From contig JAFVCL010000015.1 of NCBI GenBank assembly GCA_017479285.1, positions 1 to 61,849 on the forward strand: 61,849 bases of DNA, in the 5' to 3' direction. Below, piece after piece: positions 1 to 61,849 of this stretch (position 1 is the first letter of the stretch; every line of letters begins with the position of its first letter). The notes beneath the pieces are model-generated. The model did not search any database and was not told the origin of the DNA. It worked only from the letters and a program-made list of their open reading frames with translations. The position numbers and the translations under genes are program-made. The stretch is from Lachnospiraceae bacterium (GTDB taxonomy: Bacteria > Bacillota > Clostridia > Lachnospirales > Lachnospiraceae).

Positions 1-3
1 CAC

Positions 4-690
4 TCATTCATTATCCTTTACCCACATATATCCAAGTCCGTAAACCGTCTTAATATAATCCTTAGCCCCCAGTTTATCCCGAAGCCTCTTTATAGCTACG
101 GATAAGGCATTCTCGTCAACGTATTCGGCGCCGTCGGTCCAAAGTCTGTCTATTAAATCATCCCTTGAAATTGTGATCCCCCTATTGCATACAAGGAGCT
201 TTAAAAGGCGCTGCTCCGTCTTGCTAAGGGAAATCTCCTCGCCGCCCGCAATAAAGATCATGCGCTCAAAATCGAAGGAAAAACCGTCAAATGAAATAAC
301 TTCATTCTCGGTAAGCGCTTCTTTCTTCCTAAGCTGCGTATTAACTCTTGCCCTGAGTACGCTAAGTGAAAAGGGCTTTGTAACATAATCATCCGCTCCA
401 AGTTCGAGCCCTTTTACCACATCAGCATCCGTGTCATTTGCGGAAAGAAGGATTACGGGATATGAGAGCTTCTTATTCCGTATCTCTTTAACGAGATCAA
501 GACCGTTTCCGTCCGGAAGATTTATATCCAGAAGGATAAGGGATGGAGTTGTCAAAAAAATCTGTTCTCTTGCGCTTTTAAGATCCCCGCAGGAAACAAT
601 GCTTCTCGATTCATCCTTTAAAGCCTTGCACAAACCGGCACATAAATCTTTGTCGTCCTCGACGATAACTATTTGAGAATTCTTTTTCAT
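4..690 (-). CDS. OmpR/PhoB-family response regulator
   Basis: 228-residue two-component response regulator. The receiver domain spans about residues 1-115, with an N-terminal acidic pair (VEDD), phospho-acceptor Asp55 in LLDINLPDG and the conserved Lys in the VTKPF motif. A winged-helix DNA-binding domain of OmpR type fills about 130-225 and ends in the typical YGLGYMW. The ATG is preceded by AAGGA. No sensor kinase is visible in the window; the gene ends 3 nt from the window edge, so a partner kinase may lie just outside. The regulated genes are unknown. Confidence 0.93.
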   Translation of the reverse strand: MKKNSQIVIVEDDKDLCAGLCKALKDESRSIVSCGDLKSAREQIFLTTPSLILLDINLPDGNGLDLVKEIRNKKLSYPVILLSANDTDADVVKGLELGADDYVTKPFSLSVLRARVNTQLRKKEALTENEVISFDGFSFDFERMIFIAGGEEISLSKTEQRLLKLLVCNRGITISRDDLIDRLWTDGAEYVDENALSVAIKRLRDKLGAKDYIKTVYGLGYMWVKDNE

Positions 691-767
691 AAAACATCCT
701 TACACTCATTTTTTTAAACTATCATTATACTGATATTCTTTAGAAATATGCTTTTCCGTTTTATGTT

Positions 768-1547
768 TTATTCCTGTAATCCATACATCCTATGCGCATT
801 TTCCCAGGTTATGCGTCTTACCTCTTCTTCGCTGACGCCCTTGATCTCGGCGAGCCTTGTAACAACAAACGGAATATTCAATGACGAATTTCTCTCCCCC
901 CTGTGGGGAACCGGAGAAAGATAGGGGCAGTCCGTCTCTAGCACGATTTTTTCAAGGGGGACATATTCCACAGTCTCCACAAGCTTTCTTGCGTTTTTAT
1001 ATGTGAGAACGCCGCCTATCCCGAAAAAGAAGTCCATTTCAAGAAACTCCCTCGCCATCTCTGCGCTATATGAGTAGCAATGGACCACGCCTCCGATTTC
1101 ACCCGCATTGCAGCCCTTCATCACATCCGCGGTATCCCTTGCGGCATCCCTCGAATGAATGATAACCGGCTTTTTTACCCGTCTTGCAAGCTCAAGCTGC
1201 CACTCGAACCACTTCTTCTGCTCTTCGTGGGGATGGACATCCCAATGATAATCAAGCCCTATCTCGCCTACCGCAACGCATTTTGGCTGTCCCGCCGCCT
1301 CTGTTTCAAGCCATGCACAGGTCTCGTCATTCAGGTCTCCGACCTCGTCCGGATGCACCCCGAGGGCGCAGTAAACAAAATCATATTCATTTGCCAGCTC
1401 AAGAGCCCGCTTCGAAGACGGTATTCCGGCCCCGACATCTACTACTTTTCCTATCCCACCGTCTTTAAGCGAGGTTAAAAGTGCGTCTCTGTCGGCATCA
1501 AATGCCTCATCATCATAGTGTGAATGGGTGTCAAAAATGGGTGTCAT
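768..1547 (-). CDS. tatD: TatD family metal-dependent hydrolase (DNase)
   Basis: TatD-type TIM-barrel hydrolase of 259 residues, the usual family size. Metal-ligand motifs are present in order: DTHSHYDD at the N-terminus, GEIGLDYHWD, IHSRDA, VVHCYS and LETDCPYLSP. Family members are 3'-5' exonucleases acting on DNA or RNA in the cytoplasm. I start at the ATG at 1547 because AGGA lies 8 nt upstream; the reading frame is open 12 codons further, but that extension has no ribosome binding site and precedes the conserved start of the fold. It is probably monocistronic; the next gene downstream on this strand is the response regulator, 77 nt away. Confidence 0.93.
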   Translation of the reverse strand: MTPIFDTHSHYDDEAFDADRDALLTSLKDGGIGKVVDVGAGIPSSKRALELANEYDFVYCALGVHPDEVGDLNDETCAWLETEAAGQPKCVAVGEIGLDYHWDVHPHEEQKKWFEWQLELARRVKKPVIIHSRDAARDTADVMKGCNAGEIGGVVHCYSYSAEMAREFLEMDFFFGIGGVLTYKNARKLVETVEYVPLEKIVLETDCPYLSPVPHRGERNSSLNIPFVVTRLAEIKGVSEEEVRRITWENAHRMYGLQE

Positions 1548-1640
1548 TACTAATTTCCTGCCTTTTTCCTGTCCGATTATCATATTTTCTACGAAAAATC
1601 GTCTTTTTTTTATTTTTTAAAAAAAAATTTGAAAAACTTC

Positions 1641-1669
1641 TTGCAATCCGCTTTGTGATATGTTAATAT
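1641..1669 (+). promoter_or_regulatory. Sigma-70-type promoter of tRNA-Lys
   Basis: TTGCAA (1641-1646), a 17-bp spacer and TAATAT (1664-1669) lie 22 nt before the mature tRNA 5' end. This is seen directly; use as a promoter is inferred from spacing. Confidence 0.7.
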
Positions 1670-1691
1670 ACCGATTGTTGCAGTAAGCAAT

Positions 1692-1764
1692 GCACCGCTA
1701 GCTCAGTTGGTAGAGCACCTGACTCTTAATCAGGGTGTCCAGGGTTCGAGCCCCTGGCGGTGCA
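1692..1764 (+). tRNA. tRNA-Lys (anticodon CTT)
   Basis: Full cloverleaf: acceptor stem GCACCGC/GCGGTGC, D-arm GCTC AGTTGGTAGA GCA, anticodon stem CCTGA/TCAGG with loop CTCTTAA (anticodon CTT, reads AAG), variable GTGTC and T-arm CAGGG TTCGAGC CCCTG. The discriminator base is A at 1764 and CCA is not encoded. Confidence 0.97.
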
Positions 1765-1770
1765 CTTTCG

Positions 1771-1819
1771 AAGCACTGATTTTGGGGACGCAGGAGCCTT
1801 GGGGTCGGTGCTTTTTTTT
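1771..1819 (+). terminator. Rho-independent terminator after tRNA-Lys
   Basis: AAGCACTGA (1771-1779) pairs with TCGGTGCTT (1805-1813) with one G-T pair, running into eight T residues (1812-1819). It begins 7 nt after the tRNA. Confidence 0.8.
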
Positions 1820-1841
1820 ATCTTTTTTTCCCGGGCTTCCC

Positions 1842-3221
1842 TTACCCCTGTCTGTCTTCTCTTTCGACTTCCCGAATCACATCCTCAATACTTATATTTT
1901 TTTCCTTTGCGATTTTTGCAAGATCGTCATACTCGTACTTGTACCTGTTTGCTCCGTATCCGCTTACCTCTTTCTTACGGACTGGGCCGTATTTTGTTTC
2001 TACGGTTGTAATTTTCCGATCGAGTATATATCTGCTGCAGAGCACTTCCCGGATCCCGATGGTTGTGGTGTGCTTAAATACGGTCTCAATGATCTTTTCC
2101 TTATGTTCCTCATCGCAAAGTATCTTTACAAGTGTTCCCTGCCTTGATTTTTTCATGCCGACAGGAACCGTAAACACCTCAAACGCTCCGGCATCGAAAA
2201 GCCTTTCCATAGCGAAACTTAACCTTTCCCCCGTCATATCGTCCACATTGAAATTCAATTCAACTACCACAGGACTTTTCGATCCCTCTTTGTAACCGTT
2301 GGTTAAATCGCTCTCAAGCTCATCTTTCCTGCCGGCCTTTCCGTCAAAAGCGCGTGTATTGCCGGTTTCTACGGGCTTGTATGTATCTACGGACTCTCCA
2401 AGTATCGCTCTTACACAATTTGCCGCCTCGAAATCTTTCTTACCCATTCCATAACCAACGGATATTACCTTCATCGCAGGCATCTCCCCGAAGGAATCCG
2501 CAAAATACTTTAACAGTGCCGCACCTGTCGGAGTGCAAAGCTCCCCTTTTATACTTCCTCCGTATATCGGCACATCCTTAAGAATGTAAGCAGTCGCCGG
2601 AGCCGGTACGGGAAGTATCCCATGCGCACACCTTACCTGTCCGCTTCCGACATGTATTGGAGATACGACAACCTTACCCGCATCGATTTTTTTCATAAGC
2701 ATACACACCGCGACGACATCAGCGATGGCATCCATAGTGCCCACTTCATGGAAATGGATATCCGAAACCGGGCAGTTATGCGCGTGGCTCTCCGCCTCCG
2801 CAATATGGCTGTACACAGCATTGGCATTAAACTTAACGGTCGTGGGGATTTTGAGTGATCCGATTATGCTCTTTATATCATCCATTCCGCTGTGGTGGTG
2901 TCCTCCATGGCTGTGCGCGTGGCCGTGGTCGTGATCATCATGCTCATGTTCATGGTCGTGATCATTGTGCTCATGGCTGTGGTTAGGCTCGTGCACATCC
3001 TCAGACTCCTCCTCCGCGCCGTCCACCGTGACTTTCATATGGGTCCCTGTGATTCCGCACTTAACGCACTTTTCGGCTTCAAAACGCACCCCGGGAATCC
3101 CAATCCCGTTCAGTTCCTCTACGAATCCATCTCTTTCGTTTTCAGGCAGGATTTCCAAAAGCGCAGCTGTCAGCATATCTCCGGCCGCTCCCATGTTGCA
3201 TTCAATGTATAAAGTCTTCAT
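1842..3221 (-). CDS. larC: LarC, nickel-pincer cofactor biosynthesis protein
   Basis: 459-residue LarC (DUF111) protein. The diagnostic N-terminus MKTLYIECNMGAAGDM is followed by a His-rich stretch at about residues 77-110 (roughly half His), the DIHFHEVGTMDAIADVV motif, and a C-terminal ferredoxin-like domain starting at VVVELNFNVDDMTGE. LarC inserts Ni(II) into pyridinium-3,5-bisthiocarboxylate mononucleotide by a CTP-dependent reaction, giving the cofactor of lactate racemase and related enzymes. In some lactobacilli the gene is split and needs a frameshift; here it is one uninterrupted frame. A strong GGGAGG site precedes the ATG. No larA, larB or larE is in this window. Confidence 0.93.
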   Translation of the reverse strand: MKTLYIECNMGAAGDMLTAALLEILPENERDGFVEELNGIGIPGVRFEAEKCVKCGITGTHMKVTVDGAEEESEDVHEPNHSHEHNDHDHEHEHDDHDHGHAHSHGGHHHSGMDDIKSIIGSLKIPTTVKFNANAVYSHIAEAESHAHNCPVSDIHFHEVGTMDAIADVVAVCMLMKKIDAGKVVVSPIHVGSGQVRCAHGILPVPAPATAYILKDVPIYGGSIKGELCTPTGAALLKYFADSFGEMPAMKVISVGYGMGKKDFEAANCVRAILGESVDTYKPVETGNTRAFDGKAGRKDELESDLTNGYKEGSKSPVVVELNFNVDDMTGERLSFAMERLFDAGAFEVFTVPVGMKKSRQGTLVKILCDEEHKEKIIETVFKHTTTIGIREVLCSRYILDRKITTVETKYGPVRKKEVSGYGANRYKYEYDDLAKIAKEKNISIEDVIREVEREDRQG

Positions 3222-3267
3222 CCTTACCTCCCATTTTCAAGTAATACTGTGTCAAGTAATTTCGTGT

Positions 3268-6200
3268 TTATTCAAGAAGCTGCAGCAGATCCTCCCTTGT
3301 AAGAGCCGTGCTTGATATGCTCTCTCCGGAAAGAATGTCATCCGCTAATTTTTTCTTTTGCTCCTGCATTTGAAGTATTTTTTCTTCTATCGTGTTTTTC
3401 AAAATAATCCGATATACCGTAACAACCTTGGTCTGACCGATGCGATGCGCTCTGTCGGTCGCCTGGTTTTGCGCCGCGATATTCCACCATGGATCATAAT
3501 GAATAACGACATCCGCACCCGTGAGGTTAAGTCCCGTTCCACCGGCTTTTAGTGAAATAAGGAATATCGGCGTATCATCCTCGTTAAAGCTCCGAACCAT
3601 CTCCATTCGGTCTTCCTTTGAAGTCTCTCCAGTAATCTTGTAATAACCGATATTTTCCTTTTTAAAATCCTCCTCAAGCAAAGCAAGCATTGAAGTGAAC
3701 TGTGAGAATACAAGTGCCTTATGTCCACCATCGACAAGGCTTTTCACAAGATCAATACAGGCTTCTCTTTTCGCCGATTCGCCTCTGTAGTCTTCAAAAC
3801 AAAGACTCGGATCACAGCAGATCTGCCTTATTCTTGTAAGCTCCGCAAGTATCTCTATCTTGCTTCGCGCAAACTGTGAATCATCCTGTGAGTCAATTTT
3901 TGAACGCATCCTTACAACCTGCGCGTCGTAGAGATTTCTCTGGTCGGCAGCCATTCCGGCGTATCTTATTTCGTCGAGCTTTTCCGGCAGATCTTTAAGT
4001 ACGTCTCCTTTAAGCCTTCTTAAAATAAACGGCTGGACCATTCTGCGCAGCTGTTCCGAAGCCTCCTTGTTGTCATACTTGACTATCGGTATTTCCAGCT
4101 TGGATCTGAAATCCGAATATGTATACAAAAGTCCCGGCATAAGATAATCAAATATGCTCCATAATTCACTCAGACGGTTCTCTATGGGCGTACCGGTCAG
4201 CGCATATTTTGTCTGTGCTTCTATAAGTTTAACAGTTTTTGCCGCTTCCGTGTTATGATTCTTTATATACTGCGCCTCGTCGATAATCTCGAATCTGAAT
4301 TTTTTTCCGGCATACGCATCAATGTCGCGCTTTAAAAGATCATAAGACGTAACGAGAACCGAGTAGTCGTTCCATCTGTTTATCATCCCTCTGCGTTCTT
4401 CCTGCGAGCCAAGGATAAGGCCGTATTTCAGCGTCGGTGCAAATTTGGTTATTTCCTCTCCCCAGTTATATACAAGGGATGCGGGGCAGACCACGAGAGA
4501 TGTGTGACTGCCGCTTTGTCCTGTGAAACCTAAGCCTTCACCATCCGTATCGGTCCCTCTTGCGGTCTCTTCATCACATACCGCACTCATCACAGATATT
4601 ACCTGAAGAGTTTTTCCGAGTCCCATATCGTCAGCAAGTATTCCTCCAAAGCCGTAATGGTCAAGCATACGGAGCCACTTATGACCGAGCTGCTGATAAG
4701 AGCGCAAAACACTTCTGTATCCCTTAGGTATATCGAAATCGGAGTTTTCTACACTTCCGAACTCTCTTATAAGTCTCTTAAAGCGTTTATCGCGGTCAGT
4801 GTATACATCCGACAGCCCCTCAAGCATCCTGTCCAGATAAAGAGCCCTGTATGCAGGGATATGCATTTTCCCCCTGACGAATTCCTCCGGAGTAATATTC
4901 ATCGCATCCATAGCTTCGCTAAGTGCAGCGATATCTCCGCTTTGGTCGATTTTAATAAAATCACCATTGGTTAGTTTTACGAAATTCTGTTTCTTCTTAT
5001 ATCCATAAAAAATCGCAAGGAGATCTTCCTTACTAAGCTCGTCGGAAGAAATCTCAAGATCCATTATATTGCTCTCGACGGAAACCCCCATCGAAAAATT
5101 AATACTCTTTTTTATTACGAGCCTCTTAAATCTCTCTGTCGTAAAGACCTCGCCAAGTTCCATCAGTTCATCGAGCCCGTGATCTAAAAGCCTGAATACA
5201 TCCTCATCTGTCTTTTCGCAGAATAACATATCTCCTTTTTTGTCATATTCTCTCAGATAGCTCCCCAGGATATTTAAAACTTCGATTTCCCGCTCTGTAT
5301 CCCTAACCTTGTCCGTAAGAAAAGTCCGTCCGTTTACACCGTCAATATTATCTGTAAGTGAAAAAATATTTGCTCCATAGTATACATCCGCTTTGCAAAC
5401 CACCAGTCCTTCGTCCACATCCATAAAAAACGCAAATTCAGGTTCCGGCGGAATATACGAGTCAATCTCTTCTCTGTCGATCTCATTAATCTCAGCTATT
5501 TTCCTGAGCGCCGGAAGCGTTTTGGAATAAAACTCTCTAAGATGCCTCCTTCCGATCTGAACGCGTATATACCCTCCCTCCTCTTCAGAGAGCAGGGATT
5601 TCGTAAGGTCATCATCCTCAGAAATCACCCTTACAAAGCTGTCATCCGTCATGTAGTAGGAATGCCTGTTTCCGTTAAAGGTCATAGGCGTATCCCCTTC
5701 AAGCAGTATTCCCCTGAATTCGTTTGTCTTTAGATCCGTATCCTTTTTTATCTTAAGCTTAAGGGGCAGTGGCTTCTCGCAAAGCTTCATGATACCTGTC
5801 TGCTTAATCCCCTCATCTTCCTTTTTGTAATTGATCGATTGACCTTTTCCGGTATCAAAGAATTCATCCAGTTCTTCTTCCTTAAGCCCTATTTCTTTAC
5901 CCAGAATATATTCCGGTTCATAACCATAGCTCCTTCTCCCGGAATAGCTGTACATGCCGGCTATCTTAGTGCTCTTATCAAGCTCTCTTTGCTTCCTTTC
6001 CATGTATTCAAACCAGAGAAGACTGTCATCACAGATTCTCTCCCGGCTAAGCCTGACGGTTTTGTTCTTTCCAAAGCTGTATTCTTCCTGTTCCAGTGTA
6101 CTTTTTACAAACTCGGAAATATCCTTTACGACATACAGCTTATCCGTACCGGCTTTGAAAGTAACATACATATCCGGATATCCATATTCCGGAATAGTAA

Positions 6201-7272
6201 CCAATGGTTCTATATGGATATCTTTCTTTAACTCGGTATTGTCCGGTTTTGCATTTCTGCTCACATGGTTTATAAGCCTTATACCGGATACATTTGTGGC
6301 GTCTCCGATATTATTATCCCTGAGATATTTTTCAAGATGTAAAATACAGGCAACACAATGCTCACAAGGCTCGCTGTTTTTATATGAATAGTACCCCCTC
6401 GCGCAGCCCCAGGTTCTACAGTTTGTACTTATGATCTTGTTCTTACTGAAATTAATATTAGCCGACCAGTTAGCATAGAGTCCTTTTCCTCCGGTTCCCT
6501 CGGCATAAGCCGTCCCGATAAGTTCCTGTGAGCCTTTCATCTCAGAGGAATAGCCGGTACTTACCTCGTACTTTTTCAGGGGACTACGGAGCAGTTCTTT
6601 TGCCTTTTTTAAAATATCGGCAGAAACCTTAAAGTTCTTTGTTATCTCCTTGAAATCAAAATAGCTGTATTTTTCCCCCGACTTATCAGACTGATACACG
6701 GGATTACTCTTCCTGCTTACTCTGTTTTCTTTTTGTAGCCTTTCTATATCTCCAAAACCGGTATATACCAATACTTCCCGTCCGTATTCATCTGTATGCT
6801 TTCCGGTTTTTCCGTCCAAATTCTTATCCCCTTTCTTCTTGCCTTGATTCTGCTCTTTTATATTTGATTCTGATTCGGAAGACTTGCCCGCTCCGGATGA
6901 CTTATTCTTGCTCTTGCCTTCTGCCTCGGAAGGATTTACCTCGAACCTCGGCAACGCCTCTCTTTCTTCCTTTGTCAAAACAGAAAAATCTACATAGACA
7001 TCCTCATCTGTGTAGCTTTCATAATAGTTCAGACCTGCTGCCATATGGACACAGGCTTCGTTCTTTATTCCCTTTTCACAGGTACAGGAAAGCCCACATA
7101 GGAGTGAATCCATATCAACACCAACAATAGTTGTATAATTCCTGTCATCCCTGACTGTCAGGACAAGATCCCCGTCATTATTCCATTCCGGTTTTTTCAC
7201 CTTTCCGGAAAAGCACATATCCATCGCTTTATCGATCGTTTCTCCTGAAAAATAGTCAGTCCATCTTTGCAT
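3268..7272 (-). CDS. SWIM zinc-finger SNF2-family DEAD/DEAH-box ATPase
   Basis: 1334-residue Swi2/Snf2-type DNA translocase. A SWIM zinc finger lies at residues 63-76 (CxC-x8-CxH). A long middle region with a CEHCVAC Cys/His cluster corresponds to the SNF2-associated region. The C-terminal third has the two-lobed motor: Walker A ADDMGLGKT, DEAQ box (IIDEAQYIKN), TGTPIENRLSELWSIF, then helicase-C motifs FSQFTSM, LKAGGTGLNLTGADVVIHYDPWWN and QATDRAHRIGQ. Such bacterial proteins remodel DNA-protein or RNA-polymerase complexes, though the substrate is rarely known. Start ATG with AGGAGA upstream. The remnant at 7298-7862 ends 25 nt upstream of the start, on the same strand. Confidence 0.93.
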   Translation of the reverse strand: MQRWTDYFSGETIDKAMDMCFSGKVKKPEWNNDGDLVLTVRDDRNYTTIVGVDMDSLLCGLSCTCEKGIKNEACVHMAAGLNYYESYTDEDVYVDFSVLTKEEREALPRFEVNPSEAEGKSKNKSSGAGKSSESESNIKEQNQGKKKGDKNLDGKTGKHTDEYGREVLVYTGFGDIERLQKENRVSRKSNPVYQSDKSGEKYSYFDFKEITKNFKVSADILKKAKELLRSPLKKYEVSTGYSSEMKGSQELIGTAYAEGTGGKGLYANWSANINFSKNKIISTNCRTWGCARGYYSYKNSEPCEHCVACILHLEKYLRDNNIGDATNVSGIRLINHVSRNAKPDNTELKKDIHIEPLVTIPEYGYPDMYVTFKAGTDKLYVVKDISEFVKSTLEQEEYSFGKNKTVRLSRERICDDSLLWFEYMERKQRELDKSTKIAGMYSYSGRRSYGYEPEYILGKEIGLKEEELDEFFDTGKGQSINYKKEDEGIKQTGIMKLCEKPLPLKLKIKKDTDLKTNEFRGILLEGDTPMTFNGNRHSYYMTDDSFVRVISEDDDLTKSLLSEEEGGYIRVQIGRRHLREFYSKTLPALRKIAEINEIDREEIDSYIPPEPEFAFFMDVDEGLVVCKADVYYGANIFSLTDNIDGVNGRTFLTDKVRDTEREIEVLNILGSYLREYDKKGDMLFCEKTDEDVFRLLDHGLDELMELGEVFTTERFKRLVIKKSINFSMGVSVESNIMDLEISSDELSKEDLLAIFYGYKKKQNFVKLTNGDFIKIDQSGDIAALSEAMDAMNITPEEFVRGKMHIPAYRALYLDRMLEGLSDVYTDRDKRFKRLIREFGSVENSDFDIPKGYRSVLRSYQQLGHKWLRMLDHYGFGGILADDMGLGKTLQVISVMSAVCDEETARGTDTDGEGLGFTGQSGSHTSLVVCPASLVYNWGEEITKFAPTLKYGLILGSQEERRGMINRWNDYSVLVTSYDLLKRDIDAYAGKKFRFEIIDEAQYIKNHNTEAAKTVKLIEAQTKYALTGTPIENRLSELWSIFDYLMPGLLYTYSDFRSKLEIPIVKYDNKEASEQLRRMVQPFILRRLKGDVLKDLPEKLDEIRYAGMAADQRNLYDAQVVRMRSKIDSQDDSQFARSKIEILAELTRIRQICCDPSLCFEDYRGESAKREACIDLVKSLVDGGHKALVFSQFTSMLALLEEDFKKENIGYYKITGETSKEDRMEMVRSFNEDDTPIFLISLKAGGTGLNLTGADVVIHYDPWWNIAAQNQATDRAHRIGQTKVVTVYRIILKNTIEEKILQMQEQKKKLADDILSGESISSTALTREDLLQLLE

Positions 7273-7297
7273 TATATTTCTCTCCTTATGACAATTT

Positions 7298-7862
7298 TTA
7301 TATTGACGATATCGCCCAAAGCGGTATATTTTTCATCCATTCCTGATCTCTGTATCTCGCCATAGATGTACGAATTGCTTCTGCAGAATTAAATTTATCC
7401 ACAAAAAATCTCAGACTTTCCCCCCTGTTTTATCTGACCAAAGAAAAACTTTTTATTCTCTTTAGCAAGCTGCATAGGGATATTATTCCATACCATCCTT
7501 ATTTGGGGAAGCTCGTTCGGGTTGATATGCTTTCCAAAATCACCCTCGTACTGATGAACTATTGAGTTCTGGAGTTCTCTTACTTCATTGAGATCACGAT
7601 TCTTGACATATCTGTCCACCACCTCGGGCATCCCACCAACACAATAATATTCTTTCAAGAGTCCAATAAATTTCTCTGAAAATTCACTTGTTTCAGGTTT
7701 CCCATAATCCTTGCAATAACCGGCAAGCTTTTCTTCACCCATTGCCAAAAGCGACCCGGCTGCGATAACTGCCAATTCTCCCGCATCTTCACAAAAATAT
7801 TTTAGCGACTCAACAACCTTTGGTGCAGATTGGATCTCGTCGAAAATTAAAAGTATATTCAA
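7298..7862 (-). pseudogene. Decayed AAA_14/DUF4143-type ATPase
   Basis: Remnant of the ATP-binding AAA_14/DUF4143 family. The preserved part begins at the Walker B strand (LLIFDEIQ), continues through AAGSLL and the GGMPEVVDRYV segment, and reaches FFFGQIKQGG. The frame then stops at 7395. In the next frame, after a run of six G, the family's C-terminus resumes (KSLRFF, AIRTSMARYRDQEW, NIPLWAISSI) and stops at 7298-7300. The Walker A half is missing at the N-terminus, roughly 150 central residues are missing between GQIKQG and KSLRFF, and there is a frameshift. The apparent start is a TTG with no useful site. Not functional as read. Confidence 0.85.
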
Positions 7863-7882
7863 ATCTTATACGCCTATTATAT

Positions 7883-7947
7883 CGAAAAAATGTAAATGCT
7901 CAACATTTTTTCGTCGGAAAAAATGTATGCAATCAACACTTTTTCGC
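7883..7947. repeat. Two adjacent imperfect copies of an inverted-repeat element
   Basis: Copy 1 is CGAAAAAATGT (7883-7893), 9-nt spacer, ACATTTTTTCG (7903-7913), a perfect 11-bp inverted repeat. Copy 2 follows at 7915-7947, beginning CGGAAAAAATGT and ending in CACTTTTTCGCC, with imperfect symmetry. They sit just upstream of the broken ATPase. The tandem dyads suggest an old operator; this is inference. Confidence 0.5.
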
Positions 7948-8019
7948 CGATTAGTTTTGACGCATGCGATGGAAACAGGTAAATAGAGTTTTTTACGAAG
8001 ATACGGAGGAATACAAAAA

Positions 8020-8043
8020 GAAGCGCTCCTTTCGGAGCGCTTC
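8020..8043 (-). terminator. Hairpin terminator
   Basis: Perfect 10-bp stem GAAGCGCTCC / GGAGCGCTTC with a 4-nt loop. On the minus strand it is followed by TTTTTGTAT, as expected of an intrinsic terminator. It would isolate the decayed ATPase from upstream transcription. No intact minus-strand gene ends here. Confidence 0.6.
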
Positions 8044-8378
8044 CCTTTAGCATTGGAGAACTATATTTAATTAGAGTCCATATTTTTGCCATCCTTTTAT
8101 CCCTATTTTTCTCCGTTTATCCCAAACTAAAAAATATAGAAATTCCAAATTGATAAATGCAAAAAATCATCTTCCCGTTTTTATTCTGCGACTTAAACAA
8201 ACCCGTTTTTTTGTGCAAAACGCCGACAGTTTTCTCCAACAGTGACTTTTTTATGTGTCCAATCGTGTCCGCCCAAATTTTTTATCCAGAGTTTTCATGG
8301 TTCAAAGGTGTCCCATTTATTTTTAGGCATTTTGCGAATGGAATTAACATCGTATCCTGTTTTACAATCATTAATACT

Positions 8379-8398
8379 AAATTTAGAATTCTAAATTT
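8379..8398. promoter_or_regulatory. 20-bp perfect palindrome, candidate operator
   Basis: AAATTTAGAATTCTAAATTT is a perfect palindrome ending 22 nt before the -35 of the promoter for the two-gene unit at 8499-9277. The position suits an autoregulatory operator, but no binding protein can be named from sequence. Confidence 0.45.
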
Positions 8399-8419
8399 GA
8401 TACTGTAGCTGAAGTATTA

Positions 8420-8447
8420 TTGAAAAACCTGATTTCTTGCATATAAT
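8420..8447 (+). promoter_or_regulatory. Promoter of the toxin-antitoxin-like pair
   Basis: TTGAAA (8420-8425), a 16-bp spacer and perfect TATAAT (8442-8447), about 50 nt before the first ATG at 8499. Confidence 0.7.
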
Positions 8448-8498
8448 AAAAGTAAATAATAGCTAAAAAAGCCAATCACGAAAAAAGGAGGTTCCAAC

Positions 8499-8699
8499 AT
8501 GGCAACATCAAGTATTTTTCATAATGTGAGAATTGATACGCCGGAAAAAGCCGAGGCTTTTGTCTCTGCTCTTGAAGCATCCGAAAAGGAACCATGGGTG
8601 AGGGTGTCCGACTCCAGAATATATACTGTCGAGACCAATCCTGATGTTATAAGAAATCTTCACGAAATGAGAAGAAGGAAAAGAGAACAATTGGGATGA
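8499..8699 (+). CDS. Small basic-tailed protein, possible antitoxin
   Basis: 66 residues, start ATG with an ideal AGGAGG 7 nt upstream. The sequence begins MATSSIFHNVRIDTPEKAEAF, is acidic in the middle (ALEASEKEPW) and ends in a basic helix (HEMRRRKREQLG). I do not recognise a named domain. It overlaps the next gene by 4 nt (ATGA), so the two are translationally coupled. Size, gene order and coupling match an antitoxin followed by a toxin, but this is inference. A promoter and a 20-bp palindrome lie upstream. Confidence 0.75.
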   Translation: MATSSIFHNVRIDTPEKAEAFVSALEASEKEPWVRVSDSRIYTVETNPDVIRNLHEMRRRKREQLG

Positions 8700-9277
8700 G
8701 CTTTTGCGTTGAAAACATTCTGGATATGATCAGTTCCTATGGTGAGGAAGACCTGAAAGCTGACTTCGCCGATTTTAATTGCCCTCAAAATGGTGAAATT
8801 GAGACCTATATCAAAATCAAGGCGATTGATTTTGCAAAACGAAAACTATCTATAACTTATATTGTTTCCGACACATCCGATGGAGAAATCGTAGGATATT
8901 TTACCTTGACACACAAGGCTCTTGATATTAATGGCTCTGATCTTAGCAATACTAGCCGGAAAAAACTCGGAAACCATTCCCAATACGAGGCTGATACCGA
9001 TTTATATTCAACCTCTGCGTTCTTGCTTGCTCAATTTGGAAAGAATTATGCTGTAGATAAAGGAACCCGCATTTCCGGGACAGAATTGATGGAATGTGTC
9101 ATGGATATTCTTGCTGATATCCAACATCGTATCGGTGGTGGAATCGTTTATCTTGACGCTGAGGACAAACCCGAGTTACGAACATTTTACGGAGAAAAGG
9201 CAAATTATAAGCTGTTTGGTGAACGATACTCTAAATCCGACAACATAAAATATCTCCAATATATGCGATTTCTATAA
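8696..9277 (+). CDS. GNAT-like acetyltransferase-fold protein, possible toxin
   Basis: 193 residues. The central part resembles the GNAT acyltransferase fold: a beta-strand pair (LSITYIVSDTSDGEIVGYFTLTHK), STSAFLLAQFGKNYAVDKGTRISGTELMECVMDIL corresponding to the acetyl-CoA-binding strand and helix, then VYLDAEDKPELRTFYGEKANYKLF near the C-terminus, as in GNAT enzymes with late Tyr/Phe residues. Small GNATs encoded after a short coupled gene include tRNA-acetylating toxins (TacT/AtaT type). The classic RxxGxG loop is not clean, so catalytic competence is uncertain. The start ATG overlaps the stop of the 66-residue gene. Confidence 0.75.
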   Translation: MSFCVENILDMISSYGEEDLKADFADFNCPQNGEIETYIKIKAIDFAKRKLSITYIVSDTSDGEIVGYFTLTHKALDINGSDLSNTSRKKLGNHSQYEADTDLYSTSAFLLAQFGKNYAVDKGTRISGTELMECVMDILADIQHRIGGGIVYLDAEDKPELRTFYGEKANYKLFGERYSKSDNIKYLQYMRFL

Positions 9278-9314
9278 TTCCCCGTAAACAACTGCTATAT
9301 TACACCGTAAGATA

Positions 9315-9575
9315 GTGGCTCCTGACGAAGAAACCAGAAAGGAGGTCTCTGACATGGGAGGAAAAGTTTTAGAATTGTGGTCTGAGAGGAAATTTGCTGA
9401 AGGAAAAGCTGAAGGGATGATCGAAGGGAGAATCGAAGGATATAAGGCTATTTACTCTTTAGTTCAAGACGGATATATTTCTCCTCGTATAGGAGCAGAG
9501 AAACTCAGTATGAGCCCTTCTGAGTTTGAAGAGGCTATGGAAAAGGCAGGGTACAGGCTGCCCGAAAGAGTATAA
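9315..9575 (+). pseudogene. C-terminal remnant of an Rpn/PD-(D/E)XK transposase-like protein
   Basis: 86 codons from GTG at 9315, or 73 from ATG at 9354, which has AGGAGG 8 nt upstream. The peptide (EETRKEVSDMGGKVLELWSE, a Glu/Lys/Gly-rich EGKAEGMIEGRIEG helix, then SPRIGAEKLSMSPSEFEEAM) matches the C-terminal tails of Rpn-type recombination-promoting nuclease/putative transposase proteins of about 300 residues. The nuclease domain is absent. Similarity continues upstream of the well-spaced ATG, so I treat it as a truncated gene, though a short protein could still be made from 9354. Confidence 0.6.
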
Positions 9576-9609
9576 AGGCCGGTCTTCCCTTTTAAATCTG
9601 CTCCTCTGT

Positions 9610-9648
9610 TTCGCAAATTCTTGACTTTTTGTTCACAAAATGAACACT
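9610..9648 (+). promoter_or_regulatory. PhoP/OmpR-type direct-repeat box upstream of the first surface lipoprotein
   Basis: Four hexamers at exact 11-bp steps: TTCGCA (9610), TTGACT (9621), TTCACA (9632), AACACT (9643), separated by 5-nt spacers. A copy with 34 of 39 identical positions (compared over 9609-9647 and 16348-16386) lies upstream of the gene at 16524. Each box sits about 140 nt before its start codon. The arrangement matches Gram-positive PhoP-type binding sites; which regulator binds is inference. Confidence 0.65.
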
Positions 9649-9787
9649 AATAAAAACTATCCTTAAATTGTTCCGGGAGATAATCATTTCAGAGAACACT
9701 CAAAGAAAATGGTTATTAACGGGACAAAAGATTAAAACATGAAAGGAAAGCTTTTATAAACAGGAAATATAAAAGTCAGGAATCAAT

Positions 9788-11278
9788 ATGAGAAATAAAA
9801 AGAAATTTGCAGCACTTATGCTGACAGCATTACTTGCAACAAGCCTTGCCGCATGCGGTACGACCAATTCCGGCTCGGTCACTTCCGATTCGGACACCGC
9901 ATCCGGTCAGGAGACCTTAGCAGACACAGGTATCACAACGGATGGGGAACCTCCGGAGAAACCGGACGGCGAAATGTCTGATGGCGAGCGTCCCGAAATG
10001 CCCGGTGGGGACAGCGAGGGAGGATTCGGCGGCGGTATGCCCGGCGGAGCGCCCGGAAGCAGCAGTTCAGACATTGACTACACCGGAGCTGTGGAGATAA
10101 ACTCCTCCGAAACAAGGTCCGGAGAAACATACTCCAGCGATACAGCCGATGAAAGCTCTCTTCTTATTGAAACAAGCGAGGATGTAACTGTTACGGATAT
10201 GACCGTGACCAAGACCGGCGACTCCGACGGCGGCGATAATTGCAACTTCTATGGTCTTAATGCCGCAGTCCTTGTTAAGGACGGAGGAAATGTCACGATA
10301 GAGGGCGGGACTATAACCTCTGACGCGTCCGGCGCAAACGGCGTTTTCTGTTATGGCGGAAACGGCGGACAAAACGGAGCCGCGGGTGACGGAACAACCC
10401 TTACGATAAAGAACACTAAGATAGTAACCTCCGGAAGCGGTTCCGGCGGAATAATGACCACCGGCGGTGGCGTGACATACGCTTACGATCTTGATGTTAC
10501 AACCTCCGGTCAGTCCTCCGCTCCGATTCGAACCGACAGAGGCGGCGGAACAGTGTATGTGGACGGCGGAACATATACCTCCAACGGACTCGGCTCCCCC
10601 GCAATATACTCTACCGCGGAGATTCATGTCTCCAACGCGATCCTTACCTCAAATCTCTCCGAGGGAGTATGTATCGAGGGTGTCAACTCGATAGAGCTTA
10701 CCGATTGTGACCTTACAGCCAACAATACAAAATGTAACGGAAATGCCACTTTCCTTGACACGATAATGATATACCAGTCCATGTCCGGAGATGCCGACAG
10801 CGGTACATCATCCTTTACCATGACAGGCGGTAGTCTTACCAGCAAAAACGGGCATGTCTTCCATGTTACAAATACAAACGCGGTAATAAACCTGACGAAT
10901 GTCAAGATAGTTAATGAAGATACCGACAATATTCTTTTATCGGTATGCGCGGACGGCTGGAGCGGAGACAACAACATCGCCACCGTTAATGCCGATAACC
11001 AGTCCCTTGAGGGATATATAAAGGTTGGAAGCGATTCAGAGCTTACACTTAACCTTACAAACGGCTCATCCTTTGTCGGAGCGATCGATGGAAATATTAC
11101 AAACGCATCCGGCGAAACAGTATCCACAGAAGTCGGAACCATTAATGTATCCATTGATGAGAGCAGTACCTGGACTCTCACAGCCGACACTTATATCTCC
11201 TCCTTTGAGGGCGATACATCGAGCATAATATCCGGTGGTTATACCCTGTATGTAAACGGTTCCGCGCTCGATTTATGA
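9788..11278 (+). CDS. Secreted carbohydrate-binding beta-helix lipoprotein
   Basis: 496 residues. Lipoprotein signal peptide with lipobox LAAC (Cys22), then a Gly/Pro/Glu-rich linker (about 40-85) and a repetitive Thr/Gly/Asn-rich region with the strand-turn pattern of a right-handed parallel beta-helix (VEGGTITSDASG-like turns), resembling the Cthe_2159/DUF4353 carbohydrate-binding family and related adhesins. It should be anchored to the outer face of the membrane and bind polysaccharide or surface ligands. Its 3' end overlaps that of the convergent Na/Pi transporter by 6 nt. The upstream region carries the four-hexamer PhoP-like box shared with the 16524 gene. Confidence 0.85.
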   Translation: MRNKKKFAALMLTALLATSLAACGTTNSGSVTSDSDTASGQETLADTGITTDGEPPEKPDGEMSDGERPEMPGGDSEGGFGGGMPGGAPGSSSSDIDYTGAVEINSSETRSGETYSSDTADESSLLIETSEDVTVTDMTVTKTGDSDGGDNCNFYGLNAAVLVKDGGNVTIEGGTITSDASGANGVFCYGGNGGQNGAAGDGTTLTIKNTKIVTSGSGSGGIMTTGGGVTYAYDLDVTTSGQSSAPIRTDRGGGTVYVDGGTYTSNGLGSPAIYSTAEIHVSNAILTSNLSEGVCIEGVNSIELTDCDLTANNTKCNGNATFLDTIMIYQSMSGDADSGTSSFTMTGGSLTSKNGHVFHVTNTNAVINLTNVKIVNEDTDNILLSVCADGWSGDNNIATVNADNQSLEGYIKVGSDSELTLNLTNGSSFVGAIDGNITNASGETVSTEVGTINVSIDESSTWTLTADTYISSFEGDTSSIISGGYTLYVNGSALDL

Positions 11279-13018
11279 TAATGAATATTTCTTCTCAAAA
11301 GCGGAGTACTCACGGAGAAAATCTCCGGTCTTGTCTCTGAAGGCTCTCTGCTTTTCATGAATATTCATGCTCTCTGAAACGGAATAAAGAAAGCAACCCG
11401 AGACATTTGAGCAGTGATCGGAAACGCGCTCTAAATTCGTCAGAAGATCCGACCAGACAAAGCCTGCTGCCACAGTGCATTCACCCTTTTGCAGGCGCAG
11501 GATATGACGGGTACGGAGAGTTTCCTTGATATTATCGATGACCTGCTCAAGTGGCTCGGTTTTTCCGGCCAGCTCATAGTCCTCCTGCATGAAAGCTTCG
11601 TAGGACATCTCAAGTATCTCGCTTACAGCCGCACACAATACCTTAAACTCAGCCACGGCCTGCTCGGTAAATGTTATCTCCTTGTCCCTCATCTCCTCTG
11701 CCGACTCGATGATATTAACTGCGTGATCGGCAATCCTCTCGTAATCCCCGACAAGCTTTAAATACTCCGTTGCCTTGATGCTCTCCTCCTCGCCTGTCTG
11801 TTTTGCGGAAAGCTTAAGCAAATATGTGGAAATCATATCCTCAAGGTGGTCAGTCTCATCCTCCATTTCGCGGATTTTTTTCGCCTTGTCCGCATCGTAC
11901 TGAAGTACGCAATCCATGCTGTCCTTCAGTGCTTCCTTGGCTGAAAGTGCCATCTGGGAAAGAACCTGCCTGCACTGCCCAAGGGCGAGAGCGGGGCTTG
12001 CGAGAAGTCTCTCGTCGAGCCTGGTGGTCTTTTCCGTCTCCTTTGAATCGGGAATTATCCTGCATACCATCTTTTCAAGAAGAGAACTGAAGGGGAAAAT
12101 AAGCACTGTCGTGGCTACGCTTATAAGGGTGTGGAATAGCGCTATACCCATAAGGCTTGCCGACTTCGTGAGCAGGACGGGTTTGAATACCATTTTGATG
12201 ATACTGAAAACAGTTACCCATACCACTCCGCCGATTACATTAAAGGACAGGTGTACCAGCGCAGCCCTTTTTGCGTTCTTATTCGTTCCTACAGAGGAGA
12301 GCATAGCGGTAATACATGTACCGATATGCTGGCCTATTATTATCGGAATCGCCGCCCCGTAGGTAACCGCTCCTGTTGAAGCAAGAGCCTGCAGGATACC
12401 GACCGAAGCGGAGCTTGACTGTATTACCGCGGTCAGCACTGCTCCCGCTACCATTCCAAGTATGGGATTTGTAAAAGTTAGGAATAATTTCTGGAATTGC
12501 GGAATATCCCTTAAACCGGATACAGCGCCCGACATTGCGTCCATTCCGAACATCAGAGTCGCAAAGCCGAGGAGTATCAGTCCCGTATCCTTGTGTTTTC
12601 TCTTTTTCGACATCATATACAAAACGATACCGACAAGAGCAAGGACGGGCGTAAAGGATGTGGGTTTTAAAAGCCTTATAAAGATATTTTCACTGTTGAT
12701 CCCCGCAAGGCTCAGGATCCATGCAGTGACGGTCGTTCCAATATTTGCGCCCATGATAACATTGACGGACTGTCTTAGCGTCATGAGCCCCGAATTGACA
12801 AATCCGACTACCATGACTGTCGTAGCGGAGGAGCTCTGTATGACGGCGGTTACCCCGAGACCGGTGAGAAGACCTGCAAACCTGTTGGTTGTCATCTTTC
12901 CGAGAAGCGACCTTAATTTATTTCCGGCCCGCCTCTCCAATGCCTGTCCCATCACATTCATACCGAACAAAAACAGGCATAGCCCGCCTATAAGATTCAG
13001 CACATCAAATATATCCAT
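11273..13018 (-). CDS. Na+/phosphate cotransporter with PhoU-like domain
   Basis: 581 residues. The N-terminal membrane half holds the two inverted Na/Pi repeats with their signature VIQSSSATT and VIQSSSASV motifs. The C-terminal third (from about residue 340) is a helical PhoU-like domain (EMEDETDHLEDMIS, DYERIADHAVNIIE, LERVSDHCSNVSG). It imports phosphate with sodium, the PhoU-like part presumably regulating uptake. I start at ATG 13018 because GGAG lies 6 nt upstream; a TTG at 13045 is possible but less likely. The upstream region has TTTACA repeats at 11-bp spacing. It lies downstream of the PhoR/PhoP-like pair on the same strand. Confidence 0.92.
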   Translation of the reverse strand: MDIFDVLNLIGGLCLFLFGMNVMGQALERRAGNKLRSLLGKMTTNRFAGLLTGLGVTAVIQSSSATTVMVVGFVNSGLMTLRQSVNVIMGANIGTTVTAWILSLAGINSENIFIRLLKPTSFTPVLALVGIVLYMMSKKRKHKDTGLILLGFATLMFGMDAMSGAVSGLRDIPQFQKLFLTFTNPILGMVAGAVLTAVIQSSSASVGILQALASTGAVTYGAAIPIIIGQHIGTCITAMLSSVGTNKNAKRAALVHLSFNVIGGVVWVTVFSIIKMVFKPVLLTKSASLMGIALFHTLISVATTVLIFPFSSLLEKMVCRIIPDSKETEKTTRLDERLLASPALALGQCRQVLSQMALSAKEALKDSMDCVLQYDADKAKKIREMEDETDHLEDMISTYLLKLSAKQTGEEESIKATEYLKLVGDYERIADHAVNIIESAEEMRDKEITFTEQAVAEFKVLCAAVSEILEMSYEAFMQEDYELAGKTEPLEQVIDNIKETLRTRHILRLQKGECTVAAGFVWSDLLTNLERVSDHCSNVSGCFLYSVSESMNIHEKQRAFRDKTGDFLREYSAFEKKYSLS

Positions 13019-13098
13019 ATTTTTCTCCATTCTGTTTCTCTTCAAATAAACTCAAATATTTACTCAAATACAAAATAGAATAAAATAATCAAATATAT

Positions 13099-13126
13099 TA
13101 TCAAGGCTGTGTAAAATTTTTGTAAA
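13099..13126 (-). promoter_or_regulatory. PhoP-like box of the Na/Pi cotransporter gene
   Basis: Reading on the minus strand: TTTACA (13126-13121), AAAAT, TTTACA (13115-13110), CAGCC, TTGATA (13104-13099), three hexamers at 11-bp spacing. TTGATA could double as a -35, with TATTCT 16 nt downstream. This matches the PHO-box layout TTNACA-N5-TTNACA known for B. subtilis PhoP. Confidence 0.7.
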
Positions 13127-13163
13127 GAGAATAAAAAATCCCCGGAAACAGAGGCTCTTACGC

Positions 13164-14507
13164 CTACAGTACGGGGAAAATTACGGTAAATTTACTTCCG
13201 GACCCCTCCGTGCTCTCAACCTCTATATGTCCGTTATGCATCATAACGGCGTGCTTTACTATGGAAAGTCCAAGACCTGTTCCTCCCACAGCCCGGCTGC
13301 GGCTCTTGTCAACCCGGTAAAAGCGCTCAAATATCCTTTCCATGCTCTCCTCCGGGATTCCTATTCCCGTATCGGTCACGGTAAGCACATTTTGATTTTT
13401 CACCGCAGCCACAGTCACGGAGACTTTTCCTCCCCGGTGGTTATACTTGATCGCGTTGTCGCAAAGATTGTAAACGATACTGTACAATGTCTGGGGTACG
13501 CCCTTCATCGGCGTTTCCGTACCGGAAATTTCAATCGTCACATCCATCTCGTCCGCAGCATTCTCCAGACTGTCCACGGCATTTTCCGCAATCCTGAACA
13601 GATCGCACTCCTCCATACGGATCTGTGCATCCGCGTTGTCAAGCTTTGTAAGATGGATGATATCCTCCACGAGAGCCGTGATACGAAGGGACTCCGCCCG
13701 TATCTTCCCGGCAAAGGGTTTTACATCCTCGTCCTTTACCATCCCGTTTTCCAAAAGCTCCGCATACCCGGAGATTGCATGCAGGGGTGTCTTTAATTCA
13801 TGGGAAACATTGGCGGAAAACTCCTGTCTTATAAGCGCGGTCTGTTCGATTTTTTCCCGGTCAAGTCTTAACTGTTTTTGCTGTGCGGATATATGTCGAA
13901 GCAGAGGTTCGACCTCCTTGTAGTTTTCCTTCCCGTAGTATTTTTCCGGTTCCCCTGGATCTATCTCATTTATCGGCTTTACGATCACCTCGGCAAGTCT
14001 CGACGCAAGGACAAATGCCACCACAAAGGCAAGTATCACGGCGATGCCGATCGGCTGCGCAAAGCCCAGAAAGAGAGTCCAGATTGTAACCTGTACGATT
14101 GAAAGCCGGAGAATCGTCCCGTCCGACAGCCTTATAGCGGCATAAAGCTGTTTGTCCGCAAGTGTCATCGAATATCTTACGGCCTCTCCGTAACCGGTCT
14201 CGAGTGCCTCCTTTACCTCTTCTCTTTCGAGATGGTTCTCCATTACCTCCGAATCCGCCTCATTGTCGTAGAGAACCTTTCCTTCCGCATCGATCCATGT
14301 AATCCGGTAATCCTCGGTGTTAAGACCTTCAAAATATTCCCTGCCGCTAAGCCCGACTCCCTGCGCGGCAAGCTCGGTTTCATTCTTTAACTGCTTCTTT
14401 TGAAGGTTAGAAAAATAATTGTAGGAAATACCGAGCACCACTACAAGCGAGACCATAAACACGAGTATCGCAACTATCCAGGTTGTTTTAAATATCTTCT
14501 TACTCAC
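13164..14507 (-). CDS. PhoR-like sensor histidine kinase
   Basis: 447-residue membrane histidine kinase. Transmembrane helix 1 (TTWIVAILVFMVSLVVVLGI) is followed by an extracellular segment, transmembrane helix 2 (FAQPIGIAVILAFVVAFVLA), a HAMP-like stretch, the HisKA H-box FSANVSHELKTPLHAISGY, the N-box YNLCDNAIKYNHRGG, G1 TDTGIGIPEE, an F-box and G2 GGTGLGLSIVKH. The gene overlaps the 3' end of the response regulator by 8 nt. I choose GTG at 14507 because GGAGG (inside the regulator's last codons) lies 6 nt upstream, indicating translational coupling. The family and genomic position next to Na/Pi transport suggest phosphate sensing. Confidence 0.9.
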   Translation of the reverse strand: MSKKIFKTTWIVAILVFMVSLVVVLGISYNYFSNLQKKQLKNETELAAQGVGLSGREYFEGLNTEDYRITWIDAEGKVLYDNEADSEVMENHLEREEVKEALETGYGEAVRYSMTLADKQLYAAIRLSDGTILRLSIVQVTIWTLFLGFAQPIGIAVILAFVVAFVLASRLAEVIVKPINEIDPGEPEKYYGKENYKEVEPLLRHISAQQKQLRLDREKIEQTALIRQEFSANVSHELKTPLHAISGYAELLENGMVKDEDVKPFAGKIRAESLRITALVEDIIHLTKLDNADAQIRMEECDLFRIAENAVDSLENAADEMDVTIEISGTETPMKGVPQTLYSIVYNLCDNAIKYNHRGGKVSVTVAAVKNQNVLTVTDTGIGIPEESMERIFERFYRVDKSRSRAVGGTGLGLSIVKHAVMMHNGHIEVESTEGSGSKFTVIFPVL

Positions 14508-15174
14508 CCGCAGCCTCCATCTTGTATCCGACACCCCGTACCGTCTGTATAAGGTCTCCCGCCTCCTCGAGTTTTGTGCGCAGTGTACCTATATGGACAT
14601 CCACGGTTCTCGTCTCTCCGACAAAGTCCATCCCCCAGACGGCGGATAAAATGTTATCCCTTGTAAATACCTGTCCCGTATTTTCCATAAAAAGCTTTAA
14701 CAGCTCATATTCCTTGAGTGTCAGCATAAGCTGTTTTCCGTCGTAAGATACCGTGTGTCTTGATTCGTCCAGAACAAGCCGTCCATTGGTTATCACAACC
14801 TTCTTTTTGTTCCCGCTCCTTCTAAGCACAGCCTTTATTCTTGACACCATCTCCATCATTCCAAAGGGCTTTGCGAGATAGTCATCCGCCCCCGAATCGA
14901 GGCCTATGACCTTATCGTATTCGCTGTCCTTGGCGGTCGCCATTATCACGGGGATATCGGCCCAGACGGGCGTTGATCTTATCTTTTGCAGTATCGTAAG
15001 TCCGTCCTGTCCCGGGAGCATTACATCGAGTATAACCATTTCCGGGCAGGTCTGCCTCATGGCATCCCAGAAGCCCTCATCACTCTCAAAACCCATTGCA
15101 TCAAATCCCGATGCCTTGAGTGTATATATCATAAGATCCCTTATTGAGCTGTCATCCTCTACACAATAGACCAT
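14500..15174 (-). CDS. PhoP/PhoB-like response regulator
   Basis: 224 residues: receiver domain with the acidic pocket VEDD, phospho-acceptor Asp50 in VILDVMLPGQDG, Lys in LAKPFG, and an OmpR-type winged helix ending in VRGVGYKM. Cotranscribed with the overlapping histidine kinase. The promoter region has TTTACA-N5-TTTACA and TATAAT, consistent with autoregulation. The phosphate connection rests on these boxes and on the Na/Pi transporter downstream; the protein alone cannot be told from other OmpR-family regulators. Confidence 0.9.
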   Translation of the reverse strand: MVYCVEDDSSIRDLMIYTLKASGFDAMGFESDEGFWDAMRQTCPEMVILDVMLPGQDGLTILQKIRSTPVWADIPVIMATAKDSEYDKVIGLDSGADDYLAKPFGMMEMVSRIKAVLRRSGNKKKVVITNGRLVLDESRHTVSYDGKQLMLTLKEYELLKLFMENTGQVFTRDNILSAVWGMDFVGETRTVDVHIGTLRTKLEEAGDLIQTVRGVGYKMEAAGE

Positions 15175-15201
15175 AAAAATACCTCCGACTCCATTACGCT
15201 T

Positions 15202-15256
15202 ATTATAACCCGTATTTGTAAATCATACACATGGGGTTATGTAAAATCGGTGTAAA
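15202..15256 (-). promoter_or_regulatory. Promoter and PhoP-like box of the two-component operon
   Basis: On the minus strand: TTTACA (15256-15251), CCGAT, TTTACA (15245-15240), then a TATAAT -10 at 15207-15202. No good -35 hexamer is present at the right distance, as expected for an activator-dependent promoter. The box continues at 11-bp phase only weakly toward the -35. Confidence 0.65.
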
Positions 15257-15292
15257 GTCGGAGGTTAAGATTAAAAACAGGCAAAATTTCAT

Positions 15293-16228
15293 TTACCATA
15301 TCGGAATAAGCCCGGCGAGCAGTCCCCCCGCCACCCCGAGAACATAGAGGGTAACAACGACCTTAAGGTTGCCCAATGCGCTCCTGTTGGTTCTGAACAA
15401 AACGAGTAAGCCTGTACCGGCTCCGACCATCAGACCCGCAAGCAGCGCTCCGGCTCCGATCATCCCCTCAAGGTAAAGCTGTGTAATGATCACCGACGCG
15501 GCACAGTTCGGTATAAGTCCGATAACTCCGGCAAGAAGTGCCTGGATTATCGGATTTGTCGTAAAGAGCCCGCTAATAAGCTCCTCCCCGCCAAGCTCCA
15601 TCAGGAGATTAAGCGCAAGCGTTATAACAAAAATATATGCCGCGATCCGTAAGGTATGCGAAGCCGCGGAAACAAATATCCCTTTTACCCCTTTGTCACA
15701 GTGGCAATTCTCCTGCTCACAAAGATCCTTTATATGCTCGGTGCCGGGTTCCTCCTCGAGAAGGCTTTTATCGGAGCTTGCGGGGATCATTTTCCTCCGC
15801 CCCAATATCCCCCTTTCAACCAAAACCCTGTGAAGGAGATCGACTCCGAAGCCCGCTATGGCGCCATATACCATTTTAACCGCGAGAGCCTTCAGTATTA
15901 CTGCCCAGTTTCCCACGCCGGAGGATAAAAGTATCGGCAGCATTTCATCGGATGTTGATAAAAAAACCGCAAGTAAAGTTCCGGCGGTTATCACCCGGCC
16001 GGCATACAGGCTCGCCGCGGCCGCTGAAAAGCCGCACTGCGGAACAACACCCAAAAGTCCTCCGAATAAAGGACCAAGCCTTCCGGCTTTTTCCACGGCG
16101 CTCTTTGTCTTTTCCTCCGTGCGGTGCTCAAGCCATTCCATCCCAAGGTATGTCAGAAATAGAAAGGGTAATAATTTAGCTGTATCAATTACTGCATCAA
16201 GCAGCGCATCAAGAATTGTCTCCCACAT
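15293..16228 (-). CDS. ArsP_2-type membrane permease (putative metal/arsenic or manganese transporter)
   Basis: 311 residues with about 9-10 hydrophobic helices and internal duplication: FGGLLGVVPQCGFSAAAASLYAGR in the first half matches GVIGLIPNCAASVIITQLYLEG in the second, each with a buried Pro-x-Cys in a helix. This is the pattern of the ArsP_2 family (putative 10-TM heavy-metal exporter). A cytoplasmic loop contains CEQENCHCDK, a possible metal site. The substrate is unknown. The likely promoter (TTGCGA, 16-bp spacer, TACAAT at 16333-16328) overlaps the PhoP-like box of the divergent gene at 16524, so the two may be controlled together. Confidence 0.8.
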   Translation of the reverse strand: MWETILDALLDAVIDTAKLLPFLFLTYLGMEWLEHRTEEKTKSAVEKAGRLGPLFGGLLGVVPQCGFSAAAASLYAGRVITAGTLLAVFLSTSDEMLPILLSSGVGNWAVILKALAVKMVYGAIAGFGVDLLHRVLVERGILGRRKMIPASSDKSLLEEEPGTEHIKDLCEQENCHCDKGVKGIFVSAASHTLRIAAYIFVITLALNLLMELGGEELISGLFTTNPIIQALLAGVIGLIPNCAASVIITQLYLEGMIGAGALLAGLMVGAGTGLLVLFRTNRSALGNLKVVVTLYVLGVAGGLLAGLIPIW

Positions 16229-16348
16229 AATTGCTCCTGAATATCATGATTATCTGTCTTCATCAATTGCTGTAAATCGTCTGTCAGTAATAATTAATCC
16301 ACCTATATTTCCCCTCACACAGCGACTATTGTAACACATTTGCCCGAT

Positions 16349-16387
16349 TTCGCAAAATCTTGACCTTTTGTTCACAAACCAAACACA
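16349..16387 (+). promoter_or_regulatory. PhoP/OmpR-type direct-repeat box upstream of the second surface protein
   Basis: TTCGCA (16349), TTGACC (16360), TTCACA (16371), AACACA (16382): four hexamers at 11-bp steps, 34 of 39 positions identical to the box upstream of the gene at 9788 and at the same distance from the start codon. TAATAT at 16397-16402 may be the -10. Confidence 0.65.
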
Positions 16388-16523
16388 AAAAGCCGATAAT
16401 ATATTCTTAATTCAACGAGATAGAACACAGATTACATTTATTCAATATCAGAAACAGTTTTAAATAATTACATGGTATGGCAACTGAAGTTACCGAAATT
16501 AATACTATAAGGAGAATGAAATT

Positions 16524-18467
16524 ATGTACAGAACAAACAAAACAAAATCTATGATAAAGAAAACAATAGCCGGTCTTACCTGCATAACCTCTGCCGGAGT
16601 TCTTTGCTTAAGCTCCGTAAGAGCCTTTGCAGAAGAGACAGTATCAGCACAAACTCAGGTCTATGATGCGCCCGGCAGCTTTGGTGGTGAACTTGGTGTA
16701 AACAATAATGGATTTGGCGGTAATATAAGAGATTTCTTCGGCGGAGACTTTGGCAGTAACTCCGGAAATGTTACTCTCGCAGACGAGCCCACCGATATCG
16801 CAGTGAGCACGGTGACTAATACAGCATCACTGCTTGTTGCTGATGAAGCTAACGCAACCACCTACGTTATGACCGAGGATAATAACGACATAAAAATCGA
16901 CTCCGCAGGTACATATATAGTTACCGGTACCTGTTCAAACGGAAATATCACAGTAAAGAAAGGTACAACAGGTGTTGTTCTTATATTAAAAGACCTTGAT
17001 CTTACCAGCACCACAGGAGCTACGGTTTCTCTTAACAAAAACTCAGAGGTAAAGCTGGTTATCGAGGGGACAGTAAAACTAACAGATGCAGAAGACCCTG
17101 CCGACGAGGAATCCGAGGATACAGAGATCGCGGACGCCTTTGACGGAGCAGCCATAAAGGCAAAGGATGGCTCCAATGTGTATCTTACAGGCAGCGGAAC
17201 TCTTACGATCGACGCTTCGTCCTGCAAAAACGGAATAAAGGTTGGAGATGCGGATACCCCTTCATTCGTCGTTGACGGTTCTCTTACTATCAATATAAAT
17301 GCGGCAAACGATGCCTTTAACGCGGGATATGATCTTACAATATTAAGCGGGACAATAAATATCTCAGCAGGAGATGACGCGATCCACGCAGACCGTATAC
17401 TAACCATTGGTTCCTCCACCGGATCCGGACCCTCAATAATTGTCAGTTCCTGTGAGGAGGGCTTTGAGGGAACCGTTGTAAATCTCTTCGGCGGAAACGG
17501 TACGGTTAAATCCTCAGATGACGGAGTAAATGCTGCAAACAGCGACGGAACCTACAGCGATGAACTTGATTTCTCGATAAATATTACCGGCGGAACATGG
17601 GTGATCAATGCCGGAGGAGACGGATTAGATTCTAATGGGAATGTGAACATTACCGGTGGCAATATAACCATTACGAGCGGCAGTGTCGGTGGAGAAGCCG
17701 GTATCGATTATGACGGTTCATGCTATATATCGGGAGATGCAACAGTCGTTAACAACAGTGGGATCAGCGGTCCGGATGGCGCGGCGGAAATGCCCGGAGA
17801 CGGAGTTTCATTTCCGGGCGGTGGTAATTTCTCTGGAGATGGGTTATCCTTCCCCGGTGACGAGAGCCACTCCGAAGACAATGTCGCGAGTGACAGTGAC
17901 AATTCCTCTTCCGAAAATGAAAATACAAACACTGACTCAGGAGCCGTAAGTTTCGGCTGGGGTACGGGGGATTCTTCCTCCTACTGGTATGAAAATGGCG
18001 TCCGTCAGGGTACCGAATCTGATGATAAGTGTTTTTCGTATGCCGGAACTCTCAGAGGCAGGGAAATCTATGACCCCGAATCTGACGGATGGTATTGGTT
18101 GGATGTAAACGCCGACGGAGCAAAAGCAGTCGGAAAAGAAGTATTCATGCCTTACATATACCAAGACGAAGCAAATTGGAGTGATGAAGAAATCGAGACA
18201 AATTCTATGACATCAGACAGCGGTCTTGAGGAATATGTAGCCGAATGTATAAAAAACGGCACAGGAAAATGGGTGCGCTATGACGAAAACGGTTCGATGC
18301 TCAAGGGTTGGGTGACAATCGAAGGCACTCTTGCAGAGCTTTATCCCTTACAGGCAGGAAACACATATTACTATGACACAAAAACCGGTCTGATGGCAAA
18401 AGGAGCCCTGACCATTGATGGCGAAGATCACTACTTCGATGTGATTACCGGAGTTATGATATACTAA
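16524..18467 (+). CDS. Secreted Cthe_2159-like carbohydrate-binding protein with C-terminal wall-binding-like module
   Basis: 647 residues, signal peptide about 1-37. Residues about 110-410 are a beta-helix of Cthe_2159/DUF4353 type (EDNNDIKIDSAGTYIVTGTC, GNITVKKGTTGVVLILKDLDL, ADRILTIG, NVNITGGNITI), a family known to bind cellulose and pectin. A Gly/Ser/Asp linker leads to a C-terminal module beginning YWYENGVRQG, with GREIYDPESDGWYWLD, GKWVRYDENGSMLKGW and YYYDTKTGLMAKGA, like glucan- or choline-binding repeats. The same module is N-terminal in the proteins at 32679 and 34471. The gene shares a regulatory box with the 9788 gene. Its last 14 nt overlap the convergent gene. Confidence 0.88.
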   Translation: MYRTNKTKSMIKKTIAGLTCITSAGVLCLSSVRAFAEETVSAQTQVYDAPGSFGGELGVNNNGFGGNIRDFFGGDFGSNSGNVTLADEPTDIAVSTVTNTASLLVADEANATTYVMTEDNNDIKIDSAGTYIVTGTCSNGNITVKKGTTGVVLILKDLDLTSTTGATVSLNKNSEVKLVIEGTVKLTDAEDPADEESEDTEIADAFDGAAIKAKDGSNVYLTGSGTLTIDASSCKNGIKVGDADTPSFVVDGSLTININAANDAFNAGYDLTILSGTINISAGDDAIHADRILTIGSSTGSGPSIIVSSCEEGFEGTVVNLFGGNGTVKSSDDGVNAANSDGTYSDELDFSINITGGTWVINAGGDGLDSNGNVNITGGNITITSGSVGGEAGIDYDGSCYISGDATVVNNSGISGPDGAAEMPGDGVSFPGGGNFSGDGLSFPGDESHSEDNVASDSDNSSSENENTNTDSGAVSFGWGTGDSSSYWYENGVRQGTESDDKCFSYAGTLRGREIYDPESDGWYWLDVNADGAKAVGKEVFMPYIYQDEANWSDEEIETNSMTSDSGLEEYVAECIKNGTGKWVRYDENGSMLKGWVTIEGTLAELYPLQAGNTYYYDTKTGLMAKGALTIDGEDHYFDVITGVMIY

Positions 18468-18903
18468 AAACCCTCCCTAAAACCGCGTCGGCTTCCTCTT
18501 CCGAGAGAGTGGCCCTCCCGTCGAAAATAAGGATATTACCGTTTTCCCCGGGTATCTCCTTCGGGTCAATGATCCCACGCAAAAAGACCTGTGCAATATG
18601 ATTTACACAAGTCCTGCAATCGTAGAGATCCTTTAGCGCAGACGCGGATGAAATATCAGGGATGTCCGAAATACCAAGGACATTCCTGATATATTCATGT
18701 ATAAGCCGGGCAGCGATTCTTCTCTCCACCGGATTATCCATCTCCGTAAGATCAATGCTTTCCGCCCAGCCCTCACTTACAGCCCTGCGCACATACTCAC
18801 CATCGGTTATCTCCCCGAAAAGCTTCTCCCCCTCGTAAGCATTTCTTTCCAGATATAATCTTTTTATAAAATCTCCAAAAAGGATATTGCTCACACTTTT
18901 CAC
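18454..18903 (-). CDS. Conserved hypothetical protein
   Basis: 149 residues, soluble, acidic, predicted mostly helical. I do not recognise the family. It overlaps the 3' end of the upstream GTPase-NYN gene by 4 nt (ATGA), so it is translationally coupled to it, and its 3' end overlaps the convergent surface gene by 14 nt. A possible metal or redox pair is present in YDCRTCVN near residue 95. The coupling suggests a role linked to the GTPase fusion, but nothing in the sequence shows what that is. Confidence 0.75.
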   Translation of the reverse strand: MKSVSNILFGDFIKRLYLERNAYEGEKLFGEITDGEYVRRAVSEGWAESIDLTEMDNPVERRIAARLIHEYIRNVLGISDIPDISSASALKDLYDCRTCVNHIAQVFLRGIIDPKEIPGENGNILIFDGRATLSEEEADAVLGRVFSIS

Positions 18904-21761
18904 TTTCCCGCGTTAAAAGACGACTCCAGCTTATGTACCGGGATAGTATTTCCCAAACTGTTTTTCCGGTCTAAATAATCATCCCTCAGTTTTTTCCTCG
19001 CCCGGTCTATCTCTGCTTCAAATTCCGCGGCGGACATACGAAGCGCCCCCTCTCCCCATACGATGAGCTGTTCTATATGGTCGGAGGTGGCAACGGTTAC
19101 ACGGTAATCCTTTGCCTTTTTCTTTGTTGCCTGCTCGATGTACTGGTCTGCGGTCTCCGCCTCTTTTGTATAGACAACATAAATATTCTTTTGCTTTGTA
19201 ACAGAACCTATACCGCCGGGTACGAGGTAGGCATCAAAGACGAGTATCAGCTCTCCCCCGACTATGCCCTGATACTCACTGCATATATCTATAAGCCGTT
19301 CCCTGGCTCCATGGATATTGTCTTCCGTAAGGGGTTTTAACTCGCTCCATGCGTGGATCATATTGTATCCGTCAACCAAAAGACAATCCGGGAGGGGTCT
19401 GGATTTTTTTACGGAGCCATAACCGTTGGTTATTTCATTGTTTGATCCTTTTTCATCCCCAGCAGCACTTCGCGATGTCCTGTCCGGATTCTCGCCGGAA
19501 ATGCCCGTATTTTTCCATGCCTCGCTCCCTTTCCCTCTTTTATATATCTTCCGCCTTGATACGGCATCCTCTTTTCGGTTTCTGTGCTGGGAAGAAAATA
19601 TCGCGTCTATCTCTTCGAGAGAAATATATTTCTCCTCATGGCTTCCGGTCTGGGAATCTCTGTGGGAGGATGCCCGTGACCTCCCCTCTTCGCCTGTATT
19701 GTATACGCCCTTTTCTCCCTCCTGTCCATCGGCGCTTACGGTTTCCCCATAACCGCCGGTTATTATGCCGGCAACATTCATGCCGCTTATTCCCAGCTTC
19801 TCCAATGCTTTTTTATCAAGCGGACAGGGCATATGCGCGTATCCCGCCACCTCGTCCCAGGGCACCTGAAATCCCGCCCCATGTGCACAGAACACCGAGC
19901 CTGTCGGTCTTCTCATATCCTCCTCGGGTTCATATCCGCGCTCCGAAACAACCTTTTCCTGTTCAAAGCAGGGTTCATATCCCGAGAGCTCACAGATAAG
20001 GCTGCCTTCGCCTGCCGTGTACGCCGCAACCTCCCTCGAATACTCCCAGAATGTCGATACCGGAGCGGTTCCCTTCAGGACGGCAGTATTCCCTTCCCCG
20101 GTAAGCTCAGGCGGCAGTGCCTTCCCGTGCATCCTGTCTATATCCGTCATTGCCCTGCCGATAAAGGTACTCGGCAATGTAAGGGTAAAGCGGTAGACAG
20201 GCTCTAACAGTATCGCGTTTCCGTTTTCCCTGGCGTAACGGAGAGCATTTCTTAAAGCCCTGTATGTAGCCTGTCTGAAATCTCCGCCCTCTGTGTGCTT
20301 CGGGTGGGCGCGGCCTGTGATAAGGATGACCTTTATATCCGTAGTCTCGCTTCCGGTAAGTGTCCCGGGATGGATTGTTTCCAGGACATGCGTCTCTATA
20401 AGTCTCTGCCAGTTCTTGTCCAGTATGTCCGTACTGCAGGCAGACACAAATTCTACACCGCTCCCCCTCTCTCCGGGCTCGATCAGTAGCTGAACCTCCG
20501 CATAATGGCGCAAAGGCTCAAAATGTCCTATCCCGTATGCCGGTGCAGCAACAGTCTCCTTGTATACTATGCTTCCCGCTCCAAAGCCTATTTCCACTCC
20601 GAGTCTTTCAAGAACGATTCCCTTTAAGACCTGAAGCTGTATCTCCCCGTTTACATTGACAAATATCTCCTTGTGCCTGTCGTTCCATACAAAGGAAAGC
20701 TCGGGGTATTCCTCCATAAGGGGAGTAAGCTTTCCGTAGAGAAGAAGCTCGTTCTCTCCGGGGGGCAGCTCGATTTTATATCTTAATACCGGCTCAAGCA
20801 CCGGATAATATTTTTCCTTTTCGGTGCCGATCCCCTGGCCGGAGCTTGTCAGGGAAAGCCCCGTTACGGCAACGATCTGTCCCGCAACCGCCTCGGCGGC
20901 TGTCTCAAATTTTTCTCCGTTGTAAAGCCTTATCTGGTCGATCTTTTCCCCGTCCGACTCCTCTACGGGCATACGGGGAGTTATTTTTCCGAAGGTGATC
21001 TTTAGATGGGTCAGTCTCTCTCCGGATGGGGACCTGGTTATCTTAAAGACCCGTGCCCCGTACCGGGTATCCGCCGAAGCGTAGTCCGGCTCGGGAGCAT
21101 ACTTTGATATGCCCTCAAGCAGCTGCATTACACCCTCACCCTTAAGAGCCGAACCAAACCATACGGGAAACGAGAGCCTTCCCTCGATAGCCGACCTGAT
21201 ACTGTCGGCGGAAAGCGAGCCGGACTCAAGGTACTCCTCCATAAGCTTCTCGTCCGACATGGCAATCTCTTCAAGGGCGTCAGGTCCATCCCCCTCCATA
21301 TCCACACAGCCTTTAGACAGAGCTTCCCTTATCTCCTTCATAAGCCCAGCCCGGTCCGCTCCCTGCATATCCATCTTGTTTACGAAGATAACCGTTGGCA
21401 CTTCATAATGCTCCAAAAGTCTCCAGAGGGTTCTTGTATGGCTCTGTACTCCCTCGGGACCGCTGATTATAAGTATGCCAAGATCAATGACGGAAAGGAC
21501 TCTCTCCATCTCCGAGGAAAAATCCACATGTCCCGGTGTATCGAGGAGTGTGACATCCAGGTCACCATACTTAAATCTTGCCTGCTTTGAGAAAATGGTG
21601 ATGCCGCGGCTTCTCTCCATCTCATAATTGTCAAGGTAGGTATCTTTGTGATCCACCCGTCCGATGGTTCTTATCGTTCCCGTTGTATATAAAATATTTT
21701 CCGCAAGTGTGGTCTTCCCCGCATCCACATGTGCAAGAAGACCAATATTAAGGTTTCTCAT
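18900..21761 (-). CDS. Tet(M)/EF-G-like translational GTPase fused to a Rae1/YacP-like NYN nuclease domain
   Basis: 953 residues. Residues 1 to about 640 are a ribosomal-protection-type translational GTPase: G1 AHVDAGKTT, RGITIFSK, G3 DTPGHVDF, G4 NKMD, then domains II-V. A hydrophilic linker (about 650-790) follows. Residues about 792-935 are a NYN/PIN-like domain matching YacP/Rae1: LLVDGYNMIHAW, LILVFDAYLVPGG, KEAETADQYIE, VATSDHIEQ and GEGALRMSA, with the four acidic residues expected to bind metal. Rae1 of B. subtilis cleaves mRNA in the ribosomal A site. The fusion implies a ribosome-directed factor that displaces a ligand and/or cuts mRNA. Start at ATG 21761, where homology begins; there is no clear ribosome binding site, and TATACT lies 6 nt upstream. 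Confidence 0.9.
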   Translation of the reverse strand: MRNLNIGLLAHVDAGKTTLAENILYTTGTIRTIGRVDHKDTYLDNYEMERSRGITIFSKQARFKYGDLDVTLLDTPGHVDFSSEMERVLSVIDLGILIISGPEGVQSHTRTLWRLLEHYEVPTVIFVNKMDMQGADRAGLMKEIREALSKGCVDMEGDGPDALEEIAMSDEKLMEEYLESGSLSADSIRSAIEGRLSFPVWFGSALKGEGVMQLLEGISKYAPEPDYASADTRYGARVFKITRSPSGERLTHLKITFGKITPRMPVEESDGEKIDQIRLYNGEKFETAAEAVAGQIVAVTGLSLTSSGQGIGTEKEKYYPVLEPVLRYKIELPPGENELLLYGKLTPLMEEYPELSFVWNDRHKEIFVNVNGEIQLQVLKGIVLERLGVEIGFGAGSIVYKETVAAPAYGIGHFEPLRHYAEVQLLIEPGERGSGVEFVSACSTDILDKNWQRLIETHVLETIHPGTLTGSETTDIKVILITGRAHPKHTEGGDFRQATYRALRNALRYARENGNAILLEPVYRFTLTLPSTFIGRAMTDIDRMHGKALPPELTGEGNTAVLKGTAPVSTFWEYSREVAAYTAGEGSLICELSGYEPCFEQEKVVSERGYEPEEDMRRPTGSVFCAHGAGFQVPWDEVAGYAHMPCPLDKKALEKLGISGMNVAGIITGGYGETVSADGQEGEKGVYNTGEEGRSRASSHRDSQTGSHEEKYISLEEIDAIFSSQHRNRKEDAVSRRKIYKRGKGSEAWKNTGISGENPDRTSRSAAGDEKGSNNEITNGYGSVKKSRPLPDCLLVDGYNMIHAWSELKPLTEDNIHGARERLIDICSEYQGIVGGELILVFDAYLVPGGIGSVTKQKNIYVVYTKEAETADQYIEQATKKKAKDYRVTVATSDHIEQLIVWGEGALRMSAAEFEAEIDRARKKLRDDYLDRKNSLGNTIPVHKLESSFNAGK

Positions 21762-21889
21762 ATAAACAGTATAACAAATGTTTATGTAATAAAAAAATTT
21801 TTTTGCAACATTTTTGTTTTTCTTTCGTCTTATACAGCAGAGACGGTTAATTCGCTTACATAAGCGCACATTCAAAGAGGAGAATAATT

Positions 21890-23659
21890 ATGAAAAGAAA
21901 AAGTGTAATCGCATTTATCATCATAGCAGCAATGTTAGGAACCCCCATCACCGGGTGCGGTAATGCCCGTCAGACCCAGACCGACACTGCTCCGGCCAAT
22001 TCCACAGAGGCCTCAAGCCGACCCACAGATTCTCAGAGTGTTTCATCAGGAACTACTCAGGATTCAACCTCCGGACAGCTCAAGGATGATTATAATTCCG
22101 CCGCATATGATGCCTACATTTCCGACTCTGCTGCGTGTACCGAATCAAAAGAATCCTGCATTGACGGCAGTCGTTATGAATACGTGGACAATTCCCTCAT
22201 ACTTCCCTATTATCCTGATTTTTCCGTACCGGAGTGGAATACGGAAAGCTATGATAAGCCGGATGAAAACGGATATTGTCTGGTTCAGACCCAGCCCCTT
22301 TCCACCTTCGCTGCAGACGTTGATACAGCATCATATTCAAACATTCGCAGGATGATCGAGAACGGATGCAGCCTCTCCGATATACCTGCCGATGCAGTCC
22401 GCCCCGAAGAGTTCATCAACTATTTTTCATATGATCTGAATAAGCCCGGAAGGGGAGAAAAATTCGGTATCACAACGGAGCTTTCAAGCTGCCCCTGGAA
22501 TGATGGGCACAGCCTTTTGTTTGTAGGAATGACCACACAGGATCTGGATCTGCGTGAGGCACCCGATAATAATCTTGTATTTTTGATCGATGTGTCCGGC
22601 TCCATGTCCGATGAAAACAATCTGCCCCTTCTGCAGAAATCCTTTGACGAGCTTATTGATGCTCTGCCGGAGAACGGAACTGTTTCTATAGTTACATATG
22701 CAAGCGGTGAGACTGTGGTTCTCTCCGGAGAGAGCATGAAAAATAAGCAGGATATAAAGGATGCCATAGACGGTCTCGCAGCAGGAGGTGCAACCAATGG
22801 TGAGCAAGGGATCCAGAAGGCTTATGAGATCGCGGAAAAATACTTCATCAAGGGCGGCAACAACAGAGTCATAATGGCCACCGACGGCGACCTGAATGTT
22901 GGCATATCAGATCCTGATGAACTTGAGGATTTTATCAGCGAGAAGAAAAAGAACGGAGTCTTTCTCTCAGTACTCGGCTTCGGAATGGGCAATTACAAGG
23001 ATGACCGGCTGGAGAGACTGGCAGATTGCGGCAACGGTAATTACTCCTATATAGACAGCTTTTTCGAGGCTAAAAAGGTCCTGGTGGACGAGATGGGTTC
23101 CAATCTTGTAACCGTTGCAAAGGATGTAAAGCTGCAAGTAGAGTTTAATCCCTTGTATGTAAACGGATATCGTCTCATCGGGTACGAAAACCGCGTAATG
23201 GATGCTACGGATTTTAACGATGATACCAAGGATGGCGGAGAAATCGGCGCAGGTCACAGCGTCGTGGCTCTTTACGAGATCATCCCCAGCGGAAGCAGGG
23301 ATGCACTTACCCTTCGCTACCAGACCGGATCCGTCACCCCGGATAAAACCGCTGAAAAGTCTGAATATGATGATGAAATGGCACTGGTCAAGGTACGCTC
23401 CAAGGAGCCCGAAAGCGATAAATCCGGATTGGAGGAGCATGCGGTCATTTACGCAGATACTGTTTTGGATGAGGCTTCCGATAGTATGAAATTTGCAGGT
23501 CTCGTAGCAGAGTTTGCAATGATCCTCGGAAGAAGCGAGCACCTCGGAAACGGTTCCTTAGAGGATGTCATGGATGGCTGCAAAGACCTCATCGGCAATG
23601 ATGAGTACCGAAATGAATTTGCCTCCCTTGTCCGTATGATCGCCAAGAGAGAAAGATGA
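21890..23659 (+). CDS. VWA-domain lipoprotein (YfbK-like)
   Basis: 589 residues with lipobox TGC (Cys23), so surface-anchored. After a Ser/Thr/Gln-rich linker comes the von Willebrand N-terminal region (TFAADVDTASYSNIRRMIENG, VRPEEFINYFSYD), then a VWA domain with complete MIDAS (DVSGSMS; TNGEQG; ATDGDLN), and the C-terminal DUF3520-type region (GSNLVTVAKDVKLQVEFNP, ARL-like end). Such proteins are extracellular metal-dependent adhesion or scaffold proteins; the partner is unknown. Transcribed divergently from the GTPase-NYN gene with a 128-nt gap. A strong terminator follows. Confidence 0.9.
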   Translation: MKRKSVIAFIIIAAMLGTPITGCGNARQTQTDTAPANSTEASSRPTDSQSVSSGTTQDSTSGQLKDDYNSAAYDAYISDSAACTESKESCIDGSRYEYVDNSLILPYYPDFSVPEWNTESYDKPDENGYCLVQTQPLSTFAADVDTASYSNIRRMIENGCSLSDIPADAVRPEEFINYFSYDLNKPGRGEKFGITTELSSCPWNDGHSLLFVGMTTQDLDLREAPDNNLVFLIDVSGSMSDENNLPLLQKSFDELIDALPENGTVSIVTYASGETVVLSGESMKNKQDIKDAIDGLAAGGATNGEQGIQKAYEIAEKYFIKGGNNRVIMATDGDLNVGISDPDELEDFISEKKKNGVFLSVLGFGMGNYKDDRLERLADCGNGNYSYIDSFFEAKKVLVDEMGSNLVTVAKDVKLQVEFNPLYVNGYRLIGYENRVMDATDFNDDTKDGGEIGAGHSVVALYEIIPSGSRDALTLRYQTGSVTPDKTAEKSEYDDEMALVKVRSKEPESDKSGLEEHAVIYADTVLDEASDSMKFAGLVAEFAMILGRSEHLGNGSLEDVMDGCKDLIGNDEYRNEFASLVRMIAKRER

Positions 23660-23662
23660 TTA

Positions 23663-23718
23663 AAACCTCCCCGGCAGACACATTTGTTTCCATGGTCTGC
23701 CGGGGAGGTTTAATTTTT
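23663..23718. terminator. Bidirectional Rho-independent terminator
   Basis: Perfect 17-bp stem AAACCTCCCCGGCAGAC (23663-23679) / GTCTGCCGGGGAGGTTT (23695-23711). T-rich tracts follow on both strands. It separates the VWA gene from the convergent SPFH gene. Confidence 0.9.
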
Positions 23719-23783
23719 AGTAACTTTTTGTAAGTGTAAATCGTGGCTCTGGCATTAAGCCTTTATCTATAACATCTTGGGGC

Positions 23784-25154
23784 TTACTGCACGATGTCGC
23801 CGTCATCAAAAGGATCGCCGCACTCAGGGCAGAACTTGGGAGGATTCTTGGGATCCTCGGGCTCCCATCCGCACTTGTCACACTTGTAGATAGGCTCTCC
23901 TGCGGGCTTCTTTGCTCCGCACTCCTGACAGAACTTACCGGTATTTACAGCGCCGCATGAGCACTTCCAGCCTACCTCGGGCTCAGGTCTCTTTGCTCCG
24001 CACTCAGGGCAGAACTTTCCGCTTGCGGGCTTTCCGCATGAAGGACAGGTCCATCCGGGAGCTGCTCCTGCAGGTGCCATCTGTGGTGCTGCCTGCTGAG
24101 GCGCCCTCTGCTGGCCATACTGCGCGTTCATCTGGGCATTAACCGCATCAGCCTGTGCGAATCCGCTTGCTGCGTTTGCGCCTGCCATCTGTGCCATATT
24201 CATTCCCATGAATGCCATTGCGCTTCCGGCACCCTGGTTGCTTGCAGCTGCGTTCATAGCGGTCATTGTAGCTCCTGCGAGGTTTGCATTGCGGATGTTG
24301 GGATCCACAAATGCAGCATTCTTCTGGAGCTCCTTGAGCATCTTCTCGTCTTCCTCGTCTGCTGCCAGGGAAGATACGCCGACCTTAACGATCTCGATAC
24401 CGCGCTCCTCAAACCACTGCTTGGTAAGCTCCTCGCGCATAGCGTCTGCGAGCTCCTGGGTGTGGGCCATAACTGCGGAGTAACGGATTCCCATCTCGGA
24501 AATCCTTGCGAATGCGGGCTGGAGAGCTGTAAGGAACTCACTCTTTAACTGTCCGTCAATCTCGCTTCTCTTGTACTCGCTTGCAACATTACCACAGATA
24601 TTGGTGTAGAATACCATGGGGTTGCTGATCTTATAGCTGTACTCACCAAAGCACTTTACGGATACATCGATATCGATACCGGCTCTCTGGTCTACAACCC
24701 GGAAAGGAACCGGTCTGGGGGTTCCGTACTTGTTTCCGATGATTTCCTTAATGTTGAAGTAATAAACTCTCTGATCCTTTCCGGGCTGTCCGCCGAAAGT
24801 AAAACGATCGCCAAACTGCTTGAAGAAGTTAAGGAAGTTCTTGCCGAGGTTTCCGCCGTCGAAGAATGAATGCTCGGTTCCGGAATCGTAAGTAAACTCA
24901 CCGGGCTCAGCACAAAGCTCAACAACCTTACCCGACTCAACGATTATCATACACTGTCCGTTGTTTACGGCAATCCTTGAACCGTTGGAAATGATGTTGT
25001 CCTCTCCCTTGGTGTTTGAGGATCTTCCTGTTACTTTTTTCTGTCCTTTTACTACAAGTGTATCAGCCGGAATAGCATCGCAGTAGAAGAACTCCTTCCA
25101 CTGGTCCGCAAGCTGACCGCCCATAGCACCTTTAAATGCCTGAATAAGTCCCAT
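23784..25154 (-). CDS. SPFH-domain protein with C-terminal zinc ribbons
   Basis: 456 residues. The N-terminal 300 residues are an SPFH/Band-7-like domain of the virion-core/YdjI type (VVKGQKKVTGRSSNT, QCMIIVESGKVVELCAEPGEF, YYFNIKEIIGNKYGTPRPVPFRV). An Ala/Met/Gln-rich stretch (about 300-375) resembles a membrane-associating or flexible linker. Three zinc ribbons follow: CPSC..CPEC, CSCG..CQEC and CDKC..CPEC. These bacterial SPFH proteins are often tied to membrane stress or envelope-lesion response. AGGAG precedes the ATG. It is the only gene in its unit; the GH31 gene lies upstream on the same strand, 138 nt away. Confidence 0.88.
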   Translation of the reverse strand: MGLIQAFKGAMGGQLADQWKEFFYCDAIPADTLVVKGQKKVTGRSSNTKGEDNIISNGSRIAVNNGQCMIIVESGKVVELCAEPGEFTYDSGTEHSFFDGGNLGKNFLNFFKQFGDRFTFGGQPGKDQRVYYFNIKEIIGNKYGTPRPVPFRVVDQRAGIDIDVSVKCFGEYSYKISNPMVFYTNICGNVASEYKRSEIDGQLKSEFLTALQPAFARISEMGIRYSAVMAHTQELADAMREELTKQWFEERGIEIVKVGVSSLAADEEDEKMLKELQKNAAFVDPNIRNANLAGATMTAMNAAASNQGAGSAMAFMGMNMAQMAGANAASGFAQADAVNAQMNAQYGQQRAPQQAAPQMAPAGAAPGWTCPSCGKPASGKFCPECGAKRPEPEVGWKCSCGAVNTGKFCQECGAKKPAGEPIYKCDKCGWEPEDPKNPPKFCPECGDPFDDGDIVQ

Positions 25155-25292
25155 TTCTCTTATTTACTCCTTTCAAAATACCTTCTGTGTTTGTTTGTAA
25201 AACGAACTACGGGAATATTTTAGCATAAACCATAACAAAATTAAACCACCCAAATGTATAATGTGTAACACGAAGAATTGCTTTTCGATAAG

Positions 25293-27605
25293 CTAATGCA
25301 GCCTGATAACCCTGAAGTAGTCATAAGGCTTAACATCCTGTGCCTCGTTAAGCATCGTTATTTCCGTCTTTCCCGTCCCATCCACATCGAATCTGTAGAG
25401 ATTGTAATTACCCTCACGGTACGAGAAATCTTCTCCTCCGTCCTGGTAATGTACAAGACTGCCCCCCTCCGGGGTCGTAAGCAGGGATATCCTGTCTATG
25501 GGCTTTTCGCCCACATAAGACATCTCCTCATACATCGGTATAACGCTGCCTGCCTTTACATATACCGGCATATGTCCCAGGGGAGCCTCCTCAAGGAAAA
25601 ATCTCCTCCCCCTGTGCTTCGCCCCGGTCCACAGGCTGTACCATGTTCCCTCCGGAAGATATACCTTTCGCACCCTCTCTCCCGGTGTCACAACAGGTGC
25701 CACAAGCAGCTTCTCCCCAACAAGAAATTCATCGTTCAGATTGTAGGTTACCTCGTCATCCTCATAGTGCATAACAAGAGGTCTCATTACAGGAAGTCCG
25801 TTTTCCTCTTCCTCATGCATAAGGTCGTAAATGTACGGAAGGAAGCGATAATGAAGCTTTACATATTTCCTGTATATGTCCGTAACCTCTTTCCCGAACT
25901 TCCAGGGCTCCTGTCTTATACATCCGTTGGCGGAGTGGTTGCGGAAGAAGGTTGAAAAGCATGACGCCTCTATCCATCTTGCCAAAAGCTCGGGCGTGGT
26001 ATCGGCTCCGAAGCCGCCTATGTCAACTCCGCAAACGGGGTATCCGCACATGCCAAGGGTACAGAGCTGCGGTATCATCATGGCAAGATGGAACCACAGG
26101 CTCTGGTTGTCCCCTGTCCAGACTGCCGCGTATTTCTGGGTTCCGGCATAGGCGGCTCTTGTTATGACCAACGGTCTCTTTCCCGTGTACTCTTTCATTG
26201 CATCATAGGTCGCCTTCGCCATAAAATGTCCATAGACATTGTGGAGCTCCCGGTGCGTGGTCTTTCTTTCCTCATCATAGCCGACTACATCAAGGGGAAG
26301 GGGGCCGTTAAAGCTTGCGGGTTCATTCATATCGTTCCATATTGCGGCTACCCCCATGTCACACAGCTCATTAATGTGCTTTCCCCACCAGTCTCTGACT
26401 TCCTTTCTTCCGAAGTCCGGATAGTTTGCTTCCCCGGGCCAGACCGCGTTTACATAGTCCTCTGTATCATCGGAATTTCTAAAGAAGAAACCTCCCTCGG
26501 TTCCCTCTTCATACATAAAGTAGCCCTTTTCCCGCTTTGTCCCGGGATCGATTATAACCACAGGTTTGTAGCCCTTTGCTCCAAGCTCCTTAAAAAGCTC
26601 TCCCGGCTTGCCGTAGTCCTTTTCATTCCAAGTGAAGACGCGGTAACCATCCATATAATCGATATCGTATTGAACCGACTCGCAGGGAATGCCAAGCTCC
26701 CTGAATTTCTCGGCAACCTCCCTTATGTCCTTCGCGGAGGAGTACCCCCATCTGCACTGGTGGTATCCCAGAGTCCAAAGCTGGGGCAGGGGAGCTCTTC
26801 CGGTAAGGAGGGTATAATTTCCCACCACCTTCTTTATACTTTCTCCCCCTATGAAGTACAGGTCCAGGTTTCCGTCCTCGGCGGAGTAAGCCATATATTC
26901 CGGATTTTCTTTTCCGAGATCAAAATACGAATGAAAGGTATTATCATAAAAAAGTCCGTACGCGCATTCCTTTTTCTTGCATATCAAAAAAGGAACAGAC
27001 TTGTAGAGACTGCGGTACTGCTCATTATGCGCCGAAGGGTCGTCGGTATTCCAGTTTTCATACTCATAGCTTCTCTTATCAAGAAGACCCATCTTGTCTC
27101 CGAGGCCATAGAAATGCTCATCGGGATCCACAGCTCTCACATCATTTACCGGCTTGCCGAGAACCGTATCCGCCACAGTATGTCCTTCCGCTTTAAGAAG
27201 CTCCATCTCCCAGATACCGAGCGTAATTATGGGCTTTCTTTCTCCCCTGTACTCGCCCGACAAAAGCTTTCCCTCAAGAGTGTAAAAATCGACACATCCC
27301 TCATTACTGATCTTTACCTTAAGCTTCCCGGTCCTTAATTCCACACCGGCTTCCGGTCGTAACCCATTTCCTTCTTTTATTTCTTCCACGGCTTTAACAT
27401 CAACTGATGTGGGTCCGCTTTTGGCAACCCTTTTAAGATCACTCTCCTCAACGGCCTTTGATCTGTGCTCGTCACTCCATATGGGCACAAACACATTTAT
27501 GATCTCATCGGTCAGAGCCGTTATGATCATCTCCCGATGCTCAAACCTTATTCTCAGTTCGTTTCCCTTCTTTTTCCAGTCTATAAGCTTACCCATGTCT
27601 TTCAT
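25293..27605 (-). CDS. Glycoside hydrolase family 31 alpha-glucosidase
   Basis: 770 residues, no signal peptide, so cytoplasmic. GH31 features: N-terminal beta-sandwich with the YGLGDKMGLLDKR loop, YHQCRWGYSSAKDIREVAEKF in the barrel, catalytic nucleophile Asp in the AAIWNDMNEPASF motif, acid/base Asp in AVWTGDNQSLW, and FFRNHSANGCIRQEPW. It should release glucose (or xylose, in sub-families) from alpha-linked oligosaccharides taken up by the cell. I start at ATG 27605 because AGGAG lies 8 nt upstream; the frame is open to 27638 but without support. The downstream gene is SPFH. Confidence 0.93.
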   Translation of the reverse strand: MKDMGKLIDWKKKGNELRIRFEHREMIITALTDEIINVFVPIWSDEHRSKAVEESDLKRVAKSGPTSVDVKAVEEIKEGNGLRPEAGVELRTGKLKVKISNEGCVDFYTLEGKLLSGEYRGERKPIITLGIWEMELLKAEGHTVADTVLGKPVNDVRAVDPDEHFYGLGDKMGLLDKRSYEYENWNTDDPSAHNEQYRSLYKSVPFLICKKKECAYGLFYDNTFHSYFDLGKENPEYMAYSAEDGNLDLYFIGGESIKKVVGNYTLLTGRAPLPQLWTLGYHQCRWGYSSAKDIREVAEKFRELGIPCESVQYDIDYMDGYRVFTWNEKDYGKPGELFKELGAKGYKPVVIIDPGTKREKGYFMYEEGTEGGFFFRNSDDTEDYVNAVWPGEANYPDFGRKEVRDWWGKHINELCDMGVAAIWNDMNEPASFNGPLPLDVVGYDEERKTTHRELHNVYGHFMAKATYDAMKEYTGKRPLVITRAAYAGTQKYAAVWTGDNQSLWFHLAMMIPQLCTLGMCGYPVCGVDIGGFGADTTPELLARWIEASCFSTFFRNHSANGCIRQEPWKFGKEVTDIYRKYVKLHYRFLPYIYDLMHEEEENGLPVMRPLVMHYEDDEVTYNLNDEFLVGEKLLVAPVVTPGERVRKVYLPEGTWYSLWTGAKHRGRRFFLEEAPLGHMPVYVKAGSVIPMYEEMSYVGEKPIDRISLLTTPEGGSLVHYQDGGEDFSYREGNYNLYRFDVDGTGKTEITMLNEAQDVKPYDYFRVIRLH

Positions 27606-27686
27606 GTCAGGAACTCCTCTCAATTTTGATCTAACCAATTATACCATATATCTTCCTGTTTGGAAAACGGTTTCTTATAAATCTAT

Positions 27687-27715
27687 TTGATATTTTTTCA
27701 TAATCCGTTTATGAT
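27687..27715 (+). promoter_or_regulatory. Promoter of the GH5 gene
   Basis: TTGATA (27687-27692), 17-bp spacer, TATGAT (27710-27715). The predicted leader is about 105 nt long. Confidence 0.75.
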
Positions 27716-27739
27716 AAAGGGGATACTTAAGGAATCCGT

Positions 27740-27801
27740 GCGCTGCAGGGATAAAATGCCCTGCGGTTGGTATCGGAAAGGTACTGCCACCCGGCAGTAC
27801 T
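27740..27801 (+). promoter_or_regulatory. Structured 5' leader of the GH5 mRNA
   Basis: Two hairpins in the leader: one pairing GCAGGG with CCCTGC, and a perfect one GTACTGCC / GGCAGTAC with a 4-nt loop (about 27780-27799). The second has no following T-run, so it is not an obvious terminator. It matches no riboswitch consensus I know; it may stabilise the transcript. Confidence 0.45.
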
Positions 27802-27827
27802 TAAAACAAATATAGGAAAACAAAAAG

Positions 27828-30284
27828 ATGAAAAAGAAAATACTCTCAAAAACCCTGGCGGTGCTCTTCGCAGGAGCGCTGCTTCTTTCCGGTTGTACAA
27901 ATACCGGCTCGGACAACTCACAAAACTCCGATGCAGGCTCCGTATCGAACGCGGACGCAGGCCCGGTTTCCGGTACAGAGAACCCTGACGGCTCTGCGCT
28001 CCCGGAAAATGACTCCTCAAGTCAGCCTGCCCAGAGCGAATCTGTAAAGGAAGATGAGCTTGATACGGAGAATTATCTGAAGGTCGCTCTAAATGTCTAC
28101 TATAACGACTCCGACAGCAACTATTTCACAAACGAAGCAGGTGAACCGATAATCATCACAGATGAAGGACAGTATACTCTTACCTTTGACTGCAAAAAGG
28201 ACCTTTCGGCAGAGGCAACTTCATCCGGTGTTATCTCCCTTACAAACCTCACGGCAATCTACCTTCTTGATATGGGCGTTGCGGAGGGCAAGCAGTCCCC
28301 CATCAGCAAATGTAATATAATGTACGATTCCGTTGTTGTGGACGGCAACGAACTTACCATAACCCAGACAGAACCGAAATCTGCCATAAAAAGCTCGGGC
28401 GTATTTGATACAAACGATCCTATCAACTCCTGGGACGGCTCTCAGGTTAAGGAATTTGCCGCGGATGACAACCATGTCGGAAACTTCACCGGACTGGACA
28501 GACCACAGGTGATTTCCGTAACCTTTACCCTCTCGGATATTGTCTGGGGCGAAGCCTCTTCGGAAGAACTCGCCACCGCAGGCGATAACTCCGCAGATGC
28601 AGGCAGTTACACGAATACCGCGGTTTTCAGCGATATCGATTTTACGGATGTTGATGCCCTTACCTTTACAAAGTATATGGGAAACGGTATAAATCTCGGA
28701 AATACAATGGAAGCTTACGACAGAGCTCTCGGTACAAACGCTTCCGTCTCAACCTATGAGACAAAGTGGGGACAGCCGGTTACGACTGCGGAAATGATCC
28801 GGGGCATGAAGGACTGCGGCTTTGACAGTCTCCGCGTACCGGTGGCATGGACAAATATGATGGACTGGGAAAACGGCGATTATACGATAAATGAGGCATA
28901 TCTTGACAGAGTTGAGGAAATCGTGAATTATGCTCTTGACGCCGAGATGTTCGTAATAATAAACGACCACTGGGACGGCGGCTGGTGGGCAAAGTTCGGT
29001 TCCTCGAATGAGACAAGCGCTGCGGAAGCCTTTGAAATGTACGATGCCATGTGGAGCCAGATTGCTGACAGGTTCAAGGATTATGGCGATATGCTTATCT
29101 TTGAGGCGGCAAACGAGGAGCTGGGAGACGGACTCAACGACAACAGCGACTGGCCGGATTCCGGTAAGCTTACCATGGATCAGCGCTACAGCCTTACAAA
29201 TGAAATTAATCAGTATTTTGTCGACCTTATAAGAAAAAGCGGCGGCAACAATGACGACAGATTTCTTCTTGTGGCCGGCTACAATACCGATTTTACAATG
29301 ACCTGTGATAAACGCTTTGAAATGCCCACAGACAGCGCAAAGAACAAGCTTCTCCTCTCAGTTCATTATTACACCCCCTGGAATTACTGCGGCTCCGAGA
29401 AGAACGCAAGATGGGGAATCAAGAAGGATTACAAAGAGATGAACGGCCTCTTCGCGAAGCTGACTAAATTTACTGATGCCGGATACGGAATAATAATCGG
29501 CGAGTATGCAGCACTTCCCTACTGGGAAAACGGTAAACCGAATCTCAAGGATAACACCCTGGAGTTCACAAAAAATGTACTGGATAACTGCGATATTTAC
29601 GGATATGTTCCCATGCTCTGGTCCTGCAACGACCTTTATCTCAAGGGGACAAAAACCATGGCATCACCGGAGTTAAACGCGCTCTTTACCTCCCGCTGCT
29701 ACGCCGAGGAGACTGCCGCCGGAGACGGATATCTGACTTCCGTAAAGGAGTCGATGGACAAAGCGGCCAAGGATGCTCTTGATATTTGGGATGATGTAAA
29801 GGTTGTGGAGGACGGAACCCCCATGGCATGGATAATGTGGAACGGCGGCGCGGGAACATACAGCGTCGGAGACACTTATAATCCCGCCGACAACACCATG
29901 GGAATAAAGGCTACGGATGTGGAAGTAACGGGAGCAGGCGATTACACGGTTTCCCTTGACTTTGAGGGCGGAAACACCGGGCTTACTTTTGCGGCTCTCG
30001 GACTTGCGTACGGAGAAACCCTTTATCCCGGATGTATTATAAACATAAAGGAGATACTGCTCGACGGAGAAAAGGTAACTCTCTCTTCTCTTCCCTATAC
30101 AAGCTCCGACGACGGCGTATGTACAAGGGTAAACCTGTATAACGAATGGGTAAAGGATATTCCGGAGGATGCGAGAAATATTGCGGGCAATCTAAAGATG
30201 TCCACACCCACTCCGCTTGATAAAACACTTCTTACAGATGTAAAGAATATAACGATCAATTTCGAGCTTGTTCTGAAAAACTAA
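27828..30284 (+). CDS. GH5-family cellulase lipoprotein with flanking beta-domains
   Basis: 818 residues, lipobox SGC (Cys23). A Ser/Asn/Asp linker leads to an N-terminal beta-sandwich (about 77-265), then the GH5 barrel (about 275-620): GNGINLGNTMEAYDR, FDSLRVPVAWTNMMDW, INDHWDGGWW, acid/base Glu430 in FEAANEEL and nucleophile Glu559 in IIIGEYAAL. The C-terminal domain (about 655-815) resembles the N-terminal one (GDYTVSLDFEGGNTGLTFAAL versus GQYTLTFDCKKDLSAE), suggesting two copies of a carbohydrate-binding-like domain. Expected to be an endo-beta-glucanase on the cell surface. Strong promoter upstream, terminator at 30326. Confidence 0.92.
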   Translation: MKKKILSKTLAVLFAGALLLSGCTNTGSDNSQNSDAGSVSNADAGPVSGTENPDGSALPENDSSSQPAQSESVKEDELDTENYLKVALNVYYNDSDSNYFTNEAGEPIIITDEGQYTLTFDCKKDLSAEATSSGVISLTNLTAIYLLDMGVAEGKQSPISKCNIMYDSVVVDGNELTITQTEPKSAIKSSGVFDTNDPINSWDGSQVKEFAADDNHVGNFTGLDRPQVISVTFTLSDIVWGEASSEELATAGDNSADAGSYTNTAVFSDIDFTDVDALTFTKYMGNGINLGNTMEAYDRALGTNASVSTYETKWGQPVTTAEMIRGMKDCGFDSLRVPVAWTNMMDWENGDYTINEAYLDRVEEIVNYALDAEMFVIINDHWDGGWWAKFGSSNETSAAEAFEMYDAMWSQIADRFKDYGDMLIFEAANEELGDGLNDNSDWPDSGKLTMDQRYSLTNEINQYFVDLIRKSGGNNDDRFLLVAGYNTDFTMTCDKRFEMPTDSAKNKLLLSVHYYTPWNYCGSEKNARWGIKKDYKEMNGLFAKLTKFTDAGYGIIIGEYAALPYWENGKPNLKDNTLEFTKNVLDNCDIYGYVPMLWSCNDLYLKGTKTMASPELNALFTSRCYAEETAAGDGYLTSVKESMDKAAKDALDIWDDVKVVEDGTPMAWIMWNGGAGTYSVGDTYNPADNTMGIKATDVEVTGAGDYTVSLDFEGGNTGLTFAALGLAYGETLYPGCIINIKEILLDGEKVTLSSLPYTSSDDGVCTRVNLYNEWVKDIPEDARNIAGNLKMSTPTPLDKTLLTDVKNITINFELVLKN

Positions 30285-30325
30285 AAATGTAGCGCAGCGC
30301 AGGATACCCGTGTTGCGGAAAAAAA

Positions 30326-30371
30326 AACGGAAGGCAGAGCATTTATAATGTCTGCCTTCCGTTTTAATTTT
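30326..30371. terminator. Bidirectional terminator between GH5 and the 102-residue gene
   Basis: AACGGAAGGCAGA (30326-30338) pairs with TCTGCCTTCCGTT (30351-30363). A TTTTAATTTT tract follows on the plus strand and eight or nine T residues on the minus strand. Confidence 0.85.
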
Positions 30372-30672
30372 GATAAGTGTAATCCCGCATTTTAAGATAA
30401 AACGCGGTCGGAACGCCAAGCTTTGTATAACCATTGGTTTGTACTCTGACATTCCTGTTTTCTGTTTTCTTGCCTGCTTCCGTGGCGAGCAGCTCGGCAA
30501 ATCCGACATTCTTCTTTCCGTTAGGATCTTCACGGTCCGTACCGTTACGGCTTCCCTGTCTGCCGTCTTCATTTGTCCTTTTTAAGAGAGAAGAAGCGGT
30601 AACTGCTTCTACCCTGTAAAGTGTCTGTTCTCCATAAACTGCAATGCTACCTCCCTGCCATCCGTGGCTCAT
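30364..30672 (-). CDS. Small conserved hypothetical protein
   Basis: 102 residues, polar and basic, no signal or membrane segment. The N-terminus (SHGWQGGSIAVYGEQTLYR) and C-terminus (VQTNGYTKLGVPTAFYLKMRDYTYQN) look like conserved blocks flanking a low-complexity Lys/Asn/Asp/Glu linker. I recall similar short Lachnospiraceae proteins with the same ends but cannot name a function. The stop is immediately followed by a strong terminator, which supports it as a real gene. The leader contains a 9-bp hairpin (30686-30707). Confidence 0.6.
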   Translation of the reverse strand: MSHGWQGGSIAVYGEQTLYRVEAVTASSLLKRTNEDGRQGSRNGTDREDPNGKKNVGFAELLATEAGKKTENRNVRVQTNGYTKLGVPTAFYLKMRDYTYQN

Positions 30673-30685
30673 TCCGGTGCTCTGC

Positions 30686-30715
30686 GGCTGTAAATCCTTT
30701 TACAGCCTGTTTACA
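30686..30715. promoter_or_regulatory. Hairpin overlapping a TTTACA direct repeat
   Basis: GGCTGTAAA (30686-30694) and TTTACAGCC (30699-30707) form a perfect 9-bp inverted repeat. The same bases give TTTACA-N5-TTTACA on the plus strand (30699-30704, 30710-30715), like the PhoP-type boxes elsewhere. It lies between the small gene and the interrupted ATPase gene. Confidence 0.4.
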
Positions 30716-30904
30716 TTTTCAGTTGTCCGAAAGCGATGATTCCTGCTTTCAATATGTATATCGACGAGTTTTTTTATAATATTACCCTTTTTAACCAAAT
30801 ATGCTATTATGCACATGGTCAACTAATCGGTTTTTTAAGCCCGATTGCTATGAAACTACAATTCTTATGTGTTATACTGTATGTATTGAAACGGAGGGTT
30901 TCGA

Positions 30905-32551
30905 ATGGGTACATATTTAAATCCGGGACATGGAAAGTTTGAAGAAACTACTTATTCCGAAATATTTGTTGATAAATCGGATATGATCATTTATCTTAAC
31001 TCGGTCGTACGGACCGAGCAGAAGTATGTCAGCGTATCAAGACCACGCAGGTTCGGTAAATCCATTGCCGCAAACATGCTCTGCGCCTACTACGGGAAGG
31101 GAGACAGCCGGGAGCTGTTTTCCGGTCTTAAGATATCAGAGCACGACGGATGGGATAAATATCTGAACCATTTTGATGTGATCCGTATCGTTATGACTGA
31201 TTTTATCAAGACTGAGGTAAGTGTTTCAGATGCTCTGTCAAAAATGCAAAAGCTTGTTGTAAGGGATATAAAAAAACAGTATCCCGATGTTGATTATTTT
31301 GATACGGATGACCTGATCCAGTCCTTATCGGATGTGTATGCCGAAAAAGCTACTCCTTTTGTCATAGTCATCGATGAATGGGATGCCCTGTTCCGTGTCC
31401 GTAAGGATGACAGGGACGGTCAGAAGCTTTATCTTGATTTCCTGCGCGACTGGCTGAAAGATAAGGAATATGTTGCACTTGCGTATATGACCGGAATACT
31501 TCCCATCAAGAAATACGGGAAGCATTCCGCACTTAATATGTTTGATGAGTATTCTATGATAGCACCGATGCAGCTTGCTCCCTACACAGGTTTTACTGAA
31601 GATGAAGTATCGGAATTATGCCAAAGCTATGGTCGTGACTTCCTTGCATTCAAGGAATGGTATGACGGATATGTCGTAAGCGATGTGATCCCGCCGGATC
31701 CCGGTTACGAATACCAGAAGAATGCCGGTAAAATACCTGATCAGAAACGATATTCCATCTATAGTCCACTTTCCGTTGTAAAGGCGGTATCCACCGGTAT
31801 CATCCAGAATTACTGGAACAAGACCGAGACATACGAAGCACTTGCCGAATATATCCGTATGAACCTTGACGGACTTAAAGACGCGGTCGCCCTTATGATG
31901 GACGGCGGAAGAGTAAAGGTTGATATCTCCACCTACCAGAACGATATGTCCACCTTCCGCGGACGCGATGATGTACTCTCGCTTCTGATCAATCTCGGGT
32001 ACCTTAGTTATGATCTTGAAGCAAAAGAGGTTTTCATACCGAACAAAGAGATCCTTGATTAATTCAAGACCTCAACGAAATCCGGGGAGTGGGTAGATAC
32101 ATTCCAGTCCTTCCGTAAGTCCCGGGAGCTTCTTGCCGCCACATGGGACTGTGACGAAGAGAAGACCGCAGAGCTTCTTGAATGGTTCCACGATACGGCT
32201 GAAAACAGGACCTATAACTCAGAAGCGGCACTTTCCTATGCGGTTCAGATGGCTTACTATGCAGCACAGAAGTACTATACCACGGTTCAGGAGCTTGACA
32301 CCGGAAAGGGCTACGCGGATATCGTTTATCTTCCGTCACCGAAATATCCGGACAAACCGGCTCTGCTTATCGAGCTAAAATGCAATAAGACGGTTAAGAC
32401 TGCCGCCGATCAGATCAAGGATAGGAACTACCCGCAGAAGCTGGAACACTACGAGGGGAATCTTCTCCTTGTCAGTATCAATTACGACAGCGACTCAAAA
32501 AATACCGATGATGATTATAAACATCACACCTGCAAGATAGAAAAGTATTAA
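30905..32551 (+). pseudogene. AAA-ATPase-like / PD-(D/E)XK protein interrupted by one in-frame stop
   Basis: Gene for an AAA-ATPase-like (PF09820-type) protein with a C-terminal PD-(D/E)XK nuclease-like domain, usually 520-560 residues. Present: the N-terminal YVDKSDMI-type motif (here IFVDKSDMIIYL), Walker A-like SRPRRFGKS, Walker B VIVIDEWDA, and the C-terminal GKGYADIVYLPSP and LLIELKCNKT nuclease motifs. The frame is intact from ATG 30905 to 32551 except for TAA at 32060-32062, between KEILD and FKTSTKSGEW, where family members read a charged residue; one base change (GAA to TAA) explains it. AGGG-type site before the ATG. The protein would end at 385 residues without the nuclease domain. 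Confidence 0.85.
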
Positions 32552-32588
32552 CCCATTAATAAGCATACGATCATGCTTTTCATAGTCA

Positions 32589-32636
32589 AAAAAGGACGGT
32601 TTCATAGCTGAATAAGCTAATGAAATCGTCCTTTTT
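32589..32636. terminator. Bidirectional terminator
   Basis: AAAAAGGACG (32589-32598) with TTTCAT and AGCT pairs with AGCT, ATGAAA and CGTCCTTTTT (32627-32636). It serves the plus-strand ATPase gene and the convergent surface gene at 32679. Confidence 0.85.
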
Positions 32637-32678
32637 CCTAAATAAGAATCTATTACTTCATCGGATAATTACGACATT

Positions 32679-34340
32679 TTAGAACTGTATATATAACGCG
32701 GGGCGGATGCCAACTTTACCACTAACTCCAAATGAAGAAAAAGAGTGTAAATAATTATATTCGTTTACATGGTCACTTAACAAACCCGGTGTGCGTGTTA
32801 GGCAAGCAACACCATTCTTTCCTATAGCATCCTTCGTAAACCCAAGATCATTCAGATTTTTTCCTCTGTAACCTTGCCATGCCAGATCTCCGGTATAATC
32901 ACTTTCCGTAACAGTCCTTGAATAAATCCCCGTACCATTGTTTTCTTTTACATATGGAGTCGCATCTATAATAAGCTGCTCGCTACATCTATCAAATTTA
33001 TTAACTGCATCACGATAGCTGAAACCGTAATACCTTAAAACTTCATAGATGCTAAGGCAGAACAGCCTGTCAGTCGTATCCTTTCCTCCCTCTGTCTTAA
33101 ATACGACATTATCTGGATTTTCAATTATATTTTCCGTTATCTTTGCTTTTTCTGTATCATTAAATGCAGTATTATAAAAAGTATCATTCAGCCATTTCCT
33201 GAGGTTACATTCTTCCCATGTAACCGCCGCAAACTCATTATTATATGGAAGTGCATCAAGCGCATAACGGCTTACCAGAAGTGCCTTACCCGAATCAATG
33301 TCAAGAACTTCCCACTCTATTGGTTCCATTCCGTTTGATGTATCATTATCCTGCTCGTATACCCCAAGCTTCACAACATCTCCAATCTTTATGTCGGAAG
33401 AAAGCGTCTTGGCGCCGGAATAGACATGATAGTTTCCGTTATCAAGTCTGATTATTCCATCTACAGTAATTGTAGCATCAGTATCATTTGAAAATTCCTC
33501 AGCCTTGAATTCATAATCGCCGATCAGATAGTCATATTCTTTATAGTCAAATTCGTCCTCATATAAAACAGTGCTGTCTTCCTCAGATATTTTCCCTTGT
33601 CCGAATAAATCCGGCTCATTCCCGCTTATCAAATATCCTCTGACCTTATCAAAAGTATATTCCACGCCGTCTATCGTAACAGTGCCTTTTGCCATAAGCC
33701 CGGTTTGGCGGTCATAGTAATATACATTACCGGCTTGATCAGGATAAAGAATTTCGTCATCTCCCTGTACCTTGTACCAACCCTTTATCATCCTTCCTTC
33801 CGAATCATATCTAACCCATTTCCCATCACCACCTATTGAAGGATTTCCGCTAACACCATGTGCTCGTATTGCTTTCTGTACCTGATCTGAAAGGTCAACC
33901 ACTTCTCCTCCGACCTTCTCAACTATTTCTGCTGTCCTGTTGCTTAGAGCTGATACACTCCCTAACCAGGCCCAATCGGAACGAATTTCCTCTTCATTCC
34001 GGTAAATGTAGGGAATAAATACTTCCTTGTTTACCGCTTTTGCACCGTTATATTTAGCATCCAGCCAATACCATGCGTCAGATTCCCTGTCATAGATCTC
34101 ACGGCCACGCTCAAGATTATCCCTGAACACATTTCCTTTATCGCCCATTACTCCCTGTCTTATACCATTTTCATACCAGTACTGTTTTCCGTCCTCACCG
34201 GTTCTCCACTCGTATGTATTTTCGCCATCCTGATAGGCGTATATGGATATCGGCATTGAAAAAATAAAAGATAACGCAATTATACCCGCGAAACAGCATT
34301 TCATACTTCTGATAAAAGTAGTCTTAACTTCTCTATTCAT
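32679..34340 (-). CDS. Secreted protein: wall-binding-like module plus DUF6273-like domain
   Basis: About 553 residues, signal peptide about 1-35 (ends around SIYAYQ). The N-terminal module is YWYENGIRQG, GREIYDRESDAWYWLD, GKWVRYDSEGRMIKGW and YYYDRQTGLMAKGTVTIDG, shared with the proteins at 16524 and 34471. The C-terminal half (about 310-555) starts IKIGDVVKLGVYEQD, WEVLDIDSGKALLVSRYALD, WEECNLRKWLNDTFYNTAF and ends GVSGKVGIRPALYIQF, the pattern of DUF6273, a domain found in many Firmicute surface proteins with unknown function. GTG at 34346 is an alternative start; AGGAGG fits either. A weak hairpin at 34429-34456 separates it from the upstream BspA-like gene. Confidence 0.85.
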   Translation of the reverse strand: MNREVKTTFIRSMKCCFAGIIALSFIFSMPISIYAYQDGENTYEWRTGEDGKQYWYENGIRQGVMGDKGNVFRDNLERGREIYDRESDAWYWLDAKYNGAKAVNKEVFIPYIYRNEEEIRSDWAWLGSVSALSNRTAEIVEKVGGEVVDLSDQVQKAIRAHGVSGNPSIGGDGKWVRYDSEGRMIKGWYKVQGDDEILYPDQAGNVYYYDRQTGLMAKGTVTIDGVEYTFDKVRGYLISGNEPDLFGQGKISEEDSTVLYEDEFDYKEYDYLIGDYEFKAEEFSNDTDATITVDGIIRLDNGNYHVYSGAKTLSSDIKIGDVVKLGVYEQDNDTSNGMEPIEWEVLDIDSGKALLVSRYALDALPYNNEFAAVTWEECNLRKWLNDTFYNTAFNDTEKAKITENIIENPDNVVFKTEGGKDTTDRLFCLSIYEVLRYYGFSYRDAVNKFDRCSEQLIIDATPYVKENNGTGIYSRTVTESDYTGDLAWQGYRGKNLNDLGFTKDAIGKNGVACLTRTPGLLSDHVNEYNYLHSFSSFGVSGKVGIRPALYIQF

Positions 34341-34428
34341 AAACACATAACCTCCTTAATCCCAAATATATCCATATCTTAAATCCTGCAAATTTTTGGT
34401 ATTTACACCTATATTAAATCATACCCCT

Positions 34429-34456
34429 GATAAAAACAATATACACTGTTTTTATC
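34429..34456 (-). terminator. Weak terminator-like hairpin between the two surface genes
   Basis: Perfect 10-bp inverted repeat GATAAAAACA (34429-34438) / TGTTTTTATC (34447-34456), AT-rich, with the T-tract inside the stem. It may attenuate transcription from the BspA-like gene into the DUF6273-type gene. Confidence 0.45.
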
Positions 34457-34470
34457 TTTCCCTAATATAT

Positions 34471-36099
34471 CTACTTTTCCGTCACTCCATCTACGCCGCA
34501 GCGGTCGAACATATTGTCAGTCTTGGTATCCTCACCGATGAGCCAGCCCTCTCCGACATAAATGTTTTTAACAATCCCGGTCTTGTCCTCAGGATAGGAC
34601 GAACTGTATTCATATGCAAACATGTTCGACATATCCTTAACGCTTGAGGTATCAAAACTGCTGATGTCAATCTCCTCGATAAAAGCGGTATTAAACATAT
34701 CTGACATATCTGTTACTTTTGAGGTATCAAAACTTGAAACATCTATTTTTAATGCATGTTCATCCATGGATACTATAGTTTTATCAAACATCAGACTGGG
34801 CTTCGAAGAAAACATCCCGTGCATATCCGTAACATTTGAGGTATCAAAACTACTAAGATCCAGGTTGTTCAGAACACCGTGATCCGCAAACATTTCAGAC
34901 ATATCGGTTACATTGGAGGTGTCAAATCCTGAAACATCAGCCTGCATCAGCAGATAACAACCATAAAACATTCTGCTCATGTCAGTAACCTTACTTGTAT
35001 CAAGCTTATCCATTCCGTTTATATATCTCAGTGCATGCATGTTATAAAACAGATAGCTGAGATCCTGGGCATTCCGTATATCTATGAATGCTTCGTCAAC
35101 ACCTATATCATATCCGAGTGGATCTGTGGAGTCTTCTCTTTTTCCAAGGCTTCTATATCCGGCATCTTTAAACCCGGTATCAGTTTCATCGCATACTCCT
35201 GATATAACAAGCTTTGTACGCCAGCCGGTTCTACCACTGCTGACATATTCCGGCACTCTTATTTTCCACCAGCATATATTTCCTGTCTTTCCACTATCAA
35301 CAATATTCCCGGAATCTTCCCTTACTCTTAACAATCCGTTTTCATCCCTGTATAGATCCTCGAGATATTCTCCATCATGACTAAAAAAACAAATCTTACC
35401 GTCAATCTCTTTCTCTGTTCCCGCTACCATCTTTCCGTTGTCAGCATCGTAGTATAGCTTTCCTTGATTTCCGTATCCATTGCTATATGTTTCCCATCCT
35501 CTTACCATCTTACCGGTTTGATAATCAAAATAATAGTTATCCCCGTTTATAGTAGCAGGTCCTTTTACCATCAGGCCGGTCTTGTGATCATAGTAGTATG
35601 TATTTCCGGTCTGTTCAGGATAAAGGGTTGCAAGATTCCCTTCTATGGTAACCCATCCCTTCATCATGGCACCATTCTCGTCATATCGTACCCATTTTCC
35701 TTTTTTATAATAAATTGCATTAAACACTTCCCCTCTGGCGGCTTCATCGGATTCCCGTCTATTCTTCTGGATTTCCGCTATATCCCAATCAGCTTCATTC
35801 TGATATACATACGGAAGCCAGACTTCTTTGTTTACGGCTTTTGCTCCATCATATACAGAATCCAGCCAGTACCATGCATCGGACTCCGGATCATATATTT
35901 CACGGCCGCGCACAGTACCGTCACCGATCACGCCTTTCTCATCATCATAAGTGCCCTGGCGTACTCCACCTTCATACCAATATGACTTGCCTCCCTCTTC
36001 TTTCCATTCCATATCAAGAGCATAAGAAGTCGTCGGTATCAACAGTACACCGGCAAATATAACAGACATGCTTGAAATAACAAAAGACTTATATTTCAT
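34471..36099 (-). CDS. BspA-like DUF285-repeat surface protein with wall-binding-like module
   Basis: 542 residues, signal peptide about 1-27. The N-terminal module (YWYEGGVRQG, GREIYDPESDAWYWLD, GKWVRYDENGAMMKGW, YYYDHKTGLMVKG) matches those at 16524 and 32679 and continues with further repeats (GKLYYDADNGKMVAG). The C-terminal part holds about five DUF285 leucine-rich units with the phrase FDTSxVTDMSxMF, as in BspA-type and mycoplasma surface proteins, known for binding host or other bacterial surfaces. No LPXTG is present; attachment would rest on the repeats. Start ATG has AGGAGG and is 12 nt after the stop of the M56 peptidase, so it belongs to that operon. Confidence 0.88.
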   Translation of the reverse strand: MKYKSFVISSMSVIFAGVLLIPTTSYALDMEWKEEGGKSYWYEGGVRQGTYDDEKGVIGDGTVRGREIYDPESDAWYWLDSVYDGAKAVNKEVWLPYVYQNEADWDIAEIQKNRRESDEAARGEVFNAIYYKKGKWVRYDENGAMMKGWVTIEGNLATLYPEQTGNTYYYDHKTGLMVKGPATINGDNYYFDYQTGKMVRGWETYSNGYGNQGKLYYDADNGKMVAGTEKEIDGKICFFSHDGEYLEDLYRDENGLLRVREDSGNIVDSGKTGNICWWKIRVPEYVSSGRTGWRTKLVISGVCDETDTGFKDAGYRSLGKREDSTDPLGYDIGVDEAFIDIRNAQDLSYLFYNMHALRYINGMDKLDTSKVTDMSRMFYGCYLLMQADVSGFDTSNVTDMSEMFADHGVLNNLDLSSFDTSNVTDMHGMFSSKPSLMFDKTIVSMDEHALKIDVSSFDTSKVTDMSDMFNTAFIEEIDISSFDTSSVKDMSNMFAYEYSSSYPEDKTGIVKNIYVGEGWLIGEDTKTDNMFDRCGVDGVTEK

Positions 36100-36111
36100 T
36101 TCATTCCCTCC

Positions 36112-37368
36112 TTAATAATCGATTTTCACCAATTTTAATGGCTCAAAAAAAGGGCGTTTTATGCGTTCTCCACGTTCATCATATATCGGTATGTCACTGG
36201 AATAATTGAGCGGATAAGACGTAGTCACTGAATATATATCATCTTTCGAAAAATACATTTGTATCTCATACTCGCCACTGTCTTTTTTTATAATCTTTGT
36301 ATTTGTCGCATTAGGACAAAAATATCCTTCCGCCAAAGCCTCTTCATTCTCCTCCTCGTACGTTGGACGTGCAGATATATCGAAAAAAAATGACAATATG
36401 TAAATGAACAATGTTAAAATAACTAAAAGGAATGAAACTCCGAATTTTTCCTTATTAATTCCTAGGATTTTTTTAACCCGGATTTTCATATCACTTTCAT
36501 CTGAAAAAAGAGAAATCGGATGTAGGTGTGAAATACATCTTTCTTCCGTTTTTCTATTATGCATTATCTCCATTATATCTATAATTGACTCAACATATCC
36601 CAATCGTTCTTTTTTTGCTGCTCTCTTATCTGTTTTCATTTCTATTGCTAAATCATAATACTCTCCAAGCTTTTCAAAGGGCGGAAACCACCAGCATATA
36701 AAACGCATAATTGCAAAGAATAGTTTCCTTACAAGATCTCCATTCCTAATATGTTCAAGTTCATGATAAATTATCACTTTTATATGTTTTTCACTAATCT
36801 CGGGATAACACGGGATAAGTATTCGCGGGAACCAAATACCATAACATAAAGGAGTATTAACTTTATCTGAAAAATACATATTGATTCTGTGATTACAGAT
36901 ATACTTTCTCTCTTCGATGCCTAAAACCTCAGATGAAATAATTTCACTTGTAACATTTCTAGCATCGTTAATAATATAATTCTTTGCTTTACGATGCTTT
37001 ATATACATCATAATCAATTTTATTAGTGCACCAACAACCCAAATAATTAGTAAAAACCTTTTTACAGATAAAATCCTCTGAGCTCCTTCTTTTGCCCATG
37101 AATGATTAATCGCCATAAATATATGTCGGAGCTTCCCTCTGTAAATAAATTCGTGTCCATAATATGAATCTATTGGCAACAATAGTCTAATAGAAGCTAT
37201 TACGCAGATAAAGATAATTACTCCGGGTTTAGTTTTACAGTATAAACGATCATTCTTCATTATTATCGTTACTAACGCAAACAAAAACAAAAATGTAACG
37301 ATTCCCATCAGAAAGCTATATACTGATATTGACGGATATCCTATCCAAACTTTTGGTAGCTTTATCAT
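36112..37368 (-). CDS. M56-family (BlaR1/MecR1-like) membrane metallopeptidase
   Basis: 418 residues. Several transmembrane helices at the N-terminus (YSFLMGIVTFLFLFALVTII and onward), the M56 zinc motif HELEH in IIYHELEHIRNGD near residue 200, RFICWWFPPF and the downstream EMKTDKRAAK helix, then a last membrane helix (SFLLVILTLFIYILSFFF). The outer part is only about 80 residues, with no penicillin-binding transpeptidase domain as in true BlaR1, so beta-lactam sensing is unlikely. It overlaps the repressor gene by 4 nt and precedes a BspA-like surface gene, suggesting signal-induced proteolysis that releases the repressor. Confidence 0.88.
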   Translation of the reverse strand: MIKLPKVWIGYPSISVYSFLMGIVTFLFLFALVTIIMKNDRLYCKTKPGVIIFICVIASIRLLLPIDSYYGHEFIYRGKLRHIFMAINHSWAKEGAQRILSVKRFLLIIWVVGALIKLIMMYIKHRKAKNYIINDARNVTSEIISSEVLGIEERKYICNHRINMYFSDKVNTPLCYGIWFPRILIPCYPEISEKHIKVIIYHELEHIRNGDLVRKLFFAIMRFICWWFPPFEKLGEYYDLAIEMKTDKRAAKKERLGYVESIIDIMEIMHNRKTEERCISHLHPISLFSDESDMKIRVKKILGINKEKFGVSFLLVILTLFIYILSFFFDISARPTYEEENEEALAEGYFCPNATNTKIIKKDSGEYEIQMYFSKDDIYSVTTSYPLNYSSDIPIYDERGERIKRPFFEPLKLVKIDY

Positions 37369-37772
37369 TTACTTTTCCTTTTATAGTCATCTATAAGCTT
37401 TTTCAGATCTTCAATTTCCGCTTTCCCGCTTTTGTCTCCCTTTTTATTTGATATAAGTGCCGCAAAGAGGACATCCGTGTCTGCCAGACGCTGTAGAGAC
37501 TTAAACTCCTCGAAGAAAAGCTCTCCTATGATTTTTGGAGCATCCTTGGTCATTCTAAAGCATCTTGATACTATATTTCTGTCCAGTACCGTATCCGCTA
37601 CCTCAATAAGATGCATTGAAAGTAGAGTTCTGAGTGCCGGCTGAACAGCGTTTTTGTTGAGCTCGGGAGCGATTCTCATAATTTCATTGGAAGTAATAGG
37701 TTCCTTCGAACTTTTTATGATCTCCAGTACCTGTCTCTCCTTTGCATTCAATCCGTTCTTTACTCTTGACAT
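37365..37772 (-). CDS. BlaI/MecI-like transcriptional repressor
   Basis: 135 residues. Winged-helix N-terminal domain (LNAKERQVLEIIKSSKEPITSNEIMRI, then the recognition-helix area NAVQPALRTLLSMHLIEV) and a helical C-terminal dimerisation part. The pairing with an M56 peptidase is diagnostic of BlaI/BlaR1-type switches. I start at ATG 37772 with AGGGAG 7 nt upstream, not at the open frame 15 codons earlier. A perfect consensus promoter lies about 110 nt upstream. Probable targets are its own operon and the downstream surface genes. Confidence 0.82.
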   Translation of the reverse strand: MSRVKNGLNAKERQVLEIIKSSKEPITSNEIMRIAPELNKNAVQPALRTLLSMHLIEVADTVLDRNIVSRCFRMTKDAPKIIGELFFEEFKSLQRLADTDVLFAALISNKKGDKSGKAEIEDLKKLIDDYKRKSK

Positions 37773-37883
37773 CTTTAGTCTCCCTCTCTGAAAATATACA
37801 AAAAGTTTCTTTCTCATTTAGTATAAACTTATTGTTTTCGTATAATCCCAGCATTTTTATTTATATTTTTTAAACCTGGATTT

Positions 37884-37912
37884 ATTATACAATCTAATTA
37901 CTTGTTTGTCAA
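37884..37912 (-). promoter_or_regulatory. Consensus promoter of the BlaI-like operon
   Basis: Minus strand TTGACA (37912-37907), 17-bp spacer, TATAAT (37889-37884): perfect match to the sigma-A consensus. The untranslated leader would be about 105 nt. Such a strong promoter suits a repressor-controlled operon. Confidence 0.85.
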
Positions 37913-38008
37913 ATTCTTTATTCTTCTCTACATAAACCAATCTGTCTGTACAATCCCATATTTTTGTGCGATAATTACTGTATCAATGTGAACAGGGGGA
38001 AACATCTC

Positions 38009-38668
38009 TTGGAAAATAAAAAAACAAGTCTTATAACAGCGATAATACTTGTACTTGTATCGATAATCTACACCGTACTTGTCTGCGTAGTGGACAAGGC
38101 GCCCATCGGTCCGGAGGGAACCAGCGTAGGCTTCTCCGCCATAAACGGAGCCTTTGCCGATGCGGTCGGATTAAACCTTTTGTGGGATAAGATCACCGAT
38201 GTAATGATGATTATCGCTATACTCGTTGCCGTAAGCTTCGTAGCTCTCGGCGCTTATCAGCTTATAAAAAGAAAAAGCCTCCTCAAGGTCGACAGAGCGA
38301 TCCTTGCGATGGCCGGTGTATATGTAGTAATCGTTGTACTTTATGTGCTTTTTGACAAAGTTCCTTTAAACTACCGCCCGGTTATTCTACCGGATGAGAC
38401 TGCGCCGGAGGCCTCATTTCCCTCATCCCACACGCTGGTTATCTGTACGATATTGTGTACCGCGATAGTCGCATGGGACAGGATTTTTTATAATAAAAAA
38501 CTGCTTTGCAATGTCCTGAGGATCTGCGCCGCAGTTGTTATGCTGGTTTCCGTTGCGGGACGCCTTATAGCCGGAGTTCACTGGCTTACCGACATTATCG
38601 CCGGTGTTATCTTCTCTGCGACCATAACCGCAATCTACATCGCCGCTCTCGACCGTATCGATTCTTAG
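38009..38668 (+). CDS. PAP2-family membrane phosphatase
   Basis: 219 residues with about five or six transmembrane helices. PAP2 motifs: NYRPVILPDE (degenerate first motif, family K-x6-RP), FPSSHT (PSGH-like) and GRLIAGVHWLTDIIAG (SR-x5-H-x3-D). Likely an undecaprenyl-pyrophosphate or lipid phosphatase. No ATG exists near the N-terminus; TTG at 38009 has AGGGGG 9 nt upstream and is preferred over the TTG at 37964, which lacks a site. The first PAP2 motif lacks its Lys, so activity is not certain. Confidence 0.82.
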   Translation: MENKKTSLITAIILVLVSIIYTVLVCVVDKAPIGPEGTSVGFSAINGAFADAVGLNLLWDKITDVMMIIAILVAVSFVALGAYQLIKRKSLLKVDRAILAMAGVYVVIVVLYVLFDKVPLNYRPVILPDETAPEASFPSSHTLVICTILCTAIVAWDRIFYNKKLLCNVLRICAAVVMLVSVAGRLIAGVHWLTDIIAGVIFSATITAIYIAALDRIDS

Positions 38669-38684
38669 ACGGTAAATCTATATG

Positions 38685-40370
38685 TTAGGTGGTTCTGTAA
38701 TACTCTTCAAGCCGCGGTCTTGCTTTTATGTAATAAGGCTCCAACGCCTTGTCAAAGTGCTTTCCCATGCCCTCCATAATAATCTCATCAGCCTTTTCAA
38801 AAGACATACTGTCCTTGTAGCACCTCTTGCTGACAAGCGCGTCATAAACATCCGCTACAGCCATTATTCTCGCTTCAAACGGTATTTCCTCCCCTTTAAG
38901 TCCCTCGGGGTATCCCGAACCGTCCCATCTTTCATGGTGGTATTTTGCCACATTTTCCGCAAGCTCCCGGAATGCAAGGTCCTCTGTATCCTTCAATATC
39001 TCATGGATTATCTTTGCTCCCTCCGGCGCGTGTGCCTTCATCTTTTCAAACTCTTCGGGTTCAAATCTTCCGGGCTTTCTGAGTATTTCATCGTCCACGG
39101 CTATCTTACCGAGATCATGCATGGGCGCTGCCTTGATTATATTTTTGCAGAATTCATCGGAGAGACCGAATCGGTTTTCCTTCATGATCTCATCCATCAG
39201 GATCCTTACACCCTCGCTGGTTCTCTTAATGTGACCGCCGGTTGAATTGTCGCGGCTCTCAACCATGGTCGCCATCCCGAGGATAAGCTTGTTGTGCATC
39301 TCCACGATATGTGCGGTCTTCTCTTCAACCTCTTCCTTCAGCCTGGAATTGAAACCGTTAAGAAGCTCGATATACTCCTGGTTCTTGGTATCATCCGTCA
39401 CCTTGAAGGAATATCCTCTCCTTATGGAGCCGTCATACAGGTAATCTATATCGACAAGGTATATCCTGTTATCCCGTGGGTACAGATATTTGTCGCTGCT
39501 TTCATCCTTTTTGAAAGCTTCTATCCACTTAAGCGCAGTCCCGCTAAGCAGAGGATTTTTCTTTACATGACTGTCCACCTTGATGTCTGCGAGCTCCGGG
39601 ATAAACCTCCTTGCGGCATCATTACACCCGAGGTAATGCATTGAAAAATCAAATGTGATAAACCCGGTTTCCCCGCTCTCTTGAATGGAGTCGATCGTGC
39701 GTCCCGTGACATCATACAGGCAAAGTCTGTGTACTATAATAAGGTACATTACCTGTGAGAACACATACGCAAGGGGCATAAGCTCAATCCTTCCGTCAAA
39801 AAATCTCTCGGTGGAATAGATCAGCACGCAGACGAGTTCGGGGAAAAACAGCAGAAATATCGTTTTATTCGAAACATCATTCTTCTTGAAAAATGCGTAT
39901 ATGAGCGCCAAAAGGCTCACAAGGAAATACGCTCCGACCATTACGAAAAATACGGTGTGCATCGGTCCGTACACCTTGTGAACCAGCACCTTTCCGTCTA
40001 TCATCTCGATGGAGACATTCCTGTAAAAGACCGGAAAGTTTCCGACTGTAAGAATCGAGGAGTAAACAATAATCGTAAAAATGAATACGGCGATCCTTAT
40101 AGGTCTTACAATCCTTATTTTGCACTGGTCAAGGACACACATCATTATGAACATCGTAAGGAAACAGCCCCCGATATACAGAACCTTGGTGGAGGAATAG
40201 ACATCCTGAACGGTCCTTGCCATGGACATTAAAAGATATCCCATATTTGCTATGGGAATAAAGGCGAATATCAATGTGAAATGGACATTAAAATGCCGTT
40301 GCCACATAAAAATATATACGATCGTAAGGATCAGTGACAGATCAAGCATTATATTGTAAAACGCGTTCAT
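38685..40370 (-). CDS. Membrane HD-GYP phosphodiesterase
   Basis: 561 residues. About seven N-terminal transmembrane helices (1-215, histidine-kinase-N 7TM-like), a PAS-like region (ESGETGFITFDFSMHYLGCNDAARRF) and a coiled coil lead to an HD-GYP domain with HDLGKIAVDD, KAHAPEGAKI, KYHHERWDGSGYPEGLKG and MAVADVYDAL. All catalytic motifs are intact, so it should hydrolyse cyclic di-GMP. The input signal is unknown. It converges with the PAP2 gene, with 16 nt between. Confidence 0.9.
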   Translation of the reverse strand: MNAFYNIMLDLSLILTIVYIFMWQRHFNVHFTLIFAFIPIANMGYLLMSMARTVQDVYSSTKVLYIGGCFLTMFIMMCVLDQCKIRIVRPIRIAVFIFTIIVYSSILTVGNFPVFYRNVSIEMIDGKVLVHKVYGPMHTVFFVMVGAYFLVSLLALIYAFFKKNDVSNKTIFLLFFPELVCVLIYSTERFFDGRIELMPLAYVFSQVMYLIIVHRLCLYDVTGRTIDSIQESGETGFITFDFSMHYLGCNDAARRFIPELADIKVDSHVKKNPLLSGTALKWIEAFKKDESSDKYLYPRDNRIYLVDIDYLYDGSIRRGYSFKVTDDTKNQEYIELLNGFNSRLKEEVEEKTAHIVEMHNKLILGMATMVESRDNSTGGHIKRTSEGVRILMDEIMKENRFGLSDEFCKNIIKAAPMHDLGKIAVDDEILRKPGRFEPEEFEKMKAHAPEGAKIIHEILKDTEDLAFRELAENVAKYHHERWDGSGYPEGLKGEEIPFEARIMAVADVYDALVSKRCYKDSMSFEKADEIIMEGMGKHFDKALEPYYIKARPRLEEYYRTT

Positions 40371-40522
40371 TCAGTTCCCCCTGTCAAACGACTGTACCCG
40401 GTTGTTGAAGCATAAAATCACAGATCTGTTTATTACCGGACTCCCTGTTTTGTTCATACTTTAGAGTATAACTTTTTTTCACTTTTTTTAAAAGACTTTG
40501 GCGTTATTCTTTATGTTTTATC

Positions 40523-40551
40523 TTGTAAATGTGAAAATTTAAGATTAAAAT
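40523..40551 (+). promoter_or_regulatory. Promoter of the DUF1846 gene
   Basis: TTGTAA (40523-40528), 17-bp spacer, TAAAAT (40546-40551), about 50 nt before the start. Confidence 0.65.
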
Positions 40552-40601
40552 AGAAAGGTGTTTTTAACCCGATTTATATGCATTACACAGGAGAACTTGA
40601 A

Positions 40602-42089
40602 ATGACCGGAAAAATAGGTTTTGACAATGACAAATACTTAAAGCTGCAGTCGGAAAAGATCAAGGAGCGTATATCTGCCTTCGGCGGTAAGCTCTACCTC
40701 GAGTTCGGCGGCAAGCTTTTCGACGATTACCACGCTTCGAGAGTCCTTCCCGGGTTTAATCCCGACAGTAAGATAAAGATGCTCACCCAGCTTAAGGATG
40801 AAGCCGAGATCGTTATTGTTATTTCCGCACAGGATATTGAGAAAAACAAGGTTCGCGCAGATCTCGGAATAACTTACGATATGGATGTTCTCCGTCTTAT
40901 CGACGCCTTCAGAAGCTACGGTCTCTATGTCGGAAGCGTATGTCTGACCCATTTTTCAAACCAGTCAAGCGCAGTGGCCTACCAGAAAAAGCTTGAGTCC
41001 CTCGGACTTAAGGTTTACCGCCATTATCCAATAGAGGGCTACCCCTCCAATATTCCCCTTATCATAAGCGACGACGGCTACGGTAAAAATGAGTACATCG
41101 AAACCACACGCCCGCTGGTGGTAATAACCGCGCCCGGACCCGGAAGCGGAAAGATGGCCACCTGCCTGTCCCAGATATATCACGAGTACAAGAGAGGAAT
41201 AAAGGCGGGATATGCCAAGTACGAGACCTTCCCAATCTGGAATCTCCCTCTTAAGCATCCGGTAAATCTCGCATACGAAGCTGCAACCGCGGACCTCAAC
41301 GATGTCAATATGATCGATCCCTTCCATCTCGAGGCATACGGAGAGACCACTATCAACTACAACCGCGATGTCGAGGTATTCCCGGTGCTCAACGCCATGT
41401 TTGAAAAGATCATGGGTGAGTCACCCTATAAATCACCTACCGACATGGGTGTCAATATGGCCGGTTTCGGAATCGTGGATGATGATGTATGTAAGGAAGC
41501 GAGCTGTCAGGAGATAATCCGCAGATATTTCAATACCCTTTGCCAGAAGAGGCAGGGAACCGCAGACAATGACCAGGTTGTAAAGATCGAGCTTCTCATG
41601 AAGCAGGCGGGCATCACGGTAGATGACAGACCTGTCGTAAGCAGCGCACGGGTAAAAGCGGAGACCACCGGTGAGCCTGCTGCCGCAATGCAGCTCTCAG
41701 ACGGACGACTTATTACCGGAAAGACCACTCCTCTTCTCGGGGCTTCATCGGCGATGCTACTAAATGCCCTTAAAACTCTTGCGGGCATAGATGATGCGGT
41801 AGAGCTCATCGCCCCCAGCGCCATTGAGCCAATTCAGGATCTCAAGGTAAATCACCTCGGAAGCAAAAACCCGAGGCTCCACACCGATGAAGTGCTTATC
41901 GCTCTTTCGATCTGTGCGGCAACCGATGAGCGTGCCGAGCTTGCAATGCAGCAGCTCCAGAATCTCAAGGGCTGCGAGGTACACTCGAGCGTTATTCTCT
42001 CACCTGTGGATATGAATATCTTCAGGAAGCTTGGTGTAAACCTTACCTGCGAGCCCGTCTACCAGAGCAATAACCTCTATCACAGATAA
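40602..42089 (+). CDS. DUF1846 domain-containing protein
   Basis: 495 residues, matching the DUF1846 family in length and content ([91 protein letters not shown]-like segment). The P-loop-like [10 protein letters not shown] suggests nucleotide binding. Structures of family members show a Rossmann-type core, but the reaction is not established. Start at ATG 40602, since AGGAG lies 8 nt upstream. Free-standing gene with its own promoter and terminator. Confidence 0.93.
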
Positions 42090-42139
42090 CAACAGGTAGA
42101 TTTCTACCACGGAAACAGCCCCTGTCAAAGGCAAAACAA

Positions 42140-42198
42140 AATCCCCATCAGCTGATATGCATCCTGTTTATGGACGCTCAGTGATGGGGATTATTTTT
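42140..42198. terminator. Bidirectional terminator
   Basis: AATCCCCATCA (42140-42150) pairs with TGATGGGGATT (42182-42192), followed by ATTTTTA. It separates the DUF1846 gene from the convergent esterase gene. Confidence 0.8.
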
Positions 42199-43093
42199 AT
42201 CTGAGTGTAAGGGGATAATTCCTCTCAAGCCAGTTTCTTACAAGGGGCAGCCACATCGCTACCTCAGGCACGATCTCACTTCCGCCGGGCTTTGATGTAA
42301 GGGCATTCGCAAGGCCGAGTCCGTGGCATCCGTGAGGGAAAATATGGAGTTCCGTGTTTACCCCGCATCTGCAAAGGCTGTCTGCGAGGATAAGGGAATT
42401 CTGAACCGGGACGGTATTGTCCTCGAATGTGTGCCAGATAAAGCAGGGCGGCATATCCTTTGTAACTCTGTTCTCGATTGAAAGGAAATCATCTATCGGA
42501 ACACCTTTTTCATCGATAAAGTCATCCGCATTAACCAGACTTCCGGCGATGTTTTTTGACGAACCGGCGTGTCTGAAGGTTCCCGATGAAATAACGGGAT
42601 AATCAAGAATCAATCCGTCCGGTTTGATCATTTCGGACAGAGAACCGGATTCCGGGGTCTTTCCAAGGGATTTAAGCTTTTCTTCCACGAGCCTGCTCAA
42701 AAACCTGTAATTCCAGAAAACTCCGAGACATGCCGCAAGGTGTCCTCCCGCGGAGGATCCCTGAACAATTATCCTGTCCGCATCAATATGCCATTTTTCC
42801 GCATTCTCCCGAATTGTTTCAACCGCGAAGGCAAGCTCGGATAATGCGATGGGAAATTGTGACGGGCCTGTTGAATATCTTACAACCGCCGCGCAGTATC
42901 CGAAAGAATTAAAGGACAAAGCAAGCGGCTCTGCCTCTCTGTCGGATGTATGATCGTAGCCCCCACCCGGGCATATTACGATCATCGGTCTTTTTTCTAT
43001 ACCGATGCTTTCCGAGTACTCCGGAATATATGTGTACATTGCGGCATATTCTTCCGAACCGGGCATCTTTATACTTATCTTTTCGTGAATCAT
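42197..43093 (-). CDS. Alpha/beta hydrolase (carbohydrate-esterase-like)
   Basis: 298 residues, cytoplasmic. The oxyanion segment CPGGGYDHTSDREAEPLA replaces the classic HGG motif, the nucleophile elbow is GSSAGGHLAA, the acid probably lies in the IWHTFEDNTVPVQNS stretch, and the catalytic His in FPHGCHGLG. The family includes BD-FAE and acetylxylan esterases, which deacetylate hemicellulose oligosaccharides. It starts 14 nt after the stop of the FakA-like gene with AGGAGC upstream, so the methyltransferase, FakA-like and esterase genes may form one unit. Confidence 0.88.
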   Translation of the reverse strand: MIHEKISIKMPGSEEYAAMYTYIPEYSESIGIEKRPMIVICPGGGYDHTSDREAEPLALSFNSFGYCAAVVRYSTGPSQFPIALSELAFAVETIRENAEKWHIDADRIIVQGSSAGGHLAACLGVFWNYRFLSRLVEEKLKSLGKTPESGSLSEMIKPDGLILDYPVISSGTFRHAGSSKNIAGSLVNADDFIDEKGVPIDDFLSIENRVTKDMPPCFIWHTFEDNTVPVQNSLILADSLCRCGVNTELHIFPHGCHGLGLANALTSKPGGSEIVPEVAMWLPLVRNWLERNYPLTLR

Positions 43094-43107
43094 AAGGAGC
43101 TCCTATA

Positions 43108-43371
43108 TCAGCCCTGTAACCCTCTGGACTGACGATCCATATCCTCTACGACAATATCAAATATCTCTCCGAGCGTTCTGCAATACTCAAGAATCTTCCA
43201 GGGCTCGTTGGTGTGGTAATGAACCTTCATAAGATCCTCATCACCGCCGCCGGCATAACTGTCACCGACAAAATTATTTATTATATACTCTCTGAGGTCA
43301 TCCTCATCCATCTCACAGCCTTCGATCAAAAGCTGGGTGTCATAGCGAAATTCAATGCTCTGTTCTTCCAT
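43108..43371 (-). CDS. Stand-alone FakA C-terminal-like domain ('kinase to dihydroxyacetone kinase')
   Basis: 87 residues corresponding to the C-terminal domain of FakA/DAK2-type proteins: FRYDTQLLIEGC, DDLREYIINNFVGDSYAGGGDEDLMKVHYHTNEPWKILEYCRTLGEIFDIVVEDM. In FakA this domain joins an N-terminal kinase domain and binds the FakB-fatty-acid complex. Here it is complete as a small protein with its own GGAGA site, so it is not merely truncated; similar stand-alone proteins are known to me in Lachnospiraceae. The function is not established. Confidence 0.75.
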   Translation of the reverse strand: MEEQSIEFRYDTQLLIEGCEMDEDDLREYIINNFVGDSYAGGGDEDLMKVHYHTNEPWKILEYCRTLGEIFDIVVEDMDRQSRGLQG

Positions 43372-43569
43372 AACTTCTCCGTTCTGCCGGGTACGGCGCT
43401 TTTATTTGCGGATTTTCCGTCCGAATGCTTTACATCCCGGACATCCACGGCACTTATTCTATCATATACAGACCTTTTATTGCAACCAGGCATATCAGCA
43501 AGCTTTATCAATAACCCGGTTCCTCCCTCACAGGAACAAAGGAACGGGTCATTTTTATCCTGCCGCGGT

Positions 43570-44964
43570 TCAGCTCTCTTCTCTTACCTGAAAAATATAA
43601 AACTTCAAATAATAACTCTCATCCGACGCCCAGAGGATAGGGTGGTCCGGCGCCTGGGTTCTGAACTCCACCTGGCGAAGGCGCCTGTGTACCGCCTTGG
43701 CAGCCTGTCCTATAACCTCAGAAAAAAGCTCCTCCGTCATAAAATGGGAACAGGAGCAGGTGGCAAAATAACCACCATCCTTTACAAGCTTCAGCCCCTT
43801 CATGTTGATCTCACGGTATCCTTTTATCGCGTTCTTCGTAGCCTCCCTCGACTTTGTAAAGGCAGGCGGATCAAGAATCAGAAGATCATATTTTTCACCG
43901 GCCTCATACAGCCTTGGAAGTTCGTCTAAAACATTTGCCACGCGAAATCTAACCCGGTCCGAAAGCCCGTTTCTTTCCGCGTTGGCAGCAGCCTGCGATA
44001 CAGCAAATTCCGATATATCCAGGCCTGTGACATCCCCTGCACCGGCAAGACCGCAATTAAGCGCAAATGTTCCCATATGCGTGAAGCAGTCAAGAACTCT
44101 TAGTTCCCCCTCGTCAAAACCTCCGTTTTCTTCTGCACTTTTTCCCTGACCTGTTCCGGACTTTGCCCTGTTGCGGTTTTCCACAAGCCTTTTAACGAGT
44201 CCCTGCATCGCAAGACGATTGTACTTCTGATCAAGAAAGAATCCGGTCTTTTGGCCGTTTACGACATCAACAAGATACTTTATTCCGTTCTCATTTATCT
44301 CTATATTTGTATCAAATTCTTCTCCGATAAAGCCTTTATGCGGCTCCAGACCTTCTTTTTTTCTGACAGGGGCGTCAGAGCGCTCGTAGACTCCATGTAT
44401 CTTTATACCGTCTTCTCCCAAAATGTCTTTTAGAAAGCCCACTATCTTTTCCTTGAATCTTTCCATTCCGAGGGCAAGACATTCTACAACAAGCACATCG
44501 CTGTACTTGTCTATGACAAGCCCGGGGAGCCAGTCCGCCTCACCAAAGATTATCCGGCAGCAGTCAAGATCTTCCCTGCCCATAACCGCTTTTCTGTATT
44601 CCCAGGCATCCCTTACTCTCTTCTCAAGAAAGGAATCGTCTATCTCCTGCTCGGGATTTCGGCTTAGCATGCGGATCCTTATTTTTGAATTCTGGTTAAT
44701 AAACCCGCGCCCCATTCTGTATCCGTCGAAGTCGTGTACCTCAACCACATTACCATTTTTGAAATGTCCCACGATGGTATCCACTTCGTTGTCATATATC
44801 CAGGCGCCGCCCGCTTTAATTGTACGCCCCTCACCCTTTTTAAGTGTAACAATTGCTTCGCTCATTTTCATAAAAGCATCCCTCTTTACTTCTTCTTTAG
44901 AGGATGCAGGCTTCTGCTTATGCGCAAGCTCATTTATGCGATTTATTCTTTCATCCATATTCAT
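43570..44964 (-). CDS. RlmI-type class I SAM-dependent rRNA methyltransferase
   Basis: 464 residues. A PUA domain (about 35-110) is followed by the Rossmann methyltransferase: LDCFTHMGTFALNCGLAGAGDVTGLDIS (SAM loop), DLLILDPPAF (motif IV) and CSCSHFM. RlmI methylates C1962 of 23S rRNA at carbon 5. A 31-residue N-terminal extension (DERINRINELAHKQKPAS) recalls the first helix of DUF896/YnzC and is not usual for RlmI. The ATG has GGGAGA 9 nt upstream, so the extension is likely translated. Confidence 0.9.
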   Translation of the reverse strand: MNMDERINRINELAHKQKPASSKEEVKRDAFMKMSEAIVTLKKGEGRTIKAGGAWIYDNEVDTIVGHFKNGNVVEVHDFDGYRMGRGFINQNSKIRIRMLSRNPEQEIDDSFLEKRVRDAWEYRKAVMGREDLDCCRIIFGEADWLPGLVIDKYSDVLVVECLALGMERFKEKIVGFLKDILGEDGIKIHGVYERSDAPVRKKEGLEPHKGFIGEEFDTNIEINENGIKYLVDVVNGQKTGFFLDQKYNRLAMQGLVKRLVENRNRAKSGTGQGKSAEENGGFDEGELRVLDCFTHMGTFALNCGLAGAGDVTGLDISEFAVSQAAANAERNGLSDRVRFRVANVLDELPRLYEAGEKYDLLILDPPAFTKSREATKNAIKGYREINMKGLKLVKDGGYFATCSCSHFMTEELFSEVIGQAAKAVHRRLRQVEFRTQAPDHPILWASDESYYLKFYIFQVREES

Positions 44965-45126
44965 ATATGAATTCTCCCGTGATTCGTGAATTGTATTATC
45001 GAAATATATGATTATTGAAAGTGAAATAAATAGCCCCGCTTACCGTAAATGCACCGCGGAAATGCGAGAATTACCAACCCATTATATATTACAAAGCCCG
45101 TACTTTCAATAATCTCTCAAAATCTC

Positions 45127-45155
45127 TTGACATTTCGTCCATTATTCTATATTAT
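45127..45155 (+). promoter_or_regulatory. Promoter of tRNA-Pro
   Basis: TTGACA (45127-45132), 17-bp spacer, TATTAT (45150-45155), 11 nt before the tRNA 5' end. Confidence 0.8.
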
Positions 45156-45166
45156 TTTATAGTTGA

Positions 45167-45351
<185 letters not shown>

Positions 45352-45380
45352 CTATAAGAGCGCTTTACAGCGCATAGAGA

Positions 45381-45575
45381 CTAAGCTCGTTTAAAAATTA
45401 TAAAAGATAACAGCAAACACAGAACAGAACCAGTTATAAACAATATCGGAATACATATATACGGGATCAAAGATTCCAAAAGGTATTCCGATACTTTTGT
45501 TATCGAAAAGCAGATCGCTGATCCGACAGCAAGGGTGATCACCCTTTTTCTTATGATTATAGCTGTTAGTGTCAT
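45381..45575 (-). CDS. Possible small membrane protein
   Basis: 64 codons from ATG 45575: MTLTAIIIRKRV, then two or three hydrophobic helices (VITLAVGSAICFSI, LIPYICIPILFITGSVLCLLLSFIIF). No ribosome binding site precedes the ATG. The same frame opens at a TTG (45632) inside the terminator hairpin of the upstream gene, which is not a credible start. It may be a remnant of the element once inserted at tRNA-Pro. Weakly supported. Confidence 0.3.
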   Translation of the reverse strand: MTLTAIIIRKRVITLAVGSAICFSITKVSEYLLESLIPYICIPILFITGSVLCLLLSFIIFKRA

Positions 45576-45615
45576 GACAGAAAGGATGAAAAGGGCTTGC
45601 AAAAAACATGCATAA

Positions 45616-45655
45616 CAAAAACCTCGTTCCAACCTTTACAGGCCGGAACGAGGTT
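45616..45655 (-). terminator. Terminator of the DUF6483 gene
   Basis: Minus strand AACCTCGTTCC (45655-45645) pairs with GGAACGAGGTT (45630-45620), followed by TTTTG. It begins 2 nt after the stop codon of the gene. Confidence 0.85.
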
Positions 45656-45656
45656 C

Positions 45657-46046
45657 TCATAGACTTTCCATATTTGTAATATCCGGATATCCGGCTTCAT
45701 GGACAAGGTTTTTCATTCCATCAAGCACTTCTTCCTTGGAATAATTATTCTTTGACAGAAAGCATTCGTCCATTTCTGACAGATGCTGATAAAACAAGGC
45801 CGCCACTGCGACATTCTCCTTGTTCCCGTAATCTAATCCATCAAGAAGTATATTCTCTGCTTCGTTTATTTTTCCGCTATCCGCCATATCCAGCAGGTCA
45901 TCAAGCGTTTTTCCTTCTACTTCAAACTTATTGACATTTTCAATCTCTACAGCTGAATACCTGCGACCAAATAAAAGAGAGAAGAGCATGCGGACCATCT
46001 CCTTGATGATCCGCATTATATAATCTTTTTCATCATCTATCGTCAC
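45657..46046 (-). CDS. DUF6483 family protein
   Basis: 129 residues. The N-terminus (DEKDYIMRIIKEMVRMLFSLLFG) is characteristic of the Lachnospiraceae/Clostridia DUF6483 family; the rest is helical and TPR-like (LDDLLDMADSGKINEAENILLDGLD, VAVAALFYQHLSEMDECFL). Function unknown. GTG at 46046 is chosen because GGAGAG lies 8 nt upstream; the TTG seven codons earlier has no site. Upstream on the same strand, ending 114 nt before the start, is a structured RNA with its own promoter and terminator, which may be independent or may act as a leader. Confidence 0.85.
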   Translation of the reverse strand: MTIDDEKDYIMRIIKEMVRMLFSLLFGRRYSAVEIENVNKFEVEGKTLDDLLDMADSGKINEAENILLDGLDYGNKENVAVAALFYQHLSEMDECFLSKNNYSKEEVLDGMKNLVHEAGYPDITNMESL

Positions 46047-46160
46047 TTTTCTATCTCTCCATCCCAATCAAGAATTATCAATCTCCACAAACTACCGAAA
46101 GTTACCTTTCATCTGTCACAAAACGTTGGCATATATTAACTCCTTAAAGGAAGATTAATG

Positions 46161-46236
46161 CAAAAAAATGGCGCCGGTTCCCAGCGCCTGTCGGTGGACC
46201 CGGACCTTTCGGTCAGCCCCTATCAGTTACCTGATA
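46161..46236 (-). ncRNA. Candidate structured small RNA (about 76 nt)
   Basis: Minus strand, in order: hairpin TATCAG-GTAA-CTGATA (46236-46221); a second GNRA-capped hairpin GACC-GAAA-GGTC (46214-46203); a GC-rich connector GGGTCCACCGACA; then GGCGCTGG-GAA-CCGGCGCC (46188-46170) followed by ATTTTTTT (46169-46162), a textbook terminator. A strong promoter is positioned so that transcription would begin at or near the first hairpin. No reading frame fits. It matches no riboswitch or housekeeping RNA consensus I can recall. It could act in trans, or attenuate the DUF6483 gene downstream. Confidence 0.65.
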
Positions 46237-46242
46237 TTGATT

Positions 46243-46272
46243 ATAATATACGAAAAAAAGTTAGCCTGTCAA
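46243..46272 (-). promoter_or_regulatory. Promoter of the small RNA
   Basis: Minus strand TTGACA (46272-46267), 18-bp spacer, TATTAT (46248-46243). TATATT at a 16-bp spacing and TATAAT at 21 bp overlap it. The start would fall at about 46236. Confidence 0.7.
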
Positions 46273-46385
46273 GTTTTTAGAGGTGAACCGTAAAAAAAGA
46301 CAGTGCGCCGCTTTGAACAGGCTAAGGTTAAGCCTCTCCGGATTGATCTCTGACCGCTTTAATATCTCAGCAGCATCATGGTATA

Positions 46386-46637
46386 ATGTTATGCTATGTT
46401 GTATTGGAACTAAAAGTAAAGCCTTTTGATCCAGAGTTTACCGGAAAACTCAACTTCTATGTTAATGCTGTAAATAAGTTCATAAAAGGAGATAGTGATA
46501 ATCCTACCATCGGTCTGCTGATATGTAAGTATATGAATCGTACGGAGGTTCAGCTTGCTTTATTTGATAATCTTGAAAAACACTCCCGAAAATTGTATAT
46601 TGTCAGTAAAGATCTTAAAGACCTGCAGGGAAGATGA
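46386..46637 (+). pseudogene. Remnant of a DUF1016/YhcG-type PD-(D/E)XK nuclease
   Basis: 83 codons. YVVLELKVKPFDPEFTGKLNFYVNAVNKFI and DNPTIGLLICKYMN match the C-terminal nuclease domain of DUF1016 proteins (the ELK is part of the catalytic set). The N-terminal half and upstream catalytic residues are missing, and the C-terminus diverges after QLALFDN. No ribosome binding site. Its last 4 nt overlap the first possible start of the MATE gene. I treat it as a decayed gene. Confidence 0.75.
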
Positions 46638-46639
46638 AA

Positions 46640-48028
46640 ATGGCAAAACAACATAACAGCAAAATCGATATGACCACGGGACCGATAATGAGTAAGGTCC
46701 TTTTATTTGCAATACCGCTTATTCTCGGAAGTGTGTTACAACAGCTCTATACCTCTGTTGACACGCTTGTCATCGGACAGTACTGCGAATCAACCGCCCT
46801 TGCTGCAGTCGGAACAAGCTCCCAGCCTGTGGAGGTTCTTCTCTGCATATTTTTAGGGATAGGGGGCGGTCTGTCCATCCTGGTCTCCCAGCATGCCGGC
46901 GCGGGAAATTACGAGGGGCTCCGTAAATTCTGCGCATGTGCGGTTTCCTTTGTATATATGGCCGGTCTCGCGCTTACAGTTCTCGGTTATTTTGGCGCTC
47001 CGCTTATCCTGCGGTTCATGGCTGTCCCGGAGGATACCTGGAACGAGGCTCTTATTTATACTCGTATCGTTCTTTTTGGAACGCTCGGGAACATCGGATA
47101 CAATCTCAACGCCGGAGTGCTTCGCGGGCTCGGTGACAGCCGCGCCTCCCTCTGGTTTCTCGTTGTGTCCTGTGTTACAAATATTATCCTCGACTATGTC
47201 TTTGTAGCAGGTGTAAAAACCGGCGTCGGCGGAGCCGCTCTTGCTACAAGCATAGCTATGATGGTCTCCTGGATCATCAGTATCTTTTACATAAAAAGGC
47301 GTTTTCCCGAGCTTGGATTTACTTTTTTCCCAAGGCATATCTATGGACCGGAGATGAAAAAGATGCTCTCCCTCGGCCTTCCGATCGGGCTTAACAGCTC
47401 ACTCTATTCCTTCGGTCATATGGCTCTTCAGTCGATGGTAAACGCACAGGGTTCCGTATTTATGGCTGCCGTATCTGTGGGTAGCCGTGTAACCGGGCTT
47501 GCCAATATAGCGATAACCGCCCTTTCCCAGGCATCAAGTGCCTTTTCGGGACAAAATTACGGCGCCCGCAAGTACGGACGCCTGAAAAAAGGTCATCTTA
47601 TTATCCCGATAGTCAGCGGACTTGTCTCCCTCGCCTTCGGTATCGTATTTATCCTTTTAAGAATGCCGATTCTCCGGTTTTTTACAAAGGATACGGCGGT
47701 TCTTCCCTACGCAAGCCGTTATATTGTTATAATGCTGCTTTCACAGTGGATCTTTGCCGTCTTTAACGGCATAATCAATTTCGTCAACGGGCTTGGCAAA
47801 GTAAAGTATACAACCATCGTAAACCTGCTTATGCTCTGGGCTGTGCGGGTTCCCGTGGCATTTGTGATCACGAGGTTCTTTGACGGAACTTATGTCATGT
47901 TCGCCTACACCATATCCTTTTCCTTCGGAGCCATTGCGATGTTCGGTTATTACATCTTTTCAAAGGGCTGGAAGGAGATCATGCGAAAAGCGGACGAGCC
48001 GATCCCCGAAGAGACCGGCTCGCCTTAA
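46640..48028 (+). CDS. MATE-family multidrug/Na+ efflux transporter
   Basis: 462 residues, twelve transmembrane helices in two homologous halves (GPIMSKVLLFAIPLILGSVLQQLYTSVDTLVIGQY; GPEMKKMLSLGLPIGLNSSLYSFGHMALQ). Typical MATE segments include VLRGLGDSRASLW, SVGSRVTG and FSGQNYGA. It exports cationic drugs or metabolites in exchange for Na+ or H+. ATG at 46640 has GGAAG 6 nt upstream; ATG at 46634 would have it too close. No promoter is evident just upstream, where a nuclease remnant lies. Confidence 0.93.
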   Translation: MAKQHNSKIDMTTGPIMSKVLLFAIPLILGSVLQQLYTSVDTLVIGQYCESTALAAVGTSSQPVEVLLCIFLGIGGGLSILVSQHAGAGNYEGLRKFCACAVSFVYMAGLALTVLGYFGAPLILRFMAVPEDTWNEALIYTRIVLFGTLGNIGYNLNAGVLRGLGDSRASLWFLVVSCVTNIILDYVFVAGVKTGVGGAALATSIAMMVSWIISIFYIKRRFPELGFTFFPRHIYGPEMKKMLSLGLPIGLNSSLYSFGHMALQSMVNAQGSVFMAAVSVGSRVTGLANIAITALSQASSAFSGQNYGARKYGRLKKGHLIIPIVSGLVSLAFGIVFILLRMPILRFFTKDTAVLPYASRYIVIMLLSQWIFAVFNGIINFVNGLGKVKYTTIVNLLMLWAVRVPVAFVITRFFDGTYVMFAYTISFSFGAIAMFGYYIFSKGWKEIMRKADEPIPEETGSP

Positions 48029-48045
48029 CCTGTATCCTGCGGCTG

Positions 48046-48630
48046 CTATTTTCCGGCAGCCTTTTTCTTCTGTATTGAAGCTACAACAGCCTCATATATC
48101 TTCTTTATTACAAAATACGAGATAACCGCATCTATAGCTCCGATAACCGCACCGCAGATAATATCGGTGGGCCAGTGCACAAAAAGATACATTCTTGAAA
48201 ATGCGATAATGCAGGCTACCACGATCGCCCCGATCCCCGATTTATGGTAATAAAAGAATATGCAAAGGGAAGCTGTGATCCCGTTCATGGTATGTCCGGA
48301 AGGGAACGAGAAATCGGTGGGTCTCTTGATAAGCATATTTATGCTGTCATCTATCCAGCAGGGTCTTCCTCTCGCAATAAGATTCTTGAGTACAAGGTTT
48401 CCGATGATAAATGTAAGTGCCATCGCAAACATCATTGTAAAACCGCATTTACGGGTTTTGGGGATGATGGCAAGAATAACACTGATCACAATCCAAAGTA
48501 TGCCCGCCTCACCCGCATAAGTAAAAATCTTCATGATAAGATCAAGCGGTGCTGAATGGGCGCTCTGGAGGGTCTGTAAAAAAGGCATCTCCCATCCGAA
48601 TGAAAAATTGTTGTAAACCTCTGGTATCAT
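48046..48630 (-). CDS. PAP2-family membrane phosphatase
   Basis: 194 residues, five or six transmembrane helices. All three PAP2 motifs are intact: KNLIARGRP, FPSGHT and SRMYLFVHWPTD, unlike the family member at 38009. Probably an undecaprenyl-pyrophosphate or lipid phosphatase. Start ATG with GGAGG upstream. It begins 22 nt after the stop of rpe, and rpe follows the mannanase by 18 nt, so the three are likely cotranscribed. Confidence 0.92.
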   Translation of the reverse strand: MIPEVYNNFSFGWEMPFLQTLQSAHSAPLDLIMKIFTYAGEAGILWIVISVILAIIPKTRKCGFTMMFAMALTFIIGNLVLKNLIARGRPCWIDDSINMLIKRPTDFSFPSGHTMNGITASLCIFFYYHKSGIGAIVVACIIAFSRMYLFVHWPTDIICGAVIGAIDAVISYFVIKKIYEAVVASIQKKKAAGK

Positions 48631-48652
48631 AAATTTCCTCCAATTTCAAAAT

Positions 48653-49315
48653 TTACTGAAGCTTTGAATTAAAGATTTTCAAATTCCCGCAGATATCTCC
48701 CTTGAACACAGCGGATCCCGCAACGATCACATTTGCCCCAGCGTCCGTAAGCTCTGTGACATTCATGGTAGTCACGCCTCCGTCAACTTCAATATCTATA
48801 TCCCTCAGACCTATCCTGTCCGTAACAATGCGCAGTTCCCTTACCTTGTCCACGCATTTCGGGATAAGCTTCTGTCCTCCGAATCCGGGCTCAACCGTCA
48901 TAACAAGCACAAGGTCCACATCCTTTACATAGGGCATGACCTCGCTGACAGGCGTGTCGGGTTTAATCGCTATCCCGACTTTCTTTCCAAGGGCTCTTAT
49001 CTTCTCAATGCAGCCCTTAACATCCTCCGTCGCCTCAAGATGAAAATCTATAAGATCTGCTCCCACACGGGCGAAATCCTCAAAATATCTCTCGGGCTCC
49101 TGCACCATAAGATGTACATCGAAAAACAGATTTGTGTGCTTTCGTATCGTCTCTATTACAGGCATCCCAAAGGAGATGGAAGGGACAAACATCCCGTCCA
49201 TAACATCTATATGGAGCCATTCCTCCCCCGCTTTTTCTACTTCCGTTATCTGCTCACCCAGCTTCCAGAAGTCCGAAGACAAAATGGAAGGGGACATGCG
49301 GTTTTTGATACTCAT
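48653..49315 (-). CDS. rpe: Ribulose-phosphate 3-epimerase
   Basis: 220 residues, standard length. TIM-barrel motifs: MSPSILSSDF, HIDVMDGMFVPSISFG, DVHLMVQEPERY, VEPGFGGQK and the catalytic EVDGGVT. It interconverts ribulose 5-phosphate and xylulose 5-phosphate in the cytoplasm. Together with AraD and transketolase upstream on the same strand it forms a pentose-processing set. The ribosome binding site is weak, suggesting coupling to the mannanase gene 18 nt upstream. Confidence 0.95.
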   Translation of the reverse strand: MSIKNRMSPSILSSDFWKLGEQITEVEKAGEEWLHIDVMDGMFVPSISFGMPVIETIRKHTNLFFDVHLMVQEPERYFEDFARVGADLIDFHLEATEDVKGCIEKIRALGKKVGIAIKPDTPVSEVMPYVKDVDLVLVMTVEPGFGGQKLIPKCVDKVRELRIVTDRIGLRDIDIEVDGGVTTMNVTELTDAGANVIVAGSAVFKGDICGNLKIFNSKLQ

Positions 49316-49333
49316 TTTCTGTGCCAGCCTTTT

Positions 49334-50989
49334 TTATTTTTTTATATCGGGCAATTCGTCCAATGTCAATACTTTATCATGATTATATATTTTTGTCAGC
49401 ATATCCTTTTCGGTATATTTCTCTGAATATTTTGTCTCCCCCTCCGTAGTAAGGACAAACTCCCCGTTCCATGTACAGAAGAAGCCCCACATAGCACCGT
49501 CTCTGACACAGGCGTCAATATCCGGCATGGTTCCGTTCTCTGACAGGACAATCATCTTGTTTTCCTCTCCAAGCCAGTCGTACAGCTCAAGGAAGCTGTC
49601 TACATGGGAGCTGTATTGCTGCTCTCCCGGGTAGAGGTCCACCGCGATTATATCAACATATTCATCGCCGGGATACCAGTCCTCGTCCTGTCCGTTCCAG
49701 ACCCAGATAAGATTATCAAGTCCGTATTCCTCCGTCAGCTTCTCGTACATCAAAACATACAGCTTTTTATAGGTGTCCGCCCCGTAGTTTCCCCACCAGA
49801 ACCATCCTCCGGCAGCTTCATGAAGCGGTCTCCAAAGTATGGGAACACCGGCGTCCTCGAGTTGCTGCAGCTCCCCGGCGAGAATATCTATATCCTTCAA
49901 AAGGAGTTCCATTCCCTCCTCATCCTCTCCGTTCATTATCGCCTTTAGAGGGATGCTGACCTTGTCATTTCTAAAGCCTTCCCACCAGATTCCGGTAATG
50001 TACTGTTCGGGAGCAAGCCAGTGGTAGCACATGGTTACGATTCCGCCCCTCTCCCAGGTATCTATCGCATCTTCAACCGAAGGGTGGGTAAAATTATTAT
50101 CCACTGCGGTCTGACAGCAATCTCCCATCTCCAGACCGATTACCGCGGGAAGCTTTCCCCCGTTGACCTCTGCTATCTGTTTAACCTCGTTGCTCTCATA
50201 GCCCCCCTCTCCGTACTGTCCGGAAAGAATATAATCACCGTAAATCCCCGTGAGATAATCCATTAGCTTTTGGGCATTTTCATCCGCATTGGGGTTTACA
50301 AGTACCTTTCCAACCTTGTACATATCCTCGGGAAGCTCCGGAGATTCATACAACTCCAGCTTGTCCCAATTAACATATCCCCAGTAGGAATTGAGACTTA
50401 TGGTGTGTGTGCCCTCCTCGAGATATACTCTCTTCAAAGTACATTCACTTATGCTGCTTCCGTCTGTCTTCACGGTTCCAAGCTGGGTCCCGTCAAGACA
50501 TACATAGTTTTCCTTGTGACTTCCGTCCATGCTCGACATAAGAAAAACAAGATCGCAGAAGACGCTCTCATCCAAAACAAATTCCAGTTCTGTGCTGTCC
50601 CCGGAGCCCTGAAAACCGGTTACATAGGCTTCCCCGGAGTATTTCTTGGAGCTCTTTACATTACAATTTCCACTGAAAACGCCCGACTCCGCCTCAATCT
50701 CAAGGAGAGGTTCTCCTCTTGGATCCTCCTCCTCGATTTCAGCGGCTTCGTCTATCTCTGCATTTCCGGCTTTGTCCGAACCCCCGGAGTCTCCCTCCGG
50801 ATCAACGCTCTCCGATGCCTCCGCATTCTCCGAAGCCTCCACATTTTCTGATACTTCTTCCGATGCCTCCGCGCTCTCCGCCTCAATCTCCGCTGAGGGG
50901 CTTACGGCGGAACTTCCCTTTTCTCCTGTGGCGCATCCGGACAGGAGCAGTGCGGTACATATTACCAAAGCTACAAATTTTCTTTTCAT
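49334..50989 (-). CDS. GH26 beta-mannanase lipoprotein with CBM-like domain
   Basis: 551 residues, lipobox SGC, Glu/Ala/Ser linker, then a beta-sandwich at about 95-210 (LLEIEAESGVFSGN, SGEAYVTGFQGSGDSTELEF, GTHTISLNSYWGYVNWDKLEL) like CBM35/CBM6-type modules, and a GH26 barrel (GDYILSGQYGE, IVTMCYHW). Catalytic acid/base Glu391 lies in LWRPLHEAAGGWFWWG and nucleophile Glu484 in VLSENG. Expected to cut beta-1,4-mannan at the cell surface. ATG 50989 is preferred over the TTG 8 codons earlier. It sits just after a terminator hairpin and before rpe. Confidence 0.93.
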   Translation of the reverse strand: MKRKFVALVICTALLLSGCATGEKGSSAVSPSAEIEAESAEASEEVSENVEASENAEASESVDPEGDSGGSDKAGNAEIDEAAEIEEEDPRGEPLLEIEAESGVFSGNCNVKSSKKYSGEAYVTGFQGSGDSTELEFVLDESVFCDLVFLMSSMDGSHKENYVCLDGTQLGTVKTDGSSISECTLKRVYLEEGTHTISLNSYWGYVNWDKLELYESPELPEDMYKVGKVLVNPNADENAQKLMDYLTGIYGDYILSGQYGEGGYESNEVKQIAEVNGGKLPAVIGLEMGDCCQTAVDNNFTHPSVEDAIDTWERGGIVTMCYHWLAPEQYITGIWWEGFRNDKVSIPLKAIMNGEDEEGMELLLKDIDILAGELQQLEDAGVPILWRPLHEAAGGWFWWGNYGADTYKKLYVLMYEKLTEEYGLDNLIWVWNGQDEDWYPGDEYVDIIAVDLYPGEQQYSSHVDSFLELYDWLGEENKMIVLSENGTMPDIDACVRDGAMWGFFCTWNGEFVLTTEGETKYSEKYTEKDMLTKIYNHDKVLTLDELPDIKK

Positions 50990-51014
50990 ATTCCTGTTTC
51001 TTCCCGGTTCCAAA

Positions 51015-51050
51015 AAACTTAAAACAGCGGGCGGTGTTTCTCCGCCCGCT
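51015..51050 (-). terminator. Terminator after the transketolase operon
   Basis: Minus strand AGCGGGCGG (51050-51042) pairs with CCGCCCGCT (51034-51026), followed by GTTTTAAGTTTTTT. It leaves only 36 nt before the mannanase start, with no promoter visible there. Confidence 0.8.
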
Positions 51051-51106
51051 TATAAACCTTTATTAAGCCGCAAACCGAATCCCGATTTAGCCTAACCCTG
51101 TGCCTG

Positions 51107-52045
51107 TCAGACAAATGCCTTGACGGAAGCGTATACTCCGTCCGCATCGATGCCGTACTTCTTGATAAGCTCGCCGGCAGATCCTGACTCACCGAACACA
51201 TCCTGCATACCGATCTTCTTAACAGGTGTAGGAAGATTCTCCGAGAGCGCGTCACAAACTGCGCTTCCCAGTCCGCCGATAACTGAATGCTCCTCAACGG
51301 TTACAACCTTTCCGGTCTTCTTCGCGCTGTTAACGATAATGTCAACGTCAAGGGGCTTGATAGTGCAGATATTGATAACCTCTGCGCTTATTCCGTCGGC
51401 AGCAAGCTTCTCGGCTGCTCCGAGTGCGGAGTCAACGCAGATACCGGTAGCTACGATGGTAACATCCTTGCCCTCACGGACTACGGTTCCCTTACCGATC
51501 TCAAATTTGTAATCGGGTCTGTCATTTATAACAGGAACTGCTGCACGGCCGAAGCGGATATATACGGGCCCTTCATGCTCAAGAGCCGCACGAACCGCTG
51601 CCTTTGCCTCAACATCGTCTGCGGGACACATAACAACCATTCCGGGGATAGTGCGCATAAGGGCGATATCCTCGTTACACTGGTGGGAAGCTCCGTCCTC
51701 ACCAACGGTTATTCCGGCGTGGGTAGCACCGATCTTTACATTGAGATGGGGATAACCGATGGAGTTTCTTACCTGCTCAAAAGCGCGTCCTGCTGCGAAC
51801 ATGGCGAATGAAGAGCAGAAAGGAATCTTCCCGGTAAGAGAGAGACCTGCTGCCACACCCATCATATTACACTCGGCGATACCGCAATCGATATGACGAT
51901 CGGGATATGCCTTCTTAAAAATTCCGGTCTTTGTAGCTGCCGCAAGGTCAGCATCAAGAACAACGAGGTTGGGGAACTCCTCTGCGAGCTCCTTAAGCGC
52001 ATTACCGTAGCTTTCACGGGTTGCGATCTTCTTAACGTCTGCCAT
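51107..52045 (-). CDS. Transketolase, C-terminal subunit
   Basis: 312 residues: the pyrimidine-binding and C-terminal domains of transketolase (LDADLAAATKTGIF, GIAECNMMGVAAGLSLTG, FAAGRAFEQVRNSI, THAGITVGEDGASHQCNEDIALMR, VEEHSVIGGLGSAV). It pairs with the N-terminal subunit encoded 2 nt upstream. The split form is common in Clostridia and archaea. It transfers two-carbon units between pentose phosphates using thiamine diphosphate. Confidence 0.95.
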   Translation of the reverse strand: MADVKKIATRESYGNALKELAEEFPNLVVLDADLAAATKTGIFKKAYPDRHIDCGIAECNMMGVAAGLSLTGKIPFCSSFAMFAAGRAFEQVRNSIGYPHLNVKIGATHAGITVGEDGASHQCNEDIALMRTIPGMVVMCPADDVEAKAAVRAALEHEGPVYIRFGRAAVPVINDRPDYKFEIGKGTVVREGKDVTIVATGICVDSALGAAEKLAADGISAEVINICTIKPLDVDIIVNSAKKTGKVVTVEEHSVIGGLGSAVCDALSENLPTPVKKIGMQDVFGESGSAGELIKKYGIDADGVYASVKAFV

Positions 52046-52047
52046 GA

Positions 52048-52887
52048 TTACTTGCCCTCCTTTGCCAGTTCTTCATCAATCTTTGCGAGGTCAGCCATTG
52101 CAGTAGCGTACTCCTCATCGTTAGGTGCCTTTCCGTGCCAGTCAACCGAGTTCTCCATGAAGGAAACTCCCTTACCCTTTATGGAGTGCATGATTATCGC
52201 GGTAGGCATTCCCTTTGTGGCCTTTGCCTCATTAAATGCAGAGCGGAGAGCATCGAAGTCATGCGCATCTACATTTATAACATGGAAATTAAATGCCTCA
52301 AACTTCTTGTCAATGGGATAAGGCGAGCAAACCTGGTCGATGGGTCCGTCGATCTGAAGTCCGTTGTTGTCAACGATCACGCAGAAGTTGTCAAGCTTTC
52401 TGAAGCCTGCGAACATAGCTGCCTCCCAAACCTGACCTTCCTCGATCTCACCGTCTCCGAGAAGTGTGTATACTCTGAAATCCTTGTTGCCGAGCTTTGC
52501 ACCGAGCGCCATTCCGGCTGCAGCGGAAATACCCTGTCCGAGGGAACCGGAAGCCATATCAACTCCGGGAATATGCATATTCGGATGTCCCTGAAGGTAG
52601 GAACCGAGATGACGAAGAGTCTTTAAGTCCTCTACGGGGAAGAATCCTCTGTAGGCGAGGGCGGAATATAATCCGGGAGCGGTGTGTCCCTTTGAAAGGA
52701 CGAAACGATCGCGGTCTTCCTTTTCAGGGTTTTTCGGATCGATGTTCAGCTCCTCAAAATACAAAAAGGTATAGAGATCTGCTGCCGACAGTGATCCGCC
52801 GGGATGTCCGCACTTTGCTGCATGGGTGGAAGTAACAATACCCTTGCGGACATCATTTGCATGTTTCTTGAGTTCAAGATTGTCCAT
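52048..52887 (-). CDS. Transketolase, N-terminal subunit
   Basis: 279 residues: thiamine-diphosphate-binding domain with TSTHAAKCGHPGGSLSAADLYTFLYF, SKGHTAPGLYSALA, GSLGQGISAAAGMALGAK and the GDGEIEEGQVWEAAMFA metal/ThDP motif. Cotranscribed with the C-terminal subunit gene 2 nt downstream. AAGGAG precedes the ATG. Confidence 0.95.
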   Translation of the reverse strand: MDNLELKKHANDVRKGIVTSTHAAKCGHPGGSLSAADLYTFLYFEELNIDPKNPEKEDRDRFVLSKGHTAPGLYSALAYRGFFPVEDLKTLRHLGSYLQGHPNMHIPGVDMASGSLGQGISAAAGMALGAKLGNKDFRVYTLLGDGEIEEGQVWEAAMFAGFRKLDNFCVIVDNNGLQIDGPIDQVCSPYPIDKKFEAFNFHVINVDAHDFDALRSAFNEAKATKGMPTAIIMHSIKGKGVSFMENSVDWHGKAPNDEEYATAMADLAKIDEELAKEGK

Positions 52888-52974
52888 TGTGTAACTCCTT
52901 TGCTAAATAATATTTATAATTTTATCATAGCCTCTTTGTTTTGGATATCAAAATCAAAAATTGCTCAAAAGAAC

Positions 52975-53676
52975 TTAATTATTGCTTTGTCCGTAGTAGG
53001 CATTTGCCCCGTGCTTACGGTAATAGTGCTTGTCCTGAAGCTCCTGGGGTGCGGGGAGTACCTTGGGATTTATGGTCTCGCACCTGTAAGCCATCTTAGC
53101 GACCTCCTCCAAAACCACCGCATTGTGTACTGCCTCGTGGGCATCCTTACCCCATGCAAAGGGACCATGGTTCTTGCAAAGACACGCGGGAACAGCCATT
53201 ATATCCTTACCCATCTTTTTGAACTCGTTCACGATAAGGTGTCCCGTGTTCTCCTCGTATGCTGTATCAATCTCCTCCTTTGTAAGACATCTCAAGCAGG
53301 GAACCGGACCGTAGATATAGTCCGCATGCGTTGTTCCGTAGCAGGGGATGTCTCTTCCTGCCTGGGCCCAGCTTGTTGCGTAGGATGAGTGGGTGTGAAC
53401 GATTCCGCCGATCTCGGGGAATGCCTTGTAAAGCTCAAGGTGCGTCGCCGTATCCGATGAAGGATTGTAGCGACCCTCGACCTTGTTTCCGTTAAGATCC
53501 ATGACAACCATGTCATCCGGAGTGAGTTTCTCATATTCAACTCCGCTGGGCTTTATTACAAAGAGCCCGCTGTCCTGGTCAATACCGCTGACATTGCCCC
53601 ATGTAAAGGTTACAAGCCCATATTTCGGCAGGTCCATATTTGCCTCATACACCTTTTGTTTCAGTTCCTCAAGCAT
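52975..53676 (-). CDS. araD: L-ribulose-5-phosphate 4-epimerase
   Basis: 233 residues, class II aldolase family. Motifs: [49 protein letters not shown] (zinc His pair), [15 protein letters not shown] and [15 protein letters not shown]. It converts L-ribulose 5-phosphate to D-xylulose 5-phosphate, the last step of arabinose use, and its product feeds the transketolase encoded downstream. AGGAGG precedes the ATG. No araA or araB in the window. Confidence 0.95.
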
Positions 53677-53764
53677 TCTAAATCCTCCTGATGTTGTTAT
53701 ATATTTGCAGTTAACGACCGGTATCTTTTCCCCGCCATTCTAAAGCCGCCAACAGACAGTTCCC

Positions 53765-54880
53765 TTAATTGTCGTCCTTCAGCGATTCGGCGCTTCCCCT
53801 CTCATCCACGATCTTTTCAAATTGTTCTCTCGCATGCCGGAAGGCCTCTATTATCTTTGGATTAAACTCTCCGCACTCTCCTCCGGTTATCATCTTAAAG
53901 GCCTCCGATTTGGTATATGCCTTCTTGTAAACCCTGTCACTGACAAGCGCGTCATAAGTATCCGCTATTGATACAAGCTGTGCGGAGAGCGGAATGTCGT
54001 CGCCGGAAAGTCCGTCCGGATATCCTCTTCCGTCATATCTTTCGTGATGCCACCTGCATATCTCGTCCGCGGCGGCGGCATATTCCTCATCCCAGCTGTT
54101 TCTTATGGAATCGAGAAGCTCCACGCCCTTTGTCGTGTGGGATTTCATTATCTCAAACTCCTCGTCGGTCATCCTTCCCGGCTTAAGCATTATGGCATCG
54201 GGAATACATATCTTTCCCACATCATGCAGCATACTCGCCCGGGAATATATTTTAAGCTTTTCTTCCGTAAGACCGCAATCCGGGAAGCTCTCCATCATCT
54301 GCCTGCCAAGTATCTCGGTAAAATCCCTCACACGGCTTACATGGTTTCCGTCCTCCAGATTACGATACTCTACCACCGTTCCGAGCACCTCCAGCACAGC
54401 CGTCTGGTTGTCACGGAGCTCATTGTTCTGGTTCTGGAGGTTTTCGTATTGTGCCTGAAGCTTTGCATTGTTCGCCTCTATCTCTTCTCCGAGAGCCTTA
54501 AATTTATTGAATACGGAGATATTGCGGTCAATACACCTTTTTATCCTTGCGTTGTTAAACGGCTTTGATATATAATCAACCGCTCCGAGCTCAAAGCATT
54601 CGTCAAGCTCCACATCGTCATCATTTTCCACGGTAACAATGAACGGCATGGTCTGAATCTTGTTGTTCTCCGACATTATCTGGAGAAAACGCAGTCCCGT
54701 AAGCGGCTTCATATCCAGCTTTATCACGACTGCATCGAATCCGCCCTCATTGCTTGCCAGATTTTTAACTCCCTCGTTTACAGACATCGCAAGGACGCAG
54801 CGGTAATCCCCGCCTATAGCTCTGCCAAGCGCAGCCATATCGACTTTATCATCATTGATAATAAGAACCTGTCCCTTCAT
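53765..54880 (-). CDS. HD-GYP response regulator
   Basis: 371 residues. A degenerate receiver (about 1-120; IINDDKVDM, FDAVVIKLDMKPLTGL with Asp in LDM, and VDYISKPF) is joined by a coiled coil (about 130-160) to an HD-GYP domain with SMLHDVGKICIPD, KSHTTKGVEL, WHHERYDGRGYPDGLSG and SIADTYDAL. A predicted cyclic di-GMP phosphodiesterase of RpfG type. It starts 13 nt after the FapA-like gene, so both share a transcript that begins with the translation/replication genes. Confidence 0.9.
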   Translation of the reverse strand: MKGQVLIINDDKVDMAALGRAIGGDYRCVLAMSVNEGVKNLASNEGGFDAVVIKLDMKPLTGLRFLQIMSENNKIQTMPFIVTVENDDDVELDECFELGAVDYISKPFNNARIKRCIDRNISVFNKFKALGEEIEANNAKLQAQYENLQNQNNELRDNQTAVLEVLGTVVEYRNLEDGNHVSRVRDFTEILGRQMMESFPDCGLTEEKLKIYSRASMLHDVGKICIPDAIMLKPGRMTDEEFEIMKSHTTKGVELLDSIRNSWDEEYAAAADEICRWHHERYDGRGYPDGLSGDDIPLSAQLVSIADTYDALVSDRVYKKAYTKSEAFKMITGGECGEFNPKIIEAFRHAREQFEKIVDERGSAESLKDDN

Positions 54881-54893
54881 AGTCTACCTGCCT

Positions 54894-57122
54894 TTAATAA
54901 TCGTCACTGTACGCGAGAATATGTTCGCCCTTTTCGTCATTGACCAGCTTCAGCGTTACATCCTTCATCCCGTACGAAAGCCAGTGTCTTCCGCTGATCT
55001 CAACATCCACTCCCTCGTAGAGCTGACCCTTGACCCTTATCTTTGCCTGATTATACTCCTTCATTCTCTCAAGGAAAATATCAAGCTCCTGTTTCGAGGT
55101 TTCTATATCTATTTCCTTTGTGTATATCGCATCCTCAATCTTCTTAAAGACCTCCATCGTGGCAAGCACCTCGAGAGGGTATCTGGTATGGAACTCGGCC
55201 TCGGCGTTTCTTAAAACCTTCAGCTGTTCCCTGTTTATCGCCATCCTCTCTCTTATCGCTTTTCTCTCTGCCTCCATGGTCTTCGGGACACCCGCGCAGA
55301 TCCTTGTTTTCTGTCCCATCTGGTTTCCGACATTATAAATTGTCATTCCAAGTAACGCCGTAACCGTTCCGCCTATGATTCCGCCCTTTGTCTTTACGAC
55401 CTCCAGATTGTTCTCGGCGTAGATAGAGCAATTTGTGGCATAATCCATGGTCACATTTTTACCGGCGTAAACATCGGTATTTTCAAAGAATTTTCCGGTG
55501 ACACTGCCGCCGGCGTGGATAACGCCTCTGCCGCCTCCGTTCATCCCTCTTCTTAAAAGGACATTTCCCTCCGCGGTGATATTTCCTCCCTCCACGAAGC
55601 CGTCAATAATCACATCTCCCCCGCTGTTTATTATGCCTCCGACTCCGACATCACCCTTTACATGTACATTACCCTTGAAGGAGATAAAACCGGTGGCATT
55701 GTTTACCTCATCAACCTCAAGCACATTTGATATATTAACAAACTCATCATCCTTCAGGACGATCATTCCATCCTCGGTTGATGTGTATGTCAGTTTGTCC
55801 GCGCTTACGGAAAAGCCCTTCCCCTTCAGCAGCGGTTTCTCCTTACCGTTTCTGCCCGGAAGAACATCTCCGAATACCGTAAACCCGTCCCTGCCCCGGG
55901 TGGCGGGGTGATACTCGGCTATCTTCGTGTCCTTTGATATTGTATCAAACCATTCCACATGGTTGTAGTCGACCGAGCCATCCTCCATAACCTTCGGCTT
56001 TCCGTCAAGGTCGGTCCTGAAGAAATACTCATACCAGCCGTCCTCACCATTTACGGCGTTTTCGCCCTTTGCCACAAGAATCTTCCTGTCCTTCGGGAGC
56101 GTGCCGTTCTCAACCGCTTTCATGTTATCGCGCTGGATTCCCTTGCGGATCATACCGTCCCAGACCACCTTAAGGACATCGTTCTCCGTAAGATCCTCAT
56201 ACCCCTCACGGATATAGACATAAGCCTCCATCTTGTCCGAACTGATCGAGAGCGTTATGGGCTCTATTCCGGCATCGATGTCTTCCTGCTTTTGCAGGAG
56301 CTCCTCAACGCTCTCGAGAGCAGCCTCCCCGGCCTTTGTGGCATTCTCGATTATCTCAAGCAGCGCAAGTCTCTTCCGCCTCATATCAGTGGCGGAGAAG
56401 CGCATCTGTCTGTACTCATCCACATTGAGTCCGGCCTCGAGTCCGAGCCTTATCTCCCTCATCTGCTGGGTAGAATACAGTTTATTCGAATACTTTGTAA
56501 CATCGACCCGGTGGGTGATTCCCAGACGGATCTCATGCATCTGTTTCCAGTTGTAACCTGCGTCAGCATAAGCGCTGACATCTATCATATCCTCGAGACC
56601 CTGTCTGATCTCGTCTATCGCGGAGCCTCTGTAATCGAGGTTCAGATACGGTACGATATCTATTCCTCGCTCCAGCGCGACTCTAATCTCCTCAAGCTGC
56701 TCGGAATCATACCCCCCGGCAATAAAAGGCATAATATCAACACCGCTCCTCCGGCCTCTTCGAAGCTGCCTCATGATCGCGGCTGATTTTATGCCTCTCT
56801 TATTTCCTTTATAATCGCTGATATCAATCTTTTCTTCGAGGGCTTTTCTCTCCTCGCGCATGATATCGGAAGGGATACTCTTATCGGCGTATTTTTTAAC
56901 ATCCACTCCGCTTTCGAGTCCCTTTCTTATCTGTCCCATCTGGAGCCAGTCAAAGCCCGGGTCGGCATAGATCCTTGCGTCCAGTCCCTTTGCGAGACCG
57001 ATACGGATCTCCTGCATCTGCATCGCAAGCAAAGCAGAGTTTTCGTACACAGATGTGTCAACTCCCTGCTTTTTTCCCAGATTGATCTCATTCAATTGGT
57101 CTTCGGAATATTGCAATGCCAT
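54894..57122 (-). CDS. FapA/DUF342-like protein with N-terminal EIR-GLE repeats
   Basis: 742 residues. The N-terminal 250 residues are eight or nine degenerate repeats of about 26 residues with the pattern QM-EIR-GLE-GVDV--YAD--Y. The central part (about 280-610) is a FapA/DUF342 beta-rich domain (HPATRGRDGFTVFGDVLPG, then a beta-helix: FISFKGNVHVKGDVGVGGIINSGG, VIIDGFVEGGNITAEGNV, YAGKNVTMDYATNCSIYAENN). A coiled coil at about 610-700 ends it. FapA-like proteins occur near flagellar or polysaccharide genes; the function is unproven. The gene starts 24 nt after rsmI. Confidence 0.85.
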   Translation of the reverse strand: MALQYSEDQLNEINLGKKQGVDTSVYENSALLAMQMQEIRIGLAKGLDARIYADPGFDWLQMGQIRKGLESGVDVKKYADKSIPSDIMREERKALEEKIDISDYKGNKRGIKSAAIMRQLRRGRRSGVDIMPFIAGGYDSEQLEEIRVALERGIDIVPYLNLDYRGSAIDEIRQGLEDMIDVSAYADAGYNWKQMHEIRLGITHRVDVTKYSNKLYSTQQMREIRLGLEAGLNVDEYRQMRFSATDMRRKRLALLEIIENATKAGEAALESVEELLQKQEDIDAGIEPITLSISSDKMEAYVYIREGYEDLTENDVLKVVWDGMIRKGIQRDNMKAVENGTLPKDRKILVAKGENAVNGEDGWYEYFFRTDLDGKPKVMEDGSVDYNHVEWFDTISKDTKIAEYHPATRGRDGFTVFGDVLPGRNGKEKPLLKGKGFSVSADKLTYTSTEDGMIVLKDDEFVNISNVLEVDEVNNATGFISFKGNVHVKGDVGVGGIINSGGDVIIDGFVEGGNITAEGNVLLRRGMNGGGRGVIHAGGSVTGKFFENTDVYAGKNVTMDYATNCSIYAENNLEVVKTKGGIIGGTVTALLGMTIYNVGNQMGQKTRICAGVPKTMEAERKAIRERMAINREQLKVLRNAEAEFHTRYPLEVLATMEVFKKIEDAIYTKEIDIETSKQELDIFLERMKEYNQAKIRVKGQLYEGVDVEISGRHWLSYGMKDVTLKLVNDEKGEHILAYSDDY

Positions 57123-57146
57123 TTTCCAATATCTCCAAACCGTGGT

Positions 57147-57992
57147 TTACTGCTCTTCCAAAAGGGATCTGTATATATCTCTTTTTCCCAATCCCCTGTC
57201 CTTGGCCACCTGTTTCATGGCCTCTTTATGATCCATCCCCCTCGACTCATAGTACTCCATGTGCTCGGGAATGCTCATCTTCTCCCATTCCGACTGTTTC
57301 TCCGCGGTTATTTCCCTGCGGCTCTTCCCCTCTATTACAAGAACATACTCGCCCTTTGGGTCTTCCTGTCTGTAATACTCCAGACTTTCCGACAATGTTG
57401 TCACATAAACAGTCTCATACTTTTTTGTAAGCTCCCTGCACAGGGTGATCTTTCTGTCTCCCAGTGCTTTAAGGAGCTCCTCGAGTGTCCCCTTAAGGTG
57501 GTGGGGAGCCTCGTAAAGTATCATCGTTCTGGTCTCTCCCGCCAGTTCCTCAAGTATTTCCTGTCTCTCCTTTTTATCGGGCGGAAGAAATCCTTCAAAA
57601 CAAAATCTTCTCGTCGGGAGCCCAGAAAGAGTAAGCGCTGTTATGCAGGCCGCAGGTCCCGGCAGTGATGTCACTTTAATACCCGCCTCATTGCACATCC
57701 TTACAAGCACCTCTCCGGGGTCGGAGATTGCAGGGGTTCCCGCATCCGTTATGAGAGCGATATCCTTCCCCTCCTGCATCATGGCAATAAGCGAATATGC
57801 CTTCTCCACCTTATTGTATTCGTGATAGCTTGTCATCGGCGTATGGATGTCAAAGTGATTCAACAGCTTTATGCTGTTCCTTGTATCCTCTGCCGCTATT
57901 ACATCCACCTCTTTAAGAGTCTCCACAACTCTTGGGGTCATATCCTGCAGATTACCTATCGGGGTGGCGCATAAATATAATGTTCCGGACAT
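57147..57992 (-). CDS. rsmI: 16S rRNA (cytidine-1402-2'-O)-methyltransferase
   Basis: 281 residues, tetrapyrrole-methylase fold: LYLCATPIGNLQDMTPR, AAEDTRNSIKLLNHF, SYHEYN, ALITDAGTPAISDPGEVLVR, GPAACITALTLSGLPTRRFCFEGFLP and the RELTKKYE motif. It modifies C1402 in the decoding centre. The position downstream of trmN6, PSP1 and holB is conserved in Firmicutes (yabC). Confidence 0.95.
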   Translation of the reverse strand: MSGTLYLCATPIGNLQDMTPRVVETLKEVDVIAAEDTRNSIKLLNHFDIHTPMTSYHEYNKVEKAYSLIAMMQEGKDIALITDAGTPAISDPGEVLVRMCNEAGIKVTSLPGPAACITALTLSGLPTRRFCFEGFLPPDKKERQEILEELAGETRTMILYEAPHHLKGTLEELLKALGDRKITLCRELTKKYETVYVTTLSESLEYYRQEDPKGEYVLVIEGKSRREITAEKQSEWEKMSIPEHMEYYESRGMDHKEAMKQVAKDRGLGKRDIYRSLLEEQ

Positions 57993-58059
57993 TTCTATCT
58001 CCGTTTTTTGTATTGCGGTTTCAGTTCAGGTATCTTAAAACCGGGATTTCTCCAAACCG

Positions 58060-58806
58060 TTAAAATCCGTACAGCTCGGAAACCTCGTCAGTATAGACAT
58101 TCGGCTCCTTAAAGATTATCAGCGGCTTCTCCACACTCATTCTCGGTTTTCCGCCTCTCACCGCCTCTATAAGTACCATGTTCGGCTCCCGGTCCACGAA
58201 GGGATATACAAGTCTCATCCTCTTCGGCTCAAGCCTGTAGTCTGTAAGTGTCCCCAAAATCTCACTCAGCCTGAAGGGTCTGTGGACAAGGAAGAAATGT
58301 CCGCCGGGTTTAAGGAGTTTTCCTGCGACCCTTGCCACATCATCAAAGCTGCAAAGCACCTCATGTCTTGCTATCGCCTTTGGCTCATTTGGATTTTCAA
58401 GCCCATGCTTCCCGATCATATAAGGGGGATTACAGGTTATAACATCAAAGGATGACAGCGCAAACAGCCTGTCTGCCTCCTTTATATCACCACAGACGAT
58501 CCTTACCCTCTCGCCGATACCGTTAAGTTCCACGCTTCGGCTTGCCATATCGGCGCTCTCCGGCTGTATCTCAAGCCCTGTGAGCTCAGACATCTCCGTC
58601 TTTGCCGAGAGAAGGATGGGCAGTATTCCGGTTCCCGTTCCGAGATCAAGGAGCCTGCCGCCCTTTTTTGCGTTTACAAATCCCGAGAGCAGCACGGCAT
58701 CCATCCCAAATCAGAATTTCTCGGGATTTTGAATGATCTTTAGATTGTTTCTCTGCAGATCATCTATTCTCTCGCCGTTTTTAAGAAGGATTCTGTTCGT
58801 TTCCAT
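58060..58806 (-). pseudogene. trmN6: TrmN6-type tRNA (adenine-N6)-methyltransferase gene with an in-frame UGA
   Basis: Reading from ATG 58806 (GGAG 6 nt upstream, overlapping the PSP1 gene by 26 nt), the frame gives METNRILLKNGERIDDLQRN, KIIQNPEKF, then TGA at 58711-58713, then FGMDAVLLSGF and the full methyltransferase: LLDLGTGTGILPILLSA, GLEIQPESADMA, the NPPY motif in DVITCNPPYM, and FFLVHRPFRLSEIL. In related proteins the residue between F and FG is often Cys, so the TGA replaces TGC or TGT. Total length with the stop read through is 248, normal for the family. Possible meanings: recent nonsense mutation, sequencing error, recoding, or restart at ATG 58704, which would drop the N-terminus. 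Confidence 0.85.
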
Positions 58807-60379
58807 CCTTTGCTCCGCCCTGTCCGCCGTGGTATTTGCGGTTCCGGTTATTTCTGAAATTCTTCCTTCCTCCGCGGAAGTTTCTTCCGTCGGAGCCGCC
58901 TCTTTCATTTCCCCTCTCGGAATTCTTTCCCTCAGCTAAGGGATTCCCGTTTCCGGCCTCAGGGTTCTTTCCATCGGTTCCGGCGTTCTCACGGTATCCG
59001 TCACGATTTTTTACTGCCTCGGAGTCTGCCTGTCTGTTTTCCTCCCCGCGGAAGTCTCTGTGACCGCCCTGATTTTTTCTGAACTCTCCGCGCCTTCCGT
59101 TATTCCTTCTGTCCTGTCTGTTATCCTGGCGATTCTCCTGTTTATTGTCCTGTCTGTTATCCTGACGGTTTTCCTGATTATTATCCTGTCTGGTGTCCTG
59201 ACGGTTTTCCTGATTGTTGTTTTGATTGTTGTTTTGACGATCCCGGCGCTCCTGGTTTTTCTGTCTGCCTTCCTGCCTGTCCGCCTCACCGTTTAAGCCA
59301 CTCTCTTCCCGTTCCTTGGAATATCTCTCGTCCTTGGAAAATTTTCCATCCCTGGTGTATTTATCGTCTTTTGAGTACTTCTCGTCCTTGGAATACTTTT
59401 CTTCTTTAGAGTATTTTTCGTCCTTAGAGTACTTTTCGTCCTTGGAGTGCTTCTCATCCTTTGAATACTTCTCTTCCTTCGCAGGCTTATCCTCTAAGGC
59501 TTCGAGCTGCTTTTCATCAACGCTTTCTTCCATGCGGGTGTTGTTCGTATTCTTCTTTCCGCGGCGTTTCCTTAAGACGGTAATCTCGTCGGCACTGTAA
59601 TCATGCATCTCCTTCTCATCGCCGTTTTCCACAAGAACCTTTACAGTCTGGCGGAGCACATTTGTCGAGAATACATCGCCCTGAAGTCCATCCGAGCCCT
59701 CAACAAAATCCCCCACATCGGGCATGGTCTTGTTGAGCTCCTCGTAAGTCTCCTCCTCATACTTAAGGCAGCACATAAGCCTTCCGCAGACTCCCGAAAT
59801 CTTTGTCGGGTTAAGCGGCAGATTCTGCTCCTTCGCCATCTTGATTGAAACGGGAACAAAGTCCGGAAGATAAGCCGCGCAGCACATTGGTCTGCCGCAG
59901 GCTCCAAGTCCTCCGATCGCTCTTGCCTCATCTCTTACACCGATCTGTCTTAATTCGATCCTTGTACGGAAAGTACTTGCAAGATCCTTTACGAGCTCTC
60001 TGAAATCGACATACCCGTCAGATGTGAAATAGAACAATATCTTGCTGTTATCAAAGGCGTACTCAACCTCTGTAAGCTTCATATCAAGACCATGGGCTTT
60101 TACCTTTTCAAGGCATATATTAAAAGCCTCTTTGCTCTTTTTTTCGTTTTCCTTTACCTGCTCGTCATCCCTCTCGTTTGCCTTTCTCATGATGGGCTTG
60201 AGGGGCTGAAACAGCTTGCTCTCATCAATCTCCCTTATTCCGGATACCACAAGTCCGTAATCAATCCCCATCCCTGTTTCGACGATTACATGATCGTCCT
60301 TGTGAATATCCGCTCCGGCTGTGTCAAAGAAATATATCTTGCCGGAATTTCTGAATTTTACGCCTATAACCTTTGCCAT
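58781..60379 (-). CDS. PSP1-domain protein (YaaT/RicT-like) with long low-complexity tail
   Basis: 532 residues. Residues 1 to about 275 are the PSP1 domain with the conserved cysteine clusters GACGRPMCCAAYLPDF and SGVCGRLMCCLKYE, as in RicT/YaaT of B. subtilis, which acts with RicA and RicF on RNase Y and in sporulation phosphorelay control. The tail (about 280-532) is unusual: tandem EEKYSKDEKYSKDEK-type heptads, then QENRQDNRQDN repeats and an Arg/Gly/Asn-rich end (RGGRKNFRNNRNRKYHGG), resembling disordered RNA-binding regions. Known RicT proteins are about 275 residues. The downstream trmN6 overlaps its 3' end. Confidence 0.92.
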   Translation of the reverse strand: MAKVIGVKFRNSGKIYFFDTAGADIHKDDHVIVETGMGIDYGLVVSGIREIDESKLFQPLKPIMRKANERDDEQVKENEKKSKEAFNICLEKVKAHGLDMKLTEVEYAFDNSKILFYFTSDGYVDFRELVKDLASTFRTRIELRQIGVRDEARAIGGLGACGRPMCCAAYLPDFVPVSIKMAKEQNLPLNPTKISGVCGRLMCCLKYEEETYEELNKTMPDVGDFVEGSDGLQGDVFSTNVLRQTVKVLVENGDEKEMHDYSADEITVLRKRRGKKNTNNTRMEESVDEKQLEALEDKPAKEEKYSKDEKHSKDEKYSKDEKYSKEEKYSKDEKYSKDDKYTRDGKFSKDERYSKEREESGLNGEADRQEGRQKNQERRDRQNNNQNNNQENRQDTRQDNNQENRQDNRQDNKQENRQDNRQDRRNNGRRGEFRKNQGGHRDFRGEENRQADSEAVKNRDGYRENAGTDGKNPEAGNGNPLAEGKNSERGNERGGSDGRNFRGGRKNFRNNRNRKYHGGQGGAKDGNEQNPS

Positions 60380-60446
60380 TTTTAAAACCTGTCCTTAAAA
60401 TTTTGTCCTTCGCGGTCCGCAAGCTTTAAAGCTCCGGATCCCGCCC

Positions 60447-61439
60447 TTATCCTTTCTCCTGTATCGTAAATAGAAGAAGCTCCATTGCCACTTCAAAATT
60501 AACATTGGCATTGAGACGGATCCTCGCCTTTTTAAGTGCTTCAAGCACTTCCTCGATCCCTTCGTAACTGCTTCTGGCAGCCACCTTTCTTATCGTCGAA
60601 AGCTCCTCTCTGAAAATAAGCTGGTCGGTTTCACCCGTAGCCTTGAACAATAACACATCCCTGTACCAGATCGCTATTATGTCGAGATAATCCCCCGGAT
60701 CCACCTTGTACTCGGACATTGCTTTTATCCCTGACATCGCCTCGCTAAGATCCATATCCCGAATCCCTTTTACAAGATTCAGTGTGGCATTCTGGACGGC
60801 CGTGAAATCGTCGCTCATAGCCATTTCCCTTGCCTTGCCCACATTTCCCTGGGCAAAAGCGACGCATACGTCGGCTTTATAATCCGGTATCTGTACCTCT
60901 CTCATGAGGTAATCCTTGAGTTCGTCCGCCTTTACCGGTTTCATATCAAGTTCTACACATCTTGATCTTATGGTCTGCAGAAAGCTTCCGCTGTTTGTCG
61001 TAAGGAGGAGAATAACGGCATAACTCGGCGGCTCCTCCAGTGTTTTTAATATGGCGTTCTGGGCCTGAACCGTCATCTTTTCGGCTTCGCTTACTATATA
61101 TACCTTATACGGAGCGCTGTACGGCTTTATGGCAACATCCTCGCTTATCTGCTCGCGAACATCGTCCACACCGATTGAAGCGGGCTTTTCGTGCGTGATA
61201 TATTTTATATCCGGATGTGACTTTGATGCGGCCTGCTTACAGGCATGGCACTCGCCGCAGGGCTCTTCTCCGCCCTTTTCGCATACAAGAGTCTGTGCAA
61301 AAACACTTGCCATAAACTCTTTTCCGCTGGATTTTTCGCCGTTTATTATGTAGGCGTGCGAAACCTTATTCATTTTTATGGCATTTTTCAGATGTGATTT
61401 AATCTGTTCCTGCCCGACTATATCGCTGAAACCTGGCAT
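60447..61439 (-). CDS. holB: DNA polymerase III delta-prime subunit
   Basis: 330 residues. AAA+ clamp-loader subunit: FSDIVGQEQIKSHLKNAI, HAYIINGEKSSGKEFMA (P-loop region, modified), a zinc module CEKGGEEPCGECHAC, KPYSAPYKVYIVSEAEKMTVQAQNAILKTLEEPPSYAVILLLT, and the SRC motif in TIRSRCVELDM. It loads the sliding clamp at replication forks. Conserved position between yaaR and the PSP1 gene. Confidence 0.94.
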   Translation of the reverse strand: MPGFSDIVGQEQIKSHLKNAIKMNKVSHAYIINGEKSSGKEFMASVFAQTLVCEKGGEEPCGECHACKQAASKSHPDIKYITHEKPASIGVDDVREQISEDVAIKPYSAPYKVYIVSEAEKMTVQAQNAILKTLEEPPSYAVILLLTTNSGSFLQTIRSRCVELDMKPVKADELKDYLMREVQIPDYKADVCVAFAQGNVGKAREMAMSDDFTAVQNATLNLVKGIRDMDLSEAMSGIKAMSEYKVDPGDYLDIIAIWYRDVLLFKATGETDQLIFREELSTIRKVAARSSYEGIEEVLEALKKARIRLNANVNFEVAMELLLFTIQEKG

Positions 61440-61492
61440 ATCTTTATCCTCGCGTATAAGCTGACAATTATAAATGGTCTTATTTTGTCACA
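61440..61492 (-). other. Short gap between yaaR and holB
   Basis: 53 nt with no hairpin or promoter visible to me, consistent with cotranscription. Confidence 0.5.
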
Positions 61493-61849
61493 TTATGTGA
61501 ATATGTCGAGAAGCAATCCCTGTATCTCGCCTATCTTGTTTAAAATCTCAAGATTGTCCTTTTCATCCTTCATGAGCTCCTGGGCAAGGGCATCAAGGTT
61601 TTCATCCACAAGCCGGATTATCCCGTAAACCCTGTGCCGCCCTCTCCTGTCAAGGAAATTCTCCCTCGAGAAGTCATGGGATCTTGTCACGATCTCGTTT
61701 AAAAAATCCTTGATAAGACCGCGATAGTGCTTCATATCCTTGACATCGCGCCTCTTTGCCAGCTTCTTGCCCTCGGCGTCTATCTGTTCCATAAGGGAAT
61801 TCAGATGTGCCTGAAGCTCACTTTCCTCGATATTGCTGGCAAGCATAAA
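61493..61849 (-). CDS. YaaR-like DUF327 protein (5' end outside the window)
   Basis: Visible 117-118 codons match the YaaR/DUF327 family to its C-terminus: [71 protein letters not shown] and [14 protein letters not shown]. Family proteins are about 145 residues, so roughly 25-30 N-terminal residues lie beyond the window; the ATG at 61846 is probably internal. Function unknown; helical. First gene visible of the yaaR-holB-PSP1-trmN6-rsmI series. Confidence 0.88.

Follow-up and report, generated by a model that had tools for sequence, protein, structure and literature searches.

A Rae1-type nuclease domain fused to an EF-G-like GTPase in Lachnospiraceae, a candidate substitute for stand-alone Rae1

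Lachnospiraceae are among the main bacteria of gut and rumen. Clostridial Tet proteins that carry a YacP-like NYN domain were described from ten Clostridiales species by Atkinson 2015 (PMC4342817), which in the passages concerned suggests an RNase-based resistance for these Tet-NYN proteins; the fusion architecture is therefore not new, and besides this paper no other on the fusion was found in the literature searched. In the case of the nuclease itself, the relevant part of PMC6613710 describes yacO (rlmB) and rae1 of B. subtilis as adjacent and co-transcribed. Here we analyse a fusion encoded on contig JAFVCL010000015.1 of a Lachnospiraceae bacterium (the window, i.e. the whole stretch of 61,849 nucleotides), with the following features.

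18900..21761, minus strand: fusion coding sequence, i.e. translational GTPase, linker and NYN_YacP domain, 953 aa (open reading frame and Pfam)
21768..21773, minus strand: TATACT, -10-like, ending 6 nt ahead of the ATG (putative leaderless start)
21093..21761, minus strand: G domain, residues 1-223, with AHVDAGKTT, RGIT, DTPGH, NKMD and SAL (Pfam GTP_EFTU)
19962..21053, minus strand: EF-G domains II-V, residues 237-600, with the domain IV tips GHFEPLRHYAEV and KHTEGGDFR (Pfam)
19827..19961, minus strand: C-terminal extension, residues 601-645, SVFCAHGAGFQVPW...H (alignment with unfused relatives)
19392..19826, minus strand: linker, residues 646-790 (spacing in 79 rows)
19557..19628, minus strand: conserved linker element, residues 712-735 (aligned fusions)
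18954..19382, minus strand: NYN_YacP (Rae1-type) nuclease domain, residues 794-936, with Asp797, Asp843, Asp872 and Asp894 (Pfam and alignment)
18454..18903, minus strand: P0002, a 149-aa open reading frame with a 4-nt overlap with the fusion, judged incidental (relatives' loci)

Reading frame, start site and domains

From the ATG at 21761 to position 18900 the frame runs through 953 residues without an internal stop and holds both Pfam parts, which bears out the proposal of an earlier note on this DNA that a single frame joins a translational GTPase to a NYN domain. A TTG farther upstream would give 991 residues if used as start, but relatives begin at the ATG. No Shine-Dalgarno run was found upstream of this ATG, and the fusion mRNA of this genome is putatively leaderless. 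As a general trait of the fusions the leaderless start is rejected, since outside the genus it is found in 2 of the 56 loci with a readable ATG (two loci of more than 70% identity set aside).

The EF-G/Tet-type GTPase half comprises residues 1-645. GTP_EFTU matches residues 2-223 with 177.5 bits, EFG_IV (398-510) and EFG_C (518-600) lie above the Pfam cut-off and EF-G_D2 and EFG_III score under it, and the G-domain motifs are invariant or nearly so in alignments of 34 and of 79 fusions. The NYN half (residues 794-936) matches NYN_YacP (PF05991) with 154.7 bits against a gathering score of 24.6, and aligns with the B. subtilis YacP chains 5MQ8 and 5MQ9 (E 7e-27). D797, D843, D872 and D894, which we take to be active-site acidic residues with a catalytic role, are invariant in the 79 fusions and in 32 stand-alone domains; the earlier assignment to Rae1, with all four acidic residues in place, is thus confirmed, and a search for substitutions of these residues across homologues found none in the fusions. 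Other positions differ: Arg at 908, Glu at 913 and Leu at 914, each in the 97-100% range in stand-alone Rae1, occur in 71%, 48% and 58% of the fusions, respectively, the window protein having Phe at 914.

Loci from named genomes were the best 80 of 589, and hence picked for full-length likeness. Within this set the reading is open through both domains in 79 loci, three of these having stops solely within the final 2% of the range matched, and in the remaining one (L250) codon 464 of 801 is a stop; a frame break in the linker was looked for here, and it is ruled out by the 79 open loci, as is an assembly or chance join. The alignment of fusions (A2) consists of 79 rows, i.e. the window protein and 78 others, with L245 and L250 of the 80 loci left out. 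Between His643 and Asp797 the spacing in these rows is 71-176 residues (median 91, 154 in the window protein), and the linker contains an element with the consensus E-L/I-x-x-I-F-x-R-T-Y/F-G (E717 in 76 and I721 in 77 of the 79 aligned fusions), the R-T-Y-G portion of which is altered in the window protein.

Distribution, the rlmB site and origin

Of the 120 genomes sampled from the window's family and sorted by length of the frame, 96 are fused, nine have a stand-alone form, three a cut or split one and 12 are without. There is one NYN_YacP match in 94 of the 96 (the other two add a contig-end fragment) and a single one in each of the 28 fused genomes among 398 of the phylum sample; a second NYN_YacP was not seen in the own genome, and a second intact one was seen in none of the fused genomes of either sample. 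Near rlmB, a tblastn search (E 1e-3) gave no Rae1 match within 1.5 kb in any of the 20 fused genomes fetched, the flank being readable in 19 of these, own included (L177 ends at rlmB). Directly after rlmB lies sigH in 13 of the 20, with a gap of 5 nt in the own genome (CysS, RlmB and SigH were identified by NCBIfam), and in four stand-alone genomes of the same family rae1 is located behind rlmB. The earlier note had asked whether stand-alone rae1 is absent from genomes with this domain pair, and the counts point that way (a single match in 28 of 28 phylum genomes, and none by rlmB in 19 of 19 readable flanks). The fusion thus seems to be a replacement for stand-alone rae1, which is new here.

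Loss of rae1 may also have occurred before or apart from the fusion, because non-fused genomes lack it at rlmB as well: the site is empty in G130, G004 and G116, which have neither gene, and in G059, which has Rae1 elsewhere. Among six phylum genomes with an unfused GTPase of the clade (G477, G349, G528, G373, G483 and G455) four carry stand-alone Rae1, which is near the background of 187 of 370 non-fused phylum genomes with one NYN_YacP above cut-off, so that these GTPases are not clearly linked with Rae1. Within the genus 21 of 31 genomes lack an NYN_YacP match, as do 7 of 10 when the count is limited to the more complete ones, and the fusion protein is therefore dispensable; in one of the 21 (G135) a contig end truncates the GTPase, which may belong to a fusion.

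Over 86 NYN rows the label fused or stand-alone changes twice, against a mean of 26 when shuffled, and 2-3 times across trees; a single fused clade is not rejected (AU p 0.754, four long fused rows dropped), and 28 of 28 fused GTPases fall within one starred clade of 30. Most simply, these trees would be accounted for by one origin of the fusion. In the closest pair (L069/L070) dN/dS is 0.062 for the GTPase, 0.141 for the linker and 0.048 for the NYN part, and both halves are under purifying selection.

A neighbour family common to more than five of 20 diverse fused loci was not found. The 149-residue frame P0002, which overlaps the stop of the fusion by 4 bases and had earlier been called a coupled gene, turns out otherwise: its relatives sit behind an alpha-galactosidase gene in 19 of 19 fetched loci, none of which has the fusion within 1.5 kb (four further matching relatives are outside this set), so that P0002 looks incidental and was rejected as a partner. 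It has no family match in Pfam, NCBIfam, PADLOC or PHROGs, and the by-eye idea of a worn S-layer-homology repeat is unsupported in Pfam. Phage carriage was rejected too: of 51 loci on viral contigs not one extends over the NYN part, and the two phage records that match over the full length, MT835514 (which by eye also bears FeoB, GltX, RsmH and glycerol kinase genes) and MT835563, are both marked UNVERIFIED. A known defence system was dismissed, PADLOC yielding LeoA only (E 0.0028).

Possible function

We give it about an even chance that this protein serves these bacteria as their Rae1, joined to an EF-G-like GTPase and acting on stalled ribosomes. The nuclease would have been attached to the C-terminal end of such a GTPase, in the simplest case a single time, and the free rae1 behind rlmB would have been lost afterwards. 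The GTP form would bind the stalled ribosome at the factor site, where domain IV would probe or clear the A site; with GTP hydrolysis the GTPase would release, and the tethered NYN domain could then enter the emptied A site and cut the mRNA, after which the message would be degraded and the ribosome rescued. Translation-dependent A-site mRNA cleavage is predicted by analogy with B. subtilis Rae1, and ribosome binding, the GTP-gated hand-off and the stalled-ribosome substrate are likewise predictions. Against this account, domain IV would be a rival of Rae1 for a single site: A-site occupancy has been reported or proposed for each, and on one ribosome the two would presumably act in turn and not together, so that the earlier proposal of a nuclease placed at the decoding centre calls for caution. 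The loosened positions 908, 913 and 914, the dispensability within the genus, the empty rlmB sites of non-fused genomes and the lack of a clear link between unfused GTPases and Rae1 also count against it. A more specific version, which we put forward tentatively, is that of a GTP-gated bacterial no-go decay factor, in which the GTPase would detect and clear a blocked A site and hand it over to the tethered endonuclease, so that one polypeptide would link ribosome clearing with destruction of the mRNA; in Lachnospiraceae and their relatives this would be the principal Rae1 route. Its mRNA, which in the genus would often be leaderless, could then be made when ordinary initiation fails.

It is unlikely that the halves are independent, with the fusion tying expression or stoichiometry only, or with the linker cut in the cell. 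The linker is long and variable, the GTPase of L. salivarius pMP118 (45% identity) lies inside the fused clade without a NYN domain, and in one family genome (G042, L153) both parts are separate overlapping frames, but the linker also holds its conserved element, 79 of the best 80 loci are open throughout, free Rae1 was not seen in fused genomes and the labels on the trees change so rarely.

Slightly less probable still is ribosome protection of the tetracycline type, with the NYN domain contributing an RNase step to resistance, as suggested in the passages of Atkinson 2015. The top NCBIfam model for the GTPase half is tet_protect (NF012153), and a fused copy from Agathobacter rectalis carries a TetM/TetW/TetO/TetS family annotation, but the 409.4 bits are far under the curated cut-off of 775, as are those for Otr(A) (NF000120; 318.4 against 900) and NF033148 (274.9 against 1100); the earlier label of a ribosomal-protection GTPase is thus partly apt as to the nearest model and fails as to the cut-offs (409 of 775 and 318 of 900). 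The tip of domain IV loop III reads PKHTEGGDF in the fusion versus SPVSTPADF in Tet(O), i.e. the Ser-Pro-Val expected at the Tet(M)/(O) drug site is absent (for the place of Pro509 in this loop see the pertinent part of PMC7456112), and the C-terminal extension, common to four full-length unfused relatives and missing in two more distant GTPases of the same alignment, is likewise unlike Tet(O). Judged by sequence, the GTPase half is not of the Tet(M)/Tet(O) type, and the earlier label 'Tet(M)-like' finds no support in its strict sense. Loop letters alone cannot exclude protection, because Tet(M) with S508A or with S508A P509A V510A can remain active, as stated in a section of PMC4750697; a table in PMC7725328 lists an effect in E. 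coli for two of the four genes tested that lie nearest otr(A). On the other hand, the fusion occurs in most sampled genera of the family and in varied gene contexts, from which an acquired resistance gene would differ. Of 928 matched plasmid records one (Agathobacter) spans 80% of the fusion protein and a second (Monoglobus) turned out to be fused when inspected; the replicons of both are large and typed as non-mobilizable.

A last reading, in which the NYN domain would take part in maturation or degradation of rRNA or tRNA and the GTPase would serve as a checkpoint of assembly or recycling, could draw on the former neighbours of rae1 that act on rRNA, i.e. RlmB and MrnC, but EF-G-type GTPases work on 70S ribosomes. 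Although PMC4342817 in one passage cites a proposal of rRNA and tRNA maturation by the NYN domain, B. subtilis Rae1 is described as acting on mRNA in a translation-dependent manner, and this last reading is very improbable.

Comparison with known systems

The fusion occurs in 96 of the 120 family genomes sampled. Among deposited sequences, one fused copy or more goes by a tetracycline-resistance name, so that resistome surveys may include these genes in their counts. If the fusion is the family's Rae1, both the access of the nuclease to stalled ribosomes and the role of many unexplained EF-G-like GTPases become testable.

With Tet(M) and Tet(O) the fusion has in common the EF-G-like layout and the G motifs, at an identity of about 31% with copies of Tet(O), whereas the domain IV tip, the C-terminal extension and the curated score differ, and the Tet proteins have no nuclease. 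The unfused GTPases of the clade (L141-L144, and LSL_RS10690 of L. salivarius pMP118) are closer: they are about 40-45% identical, have the C-terminal extension as well and stop after it, without a NYN domain; both domain IV tips are as in the fusions in L141-L144, whereas the pMP118 copy does not match these tip patterns. B. subtilis Rae1/YacP (5MQ8, 5MQ9) has the domain family and all four acidic residues in common with the fusion, but is stand-alone and adjoins rlmB (yacO), while the window NYN is fused and located elsewhere, and so departs from the usual, though not strictly defining, setting of Rae1 as a gene of its own behind rlmB. The Tet-NYN proteins in the passages of Atkinson 2015 (PMC4342817) have, like the window protein, both domains in one chain, and to those passages the present analysis adds the lack of a free rae1, the class of the loop, the element in the linker and the tests of origin.

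Architecture, conservation and distribution of the fusion

A single frame had been read as joining a translational GTPase to a Rae1-type NYN nuclease, and this was borne out: the frame runs without a stop and Pfam domains lie at both ends. The features discussed are:

21761-18900, (-) strand: fusion coding sequence, 953 residues, stop-free frame
21762-21773 of the window, (-) strand: putative leaderless start, also found at loci L069, L070, L073, L075 and L076
18454-18903: P0002, an open reading frame of 149 residues with a four-base overlap with the fusion stop

Pfam places GTP_EFTU, EFG_IV and EFG_C within residues 2-600 of the fusion protein, together with EF-G_D2 and EFG_III under its cut-offs, and NYN_YacP at residues 794-936; the NYN part matches the B. 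subtilis YacP chains 5MQ8 and 5MQ9 (E 7e-27). The P-loop, RGIT, DTPGH, NKxD and SAL motifs and both domain IV tips are retained, single positions apart, across 34 full-length fusions, and in 79 aligned fusions the motif stretches and tips are invariant or at least 90% conserved at most positions. The linker from His643 to Asp797 measures 71-176 residues in these 79 and carries a small conserved element (E-L/I-x-x-I-F-x-R-T-Y/F-G) that is weakened in the window's genus. Omega amounts to 0.062 and 0.048 for the two halves and to 0.141 for the linker in the single close pair whose silent sites are not saturated, and is consistent in other pairs wherever computable. The GTPase-NYN fusion is real and conserved, and both halves are under purifying selection. 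Its architecture is already on record: Atkinson 2015 (PMC4342817) describes a YacP-like NYN domain attached to Tet proteins in ten Clostridiales species, and proposes RNase-based resistance for them. No other paper on the fusion was found in the literature searched, a scope outside which the main Rae1 papers fall.

Fusion hosts include Lachnospiraceae, Butyrivibrio, Ruminococcus flavefaciens FD-1, Anaerovorax odorimutans, Intestinimonas butyriciproducens and Fusibacter sp. 3D3; the nearest named loci, among the best 80 of 589, are Lachnospiraceae MAGs (70-72%), which makes Lachnospiraceae the most likely family for the window. Fused copies also occur on a 252-kb plasmid of Agathobacter rectalis (L336, NZ_CP143948.1; annotated as tetracycline resistance) and on a Monoglobus replicon (L337, NZ_OY725736.1; annotated as translation factor GTPase), and an unfused relative annotated as tetracycline resistance lies on L. 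salivarius pMP118 (L338, NC_007930.1). Two unverified phage records (L339, MT835514.1; L340, MT835563.1) hold full-length or near full-length fusions, and by eye the genes of the former resemble a bacterial contig.

The fusion and stand-alone rae1

Genomes were sorted by the length of the open frame at the NYN_YacP match, frames of at least 700 residues counting as fused. In the family sample (120 genomes, 119 genera) 108 genomes have a match and 12 have none; 96 of the 108 are fused, nine have a stand-alone gene and three a gene that is split or cut by a contig end, with an extra fragment at a contig end in two of the 96 (G039, G076). The phylum sample took in 398 genomes with a completeness of 90% or more, the window's own being added; 28 of them are fused, from 12 families by group code, with frames of 857-995 residues. 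A check for stand-alone rae1 in genomes with the fusion had been proposed: each of the 28 holds just one NYN_YacP match, and 187 of the 370 non-fused genomes have one over the cut-off; the naive probability of zero second copies is 3e-9, kinship being ignored. In the window's own genome (2.67 Mb, 102 contigs, 87.5% complete) the single match is the fusion itself.

Stand-alone rae1 sits after cysS-mrnC-rlmB in four family genomes (L146, L148, L149, L150); sigH comes immediately afterwards in L148 and L150, and after one more frame in L146. NCBIfam confirms CysS, RlmB and SigH, and the gene between cysS and rlmB we take to be mrnC. This site was compared in 24 genomes: 20 fused, three with neither gene, and G059. 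No Rae1 was detected by tblastn within 1.5 kb on either side of rlmB in the fused genomes, 19 of which are readable (in L177 the sequence ends at rlmB). The frame after rlmB is sigH in 13 of the 20, the gap being 5 nt in the window's genome (L168), and cysS and/or mrnC are also out of place in four (L179, L181-L183). Because rae1 is likewise missing there from G130, G004 and G116, which have neither gene, and from G059, whose stand-alone gene lies elsewhere, an empty site alone is no proof that the fusion caused the loss. With free rae1 absent where the fusion exists, the best-supported reading, and in our view a probable one, is that the fusion replaces free Rae1.

Among the nine stand-alone family genomes, five encode an unfused GTPase whose tip is KHTEGGDF (the one in G099 stops early, at 525 residues), against none of the 12 NYN-less genomes, in which no GTPase was matched at E 1e-40 (Fisher's exact p ~0.006, hand calculation). 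A strict GTPase-Rae1 partnership is nevertheless disfavoured, since unfused GTPases of the clade that holds the fused ones occur in six phylum genomes, of which only four have stand-alone Rae1. Within the window's genus NYN_YacP was matched in 10 of 31 genomes. One more, G135, carries a GTPase of 66% identity that is truncated by a contig end, and G122 carries only a Tet-type GTPase (31% identity, PVSTPADF loop).

Quick tree searches fit a single gain followed by transfer and loss, which is not thereby proven. On the NYN tree (86 domains: 54 fused, two of them from cut or split genes, and 32 alone) the fused/alone label changes twice versus 26 times in shuffles; an AU test does not reject a single fused clade (p 0.754; 82 rows, four long fused rows removed), and the constrained tree scored better than the free one. 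On the GTPase tree (50 rows) all 28 fused proteins fall within one starred clade of 30, alongside the pMP118 copy and the split gene L153 (G042), whose GTPase and NYN lie on two overlapping frames, either a natural split or a frameshift in a draft genome.

Gene start and downstream neighbour

TATACT stands six bases ahead of the fusion ATG and a Shine-Dalgarno run is absent, which points to a putative leaderless start in the window's genus. Such a hexamer occupies the same spot in six of ten genus copies (shuffles: mean 0.6, 0/5000 reached 6); the ten are related to one another, and the positive ones represent roughly four different upstream sequences. In L078 it lies, by eye, 7 nt ahead of the ATG, the scripted start being misplaced. 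Among 40 window frames with an ATG start and at least 200 residues the fusion alone has it, and beyond the genus it is rare (2/56 loci). At L069, L070 and L075 a terminator-like hairpin and T run can be seen by eye, ending some 11 bases ahead of the ATG; it may be an attenuator or an upstream terminator.

The earlier note had described P0002 as a coupled gene of unknown family. A search of 59 genomes turned up homologues in 24, the window's own among them; in the 19 loci fetched out of 23 with a match, the fusion is absent within 1.5 kb, and in all 19 the homologue lies directly behind homologues of one gene (53-100% identity), a Melibiase_2 (alpha-galactosidase) by Pfam in L041. The coupling is therefore most likely a local rearrangement. 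The own-genome copy of the Melibiase_2-type gene lies on a different contig, in a fetched stretch without a P0002-like gene. No family model matched the P0002 family, which shares the core DLYDCRxCVNHIAQVYLRGIM (window, L041-L059).

Possible mechanism and relation to ribosome protection proteins

Loss of Rae1 suppresses an efp mutant, as does loss of YacO/RlmB (PMC6613710). The nuclease had been envisaged at the decoding centre under GTP control. Since domain IV of Tet(M) reaches the A site (PMC7456112), a site that Rae1 is likewise proposed to enter, both parts of one fusion would not be there at once; the candidate working is a sequential hand-off, in which the GTPase part would enter the ribosome first, hydrolyse GTP and leave, and the nuclease part would then enter. 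This order is the economical reading, and a GTP-gated hand-off, less supported than replacement of Rae1, is put forward tentatively.

A role of the fusion in tetracycline resistance is a possible reading, because activity can persist in loop mutants of Tet(M) (PMC4750697) and because an effect in E. coli is listed for some otr(A)-like genes (PMC7725328). Where Tet(O) reads YYSPVSTPADF, the window fusion reads AHPKHTEGGDF. The loop III pattern is matched by four of the six unfused phylum members of the fused GTPase clade, and some fused members do not match the class patterns, e.g. L326 (G439:C12), which departs from them in its domain IV tips and C-terminal extension. The unfused 650-residue GTPases L141-L144 have domain IV tips in common with the fusions, and likewise the C-terminal extension SVFC..G....V.W....H.
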